Origin: Candidatus Pelagibacter sp.
GTDB lineage: Bacteria > Pseudomonadota > Alphaproteobacteria > Paracaedibacterales > CAIOTO01
Reading direction: 5' to 3'
DNA length: 64,000 nucleotides
Assembly (NCBI GenBank): GCA_013823725.1
Contig: PNMQ01000004.1
Span: 183,156 to 247,155, forward strand
Below the pieces are notes generated by a model. It was not told the origin of the DNA. It saw nothing but the letters and a program-made list of their open reading frames with translations, and did no database searches. This document shows positions 1-64,000 of the stretch, piece by piece. Within the stretch, counting starts at the first letter, position 1. Every line of letters starts with the position of its first letter. The position numbers and the translations under genes are program-made.

Positions 1-458
1 CCATGAATCATAGATGCATGAATTTTTTCATCACTTAAAAAAATTACGTTTGGAATTTTTTCGCCCAGAGTTTGCAAAGTCGTTTCATTGGCAACATAGC
101 CTGAAGAAAAGAGTAATGCTTGTTCTTTTCCATGCAATTGGGCTAGACGCTTTTCTAAATTTTCATGCAAACATGCACTTCCAGCAATATTGCGTGTCCC
201 CCCTGAGCCAACACCAAAATTCTCTGCCGCATTACTGTGTGCCTGAATCATTTCGGGATGCTGAGTCAAACCTAAATAATCATTTGAACACCACACGCTA
301 ACTTTTCTAGGTGTTAAATCTGGTAACGCTGGATGCTTGTATATCCAAGCAAAAGGTGGTTCTTCTTGTAAACGTTCCAAGTGTGCAAAGTGGCGATAGC
401 GACTTTCTTTGAAAAGATCTTCTATTTTATTTTTAAAAAAGGATGAGTAATCAAACAT
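1..458 (-). CDS. hemA: 5-aminolevulinate synthase, 3' end cut off by the window edge
   Basis: Condenses glycine and succinyl-CoA to 5-aminolevulinate, the first step of the C4 haem pathway; a cytoplasmic PLP enzyme. The minus-strand frame opens with ATG at 458 and is still open at base 1, giving about 152 N-terminal codons. Visible family motifs are SNDYLGL, GSGGTRNIAG and LFSSGYVANE, which belong to the substrate-binding N-terminal part of the alpha-oxoamine synthase family; the PLP lysine would lie outside the window. The tripeptide context GGTRNIAGS favours ALAS over the related KBL and BioF. It lies downstream of pal but a terminator separates them. C4-type HemA is typical of alphaproteobacteria. 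Confidence 0.9.
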   Translation of the reverse strand, partial: MFDYSSFFKNKIEDLFKESRYRHFAHLERLQEEPPFAWIYKHPALPDLTPRKVSVWCSNDYLGLTQHPEMIQAHSNAAENFGVGSGGTRNIAGSACLHENLEKRLAQLHGKEQALLFSSGYVANETTLQTLGEKIPNVIFLSDEKIHASMIH

Positions 459-498
459 TGAGTCACAATTTTCATAATATATATTATTTAAGATACTA

Positions 499-531
499 AA
501 AAAGCCCCTTAATGATAAGGAGCTTTTTTAA
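499..531 (-). terminator. Rho-independent terminator after pal
   Basis: The arms AAAAAGCCCCTT and AAGGAGCTTTTTT pair over 12 positions with one G-U wobble around a six-base loop. Read on the minus strand the hairpin ends in a T-run. It sits about 20 bases after the pal stop and before hemA. The symmetrical A/T flanks mean that it could also work in the other direction. Confidence 0.8.
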
Positions 532-552
532 AATTATTGAATAAATCTTAGA

Positions 553-1011
553 TTAGTCAATAACTGTGATAGCAACACGGTTTTGTGCGTGAGCTTCAGG
601 TGTGTCACCTGGAACTTCTGGACGCTCTTTACCATAAGAAACTGTTTTCAAACGATCAGATTCAACACCCATTTTTACAAGAGCTTTTTTAGTTGCATCT
701 GCACGTGTTTGACCTAATGCTTGGTTGTATTCGCTTGTTCCACGAATATCACATTTTCCTTCAACTGTTGCTTTTGTTGAAGAATATGTTTTTAACCAAG
801 TAGCTTGGCTTTCTAAAGCTGCTTTAGCTGATTTGCTTACTTTTGATTCATTGAAACCAAAGAATACGCGGTCACGTACATTTGGATTTGATTTAAAGTC
901 TGCTGCTGTTCCTGGTTGAACGCTTACTTTTACGTCCATTTCTTGTTGATCATCTGAACATGCAGTGAGCATCAAAGCGACTGCAGCAATCGCGAAAAAT
1001 TGTTTTTTCAT
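553..1011 (-). CDS. pal: Peptidoglycan-associated lipoprotein Pal
   Basis: Outer-membrane lipoprotein that binds peptidoglycan through an OmpA-like domain and links the outer membrane to the wall as part of the Tol-Pal system. The 152-residue product starts with a lipoprotein signal ending in the lipobox LTAC (Cys18). The OmpA domain covers about residues 40-150 and carries FGFNES, the GKCDIRGTSEYN loop (usually GHCDERGT) and NRV near the end. An AGGA Shine-Dalgarno lies seven bases before the ATG. The usual tolQRAB neighbours are absent here, and it has its own extended -10 promoter and terminator, so it is probably transcribed alone. Confidence 0.92.
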   Translation of the reverse strand: MKKQFFAIAAVALMLTACSDDQQEMDVKVSVQPGTAADFKSNPNVRDRVFFGFNESKVSKSAKAALESQATWLKTYSSTKATVEGKCDIRGTSEYNQALGQTRADATKKALVKMGVESDRLKTVSYGKERPEVPGDTPEAHAQNRVAITVID

Positions 1012-1052
1012 ACGGAATTCCTAACTCAATTGTTATTTTTTTCTACACTATT

Positions 1053-1061
1053 ATTATACCA
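1053..1061 (-). promoter_or_regulatory. Extended -10 promoter of pal
   Basis: The minus strand reads TGGTATAAT, a perfect -10 hexamer with the TGn extension. No good -35 is seen 16-18 bases upstream, as is common for extended -10 promoters. It lies 42 bases before the pal ATG. The same nine bases precede rpoZ. Confidence 0.55.
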
Positions 1062-1150
1062 AAAAGGTTAAGTTAGCATGAATAATATTTTTTTTTTAAC
1101 CATAAAATATGAAAATGTGTATACAAAAAGACACACAACACCTTAAAAGA

Positions 1151-1372
1151 TCAATAATCACTAGCTTTGTTGTCTATCCTTAAAAAATGAAATCCACAAT
1201 AATTACAATAAACATCTTTATTGTTATAATGAAAATAAACTTTGGGATGATTGGAGCAAAATAAAGAATTCAAGTGAACCTGTTTGCTTTCACTATTATT
1301 GAAGATAAAAGAACATAAATTACCATCGCATACTATGGTTTTTGTTCCTTCAGGTATATGTATCATTTGCAT
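1151..1372 (-). CDS. Zinc-finger protein of the zf-CHCC / NDUFS6-like family
   Basis: Small (73 aa) soluble protein. The visible pattern is VCDG near residue 14, NHPKVYFHY in the middle and CNYCGFHF near the end. This matches the zf-CHCC family (CDG...GHPxVY...CxYCGxxF), whose mitochondrial member NDUFS6 is a zinc-binding accessory subunit of complex I. All four expected ligands (Cys, His, Cys, Cys) are present. An insert of roughly 20 residues between the first Cys and the HP motif is unusual. It starts six bases after nuoB, as the last gene of nuoA-nuoB-this, which supports a role in complex I assembly or structure (inference). The downstream intergenic stretch to pal is AT-rich. Confidence 0.75.
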   Translation of the reverse strand: MQMIHIPEGTKTIVCDGNLCSFIFNNSESKQVHLNSLFCSNHPKVYFHYNNKDVYCNYCGFHFLRIDNKASDY

Positions 1373-1378
1373 AACCCT

Positions 1379-1924
1379 CTATAACACTGAAACATCACGT
1401 TTTGCTCTCAAATGCTCTTTCCTTTTTATTTTTTTTTGCAAAAGGAGCACACCATAAATAAGGGCTTCAGCACTAGGAGGACATCCTGGAACATAAATAT
1501 CAACTGGTACAATCTGATCACATCCACGTACGACAGAGTAAGAGTAGTGATAATACCCACCCCCATTTGCGCAACTTCCCATAGAAATGACCCAACGAGG
1601 CTCCGGCATTTGATCGTAAACTTTTCGAAGTGCCGGTGCCATTTTATTGGTTAACGTGCCCGCAACAATCATAACATCGGACTGACGTGGACTAGGCCTA
1701 AACACTACCCCGAATCTATCCAAATCATATCTACTGCTTGCAGCTTGCATCATTTCAACAGCACAACAAGCCAACCCAAAAGTCATAGGCCACAAAGAAC
1801 CGCTTTGAGCCCACGCAGCAAGATCATCTAATTTTGCTAAAAGATATCCTTTATTATTTAAATCATTAAAAGCTTTTGTTAATGAAGGAGGATGATCTGA
1901 AGGTAAAACCTTTTTTATTTCCAT
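1379..1924 (-). CDS. nuoB: NADH-quinone oxidoreductase subunit B
   Basis: PSST subunit of complex I that holds the N2 4Fe-4S cluster next to the quinone site. The sequence shows the cluster motif [19 protein letters not shown] and [12 protein letters not shown], with the family-typical length. I chose the ATG at 1924 (MEIKK) because the minus strand has AAAAGGGG about six to eight bases upstream; a longer form starts at 1945. With this start the gene overlaps the nuoA stop by ten bases, which indicates translational coupling. nuoC and nuoD do not follow; a small zinc protein takes their place. Confidence 0.95.
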
Positions 1925-2316
1925 TCTAACGCCCCTTTTTTCCATTCATAAATAAAACCAAACGTTAAAACAGCTAAAAAAACTAAAACTGAAAAAAAAC
2001 CATACCAACCAATATTTTTTAATGATTGTGAAAAAGGAATCAGAAAAAGTATTTCTATATCAAAAATAATGAACAAAATAGAAACAAGATAAAAATGGAT
2101 ATTAAATTTTTTTCGAGTATTTTTTTTTGGCGAATCAAAAGCATCAAATCCGCATTCATATGCAGCATTTTTTGCAGCATATGGTTTTTTTTGAGATCTC
2201 AACCAAGACACACCAGTAATCACAATTGCTAAAAATGAACTTAGTGTCAGAAAAATGACTATGGGGATGTAACTATTCAAATCCATGCAAATAATTTCTT
2301 TAAAACATAAGTCCAT
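1915..2316 (-). CDS. nuoA: NADH-quinone oxidoreductase subunit A
   Basis: Small membrane subunit of complex I. Three transmembrane segments are visible (about residues 16-36, 72-92 and 100-125), and between them the conserved loop [11 protein letters not shown] with the family Cys. The DIEILFL motif of the second helix is intact. The ATG at 2316 gives 133 residues; an ATG at 2286 (MDLNSYIP) would give 123, nearer the usual length. It heads the nuoA-nuoB-zinc protein unit. Confidence 0.95.
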
Positions 2317-2385
2317 TCTCTCTTAGAAACAATTTTTAAGTCAAGAATTTTACAGCTTTTCAGAACTATAAATAAATCAAACATC

Positions 2386-2817
2386 CTATTTTAATTTTTT
2401 AGAAACATTAAAAGTTTGACTGTTGATAATATTAAAATGCTGATTATCTATCACATTGTTTTGCATGACATTTTCGTAGGGTGAAAATGGAATTTTAATA
2501 TGCATAATATGAGAAACGCTTTCACTTAAATTAGCATTCCATTCTGGTTTGAAAGATTTTTTCTCTGAATATTTTTTAACCATAGCATCTGAAACGTGCG
2601 CATTGTCTTTTAAAATATCAGCAGGCTGCCTTCTTAGAGGTTCGTGCCTAAATATATTATTAATTTTCTGTCTCACATTCTTCAAACTGGAAACTACAGA
2701 ATCAAGCACAGAAACATTATTCTTCAATGATGCTTCTGCTGGTTGAGCAAATGCGAAATGGCATGATATTAACATAACCAACGAACTTGCTATCACATTT
2801 TTAACTAAAATTAACAT
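2386..2817 (-). CDS. Exported protein of unknown function
   Basis: Not recognised. The 143 residues begin with a clear signal peptide (LVKNVIASSLVMLISCHFAFA, cleavage after AFA near residue 24) followed by a mature part of about 120 residues that is Lys/Asn/Ser-rich, without cysteines or a transmembrane segment, so it is probably periplasmic or secreted. It lies 28 bases after the Hpt gene on the same strand and may be transcribed with it. I see no catalytic motif. Confidence 0.6.
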   Translation of the reverse strand: MLILVKNVIASSLVMLISCHFAFAQPAEASLKNNVSVLDSVVSSLKNVRQKINNIFRHEPLRRQPADILKDNAHVSDAMVKKYSEKKSFKPEWNANLSESVSHIMHIKIPFSPYENVMQNNVIDNQHFNIINSQTFNVSKKLK

Positions 2818-2845
2818 ACCTTATTTCCCTTTTTTAAACGACACT

Positions 2846-3190
2846 TTATCTCAGTTTATCTAACTCAGAAATTGCTTTTTTTTGAATTTCTGATAAGTTG
2901 CCCATAAGACTTAAACTTAAAATTTTATTATGGTCTTTAGCCGCCAATTCTAAAGATTTTGCAAGATCAGAAACACCCATAACACCCAGATTTGCAGAGC
3001 TTCCTTTTAATGCATGTGCACTTTCAAATAAATCTTGCCATTTCTCTTGTTGAATAGCTTGTCTACATTCCTGAATTAATCGCTCACTATCTTTCACATA
3101 TAAGTCCAATAAATCACCAAATTTTTGCTTATCCAATATAGATTTCAACATATTCAGATGTCCCTCGTTTAATATGGTATCTTCCTGCAT
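2846..3190 (-). CDS. Histidine phosphotransfer (Hpt) domain protein
   Basis: Single-domain phosphorelay protein that passes a phosphate from a hybrid kinase to a response regulator. About 114 residues, all helical. The phospho-His sits in AHALKGSSANLG, the standard Hpt signature. The ATG at 3190 overlaps the stop of the upstream RMD1-family gene (TGATG), so translation is probably coupled; a GTG one codon upstream is also possible. No kinase or receiver gene is adjacent, so its partner is elsewhere. It is not ChpT, which has a different dimeric fold. Confidence 0.8.
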   Translation of the reverse strand: MQEDTILNEGHLNMLKSILDKQKFGDLLDLYVKDSERLIQECRQAIQQEKWQDLFESAHALKGSSANLGVMGVSDLAKSLELAAKDHNKILSLSLMGNLSEIQKKAISELDKLR

Positions 3191-4044
3191 CACGAAAATC
3201 CGATCCTTTTAAAAAACGATACAACTATATCATATTGAAAAATTGACATAATCACTTCACTAACAATTAATAAGATAATAATCCACTCGAGCCTTGATGA
3301 ATGAGCATGTTTCAATTCATTAGATAGTATCTCATACAATTCATGAATAACTTCTAAACGACGATTTAAAATATCGAGTCGTTGAGCTATATCCATGTAC
3401 TCATATGATAAACGGTATAATGTTTCAAAACGTGGTCTGCGCCAAAAAAATTCTGGCGTATCTAAAATATCGCAATCCAGGTTAATAGAATTTCTTTCCG
3501 AAAATAAAGCACCTATTTTTTGAGATAACTTTCTTCTAGACAAAGAAATTTTTCCATTTTTAGCTACCTCTTCTGGTATATGGCGTGTTCTTTTTATTGT
3601 TTCATTACTGCGTTCTTCAAAAACTTCTAGCTTAACGCTTTGTGTTAGGCCATGCGAAAAAGAAAGTTTAATTAGCGGATCTTGCGATTCTAGAAAAATA
3701 GTATCTTCTTCTTCATTGATGCAGCTTTCATCAGAGTAATCGTAAACACATGCATCAAAAGTTGGGTTTTCAACGGAATCTATTTCGTGCAATCTTATAT
3801 AGTGAAGGATAGACTGCTCTTCCTCTTCATTCATGCCCCAAAAACATACACATCCATACGGGAAAATAAAAATATCTCTATCTTGAATAAATTCTTCACT
3901 TGATTCACGCAAACCGGATTCTGTTTCTTTGCGAAAATGGATAACATGATCATAAAATTTGGGCTCTAAGCCCGCATCTCTTAAAAATTTTGAAAGTTCA
4001 TCTATGTTATATTCTTTGGCTCGACAATAAAAAGCGCAACGCAT
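3190..4044 (-). CDS. RMD1/DUF155 family membrane protein
   Basis: Member of the RMD1 (DUF155) family, whose eukaryotic relatives (Rmnd1 and yeast Rmd1 relatives) mostly act in mitochondria; Rmnd1 supports mitochondrial translation. The 284-residue product has the characteristic core VCFWGMNEEEE near residue 68 and FFWRRPRFETLYRLS near residue 200, then a coiled section and one C-terminal transmembrane segment (about residues 255-275), so it is tail-anchored. Its stop overlaps the Hpt start. The bacterial function is unknown, so the link to a phosphorelay protein is only suggested by the coupling. Confidence 0.8.
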   Translation of the reverse strand: MRCAFYCRAKEYNIDELSKFLRDAGLEPKFYDHVIHFRKETESGLRESSEEFIQDRDIFIFPYGCVCFWGMNEEEEQSILHYIRLHEIDSVENPTFDACVYDYSDESCINEEEDTIFLESQDPLIKLSFSHGLTQSVKLEVFEERSNETIKRTRHIPEEVAKNGKISLSRRKLSQKIGALFSERNSINLDCDILDTPEFFWRRPRFETLYRLSYEYMDIAQRLDILNRRLEVIHELYEILSNELKHAHSSRLEWIIILLIVSEVIMSIFQYDIVVSFFKRIGFS

Positions 4045-4165
4045 TATAAAAGGTCTCCTGTATATTTTTCTATGTTTAAAAGCGTTAGAAAACTTTTAAC
4101 ATATTCACAGTATAGCTGCTTCATGCACAAGATTAAATAGGGCTTTAAATTTATATCCATTTTCT

Positions 4166-5401
4166 TTATTTTTCACTGCTCAAAATAAATGATTGAATCA
4201 CAGGATATATTTGTTCTCTAAATTTTGTTCCACTAAAAATTCCATAATGTCCCGCATCTTCTTGTATATAGTGATGAACATTATCACTAGGTATGGAAGA
4301 ACAAATATGTTTAGCAGCATAAGTCTGCCCCAGTGGGGAAATATCATCTCTTGAACCTTCTACCATCAGCAGAGATGTTTTTTTAATTGATGCAGGTTTT
4401 ATTTTTTCACCCTTATATTTCAACCGCCCCTTCGGTAAGTCAAAATTTTTAAAAACCTTTTCCACACTTTGCAAATAATAAGGAGCTGACAAATCCATAA
4501 CAGCTCGGTATTCATCATAAAATTTATCAAAGCTTTTAATCCCTTGAACATTATTGTCCAAAACATTTTGGTAAAGGTTAATAACCGATTCAAAGTGCCT
4601 TTTGTAATTCATAGACACAAAACCATTAAGCATTAAAAAGCCAGGGCAAACCTTTCGATATCTACCTTTGTAGCTATCAGGAACAGTGCTAATCATGTTA
4701 CGTTCGAACCAATCCATCGGCATACGTAAAGCAAATTTATTCACTTCTCCAGGATTGACACTAGCATCAACAGGACCGCCCATAAGAGTCATAGATTTTG
4801 CTTGATAAGGGCTATCATTTTGCGCAAGGTACGATACTGCCGTCAAAACAGGAACCACAGGCTGACAGACTGCTACCAAATGAATATCACCCTTAAAATG
4901 TTCTATGTACTGAACCAACAGTTCTGTATAACTGTCCAGATTAAATTCACCTTCAGATGCGGAAATATCTCTGATGTTTTCCCAATCTGTTATGAAGACA
5001 TTGTGATCTGGTAAAAATCTAATCACAGTATCTCTTAAAAGAGTCGCGTAGTGACCTGATAATGGAGCAACCAGTAAAACATTTGGAAAATTTTTCGTAT
5101 CTTTTAATCCTACTTTTTCAAATTCTACTAACTTGCAAAAGGGGGATCTTAAAATGACATTTTGATCTATGACATATGAATGCTTATCATTGCCGAAATG
5201 ATTCACATCTATTGTTTTAATATTGAAATGAGGCTTATGATCACTTGCTTCTAATCTTTTGGATACTTCTCTAAGAGCATAAAGATGCTGAGTTGATAAA
5301 TTGTTACCACCAAATAAATTAACAATATCGTCTATATATCGATTCGTCATTCGAAAGTTTTGATCCATCCATTTCTGAGTCTCAAATAATTGGTAAATCA
5401 T
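4166..5401 (-). CDS. phaZ: Intracellular polyhydroxyalkanoate depolymerase
   Basis: Hydrolyses stored poly-3-hydroxybutyrate granules to hydroxybutyrate. The 411 residues show the alpha/beta-hydrolase layout of the intracellular PhaZ family: an N-terminal cap region, VLLVAPLSGHYATLLRDT, then the nucleophile elbow VAVCQPVVP, in which Cys replaces the usual Ser, the acid in SRDDISP and the catalytic His in DAGHYGIF. No signal peptide is present, as expected for an internal enzyme. It stands alone with AT-rich gaps on both sides; no PHB synthase is in the window. With acsA it suggests that the cell can draw on carbon stores. Confidence 0.88.
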   Translation of the reverse strand: MIYQLFETQKWMDQNFRMTNRYIDDIVNLFGGNNLSTQHLYALREVSKRLEASDHKPHFNIKTIDVNHFGNDKHSYVIDQNVILRSPFCKLVEFEKVGLKDTKNFPNVLLVAPLSGHYATLLRDTVIRFLPDHNVFITDWENIRDISASEGEFNLDSYTELLVQYIEHFKGDIHLVAVCQPVVPVLTAVSYLAQNDSPYQAKSMTLMGGPVDASVNPGEVNKFALRMPMDWFERNMISTVPDSYKGRYRKVCPGFLMLNGFVSMNYKRHFESVINLYQNVLDNNVQGIKSFDKFYDEYRAVMDLSAPYYLQSVEKVFKNFDLPKGRLKYKGEKIKPASIKKTSLLMVEGSRDDISPLGQTYAAKHICSSIPSDNVHHYIQEDAGHYGIFSGTKFREQIYPVIQSFILSSEK

Positions 5402-5485
5402 AAACCGTCCTTTTTTATTTATTATATTTTATTATTGTTAATATTAAGTAAAATAATTCATCATAAATAGAAAAGAATATTTAAT

Positions 5486-6079
5486 TTATGCATGTCCTAA
5501 TTCTAAGCTGAACAAATTTTCTGTTAATCCACAGTGCACCAATGCTCCATTCCATTTTTCATCCAGATGCAAATCAAAAATTACATTATCGGTAGATTCT
5601 GACACAAACCAGAAACCTTGAATAATTTCTTCTTCTAATTGTTTTTTAGACCAACTTGAATACCCTAAGACAACACAATATTTATTGGGACCATCACCCT
5701 TTGCCAAATCTTTTAAAATATCCAGTGTGGTAGTAACCCCATGATAATTTTCCAAACAATCTGTCGTTGGCAATTTATAATCTAAAGTATGCAATACAAC
5801 ACCTTTACGAATATCCATAGGACCACCATACAAGATATCGTTATCGTCAGAAAAATGGTTTGTCATAATATCTACTTGCTGTAAAATATCTTTTAACGTC
5901 AAACCATTCAACACTCTATTCACAATAACACCAGTTGCACCTTCAGAATTATGCTGAAAAATATAAACAACTGTTTTTGAAAAATCGCCTTCTTGCATAT
6001 GTGGCGTTGCTACTAATAATTTTCCTGCCAAAGAAAAAGGCTTGGAAAAGTCAACATATTTTGTATTATGATAAATCAA
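5486..6079 (-). CDS. YqgE/AlgH family protein (DUF179)
   Basis: Conserved soluble protein of about 197 residues whose biochemical role is not established; the family name comes from AlgH in Pseudomonas. Recognisable blocks are LAGKLLVATPHM at the N terminus, GATGVIVNR, LYGGPMDIRKG and GYSSWSKKQLEEEI. The length and block order are normal. It is flanked by phaZ and rph on the same strand but separated by about 80-100 AT-rich bases from each, so an operon is uncertain. Confidence 0.88.
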   Translation of the reverse strand: MIYHNTKYVDFSKPFSLAGKLLVATPHMQEGDFSKTVVYIFQHNSEGATGVIVNRVLNGLTLKDILQQVDIMTNHFSDDNDILYGGPMDIRKGVVLHTLDYKLPTTDCLENYHGVTTTLDILKDLAKGDGPNKYCVVLGYSSWSKKQLEEEIIQGFWFVSESTDNVIFDLHLDEKWNGALVHCGLTENLFSLELGHA

Positions 6080-6177
6080 CTTTTTGTTCTTTTCTTTATT
6101 TAAATTAAAATATTATTATAAAAAAATAATTTATATAATATTAACATCAATAAAGAAAATAAATTTATAAAGAATAA

Positions 6178-6903
6178 TTATTTCTTTTTAAAAAGGTCTT
6201 TTTGAATTTCAATAAGTTCAGCAATTCCTTTTTGTGCAAATTCAAACATTTTCTCACTTTGAATTTTTGTGATTGGTGTTTTTTCAGAAGAAATTTGCAT
6301 TTCAATAATATCGCCTGATTCTGTGAACACAAAATTTCCATCTGCAAATGCTTTTGAATCTTCTTCAAAATCCATATCTAGGACACATTCATCATCAACA
6401 ACTCCTACAGAAATAGCTGCCATGAATTGTTTAATAGGATCTTGGGTAATTTTCTTTTTTAATAAAAGATGTTGAATAGCTAATTTTAAAGCGACAAAGG
6501 ATCCTGTAATGGCCGCTGTACGCGTACCTCCATCTGCTTGAATGACATCACAGTCTATTTTAATCTGACGCTCACCTAGCATTTTCAAGTCAACAATTGA
6601 ACGTAAACTTCTGCCAATCAATCTTTGAATTTCTTGTGTTCTTCCTTGTTGTTTTCCTTTAACGGCCTCTCTATCCATTCTATCTTTTGTTGACCTGGGA
6701 AGCATTCCATATTCAGCAGTAATCCAACCTGCGCCAGTATTGCGAATAAATGGAGGGACTTTTTCTTCTATCGTTGCGGCACAAATAACATGAGTATCTC
6801 CAAATTTAACAAAACAAGAACCTTCTGCATGCTTTACAAAGTTTGGGCCTAAAAAAACACTTCTCAGCTGGTCTATTTGACGCTTGTTTTTTCTATACAT
6901 CAT
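6178..6903 (-). CDS. rph: Ribonuclease PH
   Basis: Phosphate-dependent 3' exoribonuclease that trims tRNA precursors; it assembles as a hexamer. The 241 residues carry GWITAEYGMLPRST, GRTQEIQRLIGRSLR and DVIQADGGTRTAAITG, the phosphate- and RNA-binding core of the RNase PH fold, at family length. Two ATG codons in a row (6903, 6900) can serve as start; a purine-rich AAGAAAGAAGAA lies just upstream. It is divergent from lpxB across about 150 bases. Confidence 0.94.
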   Translation of the reverse strand: MMYRKNKRQIDQLRSVFLGPNFVKHAEGSCFVKFGDTHVICAATIEEKVPPFIRNTGAGWITAEYGMLPRSTKDRMDREAVKGKQQGRTQEIQRLIGRSLRSIVDLKMLGERQIKIDCDVIQADGGTRTAAITGSFVALKLAIQHLLLKKKITQDPIKQFMAAISVGVVDDECVLDMDFEEDSKAFADGNFVFTESGDIIEMQISSEKTPITKIQSEKMFEFAQKGIAELIEIQKDLFKKK

Positions 6904-7054
6904 ATTCTTCTTTCTTTAAATTCTTAAAAATTTATGGATACAGCATAACAACGATGGCTTACCAAAATAATCCCTTAAAACTTTCTTTCTTGGAATACAT
7001 TGAGGCAAATGTTAAATTCAAACTGCTTCTTTATTTTTTTATATGTGATTGGTT

Positions 7055-8215
7055 ATGGTGAAGATTTATATTATTACAGGAGAAACTTCTGGAGAGCAAC
7101 TAGCTTTTTCTATTTTAGAAAAATTGAATAATCAATCTATAGCTTCAGATAATCATTCACTCACGATCAAAGGTGTTTGGAGCCATGAATTTCAAAAATC
7201 TTTAACTTTTCCCAACATCAATGCCCAACAAGCCTTCAGCAACGACTTTTTAAGTATCATGGGGTTTTCCAATGTTATCCGCCACTTTTTTAAAATTAAA
7301 AAAGAAAGAAATAAAATTTTAAAAGATATTTTATCTTTCCAACCTGACATTATTTTAACATTCGATGCACCGGATTTTAATTACAATATCTTAAAGAAAT
7401 TAAAAAAAATCTATCAAAAACTATCACTTAAAAAACCATTTTTTTTTCATTTTGTAGCTCCTACAGTTTGGGCATGGAGACCTTGGAGGGCAAAATATTG
7501 GGCCAAAATTTTAGATCATATTTTCTGTCTTTTCCCTTTCGAGCCTCCCTATTTTATCAAAGAAGGATTACAAGCTACATTCATAGGTCACCCCTTAGTT
7601 ACAGAATATCATTCCTCTGAATTTCAACATGCCAAAACAACAAAATTTTCTGATTCAAAAGACACTTATGACTTTGCATTTTTGTTGGGCAGCAGAAATA
7701 AAGAAATAGAATGCCATCTTCCTTTTTTTAAATCTCTTTACGAACATATCAAAAATGATCCTATCAATCTAAATTCTAAAATTGTTATTCCAACTTTTGA
7801 AAAATATTTACCACTTCTGCAACAGCATTTTCCTGACGCTATATTTATAACTCATCTTTATGAACGAAGAAAAGCATTATGCTACAGTAAAAAAGCCATC
7901 GTCGTCAGCGGAACAGCAACTCTTGATTGCGCCCTTGCCTATACACCTATGATTGTCGTGTATAGAACAGATAAGTTTTCAGCATGGATTGCCAAAAAAT
8001 TAGTGAGCACACCGTATTTTGCATTACCCAATATTTTATCCGCACAGAAAATTGTACCTGAACTGATTCAAGAAAATTTAACTTTAGACAATTGTATACA
8101 AGCTTTAAAAAAAATAGATATGCAGGACTTACATTATTTTAAGTCTATAGAAAAATCTTTGGACCATGAAATCAGTTTAGATTCCTTCTCTGAATTGTTT
8201 ACCCCAAAAGAGTAA
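7055..8215 (+). CDS. lpxB: Lipid-A-disaccharide synthase
   Basis: Joins UDP-2,3-diacylglucosamine with lipid X to form the lipid A disaccharide at the inner membrane. Family motifs seen are TGETSGEQLA at the start, SIMGFSNV, APTVWAWRPWRAKYW, FIGHPL and SGTATLDCAL (GT19 family). I chose the ATG at 7055; an in-frame TTG lies at 7049. At 386 residues it is of normal length. The usual lpxD-fabZ-lpxA neighbours are missing, so it is a detached lipid A gene. Its presence implies that this organism makes lipid A, which some intracellular relatives have lost. Confidence 0.93.
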   Translation: MVKIYIITGETSGEQLAFSILEKLNNQSIASDNHSLTIKGVWSHEFQKSLTFPNINAQQAFSNDFLSIMGFSNVIRHFFKIKKERNKILKDILSFQPDIILTFDAPDFNYNILKKLKKIYQKLSLKKPFFFHFVAPTVWAWRPWRAKYWAKILDHIFCLFPFEPPYFIKEGLQATFIGHPLVTEYHSSEFQHAKTTKFSDSKDTYDFAFLLGSRNKEIECHLPFFKSLYEHIKNDPINLNSKIVIPTFEKYLPLLQQHFPDAIFITHLYERRKALCYSKKAIVVSGTATLDCALAYTPMIVVYRTDKFSAWIAKKLVSTPYFALPNILSAQKIVPELIQENLTLDNCIQALKKIDMQDLHYFKSIEKSLDHEISLDSFSELFTPKE

Positions 8216-8255
8216 ACGCCTTAAATATTTTTTTAAAAAAAGGAGGGAATCAAAA

Positions 8256-8465
8256 TTATTCGTTTATGAACTCAAATCTTTTAGCCTTTTGACCTTCTAT
8301 TTCTATTTCTTCTAAAAACATATCTAGTGGGCGAACCCACACCCCATAGTCTCCATACAATGCTCTGTATACAACTAAATTCTCCAAAGTTTCAGAATGT
8401 CGAGCTATATCAATAAGTTCGTACATTTGACCTTTATAATGTTTATATCTTCCTTTATTTATCAT
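8256..8465 (-). CDS. DUF1653 family small protein
   Basis: The 69-residue product matches the DUF1653 pattern over its full length: GRYKHYKGQMYELIDIARHS, then ETLENLVVYRALYGDYG and WVRPLDMFLEE, ending in the RFE block. These are short soluble beta-rich proteins of unknown function. No signal peptide or metal motif is present. It is convergent with lpxB and downstream of a short gap that may hold a degraded reading frame. Confidence 0.85.
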   Translation of the reverse strand: MINKGRYKHYKGQMYELIDIARHSETLENLVVYRALYGDYGVWVRPLDMFLEEIEIEGQKAKRFEFINE

Positions 8466-8601
8466 TTTCTTCCTTTTTCATTAAGTTTTTTTGATAAGCT
8501 CTCATTAAATAAAGTATTCCTTCTTTTATGGCTTCACCTGATGCCACTAATTATAGTTTCATCCATAAATTTAACTTTTCCGAATCAAAAATCAAAAGAC
8601 G

Positions 8602-10011
8602 TTAAATATTTTCTGGAAACGACCCTGCCATCCTTTTTGCATCTACAATTTTATCGAATTCTTCAACACTCAAAATTTCTAATTGTTCGGCAGCTTTTCG
8701 AAGCGTCACATTATGTTCATACGAATATTTAGCAATCTTTGCTGCATTTTCATAACCAATAATAGGATTCAAAATAGTAACCAACATTAAAGAATTTTCT
8801 ACATTCATTGATAGTCTTGCTTCATCAGGTTTTAAACCATCCAAACAGTTTTCTGTAAAACTATTCATAGCGTCTGACAATAAACGAATAGATTGCAAAA
8901 GATTATGAATAATGACAGGCTTAAACACATTCAATTCAAGATGACCTTGACTACCTGAAACCGTAATAGTTGTGTGATTACCCATCACTTGTGCACATAC
9001 CATCGTCATAGCCTCTGCTTGTGTTGGGTTTACTTTCCCTGGCATAATAGACGATCCTGGTTCATTTGCAGGTAAAATAATTTCACCCAACCCACATCGT
9101 GGACCAGAACCTAATAAACGTGTGTCATTAGCAATTTTCATCAAAGCTACAGCAAAAACATTCAAATAACCAGAGCATTCCACCATAGTATCGTGGCTAG
9201 CTAAAGCCTCAAAAAAATTAGGTGCCGGTTTAAATTCAAACTTTAATCTTTGGCTCAAAACTTCAGCTATTTTTTGAGAAAAACCTTCAGGACAATTTAG
9301 TCCTGTACCCACAGCTGTGCCTCCTTGAGCAATATAGCCAAGACGCTGAAAGACATTATTAATACGCTCTATGCAAAATCTAATTTGCGTTGCATACCCA
9401 CTAAATTCTTGGCCCAATGTCATAGGCGTTGCATCTTGAAGATGGGTACGTGCAATTTTCAAAACGTCTTTATATGCGATTGCTTTATCACGAAGAGACT
9501 TATACATATATTCTGCAGCCGGTAATAAACGTTGATGCAAATCTAAAACTGTTGCAATATGCATAGCTGTTGGAAAACTATCATTGGAGGACTGACTACA
9601 ATTAACATGGTCATTGGGATGCACCAAAATATCTATGAAACCATTTTGTTTTAAATAGCGATTAGCCAAAAAAGCAATAACTTCATTCACATTCATATTG
9701 GTTTGTGTGCCAGAACCTGTCTGCCAAACAACTAGGGGGAAGTGTTCATGATATCCATTTTTTAAAATTTCATCACACGCATGTTTAATAGCTTCTGATC
9801 TTTGAGCATCAATACAACCTAATTCACAATTCACATGTGCAGCAGACCATTTTAAATGTACAAAAGCATGGATAAGTCCCATAGGCATTCGCTCTTCACC
9901 AATTCGAAAATTCCTTCTCGACCGTTCAGTTTGAGCACCCCAAAAGAATTGAGAATCAACCTCTATATCTCCCATGGTGTCGTGCTCAAGTCTTATATTT
10001 TGCTTATCCAT
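8602..10011 (-). CDS. fumC: Fumarate hydratase, class II
   Basis: Converts fumarate to L-malate in the TCA cycle; an oxygen-stable homotetramer without an iron-sulfur cluster. The 469 residues contain the superfamily signature GSSIMPGKVNPTQAEAM near residue 320, TGSGTQTNMNVNE, and SSNDSFPTAMH with active-site residues. The length is normal for FumC. It begins 21 bases after the icd stop on the same strand, so icd-fumC is a probable TCA operon. Confidence 0.96.
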   Translation of the reverse strand: MDKQNIRLEHDTMGDIEVDSQFFWGAQTERSRRNFRIGEERMPMGLIHAFVHLKWSAAHVNCELGCIDAQRSEAIKHACDEILKNGYHEHFPLVVWQTGSGTQTNMNVNEVIAFLANRYLKQNGFIDILVHPNDHVNCSQSSNDSFPTAMHIATVLDLHQRLLPAAEYMYKSLRDKAIAYKDVLKIARTHLQDATPMTLGQEFSGYATQIRFCIERINNVFQRLGYIAQGGTAVGTGLNCPEGFSQKIAEVLSQRLKFEFKPAPNFFEALASHDTMVECSGYLNVFAVALMKIANDTRLLGSGPRCGLGEIILPANEPGSSIMPGKVNPTQAEAMTMVCAQVMGNHTTITVSGSQGHLELNVFKPVIIHNLLQSIRLLSDAMNSFTENCLDGLKPDEARLSMNVENSLMLVTILNPIIGYENAAKIAKYSYEHNVTLRKAAEQLEILSVEEFDKIVDAKRMAGSFPENI

Positions 10012-10032
10012 TTTTATTCCTTTCAGGAATTT

Positions 10033-11481
10033 TTAATTTTCTCCGTGAACTTTTGTATATCCAAGGACACCATCAAATACATTTAATTTTTCAACATGGG
10101 TCCATCTAATTTCTGATCCAAGCTGCAATAAAATATCTGTGATGTCACAATCGATCACATCCAAAGATTGGTCTTTTGCCATAACACGCACCGTTAACAT
10201 ATCTGCACCATCATCAAGATCTTTCAACGTAGGATAGACTTTAACCCCTCGTGTTGATATACAGCTTAATTTAAAAGACGTCTTTTCAAGAAGTGCTTCA
10301 AAAAAAACACCCACTTCTTTTGGCTTTTTAACGGTTTCTACAAATAGATCAAAACCAACAACTTTCCTGTCTTTCACAGTCACAAAATCAGGACGAGTTG
10401 ATACTTTAGGTAGCTTCATCAATTTATGCTCTCGAGCTTGGTACGTTTCTGTCTTTTTACCAAAGTTTTTAATAATACAATCAGTATATTCGGATGTAGT
10501 CTTGGCAGTCATTTTAGGTGGACAAATATCACGTGTAAAATAGCGATCCACACCCAAAGTGTACGTAATAGCCTCTTCAATCATATTAGCCTCTTCAATG
10601 GCACCAATATGACGGAGCATCATTACACCTGATAAAATTAAGGCCGTTGGATTGATCGTATTTGTTCCTGCATATTTAGGTGCTGTTCCATGCACTGCTT
10701 CGAAAATGGCATATTTATCTCCAATATTTGCACCAGGTGCAAAACCTAAACCACCTACTAATGCAGAACTTAAATCACTTAAAATATCACCATTCATATT
10801 CGTCATGACCAAAACATCAAATTGTTCTGGTTTTTTTACCAATTGGTGCGCCGCGTTATCCACTATAACGTGATGAGCTTCAATATCAGGGTAATCTTTC
10901 GCCACATCTTCAAAAGTTCTTTTAAACAGTCCTTCTGTAAGCTTCATAATATTAGCTTTGCTGGCACACGTTACAGTTTTACGATTTTGAGATCTGGCAA
11001 ATTCGAACGCCAATCTTATGACTTTTTCACTTCCTTTACGCGAAATTAATTTTAGACATTCACTAACACCAGGGGTTTGCATGTATTCAATACCCGCATA
11101 AAGATCTTCTAAATTTTCACGAACAATAACAAGATCTAAATTTCTTCCGCTGTAAGGGGTTTGAACACCTAAAAATTCTTTAATAGGGCGAATATTTCCA
11201 TAAGTTTCAAAAAGTTTACGCAACGTTACATTTGCACTTTTTTCGCCATAACCAACAGGTGTTGATAACGGGCCTTTAATGGCTATTTTATTTCTCTCTA
11301 ACGATTCAATAGTTTCATTTGGAACGCCAGTCCCTATACCTTTTTTAAAAGCAGCATCGCCTGCTTCGCATACTTCCCAATCAATTTTTAGCCCCGTAGC
11401 ATCAATAATTTTACGTGTTGAATCTGCTATTTCAGGACCAATTCCATCTCCAGGAATTAAAGTAATCGTATGCTTTGTCAT
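10033..11481 (-). CDS. icd: Isocitrate dehydrogenase, alphaproteobacterial long form (NADP type predicted)
   Basis: Oxidatively decarboxylates isocitrate to 2-oxoglutarate. The 482 residues divide into a catalytic part of about 335 residues (IPGDGIGPEI, NVTLRKLFETYGNIRP, MNGDILSDLSSALVGG) and a C-terminal extension of about 140 residues found in the Rickettsia-type enzymes. HGTAPKYAG carries Lys-Tyr where the E. coli enzyme has the NADP-selecting Lys344-Tyr345, so NADP use is inferred; NAD enzymes have Asp-Ile there. It leads the icd-fumC pair. Confidence 0.93.
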   Translation of the reverse strand: MTKHTITLIPGDGIGPEIADSTRKIIDATGLKIDWEVCEAGDAAFKKGIGTGVPNETIESLERNKIAIKGPLSTPVGYGEKSANVTLRKLFETYGNIRPIKEFLGVQTPYSGRNLDLVIVRENLEDLYAGIEYMQTPGVSECLKLISRKGSEKVIRLAFEFARSQNRKTVTCASKANIMKLTEGLFKRTFEDVAKDYPDIEAHHVIVDNAAHQLVKKPEQFDVLVMTNMNGDILSDLSSALVGGLGFAPGANIGDKYAIFEAVHGTAPKYAGTNTINPTALILSGVMMLRHIGAIEEANMIEEAITYTLGVDRYFTRDICPPKMTAKTTSEYTDCIIKNFGKKTETYQAREHKLMKLPKVSTRPDFVTVKDRKVVGFDLFVETVKKPKEVGVFFEALLEKTSFKLSCISTRGVKVYPTLKDLDDGADMLTVRVMAKDQSLDVIDCDITDILLQLGSEIRWTHVEKLNVFDGVLGYTKVHGEN

Positions 11482-11588
11482 AAATGCCTAAATTTTTAAA
11501 TAAATTATTACTTATAAGTTTAAACGAAAAATCTTAATAAGCTCTACAAAAATGATGCCTTATACATGCATTTCTTACATCTTTTGCT

Positions 11589-13334
11589 TTATTCTACTTT
11601 CATGATTTTATAAAAAAACATTTTCCCATCAACTTCTAGAGCTGTGAATAATTCTTCTTTGCGTTTTTTCTGCAATATATATGGATAGCCAAGTATTGAA
11701 GAGGGGTTAGACTTTAAAATCAATGTACATTTTTGCCCCTTCTGGTAAACAGAATCAACCTGTATTTCACCTTCTATATCTAAAGCTTTTAAATCCTTTG
11801 CACTGCATTCCCACATGTGGGAAGAATATAAAATCTTGTATTCATTGCCGCCATATTCTAATACATTATCAAAATTAGTTGAAATGCCGTTTTTATCCCA
11901 CTTAATGCATCCATACAGGTTGGGGCACAAAAATGGAATTTTCTCTTCATCTGCATATATAATTTGCTGTTTCTTATTCTGAATAGAAACAAAGTCTAAT
12001 CCTTCTGATGACTGTTCATATCTTTGCATAAAATTTTGGGGTCTTGTCGCATCAAAATAATTATTTTCTAAATATTGGATTAAAGCATAAGATGGGTGTC
12101 CATATTGCTTACCGTCTCCTGCTGAAATTCCCACAAGATCTGGTTGAAAAAAACTTAACGCTGTTCCTGAACTATTATCTTTTGCCCCATGATGAGGAAG
12201 CATTAACACAACCAAATGCTCTGTTTTAACGCCCAGAACTGTTCTAAAATTACTTAAATGGTGTTGCGCCGCAATACGTTGAAATGTAGAATGCAGTGCG
12301 TCACCTGTAAAAATAACAGACATATCAAGAGAAGGTAATCTGCAAGATAAAACAATACTTTGACCATTAATATCATCGGTTTGATGATTGAGAGACCATA
12401 TATGTATTTGTTGTTTAATTTGATCTATAAATGAGAGACTTGCAGCCGAAGAGCTACTGTTTTGGGGAAAAAGTTTCGAATACAAATCACTAAATGCCCC
12501 CGCATAAAATTCTGGTATAGGTGAATTCAGAGAGTTTCTAGAACATTCTTTAATCAATTTTTCTTTTAGACTTTTTAAGCTTTCTCTACCTTTTAATTTT
12601 TGCCTTAAGAAATCATTAAAATTGATAACTAGTCCAGTCTGCATATTAGAATAATAAGGAAAGCTAAATTCAATTAAATCAGGATTTTGTTGAAGTCTTT
12701 CTTTTAAAAAAGATAACACCTCACCTACATTTTTAGTCATATTATTGCTGTTATTGCGACACCCTATATCGCCAAACCAATCTCCACACAGCAAAATTGT
12801 TAAAGGAAGCCTAGAAGGTACGGTTTTATGATTAAGATAATTTATATGATCTTCATCAGAGTGAGAAAGAAAAATAAAAAGATGCGATAAATCTTGCAGA
12901 AGGTCTAAAATAAACGATTCAAGATTTTCTTTGACGTACTTTTGTTGTTTTTTAGATAATTTAGAATTCACCGTCATCGGTGTTTGTGGATCTATAACAC
13001 AGTTTGTTTTTGATGCGGGAGTTTGAAATGCAGTCTGCTGTATGCTGACATTCTTATTTTTGACAGGAGTAAACCCAAGAATTGAAGATATTTCTTTTTT
13101 TTCTGTTATTTTTTGAAAATAGCGTACTCTCCACGATCCTCTATTAATAAATTTAGGATGCATTTGTAAGGATTTACTACCTAAATCATACAGGACACCT
13201 ATCTTTTTAATTCCATCAGAATAAATAACCAATTGGGCATTACCTTGCCCCATAGGCAAAATGTACCATTCTTCAGATACAGTCGCATACAATTGCTGCA
13301 TCAAGATAACAGCAAGAATGAAAAGTTTAATCAT
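11589..13334 (-). CDS. Exported ComEC-type metallo-beta-lactamase fold protein
   Basis: The 581-residue protein starts with a signal peptide (about residues 1-18). Its fold markers are GQGNAQLV, HSDEDH (residues 158-163), TGDAL, PHHGAKDN and GHPSY in the order seen in the hydrolase domain of ComEC/Rec2 competence proteins. The membrane channel domain of ComEC is absent, so this is a freestanding exported version. ComEC-type domains cut DNA in some species; the substrate here is unknown. A C-terminal section of about 130 residues is beta-rich and unfamiliar. It is followed at 33 bases by another gene upstream on the same strand. Confidence 0.72.
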   Translation of the reverse strand: MIKLFILAVILMQQLYATVSEEWYILPMGQGNAQLVIYSDGIKKIGVLYDLGSKSLQMHPKFINRGSWRVRYFQKITEKKEISSILGFTPVKNKNVSIQQTAFQTPASKTNCVIDPQTPMTVNSKLSKKQQKYVKENLESFILDLLQDLSHLFIFLSHSDEDHINYLNHKTVPSRLPLTILLCGDWFGDIGCRNNSNNMTKNVGEVLSFLKERLQQNPDLIEFSFPYYSNMQTGLVINFNDFLRQKLKGRESLKSLKEKLIKECSRNSLNSPIPEFYAGAFSDLYSKLFPQNSSSSAASLSFIDQIKQQIHIWSLNHQTDDINGQSIVLSCRLPSLDMSVIFTGDALHSTFQRIAAQHHLSNFRTVLGVKTEHLVVLMLPHHGAKDNSSGTALSFFQPDLVGISAGDGKQYGHPSYALIQYLENNYFDATRPQNFMQRYEQSSEGLDFVSIQNKKQQIIYADEEKIPFLCPNLYGCIKWDKNGISTNFDNVLEYGGNEYKILYSSHMWECSAKDLKALDIEGEIQVDSVYQKGQKCTLILKSNPSSILGYPYILQKKRKEELFTALEVDGKMFFYKIMKVE

Positions 13335-13367
13335 TTAAATTAAGGAGTTGAGAAAGATACTTTTAGT

Positions 13368-13958
13368 TTAAGGGGTGTTGTTCCAATAGTAAACTAGCAT
13401 TCTGTCAACAATTCTAAAATTATTTTCAATTTTTTTCAAAATGATTTTAACTTCTTCATTGGTTTCTAAATCTATATTTTCAATATGACATCTTATCATT
13501 TTTAATTCTTCCATAAACCTGCCTGAATGAAAAACAAAATCAAAACTAATAGCGTCCCAATATTTTTGTTCTCCTTGCTGATAAGTAAATAGAGATCTTA
13601 AAATCTCAAATATTTTAAGATCCTCTTTGGGGGTTGCTTGAATGAAAAAATTTAAAGACTCTAATAATTTAATTTCTTTCTGATGAGCAGAATAAAAATG
13701 CCTATACCCCCTTTCTTGTGCTTTAAGAAATTTTATAGTCTTTGCAATTTCTCGAGGGGTGCTTTTGTCTACTATTTTTTTTTCAACAAAAGCATGATGT
13801 GGTTTTTTATCGTATAAAACAATACATTCTTGCGATACGTTAGGATTTTGGTTTTCTCTATCATCGATAGCATCCATTCCAAACACCACGCAAGATAAGG
13901 TTAAATAAAAAGAATATATTTTTTTTATCATAAAATTTTTTATATTTTGAATCCTCAT
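13368..13958 (-). CDS. Exported helical protein of unknown function
   Basis: Not recognised. About 196 residues; a hydrophobic stretch (IYSFYLTLSCVVFGM) near residues 14-28 looks like a signal peptide, especially if translation begins at the second Met (13931). The rest is predicted helical and charged, with no cysteine pair or catalytic motif that I know. It ends 33 bases before the exported metallo-beta-lactamase gene on the same strand, and the two may be cotranscribed and act together outside the cytoplasm (inference). Confidence 0.55.
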   Translation of the reverse strand: MRIQNIKNFMIKKIYSFYLTLSCVVFGMDAIDDRENQNPNVSQECIVLYDKKPHHAFVEKKIVDKSTPREIAKTIKFLKAQERGYRHFYSAHQKEIKLLESLNFFIQATPKEDLKIFEILRSLFTYQQGEQKYWDAISFDFVFHSGRFMEELKMIRCHIENIDLETNEEVKIILKKIENNFRIVDRMLVYYWNNTP

Positions 13959-14073
13959 AAGAGAAGAATATCATATTTTATACGTTAAATCTATTAATCG
14001 AATGAATATATTCATGTTTTACAAAAAAACAACATTAAATGAATAAATTACAATCAATGTAAAATACTTAATT

Positions 14074-14667
14074 TTAATCAGCTAAAATTTTCAAAACAAG
14101 TTCTTGAACTTGAACATCATCCCAGTTAATAGGCCCCATAACTGTTCCTAAGACGTGACCTTTTTTACTGATGAAAACAGTTGATGGTATAGCTTTGATT
14201 TGAAAATAGCTTGCAACATTTGCTTTAGCATCTGTGACCAAAGGAATATCTCCTGCCCCAAAACGAGCTAATGACTTTTGTATATTATCTTTAGATTCTG
14301 CATCCGTTGGAACAATGGTCAAAGCTACATTTTCAATTTCCACAAAACGTTTTGTAAAGCGTTGGTAAGATGGTAGTTCTTTTGCACAAGGCATGCAGTC
14401 TGTTCCCCAAAAATGAACAATTAGAGCTTTGCCCTTAAAATCTCTTAATGAAAACTTCTTTTGCTTGTCTTTTTCATGCAAAACTAATTGTGCAGACGGA
14501 GCCTGAACATATTCTCCTTCAGGAACAAAATTAATATCATAAGGGTCTAATTTAACTTCTTGTTCTACCGCTTTTGATGTTTTTTTAAAATACAAAGATG
14601 ATGTTCTTAAAACAAAAATAGAAACCAATGCAACAATTGATCCTGTGATAATATGTTTAACTTTCAT
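14074..14667 (-). CDS. TlpA-like thioredoxin-fold protein, membrane anchored
   Basis: Periplasmic thiol oxidoreductase of the TlpA/ResA kind. An N-terminal anchor (about residues 7-24) is followed by a thioredoxin fold with WGTDCMPCAKELP, giving the active-site pair CMPC, and the cis-Pro region IPSTVFI. Family members reduce apocytochrome c or cytochrome oxidase assembly proteins; which applies here cannot be told. The 197 residues are normal in size. It lies 29 bases after cysS on the same strand, so the two are probably cotranscribed. Confidence 0.82.
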   Translation of the reverse strand: MKVKHIITGSIVALVSIFVLRTSSLYFKKTSKAVEQEVKLDPYDINFVPEGEYVQAPSAQLVLHEKDKQKKFSLRDFKGKALIVHFWGTDCMPCAKELPSYQRFTKRFVEIENVALTIVPTDAESKDNIQKSLARFGAGDIPLVTDAKANVASYFQIKAIPSTVFISKKGHVLGTVMGPINWDDVQVQELVLKILAD

Positions 14668-14696
14668 AGTTTAATTTTCTTTCATAAATATCTTGT

Positions 14697-16088
14697 TTAC
14701 AGTTTACGCCAAGTCGTACCTTCAAGTCCATCGAGTAAAGAGTATCCTTTTTCTATCAAATATTTTCTTATATCATCTGCCTTTTGAAAATTTTTTTGAA
14801 GCTTTGCTATCGATCTTTCTTCAATTAATTTTTCAATTTCTGCATCTGATAATCCATTTATTCCAGAAAATTGAAACCATTCTTTTGTTGAATGATAAAA
14901 TAAACCCATTATTTTCCCAGCATATAAAAATTTATATAATAAATTATCATTTTTCTGCTTATATAATTGATCAACCCATTGATGCATCAGCGACAATAAT
15001 TTAGGAGTATTTAAATCATCGGATAATACATCCAAAACCTCTTCCATGTTATCTTTAGAAAATAAATCACCTTGACCTATTAATTTTTCTGGATCATCAA
15101 TAGAAAAATTTTCAAAAACTCCATAAAATCTATTCAATATACTGCACGCACTGCTTAGTAAAGAATTACTCCAATCTAGCGGCTGATGGTAATGACTCAT
15201 CAGTAGCGCAAGACGAATAGCTTGAGGGTGATGATTCGCTAATAAATCCGTCACTGTTATAAAGTTTCCCAATGATTTTGACATCTTCGATCCATCTACC
15301 GTCAAATGACCATTGTGAATCCACATTTTTGACATGGTCAGATGATCATGTGCGCAACAGCTTTGCGCTATTTCATTTTCATGATGCGGGAATAATAAAT
15401 CAATACCACCACCATGAATATCAAATTCTTTTCCAAAATACTGAGAACTCATAGCTGAACATTCTATGTGCCAACCGGGACGACCAAAACCGTATGGGCT
15501 ATCCCAACCAGGCTCATCTGAATGTGAAGGTTTCCATAACACAAAATCAGAAGCATTTTTTTTATATGGTGCAATTTCTACCCGAGCACCAGAAATTAAG
15601 TCATCTGAATTTTTTCTAGAAAATTTCCCGTATTCTGGATAGGTTGTTGTATCAAAAAGAACATGTTGCTGATTTTCATACGCATATCCCTTAGCTATTA
15701 ATGTTTCAATCATAGCAAGCATTTGTGGAATATGATCTGTAGCTTTAGGTTCTATATCGGGCAAAGCAACATTCAATTGCCCCATATCATGATGATACCA
15801 ACCTAATGTTTCAGTTGTAATATCCTTAATTGTTCGACCTGTATCTTTTGATTTGGCGTTAATTTTATCATCTACATCAGTAATATTTCTAGCATAAGTG
15901 ACGTTAGGAAAGGACTCTCTTAGTAAACGCACTAGCACGTCAAAAACAACTGCGGATCTTGCATTTCCTATATGCGCTCGATCATATACTGTAGGCCCAC
16001 AGACATAAATTGTTACATTGGAGGGATTTATGGGTGAAAATATATCTTTTTTTTGAGTTAATGAGTTTGAAAAACGTAGAAAAGCCAT
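14697..16088 (-). CDS. cysS: Cysteinyl-tRNA synthetase
   Basis: Charges tRNA-Cys with cysteine. Class I signatures are HIGNARS (HIGH motif) near residue 35 and KMSKSLGN. Zinc ligands include the Cys in VCGPTVYD, the Cys in GWHIECSAM and His in PHHENEIAQS. I chose the ATG at 16088; the in-frame TTG two codons upstream is less likely. At 463 residues it is full length. The C-terminal anticodon domain ends in the typical GTTWR block. Confidence 0.96.
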   Translation of the reverse strand: MAFLRFSNSLTQKKDIFSPINPSNVTIYVCGPTVYDRAHIGNARSAVVFDVLVRLLRESFPNVTYARNITDVDDKINAKSKDTGRTIKDITTETLGWYHHDMGQLNVALPDIEPKATDHIPQMLAMIETLIAKGYAYENQQHVLFDTTTYPEYGKFSRKNSDDLISGARVEIAPYKKNASDFVLWKPSHSDEPGWDSPYGFGRPGWHIECSAMSSQYFGKEFDIHGGGIDLLFPHHENEIAQSCCAHDHLTMSKMWIHNGHLTVDGSKMSKSLGNFITVTDLLANHHPQAIRLALLMSHYHQPLDWSNSLLSSACSILNRFYGVFENFSIDDPEKLIGQGDLFSKDNMEEVLDVLSDDLNTPKLLSLMHQWVDQLYKQKNDNLLYKFLYAGKIMGLFYHSTKEWFQFSGINGLSDAEIEKLIEERSIAKLQKNFQKADDIRKYLIEKGYSLLDGLEGTTWRKL

Positions 16089-16224
16089 TGTCAAATTTCA
16101 AATTATAGAACATTTTACCAGTGTAACATATTTTCAAAAATTCGTTTTTTAAAAGTTGAATATCTAGATTTATGATTTAAAATAAACGATTCTCATCATA
16201 AAATCTTTCATCATTTCTAAAAGA

Positions 16225-17295
16225 TTAATCTGGCTGACCACCCCAAGATTGAATAATTTTACCAGCAAACGTTGCCCCTATTTGACCTGATTCAAACAAA
16301 GATTTTTCATTAAATAATCCGTATAAAAATCCAGCTAAAAATTGGTCTCCTGCACCCGTAGTATCGACAATTTCAACTGTTTGTGGGCTTTGAATAAAAT
16401 GAACTTCATCATGATCAAAAACATATGCTCCGTCCGCCCCACATGTAACCGCACCCACCAGGCCTTTTGATCTTAAATATTCACAAGCTTGAGGAGCAGA
16501 TTGTTTTTTTGTTAATATTTGCATTTCTGTATCATTACCAATAATAATATCCACGTATGAATCCATATATTTTTTAATACGATCCAAATTATTGCGAACA
16601 CAAAAATCTGCAGATAACGTTAAGGCTACTTTTTTATTATTTTGCTTCATTTCCTCAGCAACCAAACAAATTGTCTGATATGTCTCTTCAGGATGAAATA
16701 AATAACCTTCAACGATTAAACATTCTGCACTTAAAATCCAGGATAAATTTTCGTACGAAATAACAATGCTTCCTGAAACTCCAAGATTCGTAAGCATTGT
16801 TCGTTCACTTTTATCTTTATTTGTAATTAATACTGTGCAATTTCCTGATCCCAGAGAATGATCCCGAATATACGTAGTTCGATATTGAATTTGTTTCGCT
16901 TTCAGCGATTTCTTATATGAAACAGCCCAATTATCATTTGCAAGCGCGCCTATGACCCCAACTTCTTCACCCAGCTTTTTAAGACCTGCTATCGTATTCG
17001 CAGCAGATCCTCCAGGACCACTATATTCTTTGTTATATTTTCTTATTTCGACACTAAGAACCTCTGATTGTCCAGCATTTACCCAAGTTGTAGAACCTTT
17101 TGCTAGATGAGGAATAATTGGAACGATTGAACTATCTAAAACTTCGTATGGAACCTTTACTATCGTATCAAACAATAAATTACTGATGGCTACAAATTTC
17201 ATAGGCTTAGGCACTTCTGTTTCTATTCCCATTGAAAAAGTTTTTAGAGAAAACGACAAAGTAAATACTGTTAGGAAAATTACATTTTTGAACAT
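16225..17295 (-). CDS. PfkB-family (adenosine kinase-like) kinase with a signal-like N terminus
   Basis: Ribokinase-family sugar or nucleoside kinase. Visible motifs are GPGGSAANTIAGLKKLG (PfkB signature 1, near residue 95) and DTTGAGDQFLAGF (signature 2, anion hole and catalytic Asp, near residue 308), and the layout resembles alphaproteobacterial adenosine kinases. The odd point is the first 21 residues, MFKNVIFLTVFTLSFSLKTF, which look like a cleavable signal peptide although this family is cytoplasmic. Later Met codons at 17229 and 17202 could remove it, but none has a clear Shine-Dalgarno. Exact substrate uncertain. Confidence 0.8.
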   Translation of the reverse strand: MFKNVIFLTVFTLSFSLKTFSMGIETEVPKPMKFVAISNLLFDTIVKVPYEVLDSSIVPIIPHLAKGSTTWVNAGQSEVLSVEIRKYNKEYSGPGGSAANTIAGLKKLGEEVGVIGALANDNWAVSYKKSLKAKQIQYRTTYIRDHSLGSGNCTVLITNKDKSERTMLTNLGVSGSIVISYENLSWILSAECLIVEGYLFHPEETYQTICLVAEEMKQNNKKVALTLSADFCVRNNLDRIKKYMDSYVDIIIGNDTEMQILTKKQSAPQACEYLRSKGLVGAVTCGADGAYVFDHDEVHFIQSPQTVEIVDTTGAGDQFLAGFLYGLFNEKSLFESGQIGATFAGKIIQSWGGQPD

Positions 17296-17476
17296 AGAAA
17301 TAAATCAATATATTAATATCATCCGATTTTATAACTTAATAAGATAACGTATGTCCAGTATTTTCAAATAATATTAGAATAAATTTTTTAAATAATAACG
17401 CGCATATCTTTTCTCTATGGTCTTTTTATCTACAGATCTACCCTTAAGCTTTTTGTGGATTTAGGGCTATTTCTTT

Positions 17477-17485
17477 GGTATAATT
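17477..17485 (+). promoter_or_regulatory. Extended -10 promoter of rpoZ
   Basis: TGGTATAAT, a perfect -10 with the TGn extension, lies 33 bases before the rpoZ ATG. No convincing -35 is present at the normal distance. The motif and its T-rich upstream flank match the pal promoter. Confidence 0.6.
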
Positions 17486-17518
17486 ACATAATGAATATAT
17501 TTTATTGAAAGAATAAAA

Positions 17519-17914
17519 ATGGCTCGCGTTACTGTAGAAGATTGCATTATCTCTGTTCCTAATCGTTTTGAACTAGTTCTTCTTGCCGCTAAACGTGCGA
17601 GAGAATTAGCAGCTGGTGCACCTCTCACTGTTTTAAGAGATAATGACAAAAACCCAGTTGTGGCTCTTCGTGAAATTTCAGAAGAAACTGTTGATGTGAA
17701 TCAATTGCGTGAAAGCTTGATCAAAAGCATGCAAAGAAGCATGTTCGCGATTAATGATTCTCAACTATCTGAAGAAATACATGAAGACTTTGATACAGCG
17801 GTGCTGCAAGATTTAATTGAACCTATTGATGGTGAAGAAAACGAAGACGATGTCGCTGATGATGAAGAGACTTCAGATGAACTGAACACGGAAGAAGAAT
17901 CTGAATTAGTCTAG
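17519..17914 (+). CDS. rpoZ: RNA polymerase omega subunit
   Basis: Small subunit that stabilises the RNA polymerase core by clamping beta prime. The first 65 residues are the conserved domain: [28 protein letters not shown] and the NPVVALREI block. The tail after residue 90 is highly acidic (Glu/Asp-rich), longer than in E. coli but common in alphaproteobacteria. In many relatives relA/spoT follows; here a terminator follows immediately, so it is a single-gene unit. Confidence 0.95.
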
Positions 17915-17927
17915 TGTCATCTTAATC

Positions 17928-17960
17928 AAAAGACTGTTTTTAAAAACAGTCTTTATTTTT
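17928..17960 (+). terminator. Rho-independent terminator after rpoZ, probably bidirectional
   Basis: A near-perfect inverted repeat with arms AAAGACTGTTTTT and AAAAACAGTCTTT is followed by ATTTTTT. It lies between the convergent genes rpoZ and acsA; in the other direction it is followed by a short T-run, so it may end both transcripts. Confidence 0.85.
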
Positions 17961-17972
17961 TAGTCTTGTATT

Positions 17973-19871
17973 TTATTGTCGATGCCCATTGATAATTTCT
18001 ATCAAAACATCTTCATCTGCCAGCGTACTCGTGTCTCCTAGCTCTTCATAAACACCTTCTGCTATTTTGCGCAAAATTCTTCGCATTATTTTTCCAGAAC
18101 GTGTTTTAGGCAAACCCTTCGACCATTGAATGCTATCTATTGTGGCAATAGGACCTATAGCCGTTCTTACAAAAGAAATCAGCTCCTTCTTTAGTTCATC
18201 ATTTTTTTGATCATCATTATACAATACAACGTAAGCATATAATCCTTGCCCTTTTATATCGTGAGGGAATCCCACTACCGCAGCATCTGCAACTTTAGGA
18301 TGTTTGGTTAGTGCTGTTTCAAGTTCATTTGTTCCTAATCGATGTCCAGAAACATTAACAACATCATCTGTTCGACCTATAATCCAATAATAACCGTCTT
18401 CATCTCTTTCAGAACCATCTCCGGAACAATAATAACCTGGAAACACTTTTAAATATGTTTCCACAAATCTTTTATGGTCTTTATATAATGTTCTTCCCAT
18501 GCCAGGCCAAGGTTTAGAAATACATAAATTACCACGTCCACTGCTTTGAACAATATAACCTTCATGATCTAACAGAACAGGTTGAATTCCAAAAAATGGT
18601 TTTGAGACAGAACCAGCTTTAGTATCTTCCCGATAACGCGCAATAGGCGCAATCATGTGCCCACCTGTTTCCGTTTGCCACCATGTATCAACAACATATG
18701 CTTTTTTATTCCCAATTTTGTCAGCATACCAATGCCATGTTGTTGGATCTATAGATTCTCCAACTGTACCCAAAACTTTTAAAGATCCTCGGGTTGTTGA
18801 ATGTAAAGGCGAGTCTCCTAAACTTTTTAAAGTTCTTAAAACTGTTGGGGCAGTATAGAGGACATTAACCTTATGTTTATCGATAATTTTCCAATAACAA
18901 CTTGCATCTGGATATGTTGGAACACCTTCAAACATTAAAGTTGTAATACCATTTGCTAAGGGTCCATACACCACATAGGAATGCCCTGTAATCCAACCAA
19001 TATCTGCTGTACACCAATAAACTGTCTCTTCATAATTTGACATATCAATATCAAAGACATATTCATGCGTTATGGAAGCATAAACTAAATATCCACCCGT
19101 TGTATGAACAAGGCCTTTGGGTTGCCCGGTTGATCCAGATGTATAAAGGATAAACAAAGGATCTTCAGCATTAATTGATTCACAGGGACAATCTGTAGAT
19201 TGACCCCTCATCAAATCATGATAATCAAAAAATGCATATTCTTCTTCTTTTAGAGAGCATATATCACTTTGCAAAACAATAATATTTTCAGATTGAACTT
19301 GGTCCGATAAATCCAATGCTTTTTTTACATTGGCTAAAAAATCTATAGATTTACCACCTCTTTTAGCCTTATCAACGGTTATGATAACTTTAGGCTCTGC
19401 ATTTTCAATACGGGAAGCTAACGACTCTGGTGAAAAACCACCAAAAACAACACAATGGACCGCACCAATTCTTGCGCAAGCCAGCATCACAACCGATGCT
19501 TCAATAATCATTGGCATGTACAAAAGAACCCGATCACCCTTTGAAACACCTAATGATTTTAAGGCATTAGCACATTTGGAAACTTGAGTATGCAATTCTT
19601 GAAAGGTTACTTTTTGTGTTATTTGAAGATCATCGCTTTCAAACAAAATAGCCGTATGATCGGCTCTATCCTTTAAATGACGATCAATACAATTGTAGCA
19701 AACGTTCAATTCACCATCAGCGAACCACTGGACAGGTTTGTCATTTTGAAAAAAATCACCTTCCAAAACCGATGTATAAGGTTTAAACCAATCTAATCTT
19801 AATCCCTGTTCTCTCCAAAATTGATCGTTTTGTTCAATAGAAAGGTTATAAAGATCTTGATAAGATTTCAT
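17973..19871 (-). CDS. acsA: Acetyl-CoA synthetase
   Basis: Activates acetate with ATP and CoA via acetyl-AMP. The 632 residues carry the adenylate-forming core YTSGSTGQPKGLVHT, DTWWQTETGGHMIAP (the Trp that limits the pocket to acetate in characterised Acs), SGDGSERDEDGYYWIIGR and C-terminal PKTRSGKIMRRILR with the regulatory acetyl-Lys. The length fits AcsA. Propionyl-CoA synthetase is an alternative, but the WWQTETG Trp argues for acetate. It stands alone, convergent with rpoZ. Confidence 0.92.
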   Translation of the reverse strand: MKSYQDLYNLSIEQNDQFWREQGLRLDWFKPYTSVLEGDFFQNDKPVQWFADGELNVCYNCIDRHLKDRADHTAILFESDDLQITQKVTFQELHTQVSKCANALKSLGVSKGDRVLLYMPMIIEASVVMLACARIGAVHCVVFGGFSPESLASRIENAEPKVIITVDKAKRGGKSIDFLANVKKALDLSDQVQSENIIVLQSDICSLKEEEYAFFDYHDLMRGQSTDCPCESINAEDPLFILYTSGSTGQPKGLVHTTGGYLVYASITHEYVFDIDMSNYEETVYWCTADIGWITGHSYVVYGPLANGITTLMFEGVPTYPDASCYWKIIDKHKVNVLYTAPTVLRTLKSLGDSPLHSTTRGSLKVLGTVGESIDPTTWHWYADKIGNKKAYVVDTWWQTETGGHMIAPIARYREDTKAGSVSKPFFGIQPVLLDHEGYIVQSSGRGNLCISKPWPGMGRTLYKDHKRFVETYLKVFPGYYCSGDGSERDEDGYYWIIGRTDDVVNVSGHRLGTNELETALTKHPKVADAAVVGFPHDIKGQGLYAYVVLYNDDQKNDELKKELISFVRTAIGPIATIDSIQWSKGLPKTRSGKIMRRILRKIAEGVYEELGDTSTLADEDVLIEIINGHRQ

Positions 19872-19937
19872 AAATCGTTCTCGGGTAAAGTTTATACTTT
19901 TATTAGAAAGCGGTTTTTCTTTTAGAGCAAGAATAAT

Positions 19938-21308
19938 TTATGTTTTCCTTCCAATAGTCACAAAACGAAAATCTCTGGCATCTTCTTTGTCAAAAAGATT
20001 ACGATAATCAATCAAAACACCAGGAGATAAGTTAGAAATAGCCATCGTTTTATATAATTTTTTTAAATTAAGACCTCGAAACTCATTCCATTCTGTTAAG
20101 AAAACAACAATATCAGCATTTTCAAAAGCATTATTAACACTATTTGCAAAATCAACTTGATCAACCCAATCGTTCGCATAATCCTTTAAATGCTGTAATC
20201 GATCAGAATTCTTATAATACATGGGATCATAAATTTTTACAGACACATCATTTTTTAATAAAGCAGGTATCATTTTTAAACTAATAGCTTCCCGAATATC
20301 GTCTGTATTTGCTTTAAAAGTGATTCCTAAAATGGATACATTAATTTTCCGATTTAAAATTTCTTTCTTTATTTGAATCTCTGATTGAACTCTCTCAATT
20401 AAAGAGTCCTTTCTCGATTCGTTGGATTGAATCACGGAATCAATCAACAAAGAAGGTTTATTCAATGAATGCGCCGTTGAAGCCAATGCTCTGGTATCTT
20501 TAGGAAAACAAGATCCTCCAAAACCAGGGCCAGCATTCAGAAATTTTTGCCCTATGCGATTATCAAGACCTATGCCTTTAGCAAGGTCATTCACTTCACC
20601 ATTAACAATTTCACACAAATCTGCCATTTCATTAATAAATGCAATTTTCAAAGCTAAAAAACCATTTGCAGCATATTTAATCAGCTCAGACGTATTGCGG
20701 TCGGTAATTAAAATAGGTGTTTCCATCAAATGTAGAGGGTGATAGAGTTTTTGCATCATCTTTTTAGCTAAAGGACTAGATGTTCCAACAACAACACGAT
20801 CAGGCTTCATAAAGTCTTCAATAGCTGAACCTTCTCTTAAAAATTCCGGATTAGAAACTACATCAAAATCAACACCTTCTCTATACTCTGGCCTAAGATT
20901 ATGAATAAGTTCGACAATTTTTTTACCCGTTCCAACAGGAACAGTTGATTTAGTAACAATAACGGTATAATCATCCATATGTGGCGTGATGTCTGCTATA
21001 GCCTTAAAAACATACCCTAAATCGGCCTGACCATCCGATTCATTAGTAGGCGTTCCAACAGCTATCATCACAATGTCTGCATCATGAATGACATCTTTTA
21101 ACTGTGTCGTAAATGCCAATTTTTGCGTTTGAATTCCTTTGTGGACCAAGGCATCTAAACCAGGTTCATAAATCGGTATAATACCTTTATTAAGGTTTTC
21201 AATTTTTTTCGTGTCAATATCGACGCAGGTAACATCGAAACCAAATTCTGAAAAACAAGCACCTGTCACAAGGCCCACATAACCTGAACCAATCATTACT
21301 ATTTTCAT
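19938..21308 (-). CDS. ugd: UDP-glucose 6-dehydrogenase
   Basis: Oxidises UDP-glucose twice to UDP-glucuronate. Rossmann motif GSGYVGLVTGACF at the N terminus, VGTPTNESDGQADL, the catalytic Cys in GGSCFPKDTRAL near residue 265, and the C-terminal UDP-binding domain with GITFKANTDDIREA. The 456 residues are normal. It follows galU by 24 bases on the same strand, forming a UDP-glucose to UDP-glucuronate pair that feeds surface polysaccharide or lipid A decoration. Confidence 0.95.
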   Translation of the reverse strand: MKIVMIGSGYVGLVTGACFSEFGFDVTCVDIDTKKIENLNKGIIPIYEPGLDALVHKGIQTQKLAFTTQLKDVIHDADIVMIAVGTPTNESDGQADLGYVFKAIADITPHMDDYTVIVTKSTVPVGTGKKIVELIHNLRPEYREGVDFDVVSNPEFLREGSAIEDFMKPDRVVVGTSSPLAKKMMQKLYHPLHLMETPILITDRNTSELIKYAANGFLALKIAFINEMADLCEIVNGEVNDLAKGIGLDNRIGQKFLNAGPGFGGSCFPKDTRALASTAHSLNKPSLLIDSVIQSNESRKDSLIERVQSEIQIKKEILNRKINVSILGITFKANTDDIREAISLKMIPALLKNDVSVKIYDPMYYKNSDRLQHLKDYANDWVDQVDFANSVNNAFENADIVVFLTEWNEFRGLNLKKLYKTMAISNLSPGVLIDYRNLFDKEDARDFRFVTIGRKT

Positions 21309-21332
21309 TTTCTTTTTCCTAGATTATAAAGA

Positions 21333-22208
21333 TTAAAAATCATGTGCTAAAGCATATCGGCGAAGCATAGGACCAAGGTATGAAAGCATATTTTCATCCT
21401 GACAGGCAAAAGCAATATTAGCTTCTAGCCATCCTTCTTTTGTTCCGCAATCATAACGTTCTCCATCGAAAGAAAAACCCGTCAATGCTGTTTCAGGAAT
21501 CATCTTTTGAATACTATCTGTTAATTGTATTTCAGATCCTGCACCTGGATTTTGGCGATCCAAAAAACCAAAAATTGATTTCTTCAAAATATAACGACCT
21601 ATGACAGCAAATCGTGAAGGAGCATCTTCTAAAGTTGGTTTTTCAACAACTGCACTTGCGCGCACTTTTTTGTCTTCCTCAGACTCCACGGTCAAAATTC
21701 CATATCTTGAAACGTGTTCTGGTTCTACCATCATCGTTGCAACCATATTGCCATCACCAGGCCTGTAAGATTCTATCATTTGTTTCATGCATGATTTTTG
21801 CGATAAAATAATATCGTCTGCAAGAATAACAGCAAAAGCTTCTTCTTGTATAAGGTGTTGTGCGCATAAAATAGCGTGCCCTAATCCCAATGGGAAAGGT
21901 TGCCTTACATAAATAGCTTGGCTGGGAGGAAGGGCCGTTTCTATAATTTTACTCAAAAGATTTATCTTTTTTCGTTTTTCAAGTGTTTGCTCTAATAAAG
22001 GAAGACGGTCAAAATGATCTTCAATAGCGCTTTTCCCTTGTGAAGTCACAAAAATAAAACGTTCTATTCCTGCTGCCTTTGCCTCTTCCACAGCATACTG
22101 AATAAGCGGTTTATCAACCACCACAAGCATTTCTTTAGGAATAGATTTTGTTGCTGGTAAAAAACGACTGCCTAATCCAGCTACGGGAAACACACATGTT
22201 TTAATCAA
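21333..22208 (-). CDS. galU: UTP-glucose-1-phosphate uridylyltransferase
   Basis: Makes UDP-glucose from UTP and glucose-1-phosphate. Motifs: FPVAGLGSRFLPATKSIPKE (nucleotide-binding loop), VVDKPLIQYAVEEA, VVEKPTLEDAPS and FDGERYDCGTKEGWL. I prefer a TTG start at 22208 (reads MIKTCVFPVAG) because GGGG lies nine bases before it and GalU proteins usually begin only a few residues before FPVAG; the reading frame extends to another TTG at 22223. It is first in the galU-ugd pair. Confidence 0.93.
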   Translation of the reverse strand: MIKTCVFPVAGLGSRFLPATKSIPKEMLVVVDKPLIQYAVEEAKAAGIERFIFVTSQGKSAIEDHFDRLPLLEQTLEKRKKINLLSKIIETALPPSQAIYVRQPFPLGLGHAILCAQHLIQEEAFAVILADDIILSQKSCMKQMIESYRPGDGNMVATMMVEPEHVSRYGILTVESEEDKKVRASAVVEKPTLEDAPSRFAVIGRYILKKSIFGFLDRQNPGAGSEIQLTDSIQKMIPETALTGFSFDGERYDCGTKEGWLEANIAFACQDENMLSYLGPMLRRYALAHDF

Positions 22209-22659
22209 ATGAAAGAACCCCAATATTTTAAGATAAATTTTTAATTATTATGCCCGATAATCTTACGGAAATCAAAACATTGTTCTTTTTTGCATTTATC
22301 AAGAATAAAAAATATCATCATAAAAATATTTTATATTTTCCAAAAAATCACGAATTTATTCAGCAATATGTTCGTATAGTAATGAAGAAGCACAAGATTC
22401 TTAAAGCTCATAATTATACATTTTAGGAAAAAGATAGTGCCTTGATGCCACTGCGCCTATGATAAATAGAAACTTTTTTCCGCTTGTTTAGAAAAAGAAA
22501 ACATCGTCAGCACAACCATTTTCAAATGATTCTTGATAATACATACACCTTCAACCATCATTTAAAATTTAATTTCTTAAACTTTTAACTGTTTCCTAGT
22601 CTTTGTTTGATAAATTCTCCATAATTATAAATATGTTTCTACATTTTAAGGAGATTTTG
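22209..22659. other. Intergenic region between divergent galU and gltA
   Basis: About 450 AT-rich bases without a convincing gene on either strand. It holds a candidate gltA promoter near 22603-22631 and the gltA Shine-Dalgarno AAGGAG at 22649-22654. I looked for CtrA boxes, strong hairpins and small genes and found none that I could defend. Its length is unusual for this compact window. Confidence 0.5.
22603..22631 (+). promoter_or_regulatory. Candidate gltA promoter
   Basis: TTGTTT and TATAAA are spaced exactly 17 bases apart, and would place the transcript start about 22 bases before the gltA ATG. The -35 is only a half match to TTGACA. Confidence 0.4.
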
Positions 22660-23970
22660 ATGAGTCAAAACACAAATCAAACACCTGACAAAGCCACATT
22701 AATCATAGGTGAACAAAAATTTGAATTTCCTATTTACCATGGAACTGAAGGCCCCAGTGTTATTGATATTCAAAAATTGCTTAGCCAAACTGGATATCTG
22801 ACATATGATCCCGGTTTCACATCAACAGCTAGCTGTTCTTCTGCTGTTACTTTTATTGACGGTGATGCAGGTCGTCTTTTATATCGCGGATATCCTATTG
22901 AACAATTAGCTGAATATAGTGATTTTTTAGAAATTTGCTATCTCCTTATGCACGGCGAACTTCCAAAATTATCACAGCGCGCTCAATTTTCAGAACACAT
23001 TACATACCATACATTGCTACATGAACAAATCATCTCTTTCTTCAATGGATTTAGAAGAGATGCTCATCCGATGGCCGTTATGGTTGGTGTTGTTGGAGCT
23101 TTATCAGCCTTTTATCATGATAGCCTTGATATCCACGATAAGAAAGCCAGAGATACAGCGACCTATCGTCTTATTGCAAAAATGCCAACCCTGGCTGCTA
23201 TGGCGTACAAATATACCATTGGGCAGCCTTTTGTGTATCCCATTAATAGCACGAGTTATGCAGGTAATTTCTTACGTATGATGTTTGCTGTTCCAACAGA
23301 AGAATATATTATAAATCCGATTTTTGAAAAAGCTCTCGATCTAATTTTAATTTTACATGCCGATCATGAACAAAATGCATCTACAGCAACAGTCCGATTG
23401 GCTGGATCAAGTGCAGCAAATCCTTTTGCATGCGTAGCATCTGGTATAGCAGCGCTCTGGGGACCTGCGCATGGCGGTGCTAACGAAGCCGTTTTAAAAA
23501 TGCTCAATGAAATTGGACATGTCGATAATATCCCCCTCTTTCTTGAAAAAGCAAAAGATAAAAATGATCCTTTCCGTCTTATGGGATTTGGTCATCGTGT
23601 TTATAAAAATTTTGACCCAAGAGCAACATTAATGCGTGAAATGTGCCACAAAGTTCTCGATCAACTTGGGCAACAAGATGATCCCTTGTTCGAATTAGCG
23701 CTAGAGCTTGAAGCCATCGCACTGAAAGATGAATACTTTGTAAGTCGAAAGCTTTATCCTAATGTAGATTTTTATTCTGGCATTATCCTAAAAGCTATGA
23801 AAATTCCAACATCCATGTTCACAGTGATATTCTCTGTTGCAAGAACTATTGGCTGGGTAACACATTGGAGAGAAATGATTTCAGATCCAAACCAAAAAAT
23901 TGGTCGTCCTCGACAACTTTATTCGGGGAACGTAGAGCGTAATTTTATCCCCATGCAAAATAGGAAATAA
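22660..23970 (+). CDS. gltA: Citrate synthase
   Basis: Condenses acetyl-CoA and oxaloacetate; entry step of the TCA cycle. Start chosen at the ATG at 22660 because AAGGAG ends five bases before it; a longer frame to 22603 has no such support. The 436 residues are those of the hexameric Gram-negative type II enzyme. Seen: [22 protein letters not shown] with catalytic His, [13 protein letters not shown] and DFYSGIIL with catalytic Asp. A strong terminator follows, so it is a single-gene unit. Confidence 0.96.
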
Positions 23971-23998
23971 ATCTATCTTAGCCTTTTTAAAAAATCCA

Positions 23999-24035
23999 TG
24001 ACGGTTTTACACACATTATGTAAGACCGTCATTTT
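23999..24035 (+). terminator. Rho-independent terminator after gltA
   Basis: The 12-base arms TGACGGTTTTAC and GTAAGACCGTCA pair fully with one G-U, around a nine-base loop, and are followed by TTTTGATTT. It lies 28 bases after the gltA stop. Confidence 0.88.
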
Positions 24036-24121
24036 GATTTAGAATAATACTCTTAAAAGTATTGGCATGTTTTTCAGAGCTTGTTACGCTATTAGTCATA
24101 AGGTATTTTTTTGCAAAAACA

Positions 24122-25870
24122 ATGCGTCATCTTTCTTCTTTTATTTTCCTAACAATCCTATTCTTTATGGGTTGCTCTTCTTTCAGACAGTCTTCTCATG
24201 TTCATCAGAAAAATATCTCTAAAGAAGATATGAAAATTTTATCGACTCCTCCTCTTCAGCAAACTGCTGATGAAAAAAATATACAAAAAAAAGCATCTTT
24301 AAAATACATAGAAGAACAAAAAAATAAAATTGATTCTCGTTTTTTAACAAAAATCTCTTTAGTGATCGATGATTCAGTGCCTTTAAAATCGGTAATTGAA
24401 TCTATTTCAAAAAAAGCCAACCTACAAATAACAGTCGATTCCTCAGTAAATACAAAAATCACTTTCAGAGCCATCAACCAAAGCATCATCGATATTATAG
24501 AACGCATTTGTGAACTAGGTCATCTACGGTTTGAAATCGATAAAGGATGGATCAAAATTCAATCTGACTCTCCTTACGCACATACCTATTCTGTTCATTT
24601 TTTAAATTTAACCAGACAAAGTCAGCATCATCTATCGGTTGCAACCAATATCTTTAATAATAACGAATCTTCTTCTCAGGTTGTTCCAAATTCTGGGATA
24701 GCAACAGCATCTGGCCAAACGTCTTCAACATCAAATTCATCGGGATCCAATGGTTCAGATAGCACATTAAACGTGTCACACTCTAATGATTTTTGGTCAG
24801 AACTCGAAGCCAATCTTAATATTATCGTTCAAAAAAACTTTTCCAAAAAGAAAGATAAATCTTCTGATTCCTATTTTTCAATCCATAAACAAGGCGGACT
24901 ACTCACCGTTTGGGGAGACTCCAAAACACACAAACGTGTCAGTGAGTACCTTTATTACCTTCAAAAAGTTTCTTCAAGCCAAGTTTTAATTGAAGCAAAA
25001 ATTATAGAAGTCACTTTAAACAATCAATTTCGTTCAGGCATCAATTGGTCTAAAATCACGTCACGTGGTGGATATTCTATGAATGCTATGTTTGGCAACA
25101 AAGCTAAAGCTGGGATTGGCTCTAATTCTTCCATTGATGATACCAACCTTGTTTCACTTGGAGCATCTTCGGGTACGAATTTTTCATCTATCCTTGAAAT
25201 TTTAGAAGAATTTGGAAACACGCGAACACTGTCTAGTCCCCGTCTTACCGTGATGAATAATCAAGCAGCGGTATTAAAAGTTGCGCAAAACCAAGTCTAT
25301 TTCCGTCTTAATTACGATAGGCAAAGCACGCAATTTTCATCTAACTATAATGTGTCTAGCTCTATACAAACCGTTCCCATCGGATTAATCATGTCTGTTC
25401 AGCCTTCAATCGATGTTGATTCAGGAGATGTTGTTCTCTTTCTAAGGCCTACCATTTCAAAATTTACAAAAACGGTTTCTGACCCTGCTGTTGGAATTGC
25501 AACACAAGATGCTGAAAAAACAAACTCCTCTAATTCGTCATCTTCGTCCTCGTCAGCAACACCTGTTTCTAACATTCCCGTAGTGGAAGTTCGTGAAATT
25601 GATTCCGTGATGAAACTTAAAGATGGTGAAATTGGAATTTTAGGAGGATTGATGGAAGTCAGTTCCTTTGACGATAAGCGAGGAATACCTGGTCTTATGG
25701 ATACTCCAATTTTATCCGATGTTTTTTCAGGTCAAGCACAAGGAGACAGAATTGTTGAATTGGTTATCTTATTAAAAGTGACCATTCATGAAGATTCTGT
25801 CAAACCACAAGCAGCAGATACACGAATCCAAAAAGAATATATTAGTGATCCTAGATCGTGGTCATCATGA
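24122..25870 (+). CDS. Secretin of the MshL/PilN type (type IV pilus or type II secretion outer-membrane channel)
   Basis: Forms a multimeric outer-membrane ring through which pili or proteins leave the cell. I start at the ATG at 24122, which gives a lipoprotein signal ending in FMGC (Cys near residue 17). Then come an N0/N1-like ring domain (SKKANLQITVDSSVN), a Ser/Asn-rich linker near residues 190-230, FWSELEANLN, SQVLIEAKIIEVTLNNQF and the beta-barrel block ending in GILGGLMEV. The FWS..E and QVLIEAKI-EV blocks resemble MshL and R64 PilN rather than GspD. The 582 residues are complete. Overlaps the next gene by ATGA. Confidence 0.82.
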   Translation: MRHLSSFIFLTILFFMGCSSFRQSSHVHQKNISKEDMKILSTPPLQQTADEKNIQKKASLKYIEEQKNKIDSRFLTKISLVIDDSVPLKSVIESISKKANLQITVDSSVNTKITFRAINQSIIDIIERICELGHLRFEIDKGWIKIQSDSPYAHTYSVHFLNLTRQSQHHLSVATNIFNNNESSSQVVPNSGIATASGQTSSTSNSSGSNGSDSTLNVSHSNDFWSELEANLNIIVQKNFSKKKDKSSDSYFSIHKQGGLLTVWGDSKTHKRVSEYLYYLQKVSSSQVLIEAKIIEVTLNNQFRSGINWSKITSRGGYSMNAMFGNKAKAGIGSNSSIDDTNLVSLGASSGTNFSSILEILEEFGNTRTLSSPRLTVMNNQAAVLKVAQNQVYFRLNYDRQSTQFSSNYNVSSSIQTVPIGLIMSVQPSIDVDSGDVVLFLRPTISKFTKTVSDPAVGIATQDAEKTNSSNSSSSSSSATPVSNIPVVEVREIDSVMKLKDGEIGILGGLMEVSSFDDKRGIPGLMDTPILSDVFSGQAQGDRIVELVILLKVTIHEDSVKPQAADTRIQKEYISDPRSWSS

Positions 25871-28695
25871 AAAAAATAAATTATTTTTCTCTTTGTATAC
25901 TTTGCTGCATTGGAAACTTTCAAAGCGCACGATCAGAAACAAAAGTTTTCTCCAATTACACCTATGACGCTGATGGTAAAATTGTTAGTAAAGTTTTTAA
26001 GGTTAATCCACCATCAATTGATCCGAAAAAAAAAATTCAATTAGAAGACCAAACCATTTTAGATCCTAAAAATGAAATAGGGAAACTATTAAGCAAAAAG
26101 TTAGAGGCCTTAAAAAGTATACAAAAAAAAGATCTAGGATCTATTTCACAAGCTTCAACCCCTGTTTCTATTCTTTCTCTCATTGATCAAAAAATAGATG
26201 TTTCAAAAATTGTTCCTCAAAATAATGAATTTTATATCATCCCTGATAATAGCGGAGAAAAGCTTCGTTTAAAATGTCTGACTAAACTAAAATTCAAGTG
26301 GAATATTTTTTTAGATGAAGAATATACCTATTTTGTCTTTAACCAAATTGTTGATATTAAACTATTATCTATTCCCAATATACCCATAAAAGATATTATC
26401 AGTTCTCCTGAAATCCTGAGTTATCCCAAAAACACCATTTTAAGAGTCAAATTAAAACCAGGGGTTAAGCTACGTTATTCAATAGAAAATGATGAAAAAT
26501 ATATCAATATTTCTCACTTTGAAGAATCTGCTTGGAACAAAAATATTGACGAAACAGCAAGCACCCCTGTCAAAGTCACACAAAAAAAGAACGGAACAAT
26601 CGCATTCGAAAATCTTGAAAAGGGAGAAATGCAAAAAATTAAAATCAACAACCAAGACTTCGTTTTAATTCTTACCCAAAATCCAGACCAAGGGTCTTAT
26701 TATCAAAACCTATACAGAAAGGTAATTATTCAACCAACCTTTCAAGGTTTATGTTTAAAAATTTTAGGCCTGAATCATAAAATTAATTTTACCGCCACAA
26801 AAGGGATTTTGAACGTTGTACCAACGATCATTAAAAATGAAGAAAATTCTTCTTACAAAAGTTCTTTTGAAACGAATGAAGATGAAAACTATTCTCTTGA
26901 AAGATTTAAACTGTTAGATCGCTATATTAGTCATTACAAAAAAATGACTGTCAAAGATATTTTCAAACTTGCATTTATTGATTTGCAACTTGAATTAGGA
27001 TACGAGGCTATTGCTTTGCTTGAAAGTGAGGCTAAAAACAAACCTTTTATCATCAATAATAGATTGTATTATTTTTATCTTGGGATGGCACACTTTATTA
27101 ACAAAGAACCAGAAAAAGCTATTATCGAATGGAAAAAAGTACCTCTGTATGGTGAAGATGATATCTGGTATCGCATGGCTTTATGTGAGATGGGCAACCC
27201 CATATGGTGTTTTCATCAAATGCCCAAAATGATATCGATACTACCAAAACTACAAACGGGGTTAAGACAAAATATCGGACGTAAAGCTATTGATTTTTTT
27301 TGCAAGACAGGAAATTTTGAGTATTTAGAGCTTTTAAAAAAGACATTAAAGGATGAAAAAAACTATTTTATCATTCAATGGCTTGAATTACTTCATGCAA
27401 CCGATCTTTATTTTAAAAAAAACTATTTTGCATCTAAGCAAATTTTAGAACAAATTAAAAGACGAAAAGAAATCGATTTTAGTGAAGCAAAATTTGATGC
27501 TGTCTATCAATATGTTGATATCCATAATCAGCTAGAACAAAAAAATATTAATGAAAAAATGTTAATGGAAAATCTTTCTTTGATCCATCGCACATGGAGC
27601 TCTGATTCATTTGGATATCATTTAAAAAAACGCTTATTAGAAATGAATGTACACTTTAATAATCCTAGATCTGCTCTACATCATTTAAGTTTTCTAAAAG
27701 AACATTTTCCTACAGAAGCAGCTATAGATTTAACGGATAAAAAAATCATCCAGATTGTTTTTTCTTACATCAAAAATCGCAAAAATTATTCCCCTCTTAA
27801 AGTTATCAATATATTTAAAACGTTTGAAAACATCATAAATTTAGACGAAAATCGTTTTGACATTCTCGATGAAGTAGCTAAACAGTATGTTGATTTAAAT
27901 CTTTTACAAGAAGCTGTTTCTTTGATGAATCAAAACCTGAATGATATTCAAAACGATGTTGTCAAAAAAATTGATTACTCTCTTAAAATTGCAAAACTTT
28001 ACGAACAGCTAGGTGAAACTACACAGTCTATCAAAATATATGACAGCCTTATGGAAAATAATACAGATTTAGAAACCCAAAATAGGATCCTAACTCGTAA
28101 AATAAAAGCCCTTTTAAAATTAAAGGACTATCCTCAAATTTTAAAACTTACAGAAAATAGGTCTGATCCAGAATTTATCATTTTGAAAAGTAGTGTTTAT
28201 TTTGAACAAAAAGAATGGGAAAAGACTATTACTCTTTTAGAAGAACTGATCCTGCGTCTCGATCCACTTAACGTCAAAAGCAAAAAAGTTTTTGTAAAAG
28301 TGCTTAATCATTTAGCTTTTTCATATTTTATGACTCAGCAAAAGGTTGAACATAAAAAAAATGAACTCAAAAGACTAAAGAAGAAACATTCAAATAAAGC
28401 AAATTCTTCACCTGCTTTAGATAATCTCAATAAAATTTTAAAAAATAAGTATAAGGCATTGCAAGATGAAAGAAAGAAAATGAATAAAAAGGATCCTGAT
28501 TCTATCAATTACTTCGAAAAACTTGAAGAACTTGGGAAAAAGTATGGCGCACTGATGGAAGGGCAAGAACAGTTTTTGTTCTTAACACGCTCAAGAGAAA
28601 AAAAATATTTTGATCGCCTTGCTGTTGAAAATGTACTTTCCGATGCAAAAAAAATGGAGACGTACTTTTTTAAAAATAGCGATTTAAATGAGTAA
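25867..28695 (+). CDS. Very large exported TPR-repeat protein coupled to the secretin
   Basis: The ATG at 25867 overlaps the secretin stop (ATGA), so the two are translated together. The 942-residue product has a signal peptide (residues 1-23), a beta-rich part to about residue 320 with repeated blocks such as LRLKCLTKLKFKWNIFLDEE and LRVKLKPGVKLRY that look like AMIN-type modules, and then many helical repeats (TPR-like) from about 350 to 800, ending in a Lys-rich coiled tail. A scaffold or assembly factor for the secretin machine is the likely role (inference from position). Confidence 0.65.
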   Translation: MKKINYFSLCILCCIGNFQSARSETKVFSNYTYDADGKIVSKVFKVNPPSIDPKKKIQLEDQTILDPKNEIGKLLSKKLEALKSIQKKDLGSISQASTPVSILSLIDQKIDVSKIVPQNNEFYIIPDNSGEKLRLKCLTKLKFKWNIFLDEEYTYFVFNQIVDIKLLSIPNIPIKDIISSPEILSYPKNTILRVKLKPGVKLRYSIENDEKYINISHFEESAWNKNIDETASTPVKVTQKKNGTIAFENLEKGEMQKIKINNQDFVLILTQNPDQGSYYQNLYRKVIIQPTFQGLCLKILGLNHKINFTATKGILNVVPTIIKNEENSSYKSSFETNEDENYSLERFKLLDRYISHYKKMTVKDIFKLAFIDLQLELGYEAIALLESEAKNKPFIINNRLYYFYLGMAHFINKEPEKAIIEWKKVPLYGEDDIWYRMALCEMGNPIWCFHQMPKMISILPKLQTGLRQNIGRKAIDFFCKTGNFEYLELLKKTLKDEKNYFIIQWLELLHATDLYFKKNYFASKQILEQIKRRKEIDFSEAKFDAVYQYVDIHNQLEQKNINEKMLMENLSLIHRTWSSDSFGYHLKKRLLEMNVHFNNPRSALHHLSFLKEHFPTEAAIDLTDKKIIQIVFSYIKNRKNYSPLKVINIFKTFENIINLDENRFDILDEVAKQYVDLNLLQEAVSLMNQNLNDIQNDVVKKIDYSLKIAKLYEQLGETTQSIKIYDSLMENNTDLETQNRILTRKIKALLKLKDYPQILKLTENRSDPEFIILKSSVYFEQKEWEKTITLLEELILRLDPLNVKSKKVFVKVLNHLAFSYFMTQQKVEHKKNELKRLKKKHSNKANSSPALDNLNKILKNKYKALQDERKKMNKKDPDSINYFEKLEELGKKYGALMEGQEQFLFLTRSREKKYFDRLAVENVLSDAKKMETYFFKNSDLNE

Positions 28696-29041
28696 ATCAG
28701 ATTCTTCTTTTGTTAATGGAATCAAGGGAGAGCAATTAGCCTGCCAATTTTTTCAAAATAAAGGCTATAAAATTATAGCCCAAAGATACCTTTGTCCTTT
28801 TGGTGAAATTGATTTAGTCATCAAAAAAGGATCTAAATATACAGCTATTGAAGTCAAATACCGGAAAAAATTTAGTCAGTTACACGAAGCTATTTCAAAA
28901 AGAAAGCTACAAAGAATTCAACAATCCTTCAGTTTTTATTTACAAGAGCACAAAATTATTTCTGAAGATATTGCAATTGATGTGCTACTTATTTATCCTC
29001 CTCAACGGATTATTCACGTTCAAAATTGTCATTTAGAATAA
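28688..29041 (+). CDS. YraN family (UPF0102) endonuclease-like protein
   Basis: The 117-residue product has the restriction-endonuclease-like fold pattern of the family: GEQLACQFFQNKGYKI, then FGEIDLVIKKGS and AIEVKYRKKFSQ, giving the D...E-x-K active-site arrangement. The family is widely conserved but its substrate is not settled. It overlaps the large TPR gene by eight bases, so it is the third gene of the secretin unit, although YraN is usually found by rsmI, so the link may be historical. Confidence 0.85.
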   Translation: MSKSDSSFVNGIKGEQLACQFFQNKGYKIIAQRYLCPFGEIDLVIKKGSKYTAIEVKYRKKFSQLHEAISKRKLQRIQQSFSFYLQEHKIISEDIAIDVLLIYPPQRIIHVQNCHLE

Positions 29042-29069
29042 ATGGTGCACCACATAACAGTTATAGTCT

Positions 29070-30773
29070 TTATTGTTCATTCATAACAAACTGAGGCACA
29101 ACAGAAAGGTATGCCTCCTTTTTTTGTAATTTATTCTCTACTACATTCGGTCCTTGTTCGGTCATGTTCATCGTGATTTGGGGATTGAATGATTGTTGTA
29201 AATCACTCGAATCATTTTCTTTTTTTGGGGATCCCTCATGGTATGTTAAAAAAAATTCTGGTTTTAAATCAAACCATTCTTTTTCTTTTTTTTCTTCATT
29301 CAACGGATCGGTAGAAAGAGCAACAGGTGTAGGCTCTTTTGTTTCTGTCCGAAACATATCATTTTCTATAACTACACTTGGCGTGTTTGGAATGACATTT
29401 TTTTTATAGACTTCTGTTTCCTTTTTATTTGCTCCTTTATCTTCAACAAGATGAGGAACATTACTAACAGTAACACTGCTGGAGTCCACTATTAACTTTG
29501 GTATATTAGACTGATCGGTTTTATTTTCTATCTTTTTTGGCTTGGATGCTTTTTTTAAAGGATCAGATCGATTGATAACTGTCTTTTGTGGATTCAAATC
29601 AACATTGGAAGGCATTAAATTTTGACTACGAGCAGGAATCTTTTTAATTTCTTCCTGAAAAAATTTTGGGGTAACTTTTTTAAGTCGGCTAAAAGATCCA
29701 CTTAAAATACCCGTAATGGGTAATGTCAAGGCAGACCTTGGTTGAATTTCTTGAAGCTTCTTGTTTTCATGAATAGGAATAATTCGTGGTGGCATAATCT
29801 TTTGAATAACCGTTTCGTTACTTTTTGTAGCAGTAGCCAATAATAAAGTTTCTATTTTTTTTTGTTGTAGTTTTGTATTTATTACGTCTTTATTTTTATC
29901 AACGCTCTGAATTTCTGGAAAACTTTTGAATTGATCGGCTGCTTCCACTATTGCTTTCTTATTCAGCTCTGTATTTGTTTGACTTAAATCCTTTTGCTTG
30001 GGGTCCTGGATTGGTTTAATTTCAAAGTTTGTATTACCCCTGTGTTCTTGTTTTTGGATAGGAACGGATTTTCCAATTTTTTCTGTCAAAGCCTGACTTT
30101 CATTTTTGTATTGCTGAAGATTCAAAAATCCTTTTTGATATTCTATCTGAAGCTGTTGCAATACATCCAATCGAGGAGCTTCAATATTTTTTAAACTTTG
30201 CAAATATTGATCACTTTGAACATTTAAGTTTTTAATCTGCATCTCTATAGATTCAATTTTTTGATTCATTTCATTTTTTTGCTGTTCAATTTCAGTTAAC
30301 GCCAAAAGATTGCTTTCTTTTTTGGACTCTTCCATTTTCTGATTCAAAAGCTGAATTTGAGCTTTTAAATACAATTTACTATTTTCTAGAAGAACTATCT
30401 CCGATTTGACTTTTAAAAATTGATTATGAATTTGTGTTCTCTGTATTTGCGTTTTAAAAATCACTTGGATTTGTGATAACAAACTTTCCAATTGTGGGGT
30501 TGCCTTTTCTATCCAGACATCTACAAACTGCTTTCTTGTTATTAATGTTTGCTGATCTTCTAACGAAGCAGTAGCTGTCAAACTTTCATTGGGAAGTTTA
30601 GTATTCTTCAATTCTGATAGATCAGTGGTTTGAGGTGCATTATAATATTGTGCTTGCATTCGTTCTGTTTCGGGAACAATAAAATATTGTTCCGTCCCAA
30701 ACAAAATCGATGAACACCCCATCAACAGAAGAATAAAAAAACAACTTCTTTTTGAAATAAAATGAAGCTTCAT
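29070..30773 (-). CDS. Exported coiled-coil, low-complexity protein
   Basis: Not recognised. Start taken at the ATG at 30773 (a TTG lies upstream at 30791). The N terminus is a signal sequence with a possible lipobox LLMGC. Residues about 90-210 form a long coiled coil rich in Gln, Leu and Glu; after this the chain becomes a disordered Lys/Pro/Thr/Asn-rich tail to residue 567, with no cysteines. It is likely a periplasmic or surface structural protein. Convergent with yraN and divergent from the next exported protein. Confidence 0.55.
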   Translation of the reverse strand: MKLHFISKRSCFFILLLMGCSSILFGTEQYFIVPETERMQAQYYNAPQTTDLSELKNTKLPNESLTATASLEDQQTLITRKQFVDVWIEKATPQLESLLSQIQVIFKTQIQRTQIHNQFLKVKSEIVLLENSKLYLKAQIQLLNQKMEESKKESNLLALTEIEQQKNEMNQKIESIEMQIKNLNVQSDQYLQSLKNIEAPRLDVLQQLQIEYQKGFLNLQQYKNESQALTEKIGKSVPIQKQEHRGNTNFEIKPIQDPKQKDLSQTNTELNKKAIVEAADQFKSFPEIQSVDKNKDVINTKLQQKKIETLLLATATKSNETVIQKIMPPRIIPIHENKKLQEIQPRSALTLPITGILSGSFSRLKKVTPKFFQEEIKKIPARSQNLMPSNVDLNPQKTVINRSDPLKKASKPKKIENKTDQSNIPKLIVDSSSVTVSNVPHLVEDKGANKKETEVYKKNVIPNTPSVVIENDMFRTETKEPTPVALSTDPLNEEKKEKEWFDLKPEFFLTYHEGSPKKENDSSDLQQSFNPQITMNMTEQGPNVVENKLQKKEAYLSVVPQFVMNEQ

Positions 30774-30920
30774 ATGGTTCTTTTTAATCAAATTATAATT
30801 TTATATATACTTAGACTATTTTTCTTTCGTTAAGATGAATTTAACATTCCCATAAATATCTTGAACTTAAATTTTAAATTTTGTATTTTGAGATCATTCC
30901 TAAAACATACAAGAAAACAA

Positions 30921-33035
30921 ATGTTAAACAAATATTTTACCAAAAAGACTGCTTTTTTATTTCTTACTGCTCTTTTTACAAAATTTAGTCAATTATCCTG
31001 TAGCGTTAATACCTTAGATCGCGAACATATTACACAATGTCTTTCTAATCTTAAGATTGTACCTATAGAAATATCAGCTGAAAATTTAAAACAGTGTTCT
31101 TTAGACATGTATAAACTTAATACTTTTAATGAAAGTGTTAAGTATCTTATACATGCGTATTCTATAGCAATATCACGTAGAGATGTTCAAACTGCCGCTT
31201 ACAGTATCTTGTCTCATTTTCAAGATAAGTGTAATGAATTGAGAACAGAATCTCTGCAGCTTACTAACGAAGATTTTCGTTGGAAATTTGGTGCACTTTT
31301 TTGTTTACCACACAGGTTTATTTTTTACTTACAAAACAGTGCAGAAGCTAGAAAATACAATGATGATCTTTTTGAAATCATTAACAACACAAACTTTAAA
31401 ACATTTTCTGCAACAGATGCATCTTCGATATCCCTACCAATAGAACCCTATTCTAAAAACCTTTTGGAAGATGATATTCTCTTTATACTGAATTTATTCA
31501 CTCTAAAATATACATGCGACTCTCATTCAAAATATGGCACTTTTGCTGTTGAATTTAAACTGCCAACACTTGTTGAAAAATTAACAACAGATTCACACTT
31601 TCAAAATTATCTTTTCACCTATTTTGAGCATACCTGGATTGAAATAGAAAAATCCTTTGATGTATATGGTGATACAGTATTACAAAAATTCTTTGCCAAA
31701 CAAAAGACGTTTCTCAATTCACAGAAACATCACATTATCATTTCGGCCCCTTATCTAAGATCGACCAATCTGTTATCTTCACTATATTATGTTTGCCGTC
31801 ATTTATTTGAAGCACGACAAGACATAAAAGTTGAATACGAAAAGACGCATCAAAAAATGAAAGCCATATCATTAACTCAGGAAGTCAAAAGTAGCAACAG
31901 TCTAACAACTCCTAAAAAGAAGAAAACCAAAAAGAAAAGCAACAAATCAATATCTAAATTAAATATAATTGGGCAATCAGAATCACAAGAAGTTAGCCCA
32001 ACTTTAAAGGGAGACCTTGAAAAAATTGATCCTAACACATTAGCTTCTTCTTCAGAAATCCAAGAAATTAATCAAGCTGTAGAATCGAATTCTCAAATAG
32101 AAAACAGCCTTGAATTAAAATCCCATTATGAAACCATACCCCTTTCCATAAACACTTTATTGGAAGAAAGAACAGATGAAGAATTTTGTGCTCCCCTAAT
32201 ACAAAGTAATGGAGAACCAGATCTAAAAGAGAGTGAATGGACAACAGTTAGTACTTCAAAAAAAAAGAATACATTAAAATCCTCCACCCCAAAAGAAATA
32301 GCACCTAAAATAGATCATAAAAAAAGGATAGAGGATCGCAAGCCTTCTTCTATCATTAATTCTACGAAGACAAAAAAGCATCAAGAAAAAGCTCAAAACG
32401 ATGAAAAGAGAATGGGCAATATTACTTACGCAACAGTTACTGCATCACAACAAAATTTACCAAAACAAAAGCAACCATCACACAATGATTCTTCAAAAGA
32501 AACAGATATAACTGCAGGGACCATCGATAGAATCGTCCCTGTTTCCGATCTCGTTCTACAAGAGACAGATATAAATACAGTAATACCAGCAACTTCAACC
32601 ATCACCGAAATTATTTCTGAAGAGTCACGAGATCCTGAAAGACTAAAGCCCCCAACATTTGTAGAGCGAAGCACAGAAACTGAAGAGAAAAATATTTTAT
32701 CTTCATCTCAAATGCAACGAAAAGATTTATTGGAAAACCCAGTAATAGTACATCAGACGATATTCTCATCCCAAAATTCTCTTAATACAACCAAAAATAA
32801 ATTCAGGAAACATACTATATATCAACCCAGTACCGTTTATATTCCTTATCCTGTTTATGTGCAAGTTCCCACAATCTATTATCCCCAAGAAACCTTTGAA
32901 TATGGGTATAATAGTAGTGGCTATTGTAGTGGTTTGATCTGTATTAATGGTTTAGCGCATTTTTGGATGGAAAAAAAAATTGAACGTTCTGCATATTTTC
33001 AGTGTCAAACATGTTCTTTGATCATCCAAAAGTGA
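30921..33035 (+). CDS. Exported protein with Lys/Ser-rich linker, unknown function
   Basis: Not recognised. The ATG at 30921 gives 704 residues with a signal sequence (KTAFLFLTALFTKFSQLSCS). Residues about 30-310 look globular and helical with scattered cysteines; about 310-620 is a highly charged, low-complexity linker (Lys, Ser, Glu, Thr) with a KKKKTKKK tract; the end has a Tyr/Pro-rich part with VYIPYPVYVQVP and a cysteine set (YCSGLIC, FQCQTC) that could bind metal. Possible surface or secreted protein of a host-associated cell (inference). Confidence 0.55.
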   Translation: MLNKYFTKKTAFLFLTALFTKFSQLSCSVNTLDREHITQCLSNLKIVPIEISAENLKQCSLDMYKLNTFNESVKYLIHAYSIAISRRDVQTAAYSILSHFQDKCNELRTESLQLTNEDFRWKFGALFCLPHRFIFYLQNSAEARKYNDDLFEIINNTNFKTFSATDASSISLPIEPYSKNLLEDDILFILNLFTLKYTCDSHSKYGTFAVEFKLPTLVEKLTTDSHFQNYLFTYFEHTWIEIEKSFDVYGDTVLQKFFAKQKTFLNSQKHHIIISAPYLRSTNLLSSLYYVCRHLFEARQDIKVEYEKTHQKMKAISLTQEVKSSNSLTTPKKKKTKKKSNKSISKLNIIGQSESQEVSPTLKGDLEKIDPNTLASSSEIQEINQAVESNSQIENSLELKSHYETIPLSINTLLEERTDEEFCAPLIQSNGEPDLKESEWTTVSTSKKKNTLKSSTPKEIAPKIDHKKRIEDRKPSSIINSTKTKKHQEKAQNDEKRMGNITYATVTASQQNLPKQKQPSHNDSSKETDITAGTIDRIVPVSDLVLQETDINTVIPATSTITEIISEESRDPERLKPPTFVERSTETEEKNILSSSQMQRKDLLENPVIVHQTIFSSQNSLNTTKNKFRKHTIYQPSTVYIPYPVYVQVPTIYYPQETFEYGYNSSGYCSGLICINGLAHFWMEKKIERSAYFQCQTCSLIIQK

Positions 33036-33158
33036 TCAAAGAAATCCCTCTTAAATATTATAAAGGTTTACCTGATATAAAAATAATTTTAAAATACCGA
33101 TTGAAAATGAATCAAATTTATACTAATGTTAATCTATGATTTTTAATGAATACTATGT

Positions 33159-33488
33159 ATGCCAAAAATTAATTTTGTAACCTCTCAAGGTGATATAAAA
33201 ACAGTTGACGCGCCTGTGGGTTTATCTATTCTTGAAATAGCACACAGAAATAATGTAGATCTAGAAGGTGCATGTGAAGGTTCTTTAGCATGTTCTACAT
33301 GTCACGTGATTATCGATCCGGAATGGTTTGATCTTTTACAAGAACCAACAGAAGATGAAGAAGATATGTTAGACTTGGCATTCGGACTAACTCACACGTC
33401 CCGTTTAGGTTGTCAAATTCGAATGACCGATGAATTAGACGGAATTACTGTTAAATTACCAACAGGTACACGAAACGTTCAGGTATAA
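33159..33488 (+). CDS. fdx: 2Fe-2S ferredoxin, adrenodoxin type
   Basis: Electron carrier for iron-sulfur cluster assembly by the ISC system. The 109 residues contain the ligand pattern [12 protein letters not shown] and LGCQI (four Cys), [15 protein letters not shown], and the acidic [11 protein letters not shown] helix, typical of Isc ferredoxins rather than plant-type. It is followed after two bases by iscX. The other isc genes (iscS, iscU, hscB, hscA) are not next to it, unlike the usual order. Confidence 0.95.
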
Positions 33489-33490
33489 TC

Positions 33491-33691
33491 GTGACACTAA
33501 AATGGATTGATACAGAAGATATTGCTGAAGCATTAAACGATGCTTTTCCAGATATTAATGTATTAAGTATTAGGTTCACCGATCTGTGGCAATGGGTTCA
33601 ATCTCTGAAAGATTTTTCTGATTCACCAGAAAAGTGTAATGAAAAAATTTTAGAAGCCATTCAAGCTGAATGGATTAAGATTAAATCCTAA
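33491..33691 (+). CDS. iscX: IscX iron-sulfur assembly protein
   Basis: Small acidic regulator that binds IscS and iron. The 66 residues match the family: LKWIDTEDIAEALNDAFPD, then the D-L-W block RFTDLWQWVQSL and the end EAIQAEWIKI. Starts with GTG two bases after the fdx stop, so it is a fixed pair with fdx as in other bacteria. Full length. Confidence 0.93.
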   Translation: MTLKWIDTEDIAEALNDAFPDINVLSIRFTDLWQWVQSLKDFSDSPEKCNEKILEAIQAEWIKIKS

Positions 33692-33908
33692 TTACTTTAT
33701 TTTTTCCTTTTATTTTGTTTTCTATTAAATCCAAAATATTACATTTCAAAAATTTTTAAAAAATAAAACTCAAGTATATGAGAAAAAAATTATTTTTTTA
33801 TTGTTTGAATACACATAACAAAGCAACATCTTATTATGATCTTCTAAAAAAAAGTATTTTATTATACTTTTCGATTTTTTTGATTGAAATTTATACTTAA
33901 TAACGATA

Positions 33909-33924
33909 GTGTAAATATATACAC
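33909..33924. promoter_or_regulatory. AT-rich inverted repeat before mucR, candidate operator
   Basis: GTGTA and TACAC flank the six bases AATATA, 22 bases upstream of the mucR ATG and inside the leader. Ros/MucR proteins bind AT-rich sites with TA steps and often control their own gene, so autoregulation is possible. Function is inferred only from position. Confidence 0.3.
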
Positions 33925-33945
33925 TTATTTCACAAGAGAAATATA

Positions 33946-34437
33946 ATGACAAAATTTCTAAATGAACAAGTTTTTCAATGCACAACAGAAATAGTGGCTG
34001 CATGTATTGGAAACGATAAAATTACCTTTGATGAACTGCCTCACTTTTTCAACAAGGTTTATGATATTCTTTACTCTTTAACTAAAGACAAAATGAACAC
34101 ATCCAATACAAACTATAAACATTCGCTAAACACCATTCCAGCGGTTCCTATAGATGAATCTGTTTTTGATGATTATATTATTTGTCTTGAAGATGGTAAA
34201 AAATTACAAATGCTAAAAAGACATTTAAAGTCAATGTATGGAATGAGCCTGGATCAATACAAAGATAAATGGGGGCTTCCCATTGATTATCCTGTAGTTG
34301 CACCAAACTACGCTAAAAAACGCAGCGGAATTGCAAAGAGCATAGGCTTAGGCAAAAAATCTTCTCGACTAAAAGTGGTGGTTGGTCAATCTAACGACAT
34401 CGGCCAAGACCAAGTTGGCGTTGTTGTCAAAAGATAA
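33946..34437 (+). CDS. mucR: MucR/Ros family transcriptional regulator
   Basis: DNA-binding protein related to MucR and Ros, which repress surface-polysaccharide, motility and cell-cycle genes in alphaproteobacteria. The 163 residues hold the family core: PAVPIDESV, DYIICLEDGKK, LKRHLKSMYGMSLDQYKDKW and GLPIDYPVVAPNYA, near residues 65-130. The Cys-Asp pair and the first His of the finger are present, but the second His region (usually RTHY or TTHH) reads KSMYG, so one zinc ligand seems to be lost. A hairpin of two nine-base arms at 34451-34473 follows the gene, without a T-run. Confidence 0.88.
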   Translation: MTKFLNEQVFQCTTEIVAACIGNDKITFDELPHFFNKVYDILYSLTKDKMNTSNTNYKHSLNTIPAVPIDESVFDDYIICLEDGKKLQMLKRHLKSMYGMSLDQYKDKWGLPIDYPVVAPNYAKKRSGIAKSIGLGKKSSRLKVVVGQSNDIGQDQVGVVVKR

Positions 34438-34477
34438 TAACTTTTTTCATGAGGATGCCCAAATGGTGTCCTCTGGC

Positions 34478-36019
34478 TTACTTAAACATTGATAAAAATT
34501 TTCGAGAAAATGTTCTAATTTTTTCTTCCAGCTCTCTTATTAAACTATTTTTTTTCCTTACATCTTCTTTTTGATTCAGAATTTTAGCGTTAATAGATTG
34601 TCTCTCTGCTATTGTTCTTGCTATATAATAATAAAATTTATCATTTTCACTTAATAACGGAATAACCACATCAACAGTAATACATAACAAACTAACTTTT
34701 GAATCTGCAACAACTGTCGCTGACCGAGGTGCTCCCGTCAGAAGAGACATTTCCCCAAAAAAATCTTCGGGTATTAAAACTCCAACCTGCTTTTCTCGCC
34801 CCTCGTCGTTATTGATAAATACACGAAGAAAGCCTTCTTTAACAATATATAGGCTTTGACCTAGGTCCCCTTGTTTGCAAACTGTATCACCCTTATTAAA
34901 CTTAACAAGAGTAGATTTTTGAGTAATATGCTCTATTTTTTTATCATCAAAAACAGCAAATAAATCAACATTCTTAACCAAATCAACATTAGAAAATGGT
35001 TCTCCCGACGAAAATGAGACAACATCTTTTAATTGCTCATTGTGAATGGTATTAAATTTTTTAGAAAGTAAATAAATAGAATCATTTAAATTTTTTGAAA
35101 ATGAGGTTGCAAAAGGTATATTCTCTGATCTGAAAAATCTCATAAGTGCAGCATGGATAAAATGTCTTACTTTTCCTGGTGCCATTTTATCTGGTCTCAA
35201 GAAATACCTAATCTTATAACCCACACCATCTAATGAAGTTGTATCTATACGACACTTATAATCAAAAATGTAATCAGATGCTGCCACTGAATCTAGAGCA
35301 AATAGAGCAACAGTTAAGACTTTTTTTTCATTAATAATGTAAGGAACAATAAATTTTATTTCAAATTCAGCATCCAGTGTAGGACGACTTAAATTGGTTA
35401 CAATTGTTGCACCAAAAATGTTGTTAGGTATCTGAAAAAGTTTATTATCTGCAGATTTAACACTAATTACGCGCCAATTCATTTGAACAATCTGTCCAAT
35501 AATATCTAAATTATTATGTCTAATGTGTATCCAATTACCCATTTGAAAGGATTTATCCATATCAATAGATATCCCAACAGACAAGTCCAGAACCATCCTT
35601 TGTAGACCAAAACCTAGAACAACACCAAATGCGCCAGTTGCAGCCAAAGCATGCTCTATGGGTTGCTTAAAGACAAATTTCAAAACACCAAAGATGCAGA
35701 CTAAATTAATAATTAAGTTAATAATATTAATAAGCAAAGAAGAAAGTGTTACTTTTCTTTTTACTGGAAAATAGTAATCCCAAATAATATACTTTAAAAT
35801 TGATGTAAACTGTATTGTAATCATCAATATCGTTGCAGCAAGAAGAAAGGCGTTGGGTGTTATTATAAATCCATTATAATCAACTGCTCCTTTTAAAAGA
35901 TTTTGAAATTTATAATGAATCAAAAAATAAAAAGAAATAATAAGAAAAATTTTTACAAAACTATAAAACACAACACGAGCATTGATACTGCGTTGTTCTT
36001 TTTCTAATTCGCCCGCCAT
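34478..36019 (-). CDS. Mechanosensitive channel of MscS family with cyclic-nucleotide-binding domain
   Basis: Inner-membrane channel of the bCNG type. Start taken at the ATG at 36019 (a TTG is at 36031). About four transmembrane segments precede the MscS pore helix and beta domain (AATGAFGVVLGFGLQRMVLD, then QIPNN). Residues about 365-490 are a CAP-family nucleotide-binding domain with FGEMSLLTGAPRSAT, including the Glu and Arg that bind the cyclic phosphate. Channels of this class are reported to gate on cAMP and to respond poorly to stretch. Total 513 residues; convergent with mucR. Confidence 0.88.
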   Translation of the reverse strand: MAGELEKEQRSINARVVFYSFVKIFLIISFYFLIHYKFQNLLKGAVDYNGFIITPNAFLLAATILMITIQFTSILKYIIWDYYFPVKRKVTLSSLLINIINLIINLVCIFGVLKFVFKQPIEHALAATGAFGVVLGFGLQRMVLDLSVGISIDMDKSFQMGNWIHIRHNNLDIIGQIVQMNWRVISVKSADNKLFQIPNNIFGATIVTNLSRPTLDAEFEIKFIVPYIINEKKVLTVALFALDSVAASDYIFDYKCRIDTTSLDGVGYKIRYFLRPDKMAPGKVRHFIHAALMRFFRSENIPFATSFSKNLNDSIYLLSKKFNTIHNEQLKDVVSFSSGEPFSNVDLVKNVDLFAVFDDKKIEHITQKSTLVKFNKGDTVCKQGDLGQSLYIVKEGFLRVFINNDEGREKQVGVLIPEDFFGEMSLLTGAPRSATVVADSKVSLLCITVDVVIPLLSENDKFYYYIARTIAERQSINAKILNQKEDVRKKNSLIRELEEKIRTFSRKFLSMFK

Positions 36020-36110
36020 ACTACCGATCAATATCTTTTTTTTAATTTTCTTCCCAAAAAATTAACATTTCACTAATATAGCGTAAGGCTTCTTTTATTC
36101 TTTTTAATAC

Positions 36111-36710
36111 CTATTGAATTAGGCTAAAAGAGATTTTTTCATTATTTTCTCTATTTTCTTTATCTTCAAATCTATCCAATCTCATCGTTCGAACATAACG
36201 TAATGCTTTAGGCAACAACAATTCCTTACGCAATCCGTCACGTAAAACATTCAGCAGAGTATCACACTGAACAACATTATCGTTAGAAACATTGTATTGC
36301 TCAATAATACTACAAACGAGTTTGATTTCTTTTCTTGTTCCATATAACTGAATGATTGTAAAAGAACGCTCTAGTCCGTCTATATACACATTATAGTCAA
36401 ACGCGTTAGAGTCTCTTCTTAAATATAAAGCTATACCTTCGTAAGCTGTGCTTAAATACTCTATTCTTTTAATTCTTCTTATATTTTCGTCTGCGTTTCT
36501 CAAACTAATAAGCCACCCCAAAATAGCAACACTTATTGTAATAACCGTTAAACCACTTCCTTTTTCATTAGAGTTTAAAATAAGAGAAATACCATATAGT
36601 GAAATACAAGAGCTAGCAATGATAATAAGAGCATATCTCTTCCAATAATTGAAAAAATTTGAAACCGCATTAATGAAAACATCTTTTTTCTCTGCTAATT
36701 CAAAATTCAT
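36111..36710 (-). CDS. Two-pass membrane protein, unknown
   Basis: Not recognised. Two transmembrane segments (about residues 25-43 and 53-70) near the N terminus are followed by about 130 residues of charged, soluble helix-rich domain with YNVYIDGLERSF and a basic end RYVRTMRLDRF. This layout resembles membrane-anchored sensor-like proteins (compare SLATT domains), but I cannot place it. It lies 10 bases after recR and about 90 bases before the cNMP-gated channel, all on the minus strand, so it may be a partner of the channel (inference). Confidence 0.6.
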   Translation of the reverse strand: MNFELAEKKDVFINAVSNFFNYWKRYALIIIASSCISLYGISLILNSNEKGSGLTVITISVAILGWLISLRNADENIRRIKRIEYLSTAYEGIALYLRRDSNAFDYNVYIDGLERSFTIIQLYGTRKEIKLVCSIIEQYNVSNDNVVQCDTLLNVLRDGLRKELLLPKALRYVRTMRLDRFEDKENRENNEKISFSLIQ

Positions 36711-36720
36711 TTGTACCTTC

Positions 36721-37341
36721 CTACGCTGCGTTTAAGTTATGGCGCCTACTAAAAGCCGTCCATAAAGTACCATCATCAAGATAATCTAATTCTCCACCAA
36801 TAGGTAGACCTTGAGCTAGTGTTGTAATATTAAAATTGTGGTCTGTAAATTTTTCATGAATAGCATTTACAATAACGTGCAAAGTAGTTTGACCCTCAAT
36901 TGTTGCGTTAAGAGCAATAATAATTTCTTGCAAGCTGTTTTGCATATGTGAAATTCGATTTAAAAGCGATTCAATATTAAGCTGAGAAGGCGCTATTCCT
37001 TCAGATACAGACAACAATCCCCCCAAGACATGATAACGCCCCTTAAATGTCTGTGAACGCTCTATCGCCCATATATCAGATACATCTGCAACGATACACA
37101 GTATTGTTTCAGATTTTTTATGATCCACACACACAAAGCATGGATCCTCAATATCTAAGTTATGGCAAATCGAACATGTTTTTATGTTTTCATGAATTGC
37201 TTTTAAAGAATCAATAAGTGGCAATAAAATATTCTGCCTATTTTTTAGCAAAAACAAAACTAAACGACGTGCTGATCTTGGGCCTAAACCAGGAAGCCTG
37301 CTTAGTCTACTGATAATATCTTTAAATTGGGAGCCGATCAT
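36721..37341 (-). CDS. recR: Recombination protein RecR
   Basis: Ring-forming partner of RecF/RecO in loading RecA on gaps. Helix-hairpin-helix RLSRLPGLGPRSARRL at residues 12-27, zinc finger with CSICHN and DPCFVC, and a Toprim domain with YHVLGGLLS, ALNATIEGQ and the end LAQGLPIGGELDYLDDGTL. 206 residues, full length. Usually beside dnaX and ybaB; here it follows ygfZ by 73 bases. Confidence 0.96.
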   Translation of the reverse strand: MIGSQFKDIISRLSRLPGLGPRSARRLVLFLLKNRQNILLPLIDSLKAIHENIKTCSICHNLDIEDPCFVCVDHKKSETILCIVADVSDIWAIERSQTFKGRYHVLGGLLSVSEGIAPSQLNIESLLNRISHMQNSLQEIIIALNATIEGQTTLHVIVNAIHEKFTDHNFNITTLAQGLPIGGELDYLDDGTLWTAFSRRHNLNAA

Positions 37342-37414
37342 TTTAATGTATGAAAGAATAAACTATACGATGTTAACATAAAAAATTGATTTTATTTTAT
37401 TTTTTTATACATAA

Positions 37415-38302
37415 CTAAATAGAAATTCTTCTATAAACTTGATTTATACACAAATCGTTACATTTATCTAATATCAGGTCCGTTTCAAAAAATAAAATTT
37501 CTTTATTTGAATCTGTTTTTTCCCTCCGCGAAACCTCATCCATAACATTTTTATGTAAATGCAGAAGGAGATATGCATCTTCTTGGTTTAACACTCTTCC
37601 CACAACACTATCGTTTAAAGCAACACCTGATCCTACCAATTCTTGATCCTTAAAAGATTCGGATTTTAACCAGACAACTTCTCTTTTTGCTAATTTTCGG
37701 TAATGCATACTAGCTGTTAGCTCTTGCCCTAAATAGCACCCCTTTGAAAAACTAACGGCCTCCCACTGTTCAAAACCAAATTCCATAATAAAACTTTTTT
37801 CATACAGTAATGCATCGTATCCAAAGGCTATAAAGTTTTGTATACAGGCCTTTTTATACGATCCGTAACCAGCTTCGTCGCATTTTAATTCTTCTTCGGT
37901 GTATATTCTAAAGCCAAGATCTATAGACCTTGGATCAACTGCACCAACACTATTTATGGGACTATCACTCTCAAAACATCCATATACATGAATTTGATCT
38001 TTTAGCTCCAATGTTACTTTGGATCGAAGTCTAAAGGTTTTCAATTTTAAAAAAATATCTGCTATATGAGCCTTCATGCAATCTAAATATAAAACCAGAT
38101 CTTGACCCGCTTCAGCACTAACACGAAGAACAAAAACATCTGTAATAAATTTACCTTTAGCATTTAAAAAGGCTCCATATACTATTTTTTTTTCTTCTTT
38201 TAGAGGGGAAATATTACAGGTCAGCAATCCTTGTAAAAAGGTAAGACCATCAGGACCAGAAATTTTTATAACAACGCGATCATCAAATTTAAACAGAGAC
38301 AT
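37415..38302 (-). CDS. ygfZ: Folate-binding YgfZ/IBA57 family protein
   Basis: Tetrahydrofolate-dependent helper for maturation of some iron-sulfur enzymes. The signature KGCYLGQELTASMHYR holds the conserved Cys and GQE. I take the ATG at 38302 because AAAGGAA lies five bases upstream; the 48-base extension to 38350 runs into recN and lacks support. 295 residues. Between recN and recR on the same strand; the folate domain (MSLFKFDDRV, FLQGLLTCN) is at the N terminus. Confidence 0.9.
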   Translation of the reverse strand: MSLFKFDDRVVIKISGPDGLTFLQGLLTCNISPLKEEKKIVYGAFLNAKGKFITDVFVLRVSAEAGQDLVLYLDCMKAHIADIFLKLKTFRLRSKVTLELKDQIHVYGCFESDSPINSVGAVDPRSIDLGFRIYTEEELKCDEAGYGSYKKACIQNFIAFGYDALLYEKSFIMEFGFEQWEAVSFSKGCYLGQELTASMHYRKLAKREVVWLKSESFKDQELVGSGVALNDSVVGRVLNQEDAYLLLHLHKNVMDEVSRREKTDSNKEILFFETDLILDKCNDLCINQVYRRISI

Positions 38303-38321
38303 TTCATTCCTTTTTTTGATT

Positions 38322-40040
38322 TTATTTTTTAGTAGCCATTTTAAGCGCAATTGCCGCTTTTTTTGCTTCTTCTGTCACATCTTCACCTGCTAACATTCTA
38401 GCAATTTCTGCACTTTTCATTTCTTCATCCAAGCTTTCAACATAACTTACAGTTTGATTATTGACATTAGACTTTTGTACAAACCAATGACAATCTCCCC
38501 AGACAGCAACCTGAGGAGCGTGGGTAATACATAACACCTGTTGATTTTTAGATAAATTATATAATTTGCGACCAATCGCAGATGCAACAGCACCACCTAC
38601 TCCAATATCTATTTCATCAAAAATAATTGTTGGTGTTTCAAACGCATGAGAAAGAATTGTTTTTAAAATCAAAGTAAGTCGTGCCATTTCTCCACCCGAA
38701 GCCACCTTAGCCAATGGCTGCAAAGACTGTCCCGAATTCATGGCAACTAAAAAATCAATTTTATGTCCCCCATCGAATTTCAACCCAACGTCAGATTCTG
38801 TCTGACCCATAAAGTCTTTACTAACACTAACTTCAAATGACGCATTTTCCAATTTTAAGTCTGGCAGTTGCGACATAACCAACGAAGAAAGATTTTTGGC
38901 AAAGAAAACTCTTTTCTCAAACAAATCCTTTTCTAAAAGAAAATATTCTTGATTGTTCTGATCTATTTTCTGACAGATTTGTTTAAAATCCAATTCATCT
39001 TTTCCTTCAGATTCCAAAGCTAACAAACTATTTTGGTAAAGCTCTGATAATTCACTTGTAGTACACTGAAATTCTCTTGCTAAGTGTCTTAAATGAAAGA
39101 GTTCTTCCTCTATTTTTTCAACTTCATTAGCTGCATCTAAATTAAGTTGATATAAAGATTTTAATTCGGATTCGACCTCCTTTAATTCTATACAAGCCCT
39201 ATCCAAACCATCAAAAGCATTTTGCATTTCTTTAAATAATGCAAGATCACATTTTTCTAAACTTTTTTGAAACCCATAAAGCATTTGAATAATATTCGGT
39301 GACCCGTCTAATCCCTTTAAAACATCTTTAACCACATGTGTGATCTTAGCTAGATTTTGTAAGGCAAATCTTTTTTGTATTAAATCTTCCTCACGTTCTG
39401 GATTTAAATTTACACCACTTAAAGCTTCAACTACTTTTTGATTGTGCTTGATATGTTCTTTTTGGCTTTGTATTTTATTTTTGATTTCTGCTTTTTCAAC
39501 TAAAAGCTGTTTGCCATTTTCGTACGAAAGATGAAGTTTTTTTTTAATCTCTAAATATTCTGCGCTCTCTTGTGAAGCAAAAGTATCTAGGGTTTTTTTA
39601 TAAAAACTTTCTTTCATAACATGATTGTTTTGTCCATGAACATGAACCATAATTTCTGCGATTTGTTTTAAAACAGAAGAAGAAACTGGAACATCATTAA
39701 TAAATGCTTTGCTTTTTTTTGACGCTGACAAAATCCGTTTGATCGTTATTTCTTCAGTTTTTTCTTGTTCATTAAGAATTCCATGTTCTAACAAAAGATC
39801 TAACAAAAAAGATTTTTCATCACAGGTCGAAACATCAAAACAGAGAACGACGACAGATTGCGTGGAATACGGACCAATAGCACTATAATCGGTCACTTGA
39901 CCTAAAGCGCATAACAGTGCGTCCATGATTACGGATTTACCTGAACCTGTTTCTCCTGTGATGACGGTTAAGCCCTTTTCAACATCAAGATCTAAAGACT
40001 GTATTAGAACGAAATTTTGAACAAAGAGACGAGATATCAT
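38322..40040 (-). CDS. recN: DNA repair protein RecN
   Basis: SMC-like ATPase that acts at double-strand breaks. Walker A GETGSGKSVIMDALL near residue 29, long coiled-coil arms about 160-370, then the signature VASGGEMARLTLILK, Walker B TIIFDEIDIGVGG and the D-loop. 572 residues. It follows bamD by 42 bases; the bamD-recN order is well known in alphaproteobacteria. Confidence 0.96.
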   Translation of the reverse strand: MISRLFVQNFVLIQSLDLDVEKGLTVITGETGSGKSVIMDALLCALGQVTDYSAIGPYSTQSVVVLCFDVSTCDEKSFLLDLLLEHGILNEQEKTEEITIKRILSASKKSKAFINDVPVSSSVLKQIAEIMVHVHGQNNHVMKESFYKKTLDTFASQESAEYLEIKKKLHLSYENGKQLLVEKAEIKNKIQSQKEHIKHNQKVVEALSGVNLNPEREEDLIQKRFALQNLAKITHVVKDVLKGLDGSPNIIQMLYGFQKSLEKCDLALFKEMQNAFDGLDRACIELKEVESELKSLYQLNLDAANEVEKIEEELFHLRHLAREFQCTTSELSELYQNSLLALESEGKDELDFKQICQKIDQNNQEYFLLEKDLFEKRVFFAKNLSSLVMSQLPDLKLENASFEVSVSKDFMGQTESDVGLKFDGGHKIDFLVAMNSGQSLQPLAKVASGGEMARLTLILKTILSHAFETPTIIFDEIDIGVGGAVASAIGRKLYNLSKNQQVLCITHAPQVAVWGDCHWFVQKSNVNNQTVSYVESLDEEMKSAEIARMLAGEDVTEEAKKAAIALKMATKK

Positions 40041-40082
40041 AAAAACAACCTTTTTTAAAAAAGAGCGTTTAGTTCTCTTTCT

Positions 40083-40916
40083 TTACTTTTTAATTTTTAA
40101 AGTTTCTTTTTTGGGCTTCGACTCAAAAACAGATAACGGCTCCGATTTTATAAGAGCATAAGCATCCTTGTACCAAGAACTATTTGGATAATTGTGACCC
40201 AAAACAGATGCGTATTTTTGTGCCTCTCCATTTAAGCCCAGCATCATACAAACTTCTGTGGCCCTAAACAATGCTTCTTGAACTTGTGCTGTGCTTTGGT
40301 ATTCTTTAATCACATATTTAAAACGGTTTAGCGCAGCGATATAAGATTTTTTCTTTAAATAAAAACGCCCAACAGCCATTTCTTTTGCTGCCAAATGATC
40401 TTGAATCAAAGAAATTTTCAATGTAGCATCCTTGGAATAATCAGAAGATTTAAATCTCGACACAACCTCTTGAAAGGCCTCTAATGCCTTTGCTGTTGGT
40501 TCCTGGTCTCTTTCAACTATTGGAATTTGTTCGTAATAACAAAGACCTATCATGTAATACGCATAGGCCACATCACCATGACCCGGGTGTAGTTGAACAA
40601 ATGATTTAAAACCATCAATTGCATCGTCATAGCGTTTTGCCTGGTAGTAACAATACGAAGACATGAGTTGTGCCTTTAAAGCCCAGTTTGAGTAAGGGTG
40701 TTGGCGCTCTACATCAGCAAATGCTTTTGCCGCCTTTGTGTAGCTTTGTTCTTTAAAAAGATCGTGAGCTTGCACATACAGATCTTCAACAGGCTGATCC
40801 AGTAAATCGTCTGATTCGGTTTGACACCCAACCAAAAATAAAAGCCCCATCAAAAAACTTACATTTCTAAATCCAGATACAAGATTGTTTTTTGTGTTTA
40901 AAGGAAAGTAAATCAT
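40083..40916 (-). CDS. bamD: Outer-membrane assembly lipoprotein BamD
   Basis: Essential partner of BamA in inserting beta-barrel proteins. Start at the ATG at 40916 (MIYFPLN); a TTG lies five codons upstream. A lipoprotein signal ends at LVGCQ; the mature part consists of TPR repeats, e.g. KAAKAFADVERQHPYSNWA and DAIDGFKSFVQLHPGHGDVA. 277 residues. Lies upstream of recN in the usual order; the outer-membrane machinery is therefore present. Confidence 0.95.
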   Translation of the reverse strand: MIYFPLNTKNNLVSGFRNVSFLMGLLFLVGCQTESDDLLDQPVEDLYVQAHDLFKEQSYTKAAKAFADVERQHPYSNWALKAQLMSSYCYYQAKRYDDAIDGFKSFVQLHPGHGDVAYAYYMIGLCYYEQIPIVERDQEPTAKALEAFQEVVSRFKSSDYSKDATLKISLIQDHLAAKEMAVGRFYLKKKSYIAALNRFKYVIKEYQSTAQVQEALFRATEVCMMLGLNGEAQKYASVLGHNYPNSSWYKDAYALIKSEPLSVFESKPKKETLKIKK

Positions 40917-41014
40917 TATTCGCAACAACAAAGGTTTTTTCTATTCATACCATATTTAAATCCAGAACGCTATGTGAAAGACAATAATACCATACAGTCA
41001 AATACTTGCTCGCT

Positions 41015-41701
41015 TCAAAAAAGCAGAGGAGACACGTTAAATGTAACGACGATGTGATTTTTTTCTGAAACAGAAAAAACAAGATAGTCAAAAGAAAAGA
41101 CCTTTTTTGCGTCATCTATTTCATCTTTAAAAGAAGGTCCTTTTAAATAAACCCCATACGCACTACTTTTTAGTAAATTGCTGTTTTTGATTTTCTTTGA
41201 AAAATCATGCCCTTTGTTTACCAGAATTTCCTCAACGTTTAAAAGTTGAACATCCTCATGTTGTCGAGACTCTGAAAGTTCATGTTGTACTTTCAGAAGA
41301 TTTTTCAAGGCCGAAAAGCCTCGTGCACAAAAATATGCGTATCTTTGCTTCAAACCAAACACATCTTCATTCAGCACTTTTCCTGGCAAATGAAGATGGT
41401 GAAGCATATATTTTAAAAATGAAGCTTTTTTAGAAATGATTTCACACATATGTGGCGTCAAACCCAATAGGGGTAAAATAAGTCCAGGAAAACCATTTCC
41501 CGAACCTATATCAAGAATTGGAGCATCTTTGGGGAAGAATTGTGCCAAGAGTACTGATTCATAAATATGACGTTCCCATAAATCTGTGCTATCTCCTTTT
41601 GAAATAAGATTATGGGTTTTATTCCATAGGGAAAACTCTTCAATGAAAGTAGTAAATTTTGTTTCTTGTTCTGTTGTTAATAAAAGTAAGTTTTGTTTCA
41701 T
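41015..41701 (-). CDS. rsmG: 16S rRNA m7G527 methyltransferase RsmG
   Basis: Also called GidB; methylates G527 of 16S rRNA using SAM. Motif I is ILDIGSGNGFPGLILPL, with LWERHIYESVLL before it and FCARGFSALKNLL after. 228 residues, somewhat divergent towards the C terminus. In many bacteria it sits by mnmG and parAB near the chromosome origin; here its start faces the probable oriC, about 60-350 bases away. Confidence 0.9.
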   Translation of the reverse strand: MKQNLLLLTTEQETKFTTFIEEFSLWNKTHNLISKGDSTDLWERHIYESVLLAQFFPKDAPILDIGSGNGFPGLILPLLGLTPHMCEIISKKASFLKYMLHHLHLPGKVLNEDVFGLKQRYAYFCARGFSALKNLLKVQHELSESRQHEDVQLLNVEEILVNKGHDFSKKIKNSNLLKSSAYGVYLKGPSFKDEIDDAKKVFSFDYLVFSVSEKNHIVVTFNVSPLLF

Positions 41702-41834
41702 GTTGATTTTGTTTTGTTTTTATCTTCTTGACCTTATCAAAAAAAAACAAAGCTTTCTCTAAAAAAATAAAAAAGGTTTATCTATATATTAATATATTAT
41801 TTATTATGTTGTTTTTAGAGGGGGTGTTGAAGAG

Positions 41835-41843
41835 TGTGCAAAA
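41835..41843 (-). promoter_or_regulatory. DnaA-box-like 9-mer
   Basis: Reads TTTTGCACA on the minus strand, one mismatch from TTATNCACA. Part of the probable oriC. Confidence 0.4.
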
Positions 41844-41846
41844 CTA

Positions 41847-41862
41847 TTAACGAAAAATTAAC
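41847..41862 (+). promoter_or_regulatory. CtrA-type box 1
   Basis: TTAACGAAAAATTAAC: an exact TTAA-N7-TTAAC, the full CtrA consensus of Caulobacter. In the probable oriC, next to a DnaA-like box. Confidence 0.65.
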
Positions 41863-41874
41863 CTTTGTCTTTTG

Positions 41875-41890
41875 TTAAGGATTTGTTAAC
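41875..41890 (+). promoter_or_regulatory. CtrA-type box 2
   Basis: TTAAGGATTTGTTAAC: a second exact TTAA-N7-TTAAC, beginning 28 bases after the first in the same orientation. Confidence 0.65.
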
Positions 41891-41941
41891 CTTTTCACAG
41901 CTTTTTGATTCATGAGTTTCAATTGATAATGGGGAAACCGA

Positions 41942-41950
41942 TGTGGACAA
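41942..41950 (-). promoter_or_regulatory. DnaA-box-like 9-mer
   Basis: Reads TTGTCCACA on the minus strand, one mismatch from TTATCCACA. Confidence 0.45.
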
Positions 41951-42012
41951 AGGGTGAGTTGTTAGACTCTATTTATTCAAAGTTTATCTTGTTGATTGTT
42001 TCAACGTTTATA

Positions 42013-42027
42013 TTAAGGCTTCATTAA
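42013..42027 (+). promoter_or_regulatory. CtrA-type box 3
   Basis: TTAAGGCTTCATTAA: an exact TTAA-N7-TTAA without the trailing C, close to the aroE start and to a DnaA-like box, so it could also control aroE. Confidence 0.5.
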
Positions 42028-42031
42028 ATAG

Positions 42032-42040
42032 TTTTCCACA
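42032..42040 (+). promoter_or_regulatory. DnaA-box-like 9-mer
   Basis: TTTTCCACA, one mismatch from TTATCCACA, 25 bases before the chosen aroE start. Confidence 0.45.
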
Positions 42041-42064
42041 TTGGTTTTTAAAAGGATTTCGGCT

Positions 42065-42931
42065 TTGAGTATTGCAAAAAAAGTCTCTTTAGGTGTTTTT
42101 GGTAAGAATATTTCCTACTCTCTTTCTCCTGTTGTTTATGATGCGTGGTTTAACCATTTTAATATTAGTGGTCATTGTTCCTTGATTCAAAAAAACATGT
42201 TTGATTTTGAGGAAGTTTCTTTGGAATTTAGTAAGTATTATGGCTGGGCCATCACTGTGCCCTACAAAGAAAAAATTGTTGAATGGCTTAAAACACACCC
42301 TTCTGCATCGTGGGACAGTTGGGTTGAGGAACTAGGCGTTGCCAATATCATAAAAAACAAAGAAGATTGCGTGGTGGCCACTAATACAGACGCTTTGGCT
42401 CTTGGTTTTTTTCTTTCTCAAAATGATTTTACTGAAAAGCTAAAGTTTTCTAAAAACGTATTGATTTTAGGTGGAGGGGGTGTTGCTAAAACATCGGAGG
42501 CTGTGCTGAAAAGAATCATGCCAGAGCAGAGGTCTTTCAACATTTACATGGCCCAGCGAAATCTTGTGGGTAAGGACTGTAAAAACAATATATCTCTCTA
42601 TGATTTCAAAACAATGGAAAAAATAGGTTTTGATGTGATTATTAATGCCACTCCTATGGGAACATCAAGAAATGAAGAGCATCATGTTTTGACGGAAATT
42701 AGTGCGGTTTTGAAGCAGAATAAAGGATCACTTGTCATAGACTGGGCGTACGATGTGACCCCTACATTTTGGGACTGTTGGACCAAACAAGAGGATGTTC
42801 TGTTTTTGGGTGGCACTGATTTGTTAATACAGCAAGCAGCCTTTGCTTTTGAATTTTGGTTTGGGCTTGTTCCGCCTTTGTTTTTAGCAAAACAAGCCAT
42901 TGAAAGCGCTATAAGCAAAACAGAGGTTTAG
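42065..42931 (+). CDS. aroE: Shikimate dehydrogenase
   Basis: Reduces 3-dehydroshikimate to shikimate with NADPH. Substrate-binding SLSP near the N terminus, catalytic Lys in ITVPYKEKI, NTDALALGF, the glycine loop LGGGGVAKTS and NATPMGT. I prefer the TTG at 42065 because AAAGG lies about eight bases upstream; the frame extends to a TTG at 42041 which lacks one. About 288 residues. Its stop overlaps the end of the broken methyltransferase by four bases. The maf-aroE-coaE-dnaQ order near alphaproteobacterial origins fits its place. Confidence 0.92.
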   Translation: MSIAKKVSLGVFGKNISYSLSPVVYDAWFNHFNISGHCSLIQKNMFDFEEVSLEFSKYYGWAITVPYKEKIVEWLKTHPSASWDSWVEELGVANIIKNKEDCVVATNTDALALGFFLSQNDFTEKLKFSKNVLILGGGGVAKTSEAVLKRIMPEQRSFNIYMAQRNLVGKDCKNNISLYDFKTMEKIGFDVIINATPMGTSRNEEHHVLTEISAVLKQNKGSLVIDWAYDVTPTFWDCWTKQEDVLFLGGTDLLIQQAAFAFEFWFGLVPPLFLAKQAIESAISKTEV

Positions 42932-43538
42932 AGAAGCGGGTTTTTCCATAGGTGTGTTTTTTTAACACCGCCACCATGGTAGTGCAAAATTGTTTCCATT
43001 TTTAAATTAAAGGGTGGCTGTGTTAGGTCAAGGGGTCTCCAACCACCGGGCTGTATTTCTTGGTTTATGGTTTGGTGGGCTAGTTCTTTTCTGTTTTCAA
43101 CACAATTTGTGATTAGTACATACTTGAATTTTGACATATACTCTATAAAACTTAAGACTCGGCTATTATCAAGATGTTGAAGCACATCTTTGATTATGCA
43201 TAAATCTGCTGATTCCACCTTTGAAAAGTCACCGTCATACAACTTAAAACAAACGTTTTCTTTGGTGTGTTGAGTCTTGTTTTTTCAATAACAAAATTTG
43301 CAACATCATATCCTGTGTATTGTTTTTCTTCTGGAATCTCTACAAGAGACATGATCTGCCAATCTCCGCATCCTACGTCGACAATAGTCTTTATGTCTTT
43401 TTGTTTGATGATTTGACTTAGTTTTCTTCTGTCGGCTACTGTGTTTTGAGAGAACGACCCGTCTCCGGACCCCCCTCTCCAAATATCGTGTTTGTAGATA
43501 TAGTCAAACTGTTCGTTTAAGTTTACCCCTTCTTTCAT
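42928..43538 (-). pseudogene. Class I SAM methyltransferase, broken by one frameshift
   Basis: The first reading frame (from the ATG at 43538) holds WRGGSGDGSFS, then VDVGCGDWQIM and YTGYDVANFVI; it stops early. The rest, in the -1 frame, has VESADLCIIKDVLQHLDN, YVLITNC and GGWRPLDLTQPPFNL. Joined, they form one complete methyltransferase of a common family. The shift falls in the AAA run at 43261-43263: one extra A would join the parts without gap. Either a real single-base loss or a homopolymer error. It starts with TAATG overlap to the aminotransferase, so it belonged to the same unit. Confidence 0.8.
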
Positions 43539-44707
43539 TATTTTTCCTTAATAAAAATCTCTTCATACAGTTCGTTTGCGTTTTGCGCAACACGAATAAT
43601 ATCTTCTTCCGTTAAATTGCAATGCAAGGGAAAGGTTATCATTCGTGACCACAAATCTTCAGCCACAGGAAGTGGTTCTGTGTTATGTGTTTTAAAAAAT
43701 GAAACAAGATGGTTGGGCTTGTAGTGTAGGCCCGATTCTATGCCTCTTTCTAATAGCTTTTCCATAAGTAGGTTTCTTTTAGATCGCATTGTTTCTGGGT
43801 CCAAAGAACCTGGATTGGTAAGATTAAAAATATAGGGGTGAGGAATAGTGTTTTCAATATCCAAAGGTAGTGGTGATCCAATATGTTTATTTAGGGTTTT
43901 TGTGTACAGTTTAAAATGGTTCTGTCTAATTTTTGCAAATGTATCTATTTTTTTAAGCTGTGCTAATCCAATTGCTGCATTGACATTGCTCATGTGGTAT
44001 CTCCATCCTTGTTCCACGCAGTCAAAATCGTAGGATCGTTTACCTGCATATCTTTGTTCTGAATCTTTGAATACACCTAAAAGACGCAGGTCGCTGACAC
44101 GTTGAAATACGTTGGGGTCTCGCGTTACGACAGCGCCACCTTCTGCACACGTGATGTTTTTAACACCATCAAAGCTGAAGCAAATGATATCTCCTTCATC
44201 TCCTACTTTTTTCCCGTCAACGGTTCCGCCGAATGAGTGGGCAGCGTCTTCGATGACCCGAAGGTTGTGTTTTTTAGCAATGGCGTATATTTCTTTGATG
44301 GGGCCAAGGTGACTTCCGTAATGCACCGGCATGATGGCTTTTGTTTTTGAAGAAAGACGTTTTAGGGTGTCTGCGGGACAAATGCAACCTGTGTCTGGTT
44401 GAACATCAACAGCAATAGGCGTGGCCCCTGTTGCTGTTATGGCATGAAAAGAGGCCAGATAAGTGATGGTTGGAACGAGAACTTCGTCTCCATCTTTAAG
44501 ATCGATAGCTTGACAGGCCAGATGAAGTGCCGATGTTCCTGTTGATACGCATGCAACATAGGGTGGGTTTTCTGGGTTTAAAAAGTCTTGTAGCGCTTTT
44601 TCAAATTCTTTTACTTTGCTTCCAAGCCCAAGATATTTTGTTTCAAATGCCAATCTGATGGATGCAATTTCTTCTTCGCCGACACACGGTTGGGATATTT
44701 TAATCAT
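43538..44707 (-). CDS. DegT/DnrJ/EryC1/StrS family sugar aminotransferase
   Basis: PLP enzyme that transaminates a keto-sugar nucleotide, or a related dehydratase. Core motifs: VACVSTGTSALHLA, VEPTITYLASFHA region, VIEDAAHSFGG and the PLP Lys in FSFDGVKNITCAEGGAVVT. The 389 residues are normal. It lies 15 bases after miaB and is coupled to the broken methyltransferase by TAATG. It probably makes an amino sugar for surface glycans; substrate unknown. Confidence 0.9.
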   Translation of the reverse strand: MIKISQPCVGEEEIASIRLAFETKYLGLGSKVKEFEKALQDFLNPENPPYVACVSTGTSALHLACQAIDLKDGDEVLVPTITYLASFHAITATGATPIAVDVQPDTGCICPADTLKRLSSKTKAIMPVHYGSHLGPIKEIYAIAKKHNLRVIEDAAHSFGGTVDGKKVGDEGDIICFSFDGVKNITCAEGGAVVTRDPNVFQRVSDLRLLGVFKDSEQRYAGKRSYDFDCVEQGWRYHMSNVNAAIGLAQLKKIDTFAKIRQNHFKLYTKTLNKHIGSPLPLDIENTIPHPYIFNLTNPGSLDPETMRSKRNLLMEKLLERGIESGLHYKPNHLVSFFKTHNTEPLPVAEDLWSRMITFPLHCNLTEEDIIRVAQNANELYEEIFIKEK

Positions 44708-44722
44708 AAGACCTCTCTTCTT

Positions 44723-46123
44723 TTATAATATTGTTTGCTGTGTTTGGGAAATCAGGCCTTTTAGGCTGTTGGTAAAGGTGTGTTCTATTTTTATATCACA
44801 CATTGTTCCTTGTATTTCTTCTGGGCCGTCAAAATAGACAGATTGCATGTATTCTGATCGACCAGACAGTTGTCCATCTTTTTTTCCTGTTTTATCAACT
44901 AAAACCTTTAGGGTTTTGTCTTTAAATGTCTGGTTGAATTTTAATTGCTGTTCGCTGATGAGGGCTTGTAGTTCTGCTAGACGAACAACCTTGATTTCCT
45001 CTGGAATTTGTTGTTCCATAATTGCAGCAGGAGTTCCGGGGCGTTGACTATATTTGAAAGAATAGGCCTGAGAATATTCTACAGCTTTAATTAAAGATAG
45101 TGTGTCTTGGTGATCTTGGTCTGACTCCCCTGGAAATCCCACAATAAAATCGGATGAAAATGCAATGTCAGGACGGTATTTTCTAAGTTTTTCAATAACT
45201 TCCAAATAGTCTTTGGCTGTGTGTTGGCGGTTCATCATTTTTAAAATACTATTGCTTCCTGATTGAACAGGAAGATGTAAAAAGGGCATCAGAGCCGGAA
45301 CATCTCTGTGTGCTTCGTAAAGCTCTGTTGGCATGTCCAAAGGATGCGACGTTGTGTAGCGAATTCTTTCTATCCCGTTTATTTTGCCAACCTCAAAAAT
45401 AAGTTGCCCCAGATTCCATTCTTTGGACGGTTCTGTTGGGCTTTCTCCGTGATATGCATTTACATTTTGACCCAATAGCGTTATTTCTTTTGCACCCATT
45501 TCGGCAAGATGTTTGGCTTCTTTAACGATTTCAGTAACGGGTCTAGAATATTCTGATCCTCGTGTATAAGGGACAACACAGAATGTGCAAAAGTTATCGC
45601 ATCCTTCTTGTATTGATAAAAAAGCAGAGGTTCGCGATTCTTGAGTTTGTGGAAGAAGGTCAAACTTGCTTTCCACAGGAAAATCTGTGTCGACCACACT
45701 TCTAAGTTTTCTTTTTTGGCTTTTGTTTAGATTTGTTGATTCCTTCAGCTCTTCTTTTTGTCGGTACAGCTTTGTAATAAGCTCTGGAAGCCTATGATAT
45801 GTTTGAGGACCAAACACCATATCGACGTACGGTGCTTGACGAATTATTTCATCTCCTTCTGCTTGTGCGACACAACCAGCAACCCCTATGAGCAAATCTT
45901 TTTCTTGTTTTAAGGGGCGGACTCTTCCTAAGTCTGAATAAAGCTTTTGTTCTGCTTTTTCGCGAATGTGGCAAGTATTAAAGATAACAACATCTGCTTC
46001 GTTGGGGGTGTCTACAGATTCAAAACCATGAGGTTTTAGTAGGTCGACCATTTTTTCTGAATCGTATACATTCATTTGGCAGCCGTATGTTTTGACGTGA
46101 ACTTTTTTTAAATTTTCTTTCAT
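44723..46123 (-). CDS. miaB: tRNA-2-methylthio-N6-dimethylallyladenosine synthase MiaB
   Basis: Radical-SAM methylthiotransferase that modifies A37 of tRNAs reading U-starting codons. N-terminal cluster domain VKTYGCQMNVYDSEKM, then EEGCDNFCTFCVVPYTRG-type radical SAM motif (CDNFCTFC), and a C-terminal TRAM domain. The 466 residues are normal. The gene reads on the minus strand, yet its plus strand is G-rich, which helps define the strand bias right of the probable origin. Confidence 0.95.
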   Translation of the reverse strand: MKENLKKVHVKTYGCQMNVYDSEKMVDLLKPHGFESVDTPNEADVVIFNTCHIREKAEQKLYSDLGRVRPLKQEKDLLIGVAGCVAQAEGDEIIRQAPYVDMVFGPQTYHRLPELITKLYRQKEELKESTNLNKSQKRKLRSVVDTDFPVESKFDLLPQTQESRTSAFLSIQEGCDNFCTFCVVPYTRGSEYSRPVTEIVKEAKHLAEMGAKEITLLGQNVNAYHGESPTEPSKEWNLGQLIFEVGKINGIERIRYTTSHPLDMPTELYEAHRDVPALMPFLHLPVQSGSNSILKMMNRQHTAKDYLEVIEKLRKYRPDIAFSSDFIVGFPGESDQDHQDTLSLIKAVEYSQAYSFKYSQRPGTPAAIMEQQIPEEIKVVRLAELQALISEQQLKFNQTFKDKTLKVLVDKTGKKDGQLSGRSEYMQSVYFDGPEEIQGTMCDIKIEHTFTNSLKGLISQTQQTIL

Positions 46124-46304
46124 AACTAACCTTATTAAAAGTATTTATTTTTTTTATGTTTTATAAATTTTATCAACTTTATTCTTCTTTTTCAATCTAA
46201 TTGCCATAAATAAAGTATTTTTATTTCTTTTTTATTTGTGTTTATACTTGTTTTTTTATTTAAAAAAAGCATTTTCATATTTTTGATTCTTGTAGATTGA
46301 TTCA

Positions 46305-46323
46305 TAGCATTTGCTGCTATACT
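46305..46323 (+). promoter_or_regulatory. Candidate flhB promoter with inverted repeat
   Basis: TATACT at 46318-46323 is a good -10 about 30 bases before the flhB ATG. It overlaps an inverted repeat TAGCA-TTTGC-TGCTA, which could serve as an operator. No good -35 at normal spacing. Confidence 0.35.
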
Positions 46324-46353
46324 TAATTATTAATAAAGTTTTGTGGGAAGCAA

Positions 46354-47430
46354 ATGTCAGAAGACAGTGGTTCTGATAAAGACCAAAAAACAGAAGAACC
46401 AACCGCTAGACGTCTTGAAAAATCAAAGGAAGATGGGCAAACGCCTTTTTCTAAAGAGGTTGTGAATTGGTTTTTTCTAGTGGGTTGTGCAAGTATTGCA
46501 TTATGGATTTTACCGTATTTGCTTCGGCTTTCGTTAAAAGATTTGGCTTTTTTTATCGATAGACCTCATGACGTTAATATTGAAAACGGTCAGCTGTCTT
46601 TTTTGTTTTATAAAAGTTTTACAATATTTTCAAAATTGGTTTTTATACCCTCTGTTATTTTGTTTGCTCTTCTTTTGGCGGCTGCTTATGGACAAGTACA
46701 CGGAGCCATTAGTCTTAAAACATTAAAAATTAAAATGGATCGCTTATCGCCAGCAAAAGGATTTAAAAAAATATTTTCTATGCGTTCTTTTGTGGAGTTT
46801 TTGAAAACTTTGTTTAAAACGTCTGTTTTATGTATAGGGGCTTTTTTTGTATTGAAAGAAGACTTAAAAAAAATAGCATCAGGTGCCTTACTATCTTTAA
46901 AAGATATATCCAAAATGATGTTTGATTTTATGTCTGAAATATTTATGTTTATTTTAATTTTTTTGTTTTTTCTTGCTGTCTTTGATTTTTTCTACCAACG
47001 GTATACTTTTATGAAGAATTTACGCATGACAAAGCACGAAATAAAAGAAGAATTTAAAGAGTCGGATGGTGACCCGCATATCAAAAGTCGTATTAGACAA
47101 ATTCGTCAAGAGCGCATGAAGAAAAATATAATGCAAAATGTTCCCAAGGCTACGGTTATTATCACAAACCCTACTCACTTTTCTGTGGCACTTGCTTTTA
47201 ACGAAGAAACACTAGATACGCCCGTAGTGGTGGCAAAGGGTCAAGACTTTTTAGCGTTAACAATTCGTGAGGTTGCCAAAAAACATAACATTCCTATAGT
47301 TGAAAACCCACCAGTTGCTCGTGATCTTTATGCAAGGGTTGATGTTGATCAACCCATACCTGAAGATACGTTTAAGGTTGTAGCAGAAATTATTAGGTTT
47401 GTTATGTCTTTGAAATCAAAACCTTTTTAA
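46354..47430 (+). CDS. flhB: Flagellar export apparatus protein FlhB
   Basis: Membrane switch that controls substrate class in the flagellar type III export gate. The N terminus KTEEPTARRLEKSKEDGQ is the family signature, followed by four transmembrane segments (about residues 30-50, 85-110, 140-162 and 185-210) and the cytoplasmic autocleavage site NPTH within VIITNPTHFSVAL. 358 residues, intact. A GGGAA Shine-Dalgarno lies nearby. Flanked by miaB and uppP without fliR or flhA, so the flagellar genes are scattered. The signature favours FlhB over a T3SS SctU protein. Confidence 0.92.
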   Translation: MSEDSGSDKDQKTEEPTARRLEKSKEDGQTPFSKEVVNWFFLVGCASIALWILPYLLRLSLKDLAFFIDRPHDVNIENGQLSFLFYKSFTIFSKLVFIPSVILFALLLAAAYGQVHGAISLKTLKIKMDRLSPAKGFKKIFSMRSFVEFLKTLFKTSVLCIGAFFVLKEDLKKIASGALLSLKDISKMMFDFMSEIFMFILIFLFFLAVFDFFYQRYTFMKNLRMTKHEIKEEFKESDGDPHIKSRIRQIRQERMKKNIMQNVPKATVIITNPTHFSVALAFNEETLDTPVVVAKGQDFLALTIREVAKKHNIPIVENPPVARDLYARVDVDQPIPEDTFKVVAEIIRFVMSLKSKPF

Positions 47431-47431
47431 A

Positions 47432-48298
47432 TTATTTCATTAAAAAGTAAGAATAATAAATAAGGAAACTTCCAAGTAAGAATCTGTATAGCCCAAAAAT
47501 GAACAGACTGAAACGCATGACTAATCGCCTTAAAATAGGAAACATCATTAAATTAACAATAAATGTTCCTGCAATGATAGGCCAAAGATTCAGAACAAGC
47601 TGAAGGTTTCCTCCTGTTTTATAAAAATCGTAAGTAGATAAAGAGGCAGCCCCTAATAAGACAGGAAGTGATAGAATAAATGCAAACTCTATACCTTGCC
47701 ATGGTTTAATCTTTAAAAAACGGCTAGCTGTAACACAAACACCTAGGCGACTGCTTCCAGGAACAAGCGCTAAAACTTGAGCAACACCAATGATAATGGC
47801 TTGTCTAAAACTAATGACAGAATCTTCCGGGGTTGTCATTTTTTCAGAAATCATATGAAGAAGCCCAAATACCACAAAAGCAATACCTAGACTAAGCAGG
47901 GTTATTGGAATTTTGAAATATTTTTTTGAGAAATACCCCACGATGATAGTGGGAATAGTTGCCATAATAATCATTAATAAACCAGATAAACCTGGTGTAT
48001 GTTGCAGTTTAAAAATACCAGAAAAAACACCTGAAACGATTTTCCAAAGTGTTTTTCTAAAATAGATAATGATAGCAAAAAAACTACCCATGTGAAGACA
48101 TACATCAAGAAGGGGCATGATCTCTGCGGGTAATGGGGTCATTTTATTAGCCAGAAAGGGAATTTTCTTTGAAAAGAAATCCGTTAGAAAAATATGTGCG
48201 CTGGAGCTAATGGGGAAGGTTTCCGCGATACCTTGAATAAGGCTATAAATTATTTGGGTCAGCATAAGAAATATTATTGTTTGATTTTCTAGCTTCAT
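47432..48298 (-). CDS. uppP: Undecaprenyl-diphosphatase UppP (BacA)
   Basis: Recycles the lipid carrier for peptidoglycan and glycan synthesis and gives bacitracin tolerance. Motif 1 QGIAETFPISSSAH and motif 2 PGSSRLGVCVTASR (usually PGTSRSG) hold the catalytic Glu and Arg. About eight transmembrane helices and 288 residues. Convergent with flhB, with only one base between their stops. The Ser-to-Leu change in motif 2 is slightly unusual. Confidence 0.93.
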   Translation of the reverse strand: MKLENQTIIFLMLTQIIYSLIQGIAETFPISSSAHIFLTDFFSKKIPFLANKMTPLPAEIMPLLDVCLHMGSFFAIIIYFRKTLWKIVSGVFSGIFKLQHTPGLSGLLMIIMATIPTIIVGYFSKKYFKIPITLLSLGIAFVVFGLLHMISEKMTTPEDSVISFRQAIIIGVAQVLALVPGSSRLGVCVTASRFLKIKPWQGIEFAFILSLPVLLGAASLSTYDFYKTGGNLQLVLNLWPIIAGTFIVNLMMFPILRRLVMRFSLFIFGLYRFLLGSFLIYYSYFLMK

Positions 48299-48445
48299 TC
48301 TAGTGGAACAGAGTTAATTTTTATTAATTTTTTTGTATTTTTTTAGCTTGTGATACCTTGTGTGTTTTTCAAACAACATGATTTATATTTTTTGTTTTAT
48401 ATAATTTTGACTTTTTTATAATTGTTTTTTTGTATTAATAAGTAT

Positions 48446-49507
48446 ATGTTTATATTATTGTTTTTGTTAAATTTATTTTTTATGTACATTAAATCGTTTA
48501 TTCCTGCTCTATTTTTTCTTTTAAGTAATCAGGGCTATACTGCTTTGGATTTTTCCGATACTATGGATTCCTCCGATGGCAAAGAGAAGAAAAGATTATT
48601 AGAAGAATCCAGTTTTTCCGAAAAAGAAAATGCCGAACCAAATACACCTCTCCTAAAGAGTCAAAAAATTACACAAGAATCTGAAAAAATTTTGACATCA
48701 AATCAAGAACTACCTGTTGGTTTTTCTGCTGATCTATTGGAATTTGAAAAGCAATCAAGGCATCAATATGCGGAAACTTTATTTAAAATAGGTTGTCACT
48801 TTGAAGGCGGAAAAGGGGTTCCTCAAGATTTTGGGCAAGCCTTTTCATACTATGTAAAAGCTGCAAATTTAGATTACATATCTGCGTTTCATAATCTTGG
48901 ATGTTTCTATTCAAGCCCAGATTATGGTGTTGAGATTAATTACCCAAAAGCAATTCAGTACTTTCAATATGCACTAAAAAATGGATGCGTGCTCTCAGCC
49001 TATAATTTAGGGGTATTATTTGCTGAAGGAAAAGGATGTGCGCAAAATTACAAAACAGCTTTTGATTATTTTAAAGTTGCAGAAGAAAATGGCTGTGAAG
49101 AAAGCTATAATACAGCTTTTGATTATCTATCAAGGGCAGAAGAAAAGGGAGATGAAGAAGATCTTTATTTGCTAGGATTATGTTATGCAGAAGGGATTGG
49201 GGTTGTTAGCAATGCAGAATGTGCTTTTACTTATTTTTCAAAGGCTGCAGAAAAGGGTTATGGGTTAGCTTTATTTAAAGTAGGACTTTGCCATTATCAC
49301 GGTCAAGGTACTGATAAAAACGATCTTATGGCTTTAGATTTTATGATGCAAGCTCGTCGTCTTGGAATAAAGGAAGCAGAAATTTTTTTACAAGAATATA
49401 CTCAAAGAGCTTCAACGCTAGAAAAGAAGAAGACTGTGTCTACAAGAAAAAAAACAGTTAAAATACTTTCAAATCAAAAAAAACCAAAACAGGCAAAAAA
49501 GAAATAA
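48446..49507 (+). CDS. Exported Sel1-repeat protein
   Basis: Start uncertain: ATG at 48446 or 48482; both leave a hydrophobic signal. After a charged linker come five or more Sel1-like repeats (about residues 100-300) with blocks such as ALFKVGLCHYHGQGTDKNDL and AFSYYVKAANLDYISAFHNL. The last 40 residues are very Lys-rich. Sel1 proteins often mediate protein contacts in host-associated bacteria, so a secreted effector or envelope partner is possible (inference). The tRNA gene follows. Confidence 0.82.
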   Translation: MFILLFLLNLFFMYIKSFIPALFFLLSNQGYTALDFSDTMDSSDGKEKKRLLEESSFSEKENAEPNTPLLKSQKITQESEKILTSNQELPVGFSADLLEFEKQSRHQYAETLFKIGCHFEGGKGVPQDFGQAFSYYVKAANLDYISAFHNLGCFYSSPDYGVEINYPKAIQYFQYALKNGCVLSAYNLGVLFAEGKGCAQNYKTAFDYFKVAEENGCEESYNTAFDYLSRAEEKGDEEDLYLLGLCYAEGIGVVSNAECAFTYFSKAAEKGYGLALFKVGLCHYHGQGTDKNDLMALDFMMQARRLGIKEAEIFLQEYTQRASTLEKKKTVSTRKKTVKILSNQKKPKQAKKK

Positions 49508-49536
49508 ATTTTAAACCTTCAGGACTAAAATACGAC

Positions 49537-49565
49537 TTGACTTTCCGTCTATTTTGTTTTAATTT
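49537..49565 (+). promoter_or_regulatory. Promoter of the tRNA-Arg gene
   Basis: TTGACT (five of six to the -35 consensus) and TAATTT, exactly 17 bases apart, place the start of transcription about six bases before the tRNA. Confidence 0.45.
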
Positions 49566-49577
49566 TATGGAGTAAAT

Positions 49578-49654
49578 GCGCCCATAGCTCAATTGGATAG
49601 AGCGTCAGACTACGGATCTGAAGGTTAGGAGTTCGACTCTTCTTGGGCGCGCCA
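49578..49654 (+). tRNA. tRNA-Arg (anticodon ACG)
   Basis: Seven-base acceptor stem GCGCCCA/TGGGCGC, D arm AGCTC..GAGC, five-base anticodon stem TCAGA/TCTGA with loop CTACGGA (anticodon ACG, read as Arg CGN with inosine), T arm AGGAG/CTTCT with one G-U and loop TTCGACT, discriminator G and encoded CCA. All 77 bases are accounted for. The L,D-transpeptidase gene ends five bases downstream on the other strand; no repeat or integrase marks it as an attachment site. Confidence 0.95.
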
Positions 49655-49658
49655 CTTT

Positions 49659-50801
49659 TTATTTTTTCACATCTTCTGTGTAAAATGAATTCCCAAAAAT
49701 CACCTGTCTGTCTTCATTAATAAAAACTGGCCATGCCACAACATGTGCTTCTATTTTTTTATTCAAATCAATATAAACAGTTTTTTCTTCATCCAGAAAA
49801 GATTCAATTCTTTCTTCAGAATAAGATGTTCCTTTTAAAATCCAAATGGCGATATCTATGGGGTACTCTAATCTTATGCAACCAGACGAAAATGTTCTTT
49901 CTTTGCGTTTAAAATCTTTTTCTTCTGGTGATCCGTGCATATAGATGGCATTTTTATTATTTAAAATAAATTTGATATTTCCCAAGGCATTATATTTTCC
50001 AGGTTTTTGGCGTATATAATAGGGGAAATTTTTTTCTGTATACATTGCCCAATCGATATCTTCTGCATCGACTTCTCTATTAGAAGAATCAAAAACTTGA
50101 TATTGAAGTTCGTCAAGATAGTTAGGGTTAGCTATAATTTTTTTCAATTTATCTTTAAATAAAATACTGCTTGGGACTCCCCAATAAGGATTAAGTACAA
50201 TTTGTGAAATTTTTGAATCCATTAATGGTGTTTGCCTTGTTTTCATCCCCAAAACAGCCGCTTGAATATGATCAATTGTGCCATCTACATCAACAGTAAA
50301 TGCCTGATAAGTTCCCGCATTAACAATGATTTTTCTTTTCTTTTCTTTTATATTTTCTTCTTTTATTTTGTGAATTGTTTTTTCAATCTGTTGAATGAGA
50401 GCAGATTCTGATTGATTGAAAATGAGACAAGTACGCATTCCAAACACACCATCATTATCAATGGAGTTATCTTCTTGAAATTGTTTAATTCCATTTTCAA
50501 TCGTAAGATCGTACAGATCAGAGTCTACATCAGAACTTTGAATATAATTCCTGATTAATAATTTTTTGCGTATTTTAGGAACAAGTGGATCTTTTTGTCC
50601 TTTTTTTAAATTCAGAGGAAGACAAGTGAAATTTTTTAAGTCTTTATGGTTTTTTATTTTATTCAATTCATCTTTTTTTGTTTCTAAAATTTTTATGATT
50701 TCGTCAAAGGTAAGTACACTATTTCTAGAAATAGGAACCTTTTGCTCTGATGCGTACAGTGGATAAAGGAAAATAAAAAAGATAAATAAACGATAAAACA
50801 T
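49659..50801 (-). CDS. L,D-transpeptidase (YkuD domain), YcbB/LdtD-like
   Basis: Cross-links peptidoglycan by 3-3 bonds in the periplasm. The 380 residues have a signal peptide (1-17), a peptidoglycan-binding-like repeat (GIKQFQEDNSIDNDGVFGM), a beta-rich region and the catalytic domain with YNALGNIKFIL, IYMHGSP and FSSGCIRLEYP, which hold the His and catalytic Cys. The layout matches LdtD (YcbB), though shorter than the E. coli protein. With uppP it is part of the envelope set here. Confidence 0.88.
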   Translation of the reverse strand: MFYRLFIFFIFLYPLYASEQKVPISRNSVLTFDEIIKILETKKDELNKIKNHKDLKNFTCLPLNLKKGQKDPLVPKIRKKLLIRNYIQSSDVDSDLYDLTIENGIKQFQEDNSIDNDGVFGMRTCLIFNQSESALIQQIEKTIHKIKEENIKEKKRKIIVNAGTYQAFTVDVDGTIDHIQAAVLGMKTRQTPLMDSKISQIVLNPYWGVPSSILFKDKLKKIIANPNYLDELQYQVFDSSNREVDAEDIDWAMYTEKNFPYYIRQKPGKYNALGNIKFILNNKNAIYMHGSPEEKDFKRKERTFSSGCIRLEYPIDIAIWILKGTSYSEERIESFLDEEKTVYIDLNKKIEAHVVAWPVFINEDRQVIFGNSFYTEDVKK

Positions 50802-50888
50802 ATTGTCAGAAAATTTTCAATAAGGGAGAATGACTTGAATAGATGCGCTGATCTTAACATATATTGAATAGTTTAAAGAAATCTAAAT

Positions 50889-51512
50889 ATGACAGTATTG
50901 CAAAAAAATAAAAGATATTCTAAAGATTCAATTTTTGAAATTTATGCTTTGTTGATAAAAAATAAGGTCCCTTTGTTTTTATTTCTCTGGCTATTAAGCG
51001 TCTTGCTTGTGCTTTCTTGGGGACAAGTATATTTTCAAAAGCAAAGTGCTGACCTTCAAAAACAAATTGAAGAAAAAGAAATTGTATTCAAAAAATTAGA
51101 ACAGAAACAAAAAATAACAGAAAGATACAAAAACGATCAAAAAGCTAATACCAATGATGTTATAGAATTTTTTAAAACAAACTTTTTTAAAACATATTCT
51201 ATAGATGCATTGAATAAAAAAATTAAGTTCTTTCAAAAAAAATATAAGATTAACAAAATTACAATGAAGGTTATTTCTCAAGAAGAAAAGGTGAATCAAT
51301 TAAAAATGATGAAGCACCATGTTCTTCTTTCGTTTAAAAAAAAATCTTTGCAATCTTGTCTTTTGTTTTTAAAAGACATCGAAAATAGAATTCCTGGAAT
51401 TATTCAGATTAAAAATTATAAAATCAGAAAAATTGAAGGCTCTAAAAATAATAAAAAGATACTTCTCTATCATGTAAAAGTGTCTTTTGATTGGCTTGTC
51501 TTAAAAGATTAA
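50889..51512 (+). CDS. PilO/GspM-like single-pass membrane protein
   Basis: The 207 residues have a transmembrane helix (about 29-50), a coiled coil to about 80, and a small alpha/beta domain with the order strand-helix-strand-strand at the end (e.g. SLQSCLLFLKDIENRIPG followed by IIQIKNYKI). This is the plan of PilO and GspM inner-membrane proteins of type IV pili and type II secretion. The identity is suggestive only. If right, it could partner the secretin at 24 kb. It stands alone between the L,D-transpeptidase and nuoE. Confidence 0.4.
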   Translation: MTVLQKNKRYSKDSIFEIYALLIKNKVPLFLFLWLLSVLLVLSWGQVYFQKQSADLQKQIEEKEIVFKKLEQKQKITERYKNDQKANTNDVIEFFKTNFFKTYSIDALNKKIKFFQKKYKINKITMKVISQEEKVNQLKMMKHHVLLSFKKKSLQSCLLFLKDIENRIPGIIQIKNYKIRKIEGSKNNKKILLYHVKVSFDWLVLKD

Positions 51513-51630
51513 AGGTTTGCAATGAAGGCTTTTTAAATTTTATTTTATGAAAGAAAAAGATGATCGAAACTTGAGTCGTGTATGAAAGTAGGATACTCTT
51601 TTAGGTATATACTTTAAAAAAAATAAAAAC

Positions 51631-52173
51631 GTGTCCTTTATTTTTACCTCAGATAATTTAAAAAAAATAGATGAAATTTTAAGTCATTACCCACAAGATC
51701 GAAAAATAAGCGGGCTTATTCCTATTTTAGATTTGGCCCAACGACAAAATAATGGATGGCTTAGCCCAGAAGCAATTGTTGCAGTTTCGAAATTATTGAA
51801 CCATCCTGAAATTCGTATTTATGAAGTTGCAACATTTTATACCATGTTCAATTTAAAGCCCGTTGGACAATACCATATTAAAGTTTGTGGAACAACTCCC
51901 TGTTGGTTATGCGGCGCAGGTGATATACGAAAAGTCTGTGAAAAGCATTTAGAAATTGGACTGAATGAAACAACACCAGATAATTTATTTACACTAAGTG
52001 AATATGAATGTTTAGGTGCTTGCGTTAATGCACCCGTTGTTCAAATTAACGATGAATACATTGAAGACATCGATGCCCAAGGATTGATAGAATTACTGGA
52101 TCGTCTGAAACAAGGTGAAATTCTTCAACCGCAATCTTTGAAAAAGAGACAAGGCACCAAACCTCTGTCTTAA
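51631..52173 (+). CDS. nuoE: NADH-quinone oxidoreductase subunit E
   Basis: 24 kDa subunit of the NADH module with a 2Fe-2S cluster. Ligands are the Cys of [13 protein letters not shown] and of [11 protein letters not shown]. The N-terminal helix [16 protein letters not shown] is conserved. It opens with GTG at 51631. The 180 residues are normal. It lies 25 bases before nuoF, as in most bacteria, but nuoA-nuoB are 50 kb away and nuoG does not follow nuoF. Confidence 0.95.
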
Positions 52174-52198
52174 ATTATATCCACAGAAAGATGATTTT

Positions 52199-53458
52199 AT
52201 GTTAAAAGATCAAGATCGCATTTTTAAAAACCTTTATGGTGAAGAGGAAGTGTCATTGACAGCTGCCCTTCAAAGAGGAGACTTTGATCATACTAAAGAA
52301 ATTTTAAGCCGATCACCAGATAGCATCATTGATGAAATAAAAGTATCTGGTTTACGTGGGCGTGGGGGTGCTGGGTTTTCAACTGGTATGAAATGGTCGT
52401 TTGCACCCAAAAATTCAATTCTTCCTGTTTATCTTGTTATCAATGCAGACGAAAGTGAGCCGGGCACATGCAAAGACCGGGATATTATTCGGCATGAACC
52501 TTTTAAAATTATAGAAGGTGCTTTAATAGCAGCGTACGCTATTGGTGCAAAGATTGGTTATATTTACATTCGCGGTGAATATTACAATGAATCTGTCGTA
52601 TTGGAAAAATCCATACAAGAAGCCTATGCTAAAGGTTTTTTGGGTAAAAATGCATGTGGTTCAGGATATGATTTTGATTTATATATCCATCGCGGTGCAG
52701 GGGCTTATATTTGTGGTGAAGAATCAGCACTTTTAGAAAGTTTAGAAGGTAAAAAAGGAATGCCACGATTAAAACCACCCTTCCCTGCTAACGTTGGTTT
52801 ATATGGCTGCCCAACGATTATTAATAATGTAGAGACCATTGCCGTTGTTTCAACAATATTAAGACGTGGCGCGTCTTGGTTTTCAAGTTTTGGAAGACCC
52901 AAAAATTCTGGTACAAAGATATTTTGTATTTCTGGCCATGTGAACAAACCTTGTAATGTTGAAGAAGAAATGAGCATTCCTTTAAAAGAGTTGATCGAAA
53001 AACATGCAGGCGGTGTTCGCGGTGGATGGAATAATTTAAAAGCCGTTATTCCTGGCGGTTCTTCAGTTCCTATGATTCCTAAAGATATTTGCGCAGAAGC
53101 TTTGATGGATTTTGACTGCCTCAGAGAAGTTGGCACAGGTCTAGGAACAGCTGCTGTGATTGTAATGGATCAATCCACTGATTTGGTTAAAGCGATCGCG
53201 CGTTTAAGTTATTTTTATATGCATGAAAGTTGTGGTCAATGTTCTCCTTGTCGCGAAGGTACAGGGTGGATGTGGCGCATGATGGAACGTTTTGCAAAAG
53301 GACAAGGTGTTTCTGCAGACATAGACACTTTATGGGAAGTCACAAAGCAAATTGAAGGTCATACCATATGTGCATTGGGCGATGCCGCTGCATGGCCTAT
53401 ACAAGGTCTTATTAAGCATTTTAGATTTGAAATTGAAGCTAGGCTGCAAACGCAATAA
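52199..53458 (+). CDS. nuoF: NADH-quinone oxidoreductase subunit F
   Basis: 51 kDa NADH-binding subunit with FMN and a 4Fe-4S cluster. FMN loop [20 protein letters not shown] site [19 protein letters not shown] and C-terminal ligands [16 protein letters not shown] with the late Cys in [12 protein letters not shown]. 419 residues. After a short gap comes a glycosyltransferase, so the nuo unit here is just E-F. Confidence 0.96.
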
Positions 53459-53529
53459 ATTTTTTTTTAAATATGGACGATTTGACGCTCTTATTGTAAT
53501 TTAAGGTATGATTCCAATTTAGATTTTAC

Positions 53530-55026
53530 ATGTTGTCTCGATTAAAATTGTTTGTAGCTTTGTCTATTACGGGAATATTAGGTGTTTATTTTTGTGCAGA
53601 CTCTTCGCTAAAGATCCGTTATTATATTTATAATCAAATGGATTCGTACCAAAGAAATAAGAGCAAAATAGCACCCTATTTTGATGAAAAGTATTACATC
53701 AAAAATTGTTCTTTTTTTCATAAAAATCCCTCCATTCCAGCGATTGACCATTTCATGCTCAGAGGTTGGAAAGGTTCGTGGAATGAAACATGTGACCCTA
53801 ATGATTGGTTCAATGTAACTTTATTTAAAGAAAAAATTCACAAAACATCTCATAATCCTTTTCTTTATTTTATAAGGTCCCAACCTCAAAAAATTGAATA
53901 TCAGCATAAAACAGTAATCTACAGTACAAAAGATCAAACGGTTCGAACATGGCTTCTGATTAATGCTTTGCTTCAAGAAGGTATTTTTAAACCAGAACTG
54001 CGTCTGAGTACCCAAGATTATAAAAATGTGGATGCTATCCCCTCTCCTTTTAAAATTTTACAATCAAAAGGTTTGGTTGTTCATCTTGATTCGAAGGCTT
54101 CGCAAAGTCTGTATTCCAGTCCTTATTGGAAGGAACGATTTCAATACGATTTAAAACATAAAAAAAAGGAAGAGCAGAAAGATAACCCACCTGTTATAAA
54201 TATCTCTGAAGGAAAAGTTTTTTATAAAATGCATTATTTGTACCGACCAAGAAAGTGGTTAGATAAAGCTTTGTTACAACCTCAATATTTGAATTTTGCA
54301 AAGTACACAGATGAATCTTTGCAATTTAGCGTGATGGGACAAACGGAAGAAGAGTATAGCCAGAAGATGCGTCGTTATTGCGCGGCCTTCGATTTAGTTT
54401 TTACAGGGGTTCCAATCCATTTGCCACAAGAGCGAATTATTCCAGGATTTCTAGATTTATTTACAACGCAAGAAGATTTTTCAGAGCAAAAGGAATTTAC
54501 AGTAAGCTTCTTACTTAGTTTAGGTGCAAAGGGTTTGAATTCTTACCCTAAACAAGCAGGACGAATTTATTCTGTGCGTAAAGAACTGTGGGATCGTCAA
54601 AACGAGATTAAGATGAAAAAAGTTTTTTATTTATCGCGTCGCGACGTTGATAAATTTCCAAAAGAATTGCATGACCGTGTGATGCCTACCGACACAAAGA
54701 AACCCTTATTTAAGAGCCATTATAATGTTGCTATCGAAAATACGCAGCAGATTAATTATTTTACTGAAAAGCTGCTCGATTGTATCGCTATGGAAGTGGT
54801 TCCTATTTATATTGGGTGTCCGAATGTTGGTGACTATTTTGATGCACGAGGAATGATTATTGTAAAAGACCTTTCAGAAATGATTGAAAAAATGAATACT
54901 CTTAAAGAAGATGATTATCAAAAATTTAAACCTTATGTGCTAGAAAATAAAAAAAGATTGACGGCATTATTGAATTTGAAAAATCAATATATTAAAGATT
55001 TTTTTCAATTATTCACTTTGAATTGA
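53530..55026 (+). CDS. GT10-like (fucosyltransferase-fold) glycosyltransferase with N-terminal repeats
   Basis: The 498 residues begin with a signal anchor. Residues about 40-110 contain FDEKYYIKN and HFMLRGWKGSWN, the short repeat common in some bacterial glycosyltransferases. The C terminus has AIENT and YFTEKLLDCI followed by VVPIYIGCPN, the donor-site block of family GT10 (alpha-1,3-fucosyltransferases). It probably adds a sugar to a surface glycan; donor unknown. It overlaps the convergent GT25 gene by 22 bases. Confidence 0.68.
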   Translation: MLSRLKLFVALSITGILGVYFCADSSLKIRYYIYNQMDSYQRNKSKIAPYFDEKYYIKNCSFFHKNPSIPAIDHFMLRGWKGSWNETCDPNDWFNVTLFKEKIHKTSHNPFLYFIRSQPQKIEYQHKTVIYSTKDQTVRTWLLINALLQEGIFKPELRLSTQDYKNVDAIPSPFKILQSKGLVVHLDSKASQSLYSSPYWKERFQYDLKHKKKEEQKDNPPVINISEGKVFYKMHYLYRPRKWLDKALLQPQYLNFAKYTDESLQFSVMGQTEEEYSQKMRRYCAAFDLVFTGVPIHLPQERIIPGFLDLFTTQEDFSEQKEFTVSFLLSLGAKGLNSYPKQAGRIYSVRKELWDRQNEIKMKKVFYLSRRDVDKFPKELHDRVMPTDTKKPLFKSHYNVAIENTQQINYFTEKLLDCIAMEVVPIYIGCPNVGDYFDARGMIIVKDLSEMIEKMNTLKEDDYQKFKPYVLENKKRLTALLNLKNQYIKDFFQLFTLN

Positions 55027-55913
55027 AGATAAATTTTAAGGTTATAAAAAAAACGAATGATCGTGGTTTGTATACGAAAAAGTGCCTTGTGTATTCTAAC
55101 GCTAATATTTTTTGAAGCAGGATTTTTTTGATGTTGTATGCTTTTTGTTTTTCTTATTTCTGAATCACCAAAAGTTTGATGAACCATGCGTGGATTTTCA
55201 ATCCCTAGAAATTTAAGGCCAAATTCCCATCCACGACTATAATATAGATCAATGGGGATATTAATAGGCAAAGCTTTTTCTAAGAGTTTTTTTGCTGCAT
55301 TGCGATTGAGGATATAAGCACCTGCATCGGTCATTTCTGTTAAATACACAGCAATCTCTTGCTTGTTTTGAAGTTTTTTTATGGTTAAAGGGTTGCCGCT
55401 ACGGTGAATTTCAAAAGTAACTATATCCCATAATTTTTTGTTTTGTATTAATTCTTGAATGATTAATTTCAATTTCTCTGGATCAAAAGAAACATCATCT
55501 TCAAAAACGATAGCGTATTCAGCATTAGACATCAAAAATTTTTCCCATGTTTTAATGTGACTTAACGAGCAGCCAATAGTCCCTTTTTTAGGCATGTCAC
55601 CCATAAATTTCAAATACTGGTTTTTGTCTACCTTTTCTTTAATATCATTTTCTTGTAATTGAGAACCATCCACAGCAGAAATACGCTTTGTTAGGAATCC
55701 TAATCGAAGAACGAGAGGATGAATTTTTTCAAATCGTTCTTTTGATTGGTCTAAATTGATAATAAAAACTTCTAGTGTGTCTGAAAAAGATACCTTCTCC
55801 TTTTCTAAAGAAATTTGATTTGTTTTTGTTTCATGTGAAACAAAATACCCGATGGGGTAAACGAGGATAGTTGCTAAAATGAAACTTAACATGTAGAGGT
55901 ATTTTTTTTTCAA
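55005..55913 (-). CDS. Glycosyltransferase family 25 protein (LPS type)
   Basis: GT25 enzymes transfer galactose or similar sugars to LPS core. After an N-terminal membrane anchor (about residues 5-23), motifs are EVFIINLDQSKERFEKI, GTIGCSLSHIKTWEKF and AIVFEDDVSFD, then MTDAGAYILNR near the end. 302 residues. Convergent with the GT10-like gene. Together with lpxB it fits an LPS-bearing surface. Confidence 0.88.
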   Translation of the reverse strand: MKKKYLYMLSFILATILVYPIGYFVSHETKTNQISLEKEKVSFSDTLEVFIINLDQSKERFEKIHPLVLRLGFLTKRISAVDGSQLQENDIKEKVDKNQYLKFMGDMPKKGTIGCSLSHIKTWEKFLMSNAEYAIVFEDDVSFDPEKLKLIIQELIQNKKLWDIVTFEIHRSGNPLTIKKLQNKQEIAVYLTEMTDAGAYILNRNAAKKLLEKALPINIPIDLYYSRGWEFGLKFLGIENPRMVHQTFGDSEIRKTKSIQHQKNPASKNISVRIHKALFRIQTTIIRFFYNLKIYLQFKVNN

Positions 55914-55952
55914 TTTTTACAACCAATAGAGGAGCTGATTATCTGAAGTATC

Positions 55953-56573
55953 TCAAATTTCGTTAATGTGTTCAATAGTTGGATGAATATCTTTATTTTT
56001 ACAGCAAACATACCTTAAAAAATATCCACTGATGACTGCTAAAAAGAAATGAACAAGAATGTGAGCATAGGGGGGGTATTTTACCAAAACATAAGCACAG
56101 CATAAAGCAGTACTAAATAGAGTTAAAATAATTTTTTTTAATCTATATTCATTGTAAAATTGATGAGTCGATATAATAATTCCACCCACAATGAACGCTG
56201 CAAGTATGTCGTAAATAGTGTGGTAATTTTTGAAAACAATACTGAATGCAATACTAAGGATGAAGATAACAAAAATCTTTGGTTGATGATGAATAGATAA
56301 GAATAGAATTCCATAAAAAACAACAGCTGCTTGCATGTGTCCGCTGGGTAGGGCGTATCCCTCCCCCAAATGTGGAAGTAAAGGTATTTTGAAAAATACT
56401 TTTAAAGCTATGTTAACGCACGTTGATATAGACAGAATGTGCAAAATTTTATTAACGTCAAAGAACTGTTTTTTGATAAGCAAAAATATCATAACGGCGC
56501 CATAGAACCATGGTTGATTGAATAACAGAATAATACTTAAAGTTAAATCTATGGTGCTAAACGCCAACATCAT
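55953..56573 (-). CDS. PAP2-family membrane phosphatase
   Basis: Integral membrane protein with six or so helices. The PAP2 signature is present in order: KIPLLP (basic/Pro part), LPSGHMQ and NYHTIYDILA (H-x3-D), which form the active site. Such enzymes remove phosphate from lipids (for example lipid carriers or lipid A). 206 residues. It overlaps the start region of truA by 17 bases, so it is cotranscribed with rpsT/truA. Confidence 0.78.
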   Translation of the reverse strand: MMLAFSTIDLTLSIILLFNQPWFYGAVMIFLLIKKQFFDVNKILHILSISTCVNIALKVFFKIPLLPHLGEGYALPSGHMQAAVVFYGILFLSIHHQPKIFVIFILSIAFSIVFKNYHTIYDILAAFIVGGIIISTHQFYNEYRLKKIILTLFSTALCCAYVLVKYPPYAHILVHFFLAVISGYFLRYVCCKNKDIHPTIEHINEI

Positions 56574-57405
56574 CTGTTTTAGACCAATTGGTGTTCAGTG
56601 GTGGAATTTTGTATTTATCCGAATAGATTGGGCCTAAAAATATTAGTGCTCCTGGTGGTGCAGTTGGCCCTGCAAATTTGCGATGTTTTTTTTCAAGAAT
56701 GACGGGGATATCTTCAGGTGAAAGTTTTCCCAATCCCACATGTGTTAATGTTCCAACCATTATTCTAATCTGATGATGTAAAAATGATTTGGATTGGACA
56801 TAACATTGAATAAGGCCTTGATGTTCTTTGATATCGAAGGCATCAATATTCCGTATAGCGCTTTTGGCCTGACATTGTTGATCTCTAAATGATTCAAAGT
56901 CGTGCCTACCAACCAAATACATGGCTGCTTTTTTCATTGCGTTTAAATTGAGAGGTTTGTTGATATGCCAAGCTGAACTAAATTGAACACGCCTTTCATA
57001 TTGTGTGTTAAGAATTTCATAAACGTAAGACCTGCTAACAGCGCTGAATCTGGCATGAAAGTCTGATGCAACCCTGCCCATCCATGTAATGGAAGATTCG
57101 TAAGGTCTTAGAAAGAAGTTGAGGCTGGATATTATTTTATGTGTGTTAAAAAGAATCGGTGAATCAAAGTGTGCCATTTGGCCGTAGGCATTAACACCTG
57201 TGTCTGTGCGTCCACTTCCTTCGATTAAAATGCGATTGTCGTCCCAATTGGTTGGAGCTAAAGGTTTTAGGATTATTTTTAAATGATTTTCTAAAACCTC
57301 TTGAACCGTAGGTTGGATTTGCTGTTTTTGCCAACCAAAAAAATGCTCCCCTTTGTATTCTATTCTAAACGCATAACGATATTTTATGGGAACGAAAGAA
57401 TTCAA
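56557..57405 (-). CDS. truA: tRNA pseudouridine(38-40) synthase TruA
   Basis: Modifies uridines in the anticodon arm of many tRNAs. Contains the active-site motif GSGRTDTGVNAYGQMAHF with catalytic Asp, and FHARFSAVSRSYVYEI and FLHHQIRIMVGTL. 282 residues. It follows rpsT by 17 bases on the same strand. Confidence 0.95.
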   Translation of the reverse strand: MNSFVPIKYRYAFRIEYKGEHFFGWQKQQIQPTVQEVLENHLKIILKPLAPTNWDDNRILIEGSGRTDTGVNAYGQMAHFDSPILFNTHKIISSLNFFLRPYESSITWMGRVASDFHARFSAVSRSYVYEILNTQYERRVQFSSAWHINKPLNLNAMKKAAMYLVGRHDFESFRDQQCQAKSAIRNIDAFDIKEHQGLIQCYVQSKSFLHHQIRIMVGTLTHVGLGKLSPEDIPVILEKKHRKFAGPTAPPGALIFLGPIYSDKYKIPPLNTNWSKTDDVGV

Positions 57406-57422
57406 AAGGGAGTCTTATCAAT

Positions 57423-57701
57423 TTAAGAAGTAGCGAGTGCTTTAATTTTTTTTGCTAAACGAGAAACTTTACGCATAGCTGTGTTTTTATGAACCAAGCC
57501 TTTTGTAACGCCTTTCATAATTTGTTTTTGACATTCACGGAATGCTGCAACCAAAACAGTTGTTTCTGCTTTTTGTGGTTGTTCAATCATATTTTCAACT
57601 TTTTTTGTAGTCGTACGAATCTTTGACACGCGATTACGGTTAACAAGTGTTTGACGTGCAATTTTACGTACACATTTTTCTGCGCTTTTATGTGAAGGCA
57701 T
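57423..57701 (-). CDS. rpsT: 30S ribosomal protein S20
   Basis: Binds the 5' domain of 16S rRNA during 30S assembly. The 92 residues open with the family start MPSHKSAEKCVRKIARQ (ATG at 57701; the frame extends four codons further, which I exclude because the S20 start is conserved) and are basic and helical. First gene of rpsT-truA-PAP2; a clear promoter lies upstream. Confidence 0.94.
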   Translation of the reverse strand: MPSHKSAEKCVRKIARQTLVNRNRVSKIRTTTKKVENMIEQPQKAETTVLVAAFRECQKQIMKGVTKGLVHKNTAMRKVSRLAKKIKALATS

Positions 57702-57731
57702 TTTTATTCCCAATTTTTCATATATAAACAG

Positions 57732-57760
57732 ATTATAGCAAAAATAAAATTTAAAATCAA
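57732..57760 (-). promoter_or_regulatory. Promoter of rpsT
   Basis: On the minus strand TTGATT and TATAAT are separated by exactly 17 bases, the best sigma-70-type promoter in the window. It ends about 30 bases before the rpsT ATG. Confidence 0.75.
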
Positions 57761-57883
57761 TTCATTCTGTTTGATTTTAAAAGGACTTGACCATTTTGTG
57801 AGAAGCTATTAAAAATCGGATAAAATTATGATATTCTTAATCATGTTTATGCAGTCTAATATAAAATATTTTTTTATAAACAC

Positions 57884-58762
57884 ATGAATTGCCTTAAAGC
57901 TCTTTTAGTAACAGTTCATTCAATGGAAAGAAAAATTATCGATGATGCTTTTGAAGCACCAAGATGGTGTATTAAGGTAATTCAATCTGATCAATTTTCC
58001 TTTGTTGATTTAGTGCATTACATGGATGCTGACTATGACTGGATATTTATTGATACTCATTTTGAAGAAGATAGTGTGCAGTATTTGAATCCAGATTATT
58101 TAATGCTTCATTTGCAAAAAAACACGATTCACAAAGGTTGTGGCATAATAGTTTTTAATAGTGTGGTTAGTGAATCCGTTGATTTTTCGAGGCAAATGTT
58201 TTTTTCGACGTTCGCACAAAGTATATATTCTGCATATTCAGATCCAGAATCATTTGCTTTTAGTCAGTCTGATATTTTATGTTCCACTGAATATAGAGGG
58301 GTAGTATATTTTCAGACACCTCTTTTGGCAAAAATTATGTCTCTCGTTTTGGCTAACCTTTCCAAAGATCCTGACCGACTTGAGCTTGGTTTATGGGAAA
58401 TGTTTATGAATGGTATAGAACATGGTAATTTAGGGATTGACCATGATTTAAAGAAAAATCAGGTTCATAGTGACAACATGGATGATCTAGTTCAGCATAG
58501 GTTAAAGGTTCGTGATTATAAAGATAGATTTGTTAATGCTAGTTACATCATTAATCCTAAAAGGGCGACCTTTGATATTAAAGATGAAGGTGATGGATTT
58601 GATTGGTTAAAATTTTGGGAAATCGATAATTCTCGTATGTTGGACAGATGCGGAAGAGGAATTGCTTTATCGCGCTTAATGGCTTTTGATCATATTACTT
58701 ATCTTGGAAAGGGGAATAATGTGATCTGTTCCTCTGATTTTGAGAAAGAAGATTTCGAATGA
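57884..58762 (+). CDS. HATPase-domain protein (RsbW-like) with degenerate receiver-like N terminus
   Basis: Residues about 165-285 carry a histidine-kinase-like ATPase fold: N box LGLWEMFMNGIEHGN, G1 box DIKDEGDGFDW and G2 box GRGIALSRLM. Such stand-alone domains act as anti-sigma or serine kinases. The first 120 residues look like a receiver fold (WIFIDTHFEED in the phospho-Asp position) but lack the full signature. No DHp histidine is present, so it is not a normal sensor kinase. 292 residues; overlaps the FliJ-like gene by ATGA. Confidence 0.7.
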   Translation: MNCLKALLVTVHSMERKIIDDAFEAPRWCIKVIQSDQFSFVDLVHYMDADYDWIFIDTHFEEDSVQYLNPDYLMLHLQKNTIHKGCGIIVFNSVVSESVDFSRQMFFSTFAQSIYSAYSDPESFAFSQSDILCSTEYRGVVYFQTPLLAKIMSLVLANLSKDPDRLELGLWEMFMNGIEHGNLGIDHDLKKNQVHSDNMDDLVQHRLKVRDYKDRFVNASYIINPKRATFDIKDEGDGFDWLKFWEIDNSRMLDRCGRGIALSRLMAFDHITYLGKGNNVICSSDFEKEDFE

Positions 58763-59205
58763 GTAAATCCCAACTAACAAATAAAATTAAAGCTTTAAGC
58801 CATTTATCGCGTGTTGAAAAGATGAAAATGAACGAGTGGATGGTTCAAAAAGCTGAAATAGTTCAAAAGATAAGTACTATTGATTTTAATATTCAAGAAA
58901 TTGAGAAAAAAATGAATGATGAAGGTCAACCTTCTCGTGAAACGATGCTTTACTTAGAAATTTATTCAAAATATATGGCACAAAAAAAAGAACAGCTTTG
59001 TATTGAGAAAAAAAATCTTGTTTTAGAGTTAGATAAAGCACAAGAAAATTTAATCCTGTATTTCACACAGCACAAGACACATGAAAACCTTCAGCAATAT
59101 ACTTTTGATGTATTAGATTTAACGATTCAAAAAGAACAAAGAGAAACCTTAGACGATATAGCGATGTTAGGTCATTCAAGAAAACAGAAAAGACTTGATT
59201 ACTGA
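58759..59205 (+). CDS. FliJ-like coiled-coil protein (candidate)
   Basis: The 148-residue all-helical product is a long coiled coil. Its plan, an antiparallel hairpin with a turn near MNDEGQPSRET and an end reading QKEQRETLDDIAM, resembles alphaproteobacterial FliJ (the C-terminal REQxELDxIAL block), an escort protein of the flagellar export ATPase. The identity rests on this pattern only. The ATG overlaps the upstream HATPase gene (ATGA). The gene ends seven bases into the convergent exported repeat gene. Confidence 0.45.
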   Translation: MSKSQLTNKIKALSHLSRVEKMKMNEWMVQKAEIVQKISTIDFNIQEIEKKMNDEGQPSRETMLYLEIYSKYMAQKKEQLCIEKKNLVLELDKAQENLILYFTQHKTHENLQQYTFDVLDLTIQKEQRETLDDIAMLGHSRKQKRLDY

Positions 59206-60821
59206 CTTTGGTCCTTCATTTCAGGCATCAAATTTAAAATGCTTTGGGTTTTTTCTTCTCCAAAAATGTTATTTTGTAGCATATTAACCAAATTAAGCCT
59301 GTAGTTGTTTCGTTCTTCAAGTGATACTTTTTCATCTTGTAGAACCTTTTTAAATAATTCAACACCGGTCATTAGAACGTTGTCAGAGCTTTCTGTAGGT
59401 TTGAGTAGACCTTGTATATAGTATCGCCCTAAAATCCAACGAGCCTGAGCAATAAAGGATGGATTTTGTTTGTCGTCATTAATAATGCTCTCTAGAATTT
59501 CTATAGCACGTTTCTGTGCTTCTTTTGCTGTTTGTTTAAAGTCGTTATTTACAAAATGTTCCACAATATTGATCTTGAAATCGTTCACCTGATCTTTTGG
59601 TACATTAAGATCTTGTAATAATTCATCAACAATACTTAAAGCTATAGAGCGGGATTCTGAAGGGGTTTTTTCAAAAGAATTTTGTAAATATAATTTAACG
59701 AGATTCCCCTTAAAAGCAAAACGATGCTTTTCTGTTAGCTGGGCTTGAGTTGTTGCTTCGTTGAATAACATCTTTGCTTTTTCTCGCGCTTCTGATGGTC
59801 TAACATCAAATGCATTCATTAAGTAGTTAGTCCCTATAAGCCATTTAATGTGTGCTGTTATTAAAGGAGATAAATTTTCAAATGACAAAGCGCTATTAAT
59901 GATTTGAAAGCGTCTTTCCATAATTTGTTTTGGGGATAAATTATCATTTGTATAAAACTGAACGTAATTAAACAATGCCATAATAGCTTTAGCTCTTAGG
60001 TCAGCTGGCATATTTTTATCTTTGGCCACATCTGAATAGATATTATAGGCTAATTTTATAGGCAACTTATCTGTTGCTTGAAAAAATCCTTTTAAGTATC
60101 CCATGGCAAGCTGCATTTTTGTACGGCCTACAGTTTCACTGTTTAGATTTTTGACTTTAAGATTTGTTTCTAATAATTCTTTGGCTTTTTTTAGTGCCTC
60201 TTCTTTAGGTAGGTCATAAAAACTTTTTTGGTATAGTTTGGACTGAAATCTACGTGCCCAAGCTTTCATGTCTTCTGAATATACAGAATCATTTAAAACT
60301 TCATTGACGAGAGTAAGAACCTGATTTTTTGACCGAGATATTACTTCTGGGTTTGTATTATTTTTAATAAGAGTGACATATATTTTTGCGGTGTTGATTT
60401 TTGCCCTTCCTCTTAAGTCAGAACTAACCGTATGATCTGCAACAATTAAGTCATATAATCTTATAGCTTCGTTTAGTGATTGCTCAAACGTAAAATGCAG
60501 GCGGTGGTTTCTATGATCATCTGCCGTTTTTAGTGCAGATAGAGCTAGATCATCATTGGGCATTTTGCCTATATTTTTTTTGATGGGTGCTTCATCATCA
60601 GAATTTTCACTTTTTCGTGTAGATGTGTTTTTGCTGGGTTTGTCTGATGCTTCATAGTCTACATCTGTATCTTTTTGAATATTTGAGATTTCTGAATCGT
60701 CAAATTCAAGATCTTCAGCTTTTTTTTGCCCCATTGTTTCCGAGCATTCTGATGAAGTGTAGAGTACTAAAGAGCTGTAGCAGCAAAATATTTTTAGAAA
60801 CTGACTAGCTTTTTTGTTCAT
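59199..60821 (-). CDS. Exported protein with about nine tandem helical repeats
   Basis: Not recognised. A signal peptide (1-27, ending near SSEC) precedes an acidic Ser/Asp-rich stretch; from about residue 115 to 530 come about nine repeats of 42-50 residues, each with a P-x-EA-x3-A start (PKEEALKKAKELLE, PSEAREKAKMLFNE, AKEAQKRAIEILES) and a Leu/Tyr helix end. These are TPR- or Sel1-like solenoids with a regular spacing. 540 residues. First of three exported genes on this strand reading leftward; the order suggests a joint function. Confidence 0.62.
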   Translation of the reverse strand: MNKKASQFLKIFCCYSSLVLYTSSECSETMGQKKAEDLEFDDSEISNIQKDTDVDYEASDKPSKNTSTRKSENSDDEAPIKKNIGKMPNDDLALSALKTADDHRNHRLHFTFEQSLNEAIRLYDLIVADHTVSSDLRGRAKINTAKIYVTLIKNNTNPEVISRSKNQVLTLVNEVLNDSVYSEDMKAWARRFQSKLYQKSFYDLPKEEALKKAKELLETNLKVKNLNSETVGRTKMQLAMGYLKGFFQATDKLPIKLAYNIYSDVAKDKNMPADLRAKAIMALFNYVQFYTNDNLSPKQIMERRFQIINSALSFENLSPLITAHIKWLIGTNYLMNAFDVRPSEAREKAKMLFNEATTQAQLTEKHRFAFKGNLVKLYLQNSFEKTPSESRSIALSIVDELLQDLNVPKDQVNDFKINIVEHFVNNDFKQTAKEAQKRAIEILESIINDDKQNPSFIAQARWILGRYYIQGLLKPTESSDNVLMTGVELFKKVLQDEKVSLEERNNYRLNLVNMLQNNIFGEEKTQSILNLMPEMKDQSQ

Positions 60822-60860
60822 TGTTGAACTCCATTATTTTGAGTTTTCATTATTTCTCTT

Positions 60861-62033
60861 TTAGTCATTAGGTTTATAATCTAAAGCGACTCTTGCGAAA
60901 CATACATTGTCTTGGTCAATGGGAAAGGGTAGCAAGCTATAATATTTTGAATCTCTTGTGCCTTCTTTATCTTTTCGTCCGCCATATTTAATTTCTTCGA
61001 TTTTACCTGTGCCCATTTTTTTAAAAAATGCTTCATAGTTTGGAAAATCGGTGTAGTGAATATTCGACACGGTTTTATCATCTTCTAGTTTTCCACCAGT
61101 TGGATCTTTGATAAAACCATTTTGAAAGTTTTTATCATTTGAAATGGCAAAGAAAAGTGAATCACTTACTTTAGTAACGCATACCACAGATTGACTTACA
61201 GGGATAGAGTTCAGTAGTGTTTTTTGATATTGGGTCATAACTTCTTGGCGTGATGGTACTTTTTCGTTTGGGCCAGCAGATGCTGCATCAGGTATGACAG
61301 GTGGGTTAGCTTTTATGTATTTTTCTACGGCTATTTCGATAAGGCGGCTATGTGGTATGCTATCTGACTCTGGATTTGGAGGCATTACAACTTTCTTGGC
61401 AGGGTCTGTTATGGGTGGTTGCGAGAATCGCGTGTAGCATATGTAGTCACCTGTTTGGTCTAAAGGAGATATATTGAATTGGTAATTTTGTATGCTTGTT
61501 GGTGATGAAGCCAAAACAATTTGGTGTGATGTTACATTGGGCCGTTCTGTTTTTGCTTCTTTAAATGCTTGTGATGCACTTACGTAAAACGTTGAGATGT
61601 TTCCTATATCTGCTTGATTGGTGATTAGCCCATCTTTGTGATCTTGTTTGGAGAGTCTATAATAATATGTCTTGATAGAATTAGCACCGTTTATGTTTTC
61701 TGTCTTTTCAATTTTTGTAACGCATTCAATTCCTTGATCTACGACTACTGAATTCATTATTGCTTTTATTATTTCTGCTGAGGTGATATTTGGATTTGTG
61801 TTTTTCATATCCACAATAATTTTTTGAATATCCATAGCAAAATATAATGGTGCTTTTGTTTGTTCTTTAGTTGAAGGTGCTGGTTGTGGGGGAGGTGAAG
61901 GTTGAATGTTCTCGCCTGTTTCACCTAGTGTGGTTTGTGTAAAAATAGCGACGCTAGATAAAACGCATCCCACATAAGTGAGTAATTTGTGGGTTTTAGT
62001 TATTGAAAATTTACTTTTTTGCATTTTTAACAT
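60861..62033 (-). CDS. Exported protein with two copies of a cysteine-bounded module
   Basis: Not recognised. After a signal peptide (about 1-37) and a Pro-rich linker, residues about 68-203 and 232-383 are copies of one module. Both read (IM)NS..V..-CVTK near the start (Cys104, Cys285) and end with ..D..-x-(IV)C(YF)-x-R (Cys199, Cys378), with about 93-95 residues between the cysteines. A disulfide per module is likely in the periplasm. The next gene shares the module. 390 residues. Confidence 0.6.
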   Translation of the reverse strand: MLKMQKSKFSITKTHKLLTYVGCVLSSVAIFTQTTLGETGENIQPSPPPQPAPSTKEQTKAPLYFAMDIQKIIVDMKNTNPNITSAEIIKAIMNSVVVDQGIECVTKIEKTENINGANSIKTYYYRLSKQDHKDGLITNQADIGNISTFYVSASQAFKEAKTERPNVTSHQIVLASSPTSIQNYQFNISPLDQTGDYICYTRFSQPPITDPAKKVVMPPNPESDSIPHSRLIEIAVEKYIKANPPVIPDAASAGPNEKVPSRQEVMTQYQKTLLNSIPVSQSVVCVTKVSDSLFFAISNDKNFQNGFIKDPTGGKLEDDKTVSNIHYTDFPNYEAFFKKMGTGKIEEIKYGGRKDKEGTRDSKYYSLLPFPIDQDNVCFARVALDYKPND

Positions 62034-62152
62034 CTTGATTTCAAAAGACTCTCAATTTAAAATGTTAGCAAAAAATATTTCATAATCTAATAAAATTATA
62101 TTTATTATATATCTTTTGGGTGATTAGTAAATCAATGGGTTGCAATTATACA

Positions 62153-63982
62153 TCAGATTCTTATGTCGTACTTGGAACTTTTAGATGTTTCACTATTAAT
62201 GATTCGAGGCATAGGTGTCGTATTATTTTGTGTCGATGTCTCTATCTTTAGTGATGGTGTATTATTGGTTTGAGGTAAGCTGATTTGTTGCTCCTTTATT
62301 TTTGGGGCATTTGTTATTGTTGGACTGTTTGTTTGAATTGCCGTATTACTTTGCTTTAGTGGTTTGAAAGCTTCTGGTGAATCGCTTTTTTGAGGCTGTG
62401 CAATGATTTGTTTTTGGGCTGAAGTTGAAATTGCTGTTGGTGTGCTTGCAGGTATTAGTATTGGGGCTTGTATTTCTGAAGGCTTAACATCATTTTTAGG
62501 TCCAGGAGTGTTGGAGAGCACTTCTGTTTTTCCAATTGTTGAATTTTTAATAAAATCATCTGAATTTGAATATAATATGTCTTGCGTAACACATATAGTA
62601 TCGCCAGGTATAACGGTTGTTCCAGTGTCTATGATCTTGCCCAAATAAACTTTTGCATTGCTTCCCTTTTTAATACTTTGAATGTAGTATGATTTTTTTG
62701 AAAAACTTTTATCAAAGAGTTGATTATATACATAGATTTCTCCAGCGTTTAGGCTTGGATTCTTTTTTTGAGGATTTTTAAAATCGAAGGTTATGAAATA
62801 AGGACCATTTCTAAAAATGCACAACGTTTCTTGAGTTGAGGAATTGTGACTTATCTTTTGAATATCTTGATATGTTGTTAGTAATGGATTATGAGTAAAA
62901 GTACCGCTAGAATCTTTTGGGTGTTTTGGTTGTTCTTGTTCGACATATGTAATGTTAGATAATATCTTTTTTGCTTGCTCTGTATTCATGCTGAATGAAT
63001 GTTTTGACCCTTTGTGTGTATATTCTATAGTATGAGGTGCTTCGGTTCCTTGAACATATATAAATGATAGAATTTGGCCTTTTTGATTTTGATGCTGTTC
63101 ATCTTCATCGCTATTTTTTCCAATAGTGCCAGTTTGTTCAATTTGATTTTTTGATTGAAACTCTTCAGATTTATTATTAGTAGTGGTTATATTATCTGAT
63201 CTTAGAGTTGTTTCTGTTTCCTTTTCTGTATTGATCGAAGAATCATTTGGATTTTTTTCAAGAAGCTTTTTTTCAAGATTTGCTAGTCTTTGTTCAAGAT
63301 TTTTGATGTGTTCAGAATTTTTATTTGATTTCCTGCGATTCTTTTTGCTGCGCTTCTCGTTTTTAATGACATCTATTTTTTGTTTTTCATTTTCATTTGA
63401 CATGGTTGGTGTTGACTCTGTCTGATTTTTTTTTTCCATTAACTCCTTGGTGTCATTTTTTTCCGAAATGTTTTTTTCTAAAAGCGCGTCGCTTGTCTTT
63501 TCTTCTGAAGTTATTGTTTTCTTACTTGTTTGTTCAGTAGAGTTTTCTAAAACATCAGTAGTTTCCCCTTCTTTTTCTGTTATCTTTGTTTCACTTTTTT
63601 CAATAGTTTCAGCACTTCTGTAAATTTGTTGATTCTCAGCAATTGGTTTTGTTTTAAGATCTTGTATAAATAAGTCTTTATCTGTAATGCTGCTTTGGCT
63701 TAAGATGTTTTGTGGTTGTTGTTTAGAGTATGGGATGAAGTTATGGGGAAACAATTTTTGATATGTTCCATCATAAAAGCCTTGCTCCGATAGAGAAGTT
63801 GGTTTTTTCTTTTTGATTCTATAGCCTTTTGAAGATAAATACCTTGTGTTTCTTTCAGTACTAAAAGCATCCTGATAATCTAGAACGTAAACGGTTGATA
63901 CGTATGTCGCCATTATAAGGAGCGATTTAAAAGCAGCCCTTATTTTTTTGGATTCTTTTTTTTTATTGATATGAAGAATCAC
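62153..63982 (-). CDS. Exported low-complexity protein with one copy of the cysteine-bounded module
   Basis: Not recognised. It starts with GTG at 63982 and a signal-like segment (SLLIMATYVSTVYVL), followed by a Glu/Lys/Thr/Ser-rich linker with a coiled-coil patch (NLEQRLANLEKKLLEK, near residue 228). Residues about 370-470 match the module of the neighbouring gene: TLCIF (Cys388), YFITFD, GEIYVYN and PGDTICVTQ (Cys464). After this comes a Thr/Pro/Ile-rich tail. 609 residues. The gene begins 18 bases before the window edge. Confidence 0.58.
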   Translation of the reverse strand: MILHINKKKESKKIRAAFKSLLIMATYVSTVYVLDYQDAFSTERNTRYLSSKGYRIKKKKPTSLSEQGFYDGTYQKLFPHNFIPYSKQQPQNILSQSSITDKDLFIQDLKTKPIAENQQIYRSAETIEKSETKITEKEGETTDVLENSTEQTSKKTITSEEKTSDALLEKNISEKNDTKELMEKKNQTESTPTMSNENEKQKIDVIKNEKRSKKNRRKSNKNSEHIKNLEQRLANLEKKLLEKNPNDSSINTEKETETTLRSDNITTTNNKSEEFQSKNQIEQTGTIGKNSDEDEQHQNQKGQILSFIYVQGTEAPHTIEYTHKGSKHSFSMNTEQAKKILSNITYVEQEQPKHPKDSSGTFTHNPLLTTYQDIQKISHNSSTQETLCIFRNGPYFITFDFKNPQKKNPSLNAGEIYVYNQLFDKSFSKKSYYIQSIKKGSNAKVYLGKIIDTGTTVIPGDTICVTQDILYSNSDDFIKNSTIGKTEVLSNTPGPKNDVKPSEIQAPILIPASTPTAISTSAQKQIIAQPQKSDSPEAFKPLKQSNTAIQTNSPTITNAPKIKEQQISLPQTNNTPSLKIETSTQNNTTPMPRIINSETSKSSKYDIRI

Positions 63983-64000
63983 TTATCATCAACCAAATTT

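Follow-up and report, generated by a model that had tools for sequence, protein, structure and literature searches.

In Caulobacter and Rickettsia, the chromosomal origin of replication is found in the pattern hemE-[ori]-COG1806 (PMC1914354). Our literature search found no paper mapping an origin in Holosporales or Paracaedibacter. We analysed a stretch of 64,000 nucleotides (contig C2, positions 183156-247155) from a draft genome of 1.256 Mb (nine contigs, 98.5% complete), referred to here as the window, in which the gene-free stretch 41702-42064 is very probably the single origin of the chromosome and a reduced version of the origin typical of alphaproteobacteria. Neither hemE nor RP001 (COG1806) flanks this gap, and it lies on the 5' side of what is elsewhere the maf-aroE-coaE block, whose transcription runs outward from the gap; aroE is the sole member retained. 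The sequence-only reading had already proposed a probable chromosomal oriC here, and that proposal is supported by the switch in strand bias, by the switches and box clusters on the aroE side in relatives and by the enrichment of sites in the gap.

The gap separates the divergent genes rsmG (minus strand) and aroE (plus strand), and its GC content is 28%, against about 33-34% for the genome (30-39%, mostly 33-34%, in 15-kb samples). The aroE ORF opens at TTG 42041, and a ribosome-binding-like AAAAGGA favours TTG 42065 as the start, so that the gene-free stretch ends at 42064; the coordinates first given for a stretch of about 360 bases between the two genes therefore hold. No match was found in an Rfam search of 40900-43000. 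Beyond aroE, two overlapping minus-strand ORFs in different frames (42928-43538) look like one SAM-dependent methyltransferase with a frameshift or sequencing error, and long ORFs (390-724 aa) without a Pfam match were noted at 29070-30791, 30861-33035, 59199-60821 and 60861-62033. The features of the gap and its flanks are collected in the table.

Table. Features of the putative origin and its flanking genes (window positions).
Feature	Position	Strand	Basis
Left flank: rsmG (gidB), reading outward from gap	41015..41701	-	PF02527 1.4e-27; TIGR00138 92 bits, just below 99.5 cut-off
Putative oriC, gene-free stretch rsmG-aroE	41702..42064	.	Skew switch interval; top combined site score in 484 kb; aroE position as in relatives
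AT-rich tract, probable DNA unwinding element (inferred role)	41759..41818	.	Among the least stable 0.1% of 60-mers in the 484 kb sampled
DnaA-like box A, TTTTGCACA	41835..41843	-	Matches TTDTNCACA; two mismatches from TTATCCACA, one from TTATNCACA
CtrA-like box 1, TTAACGAAAAATTAA(CC)	41847..41861	.	TTAA-N7-TTAA match
CtrA-like box 2, TTAAGGATTTGTTAA(CC)	41875..41889	.	TTAA-N7-TTAA match
DnaA-like box B, TTGTCCACA	41942..41950	-	One mismatch from TTATCCACA; matches TTDTNCACA
IHF-like site, AATCAACAAGATA	41985..41997	-	WATCAN5WTR consensus match only
CtrA-like box 3, TTAAGGCTTCATTAA	42013..42027	.	TTAA-N7-TTAA match
DnaA-like box C, TTTTCCACA	42032..42040	+	One mismatch from TTATCCACA; fits TTWTNCACA
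Right flank: aroE-like shikimate dehydrogenase, reading outward from gap	42065..42931	+	PF08501 and PF18317 (SDH_C) above cut-off; TIGR00507 119 bits, below cut-off 200

The cumulative GC skew of the window had a single minimum, at 41383, and a change-point fit with block bootstrap placed the negative-to-positive switch in a 95% interval of 40757-42065, which includes the gap. The earlier claim that strand bias changes at the gap is thus confirmed; the narrower prediction of a minimum at 41.7-42.1 kb was matched by the interval and not by the point estimate, which falls 320 bases inside rsmG. To the left of the gap, GC3 skew was -0.229 in 26 minus-strand genes and -0.185 in 9 plus-strand genes, and to the right it was +0.230 in 11 minus-strand genes and +0.148 in 9 plus-strand genes. 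Because the sign flips at the gap for genes on either strand, the cause is replication rather than transcription. Skew was also sampled across the genome, in the window and 32 stretches of 15 kb from all nine contigs (about 544 kb in total, a sample and not the whole genome). On contig C2, it was negative all the way up to the window and positive beyond it as far as the contig end, with a steady sign in the 15-kb samples over 200 kb leftward and 90 kb rightward. Contigs C1, C3, C5 and C7-C9 were negative or near zero, C4 was positive, and the 52-kb C6 was mixed and near zero; these samples revealed no second clear switch from negative to positive. The parB gene adjoins parA and is found at C2:264034, at a distance of 39 kb from the gap.

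The three TTAA-N7-TTAA boxes reported earlier were found at 41847, 41875 and 42013, against a mean of 0.14 in 5000 dinucleotide shuffles (P = 0.0002). Several CtrA boxes in the gap are thus accompanied by a ctrA gene, as expected of a CtrA-controlled origin: the encoded protein scored 385 bits with NF045991 (cut-off 350), and its best solved match was 4qpj, a CtrA receiver domain. Searching the phage collection with CtrA returned nothing useful. The DnaA-like boxes are more degenerate. No perfect TTATCCACA is present in the gap, and of the three 9-mers first described as having one mismatch each, this is true of TTGTCCACA and TTTTCCACA (two such boxes, P = 0.006 in shuffles), while TTTTGCACA has two. 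A DnaA-box cluster as expected at an oriC is therefore seen only under the relaxed consensus TTDTNCACA, with three boxes against a shuffle mean of 0.10 (P = 0.0004, an optimistic value because the consensus was picked after the boxes were seen). The consensus of the three is TTKTSCACA, and all of them differ from TTATCCACA at position 3. Boxes A and C have AATAGTTTTSCACA in common (13/14 positions), boxes B and C have TTKTCCACATYGGTTT in common (14/16), and the two kinds of inverted pair occurred together in 0/400 shuffles. Judged by sequence, the relationship among the three boxes extends past their cores into the flanks. Beside the boxes lies the AT-rich tract that had been pointed out before; its least stable 60-mer, 41759-41818, is the predicted unwinding element. 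Since 25 other places in 484 kb are as weak, AT-richness alone proves little.

When 360-base windows over 484 kb were ranked by their combined number of DnaA, CtrA and IHF sites, the gap had the highest count, 6 (2, 3 and 1, respectively). The next ranks were taken by repeat-gene codons in C2:303988-318987 (L028) and by a CtrA-type cluster without DnaA boxes. The three DnaA-like boxes also rank at the top of the genome sample under their own consensus, which is not independent evidence, since that consensus was drawn from them. The DnaA-like 9-mer clusters of L028 were rejected as an origin because they are TGTGGAAAA codons of CGKGG repeat proteins in a region of uniformly positive skew. This region encodes giant Cys/Gly-rich CGKGG-repeat proteins (ORFs of 1986 and >2138 aa) and has a GC of 0.39. 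Three clustered CtrA-type boxes at C3:53550, upstream of dnaA, were set aside for their negative skew and for having no DnaA boxes within one mismatch, and a relaxed-box triple on C1 (L018:10842) for its uniformly negative skew. At L030:3550-3580 on C3, about 1.2 kb upstream of dnaA, the three TTAA-N7-TTAA boxes lie in a gap that may hold a CtrA-regulated promoter.

In two genomes of the same family, the skew change-point also lies upstream of aroE, at 8400 in the gap 8190-8546 (G004) and at 7224 in the gap 7121-7352 (G003). These gaps contain 5 and 4 perfect TTATCCACA boxes, respectively, including those that reach into the start of aroE as annotated, and one CtrA-type box each. In the rest of the order, DnaA-box clusters also border aroE on its 5' side, either immediately or with maf in between. 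All order members read at aroE carry one or more perfect TTATCCACA in the origin cluster; the present genome has none. The change-point of G029, from a different family, was blurred. Gene orders, in which the names of genes not profile-scanned were read from sequences, form a series that begins with the canonical hemE-[gap]-RP001-maf-aroE-coaE-dnaQ of G050, a member of the same class. It continues with hemE-[gap]-maf-aroE-coaE (G023 and G016; without coaE in G009), hemE-[gap]-aroE-coaE-dnaQ (G029 and G032), mipZ-[gap]-aroE (G031, G024 and G018), Bax1-I-[gap]-aroE (G004 and G003) and rsmG-[gap]-aroE in the present genome. A conserved TAGTATTAGTAG that resembles a DnaA-trio was observed in the G004 and G003 origins (L101 about 8330-8350 and L106 about 7180-7200); it was not recognisable in the window.

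Of the genes expected near oriC (gidA/gidB, hemE, maf and aroE), rsmG (gidB) and aroE flank the gap, mnmG and maf were not found, and hemE is on another contig. In searches of the draft genome, RP001 (PF03618), Maf (PF02545) and mnmG/gidA (TIGR00136) were not found, though rsmG is kept. A clear hemE-RP001 origin at another locus would have contradicted the present reading, and none was found in the genome: hemE, at C1:364188, has a pabA/trpG-like gene on one side and a methyltransferase gene on the other, adjoins neither RP001 nor maf, and lies where the skew is uniformly negative.

Two other explanations of the locus were weighed. The skew switch might be a by-product of gene orientation or of a recent inversion, with no origin involved, and it is true that 26 of the 35 genes left of the gap are on the minus strand. 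This is contradicted by the GC3 skew, whose sign on either side of the gap does not depend on the strand of the gene, by the distance over which the sign holds along C2 and by the switch of same-family genomes at the homologous place, and we consider such a by-product exceedingly improbable. Somewhat less remote, and still very unlikely, is that the gap is only the divergent promoter region of rsmG and aroE under CtrA-type regulation, with the true origin some hundreds of bases, up to a thousand, from it. The gap must hold both promoters, and TTAA-N7-TTAA also occurs at ordinary CtrA-regulated promoters, the triple upstream of dnaA being similar. However, this is the only sizeable gap in 40757-42065, the other being about 80 bases long; it has one weak sigma-70-like match, no more than expected by chance; its DnaA-like boxes are repeated with common flanks; and relatives have clear DnaA-box clusters at the same place.

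If the gap is the origin, as we favour, initiation there and its control can be inferred along the following lines. DnaA would bind the three DnaA-like boxes, which lie among the CtrA boxes, open the AT-rich tract and load the helicase for two forks. One fork would pass through rsmG and the other through aroE, in each case codirectionally with transcription, and, as in Caulobacter, CtrA bound to its three boxes would hold the origin inactive.

The dnaA gene is located at C3:54758 (L002:1435-2832; 528 bits), and its product was compared with those of 21 relatives. Domain III is near normal, with 74% identity to order members and 79-80% to the same-family G001 and G003, while domain IV shows a mean identity of 43.5% to order members and 61-63% to G001 and G003. 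Among the domain IV positions invariant in the other genomes, 6/27 are changed in the present DnaA; when six other genomes were put through the same test, the result was 0/33 in five and 2/35 in the sixth. In E. coli numbering, obtained from an alignment with 1j1v, the changes include R405Y, P406A, Q408H, L422Y, P423V and G431D, and the residues kept are R399, R407, D433, H434, T435, T436 and H439. A loss of R399 had been considered and proved wrong, as the 1j1v alignment shows R399 kept and positions 405, 406, 408, 422 and 423 changed. Base-specific contacts come from residues 399, 423 and 432-439 (PMC5043019), and the 5' TTA of the box is read by R399 (PMC5742627).

The divergence of both domain IV and the gap boxes from the form seen in relatives suggests co-drift, as far as sequences from one genome of the genus can indicate. 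A fuller proposal, which we put forward tentatively and hold to be rather doubtful, is that the DnaA-box code has drifted in this lineage: domain IV, with P423V, L422Y, R405Y, P406A and Q408H and with R399 and the helix-5 contacts kept, would read TTKTSCACA with flanks of AATAG before and TYGGTTT after, and control of the origin would lean on extra CtrA sites. We give about an even chance to the simpler view, itself compatible with an origin in the gap, that the boxes are weak but ordinary sites, that the origin works like any other and that the divergence of domain IV is unrelated drift. All three boxes fit relaxed consensus sequences of other bacteria, TTTTCCACA and TTTTGCACA the E. coli TTWTNCACA and TTGTCCACA the M. 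tuberculosis YWRTCCACA (PMC5043019); the key residues R399, D433, H434, T435, T436 and H439 are retained; and H. pylori DnaA has a leucine at 423, hence no P423, which does not explain its box (PMC5043019). Against this view stand the number of altered invariant positions in domain IV, with none in five of the six relatives tested and two in the sixth, beside a near-normal domain III, and the deviation of all three boxes at position 3, set against one or more perfect boxes in each order member read at aroE.

The evidence places an origin, with good support, in a symbiont lineage where hemE, RP001, maf and gidA, the customary markers, fail, and the 5' side of aroE is the landmark that survives in the order. 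The locus also provides a case in which co-drift of DnaA, a nearly universal initiator, with its box can be tested. Like Caulobacter crescentus Cori and Rickettsia prowazekii oriC (definitions as in PMC1914354), it groups sites of the DnaA, CtrA and IHF types within a gap some 360-400 bases long and more AT-rich than the genome, and its forks would exit through divergent genes belonging to the origin cluster conserved in alphaproteobacteria. Unlike those two origins, which occupy the hemE-RP001 gap, it has neither gene as a flank and its DnaA boxes are degenerate. In the Wolbachia origin (COG1253-hemE gap, PMC1914354), one classic flank has likewise been lost by rearrangement, but hemE is the marker kept there and aroE the one kept here. 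Within the family, its counterparts are the Bax1-I-aroE gaps of G003 and G004, similarly placed upstream of aroE with a skew switch and a CtrA-type box; they differ in their 4-5 perfect TTATCCACA boxes and in the gene on the other flank, and the DnaA of G003 (recovered in full from this genome and not from G004) has a standard box-reading face, unlike the present one. In epsilonproteobacteria, too, DnaA and box variants pair a lineage-specific change of domain IV with a shift in the consensus of the box (PMC5043019). There, the change involves recognition helix 5 and a TTCAC core, whereas the present genome differs at 405-408, 422-423 and box position 3 and keeps the helix-5 contacts and the CACA core. 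This is thus an ordinary kind of origin in an eroded gene neighbourhood, and what is new is the divergence of DnaA domain IV and of the boxes.

Follow-up and report, generated by a model that had tools for sequence, protein, structure and literature searches.

Among the closest described systems is Cori, the chromosomal origin of Caulobacter crescentus, which carries five CtrA sites with weak DnaA boxes beside them, and for which the exclusion of DnaA has been regarded as the simplest mechanism (PMC4468827). In laboratory culture, the loss of CtrA affinity from Cori disturbs the cell cycle only mildly (PMC4468827). CtrA sites were predicted also in the origins of Wolbachia and its allies in a 2007 study (PMC1914354); the number of CtrA boxes in the predicted origins of Rickettsia and Wolbachia ranges from 0 to 7, and the flanks of the Wolbachia origin also deviate from the hemE/COG1806 arrangement (PMC1914354). 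A 2015 review stated that CtrA sites had not been seen in alphaproteobacterial origins apart from Caulobacter and possibly Rickettsia, and that the use of CtrA at origins probably evolved more than once (PMC4468827). In the literature searched, we found no paper describing CtrA boxes at the origin for the group of bacteria considered here.

The window, i.e. the whole stretch of 64 kb analysed here, contains an AT-rich region between rsmG and aroE with three TTAA-N7-TTAA boxes (Table 1). It is fairly likely that this region is both the chromosomal origin and a direct target of CtrA, which in its phosphorylated form would hold initiation back by excluding DnaA.

The region between rsmG and aroE

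Table 1. Features of the candidate origin and its flanks (positions in the window)
Feature	Position	Strand	Evidence or remark
Candidate chromosomal origin, rsmG (-)/aroE (+) intergenic region	41702..42064		GC skew, AT 0.73, aroE-side DnaA-box clusters in relatives
rsmG (gidB), left flank	41015..41701	-	Pfam GidB, 96.7 bits
aroE, right flank	42065..42931	+	Pfam Shikimate_dh_N
AT-rich tract, putative unwinding element	41761..41819		Direct sequence reading; similar tract at a comparable place in same-family origins
DnaA box TTTTGCACA, fits TTWTNCACA	41835..41843	-	3 bp from CtrA box 1
CtrA box 1, TTAACGAAAAATTAAC	41847..41862	+	Sequence and motif scan; ends in full TTAAC
CtrA box 2, GTTAAGGATTTGTTAAC (TTAAGGATTTGTTAAC from 41875)	41874..41890	both	Sequence and motif scan
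DnaA-like box TTGTCCACA, weak, one mismatch	41942..41950	-	Motif scan
CtrA box 3, TTAAGGCTTCATTAA	42013..42027	+	Final C absent; sequence and motif scan
DnaA box TTTTCCACA, fits TTWTNCACA	42032..42040	+	4 bp from CtrA box 3

The cumulative GC skew reaches its minimum at 41383 and its sign changes at the rsmG-aroE region; in the stretches from contig C2 the skew is negative to the left and positive to the right of the candidate origin. In the relatives, clusters of DnaA boxes were found upstream of aroE, either directly or with a gene in between, so the origin of this organism is expected on the aroE side too, with rsmG as the left neighbour. In some relatives the other side of the DnaA-box cluster is occupied by mipZ or by a Bax1-I gene. 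The skew switch, the AT-rich tract, the DnaA boxes and the aroE-side origins of the relatives together make the rsmG-aroE region the best candidate and a probable origin. For aroE, the TTG codon at 42065, preceded by AAGGA at 42052-42056, is a likelier start than the TTG at 42041. No match to the loose IHF consensus WATCARNNNNTTR was found in 41651-42100 with no mismatches allowed.

Could the CtrA sites be real and the origin nevertheless lie elsewhere on the chromosome than 41.7-42.06 kb? The candidate origin contains no TTATNCACA box, the whole 64-kb window no perfect TTATCCACA and the genome no closely spaced pair of TTATNCACA boxes, and the draft genome comprises nine contigs, all of which speaks for such a displacement. 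It is nonetheless very improbable, given the clear skew minimum with its consistent signs along C2 and the agreement of the aroE-adjacent location with the origins of the relatives. The region upstream of mipZ was considered as an alternative origin and rejected: it has three CtrA-type boxes, but neither a DnaA box nor a change of skew.

Both boxes that fit TTWTNCACA lie 3-4 bp from CtrA boxes, an arrangement of marginal significance in simulation (P 0.05). The DnaA protein itself (L212:352-1779; G000 C3, about 54.7-56.1 kb) is intact. It exhibits the motif SYVDIG, vs. SLPEIG or SLPDIG in the relatives, has valine at the position of P423 of E. coli (a reported box contact), where all four relatives checked have proline, and retains the equivalents of R399, D433, H434, T435 and H439. 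An altered DnaA recognition code, suggested by the P423 position, was set aside as a weak reading, because Helicobacter DnaA has leucine there, and variation at this position was considered not to account for the box specificity of that protein (PMC5043019).

Several features of the neighborhood may be recorded in passing. In one family of the order (L041, L052, L138 and L140) the DnaA-box region adjoins mipZ, and in L041 and L052 it has aroE on its other side; the gene of the division-site ATPase therefore adjoins the likely origin in these genomes. In the window, two overlapping ORFs on the minus strand (42928-43242 and 43194-43538, within 42928-43538) look as though a frameshift had divided a single methyltransferase-type gene, and neither half was assigned to a Pfam family. 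The stretch 44001-46000, over miaB and a DegT/DnrJ aminotransferase gene, has a GC content of up to 0.41, vs. about 0.33 around it, and is possibly a recent acquisition.

CtrA boxes at the candidate origin and across the genome

The initial annotation had reported exact TTAA-N7-TTAA at 41847, 41875 and 42013, the first two ending in C and beginning 28 bases apart. All three are present at these positions, and both the final C and the 28-bp spacing were confirmed. Box 2 represents the full TTAAN7TTAAC on either strand, since its sequence is GTTAAGGATTTGTTAAC. The accompanying estimate, fewer than 0.1 such sites by chance, is roughly correct for the full form and somewhat low for TTAAN7TTAA.

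Are the boxes accidental pairs of TTAA in AT-rich DNA, with no CtrA function at the candidate origin? The motif is not enriched across the 64-kb window (7 seen vs. 10.75 expected), and TTAAN7TTAAC is rarer genome-wide than its reversed control (39 vs. 69), so the count alone proves nothing; moreover, most located origins of the order lack the boxes. A chance origin is nevertheless improbable. When the 339-bp intergenic region 41702-42040 was shuffled 20,000 times with its dinucleotide composition preserved, the mean number of boxes was 0.13, with P = 0.0003 for at least three boxes and P = 0.0007 for at least two full ones. The worry that the boxes might be as frequent in the genome's intergenic DNA outside the candidate origin was not borne out: that DNA has 32 sites in 38.4 kb, and against this density, which itself includes likely real sites, the candidate origin is denser, with Poisson P-values of 0.003 for at least three boxes and 0.002 for at least two full boxes. 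Three boxes, the highest count, were found in just two of the 242 sampled intergenic regions, the candidate origin and the mipZ promoter. The three-box cluster in the rsmG-aroE intergenic region is non-random.

The genome-wide count of TTAAN7TTAAC is misleading as a functional test, because coding DNA dominates it, and it was replaced by a scan of spacings in intergenic DNA. The sample comprised 464 kb (the window and twenty 20-kb stretches, about a third of the draft genome), in which genes were called by longest ORFs and TTAA-Nk-TTAA was counted between them for k = 0 to 40. With the candidate origin left out, k = 7 gives 32 sites, compared with a mean of 12 and a maximum of 22 for the 40 other spacings (P about 1e-6 for the excess). 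Spacing 7 is also the highest or tied for the highest in two relatives, though the signal is weaker there. None of the 34 sites in the sampled intergenic DNA lies between convergent genes, and their median distance to a start codon is 54 bp; the enrichment at promoters that had been proposed for testing was thus seen, at intergenic, promoter-side positions. The genes downstream of boxes include ctrA, mipZ (three boxes), fliL, cheA, clpP and a gene for a methyl-accepting protein, a set that fits a CtrA regulon.

The ctrA gene has a box at -104, and a box recurs at about -104 to -112 of ctrA in two other families. All five same-family relatives retain a mipZ box at -71 to -73, which suggests that the division-site inhibitor is controlled directly by CtrA; in the genome studied here, the three TTAA-N7-TTAA boxes are located between mipZ and a divergent gene with ALTTAQ repeats (L083:8213-8465; G000 C3, about 68.2-68.5 kb). 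The CheA-type gene L086:3880-7083 has its CtrA-type box 47 bp upstream. The other CheA-like kinase (L160:3629-6178; G000 C1) comprises 849 aa and has a receiver domain at the C-terminus.

The promoter-side placement of boxes elsewhere, with their short median distance to start codons and their absence between convergent genes, suits a reading in which the boxes between rsmG and aroE are genuine CtrA sites that act as promoter elements for rsmG, aroE or an origin transcript, with no block of replication, and box 3 indeed ends 37 bp ahead of the likely aroE start. We regard this reading as unlikely, however: boxes 1 and 2 are at least 145 bp away from both genes, a distance at the upper end for the 34 sites (5 of which lie beyond 140 bp), and the sole promoter-like match nearby does not stand out from matches in shuffled sequences. 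Moreover, the left neighbour varies in the relatives, while a box within the DnaA cluster recurs.

CtrA and its phosphorelay

The initial annotation took the boxes to suggest that CtrA-type cell-cycle control is kept in this organism, a suggestion that depends on the presence of ctrA. A clear ortholog was found at C3:104593-105270. Its product is 63% identical to Caulobacter CtrA, scores 385 bits against an NCBIfam CtrA cut-off of 350, and also matches the solved structure of the CtrA receiver (4qpj); the matches to NCBIfam and 4qpj do not depend on the Caulobacter query sequence. The phospho-acceptor D51 is retained, and in the DNA-binding domain residues 158-198 match those of Caulobacter exactly; the recognition region is essentially unchanged. 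Of the 42 genomes of the order that were searched, nearly all have a CtrA ortholog, at 76-89% identity.

The hybrid kinase encoded at C1:48348-50780 finds its best match in the CckA models (607 bits, below the CckA cut-off of 1000), and a ChpT-type protein encoded at C4:73245-73532 scores over the Pfam cut-off; both proteins remain below the NCBIfam equivalog cut-offs. All three members of the CckA-ChpT-CtrA relay are therefore encoded, CckA and ChpT as CckA-like and ChpT-like proteins. DivK and CpdR were not recognised in profile and similarity searches of the genome, in which the single-domain receivers found are CheY- or CheB-like, and the match to GcrA is below the cut-off. Thus, among the four genes proposed for a search, ctrA, cckA and chpT have counterparts and divK was not recognised. 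The ctrA ortholog, the CckA-like and ChpT-like genes, the density of boxes at the candidate origin and their promoter-side enrichment elsewhere support the suggestion that CtrA-type control is kept.

A predicted brake on initiation and its counterparts

With three CtrA boxes beside weak DnaA sites, and with CtrA and its kinase relay still encoded, the lineage of this small-genome alphaproteobacterium probably brakes the copying of its chromosome much as Caulobacter does. CckA and ChpT would phosphorylate CtrA, dimers of CtrA~P would occupy boxes 1 and 2, 28 bp apart, as well as box 3, and the bound protein would overlap or crowd the adjacent weak DnaA boxes. DnaA would thereby be unable to assemble, and initiation would be delayed until CtrA is dephosphorylated or removed. 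The proposed block of DnaA by CtrA~P is modelled on Cori, in which CtrA sites also have weak DnaA boxes beside them and exclusion is the simplest mechanism (PMC4468827).

The origins of the relatives were located by clusters of at least 4 DnaA boxes, and the comparison is thus biased towards origins rich in these boxes; in those located, the TTATNCACA boxes number 2-7 and the CtrA boxes 0-1, vs. none and three, respectively, in the candidate origin. In one genus (L039, L041 and L043), the aroE-side regions lack CtrA boxes and have just two or three DnaA boxes. Among same-family relatives, G003 and G004 each have one exact CtrA box within the DnaA cluster, and in G001 the box carries one mismatch. 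The alignment of the same-family origins does not place the single box of the relatives opposite box 1, 2 or 3, and conservation of position was dropped as an argument. In the other families of the order, most of the located origins have no exact CtrA box, though these genomes encode CtrA. Perhaps this lineage acquired CtrA control of its origin, or extended it, as its strong DnaA boxes decayed? The valine at the P423 position of its DnaA would fit such a history. We put this forward tentatively and with some doubt, because the genus is represented by one genome, and in five of the eight families no origin was located with confidence. If true, the lineage would have converged on the design of Caulobacter, in which the origin binds CtrA strongly and DnaA weakly.

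The candidate origin shares with Cori of C. crescentus the TTAA-N7-TTAA sites across an AT-rich origin, the nearby weak DnaA boxes and the CckA-ChpT-CtrA relay (PMC1914354, PMC4468827). It differs in having three rather than five CtrA sites, in being flanked by rsmG and aroE, the hemE/COG1806 flanks of Cori not being found here, and, unlike in Caulobacter, in the lack of a recognised DivK or CpdR and of a match to the IHF consensus. With the predicted origins of Rickettsia and Wolbachia, likewise from small-genome Alphaproteobacteria, it shares the combination of CtrA boxes, DnaA boxes and high AT content in one intergenic region (PMC1914354), whereas those origins have a hemE flank with COG1806 or COG1253, and IHF sites were described there (PMC1914354). 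In G003 and G004 (genus g2 of the same family) the origin also adjoins aroE and has a CtrA box amid DnaA boxes, but there are six TTATNCACA boxes, a single CtrA box and a Bax1-I gene in place of rsmG. This organism thus adds another small-genome lineage, which combines three boxes with a reduced relay and whose close relatives have one box or none, and offers a natural comparison for when and why cells place the origin under CtrA.
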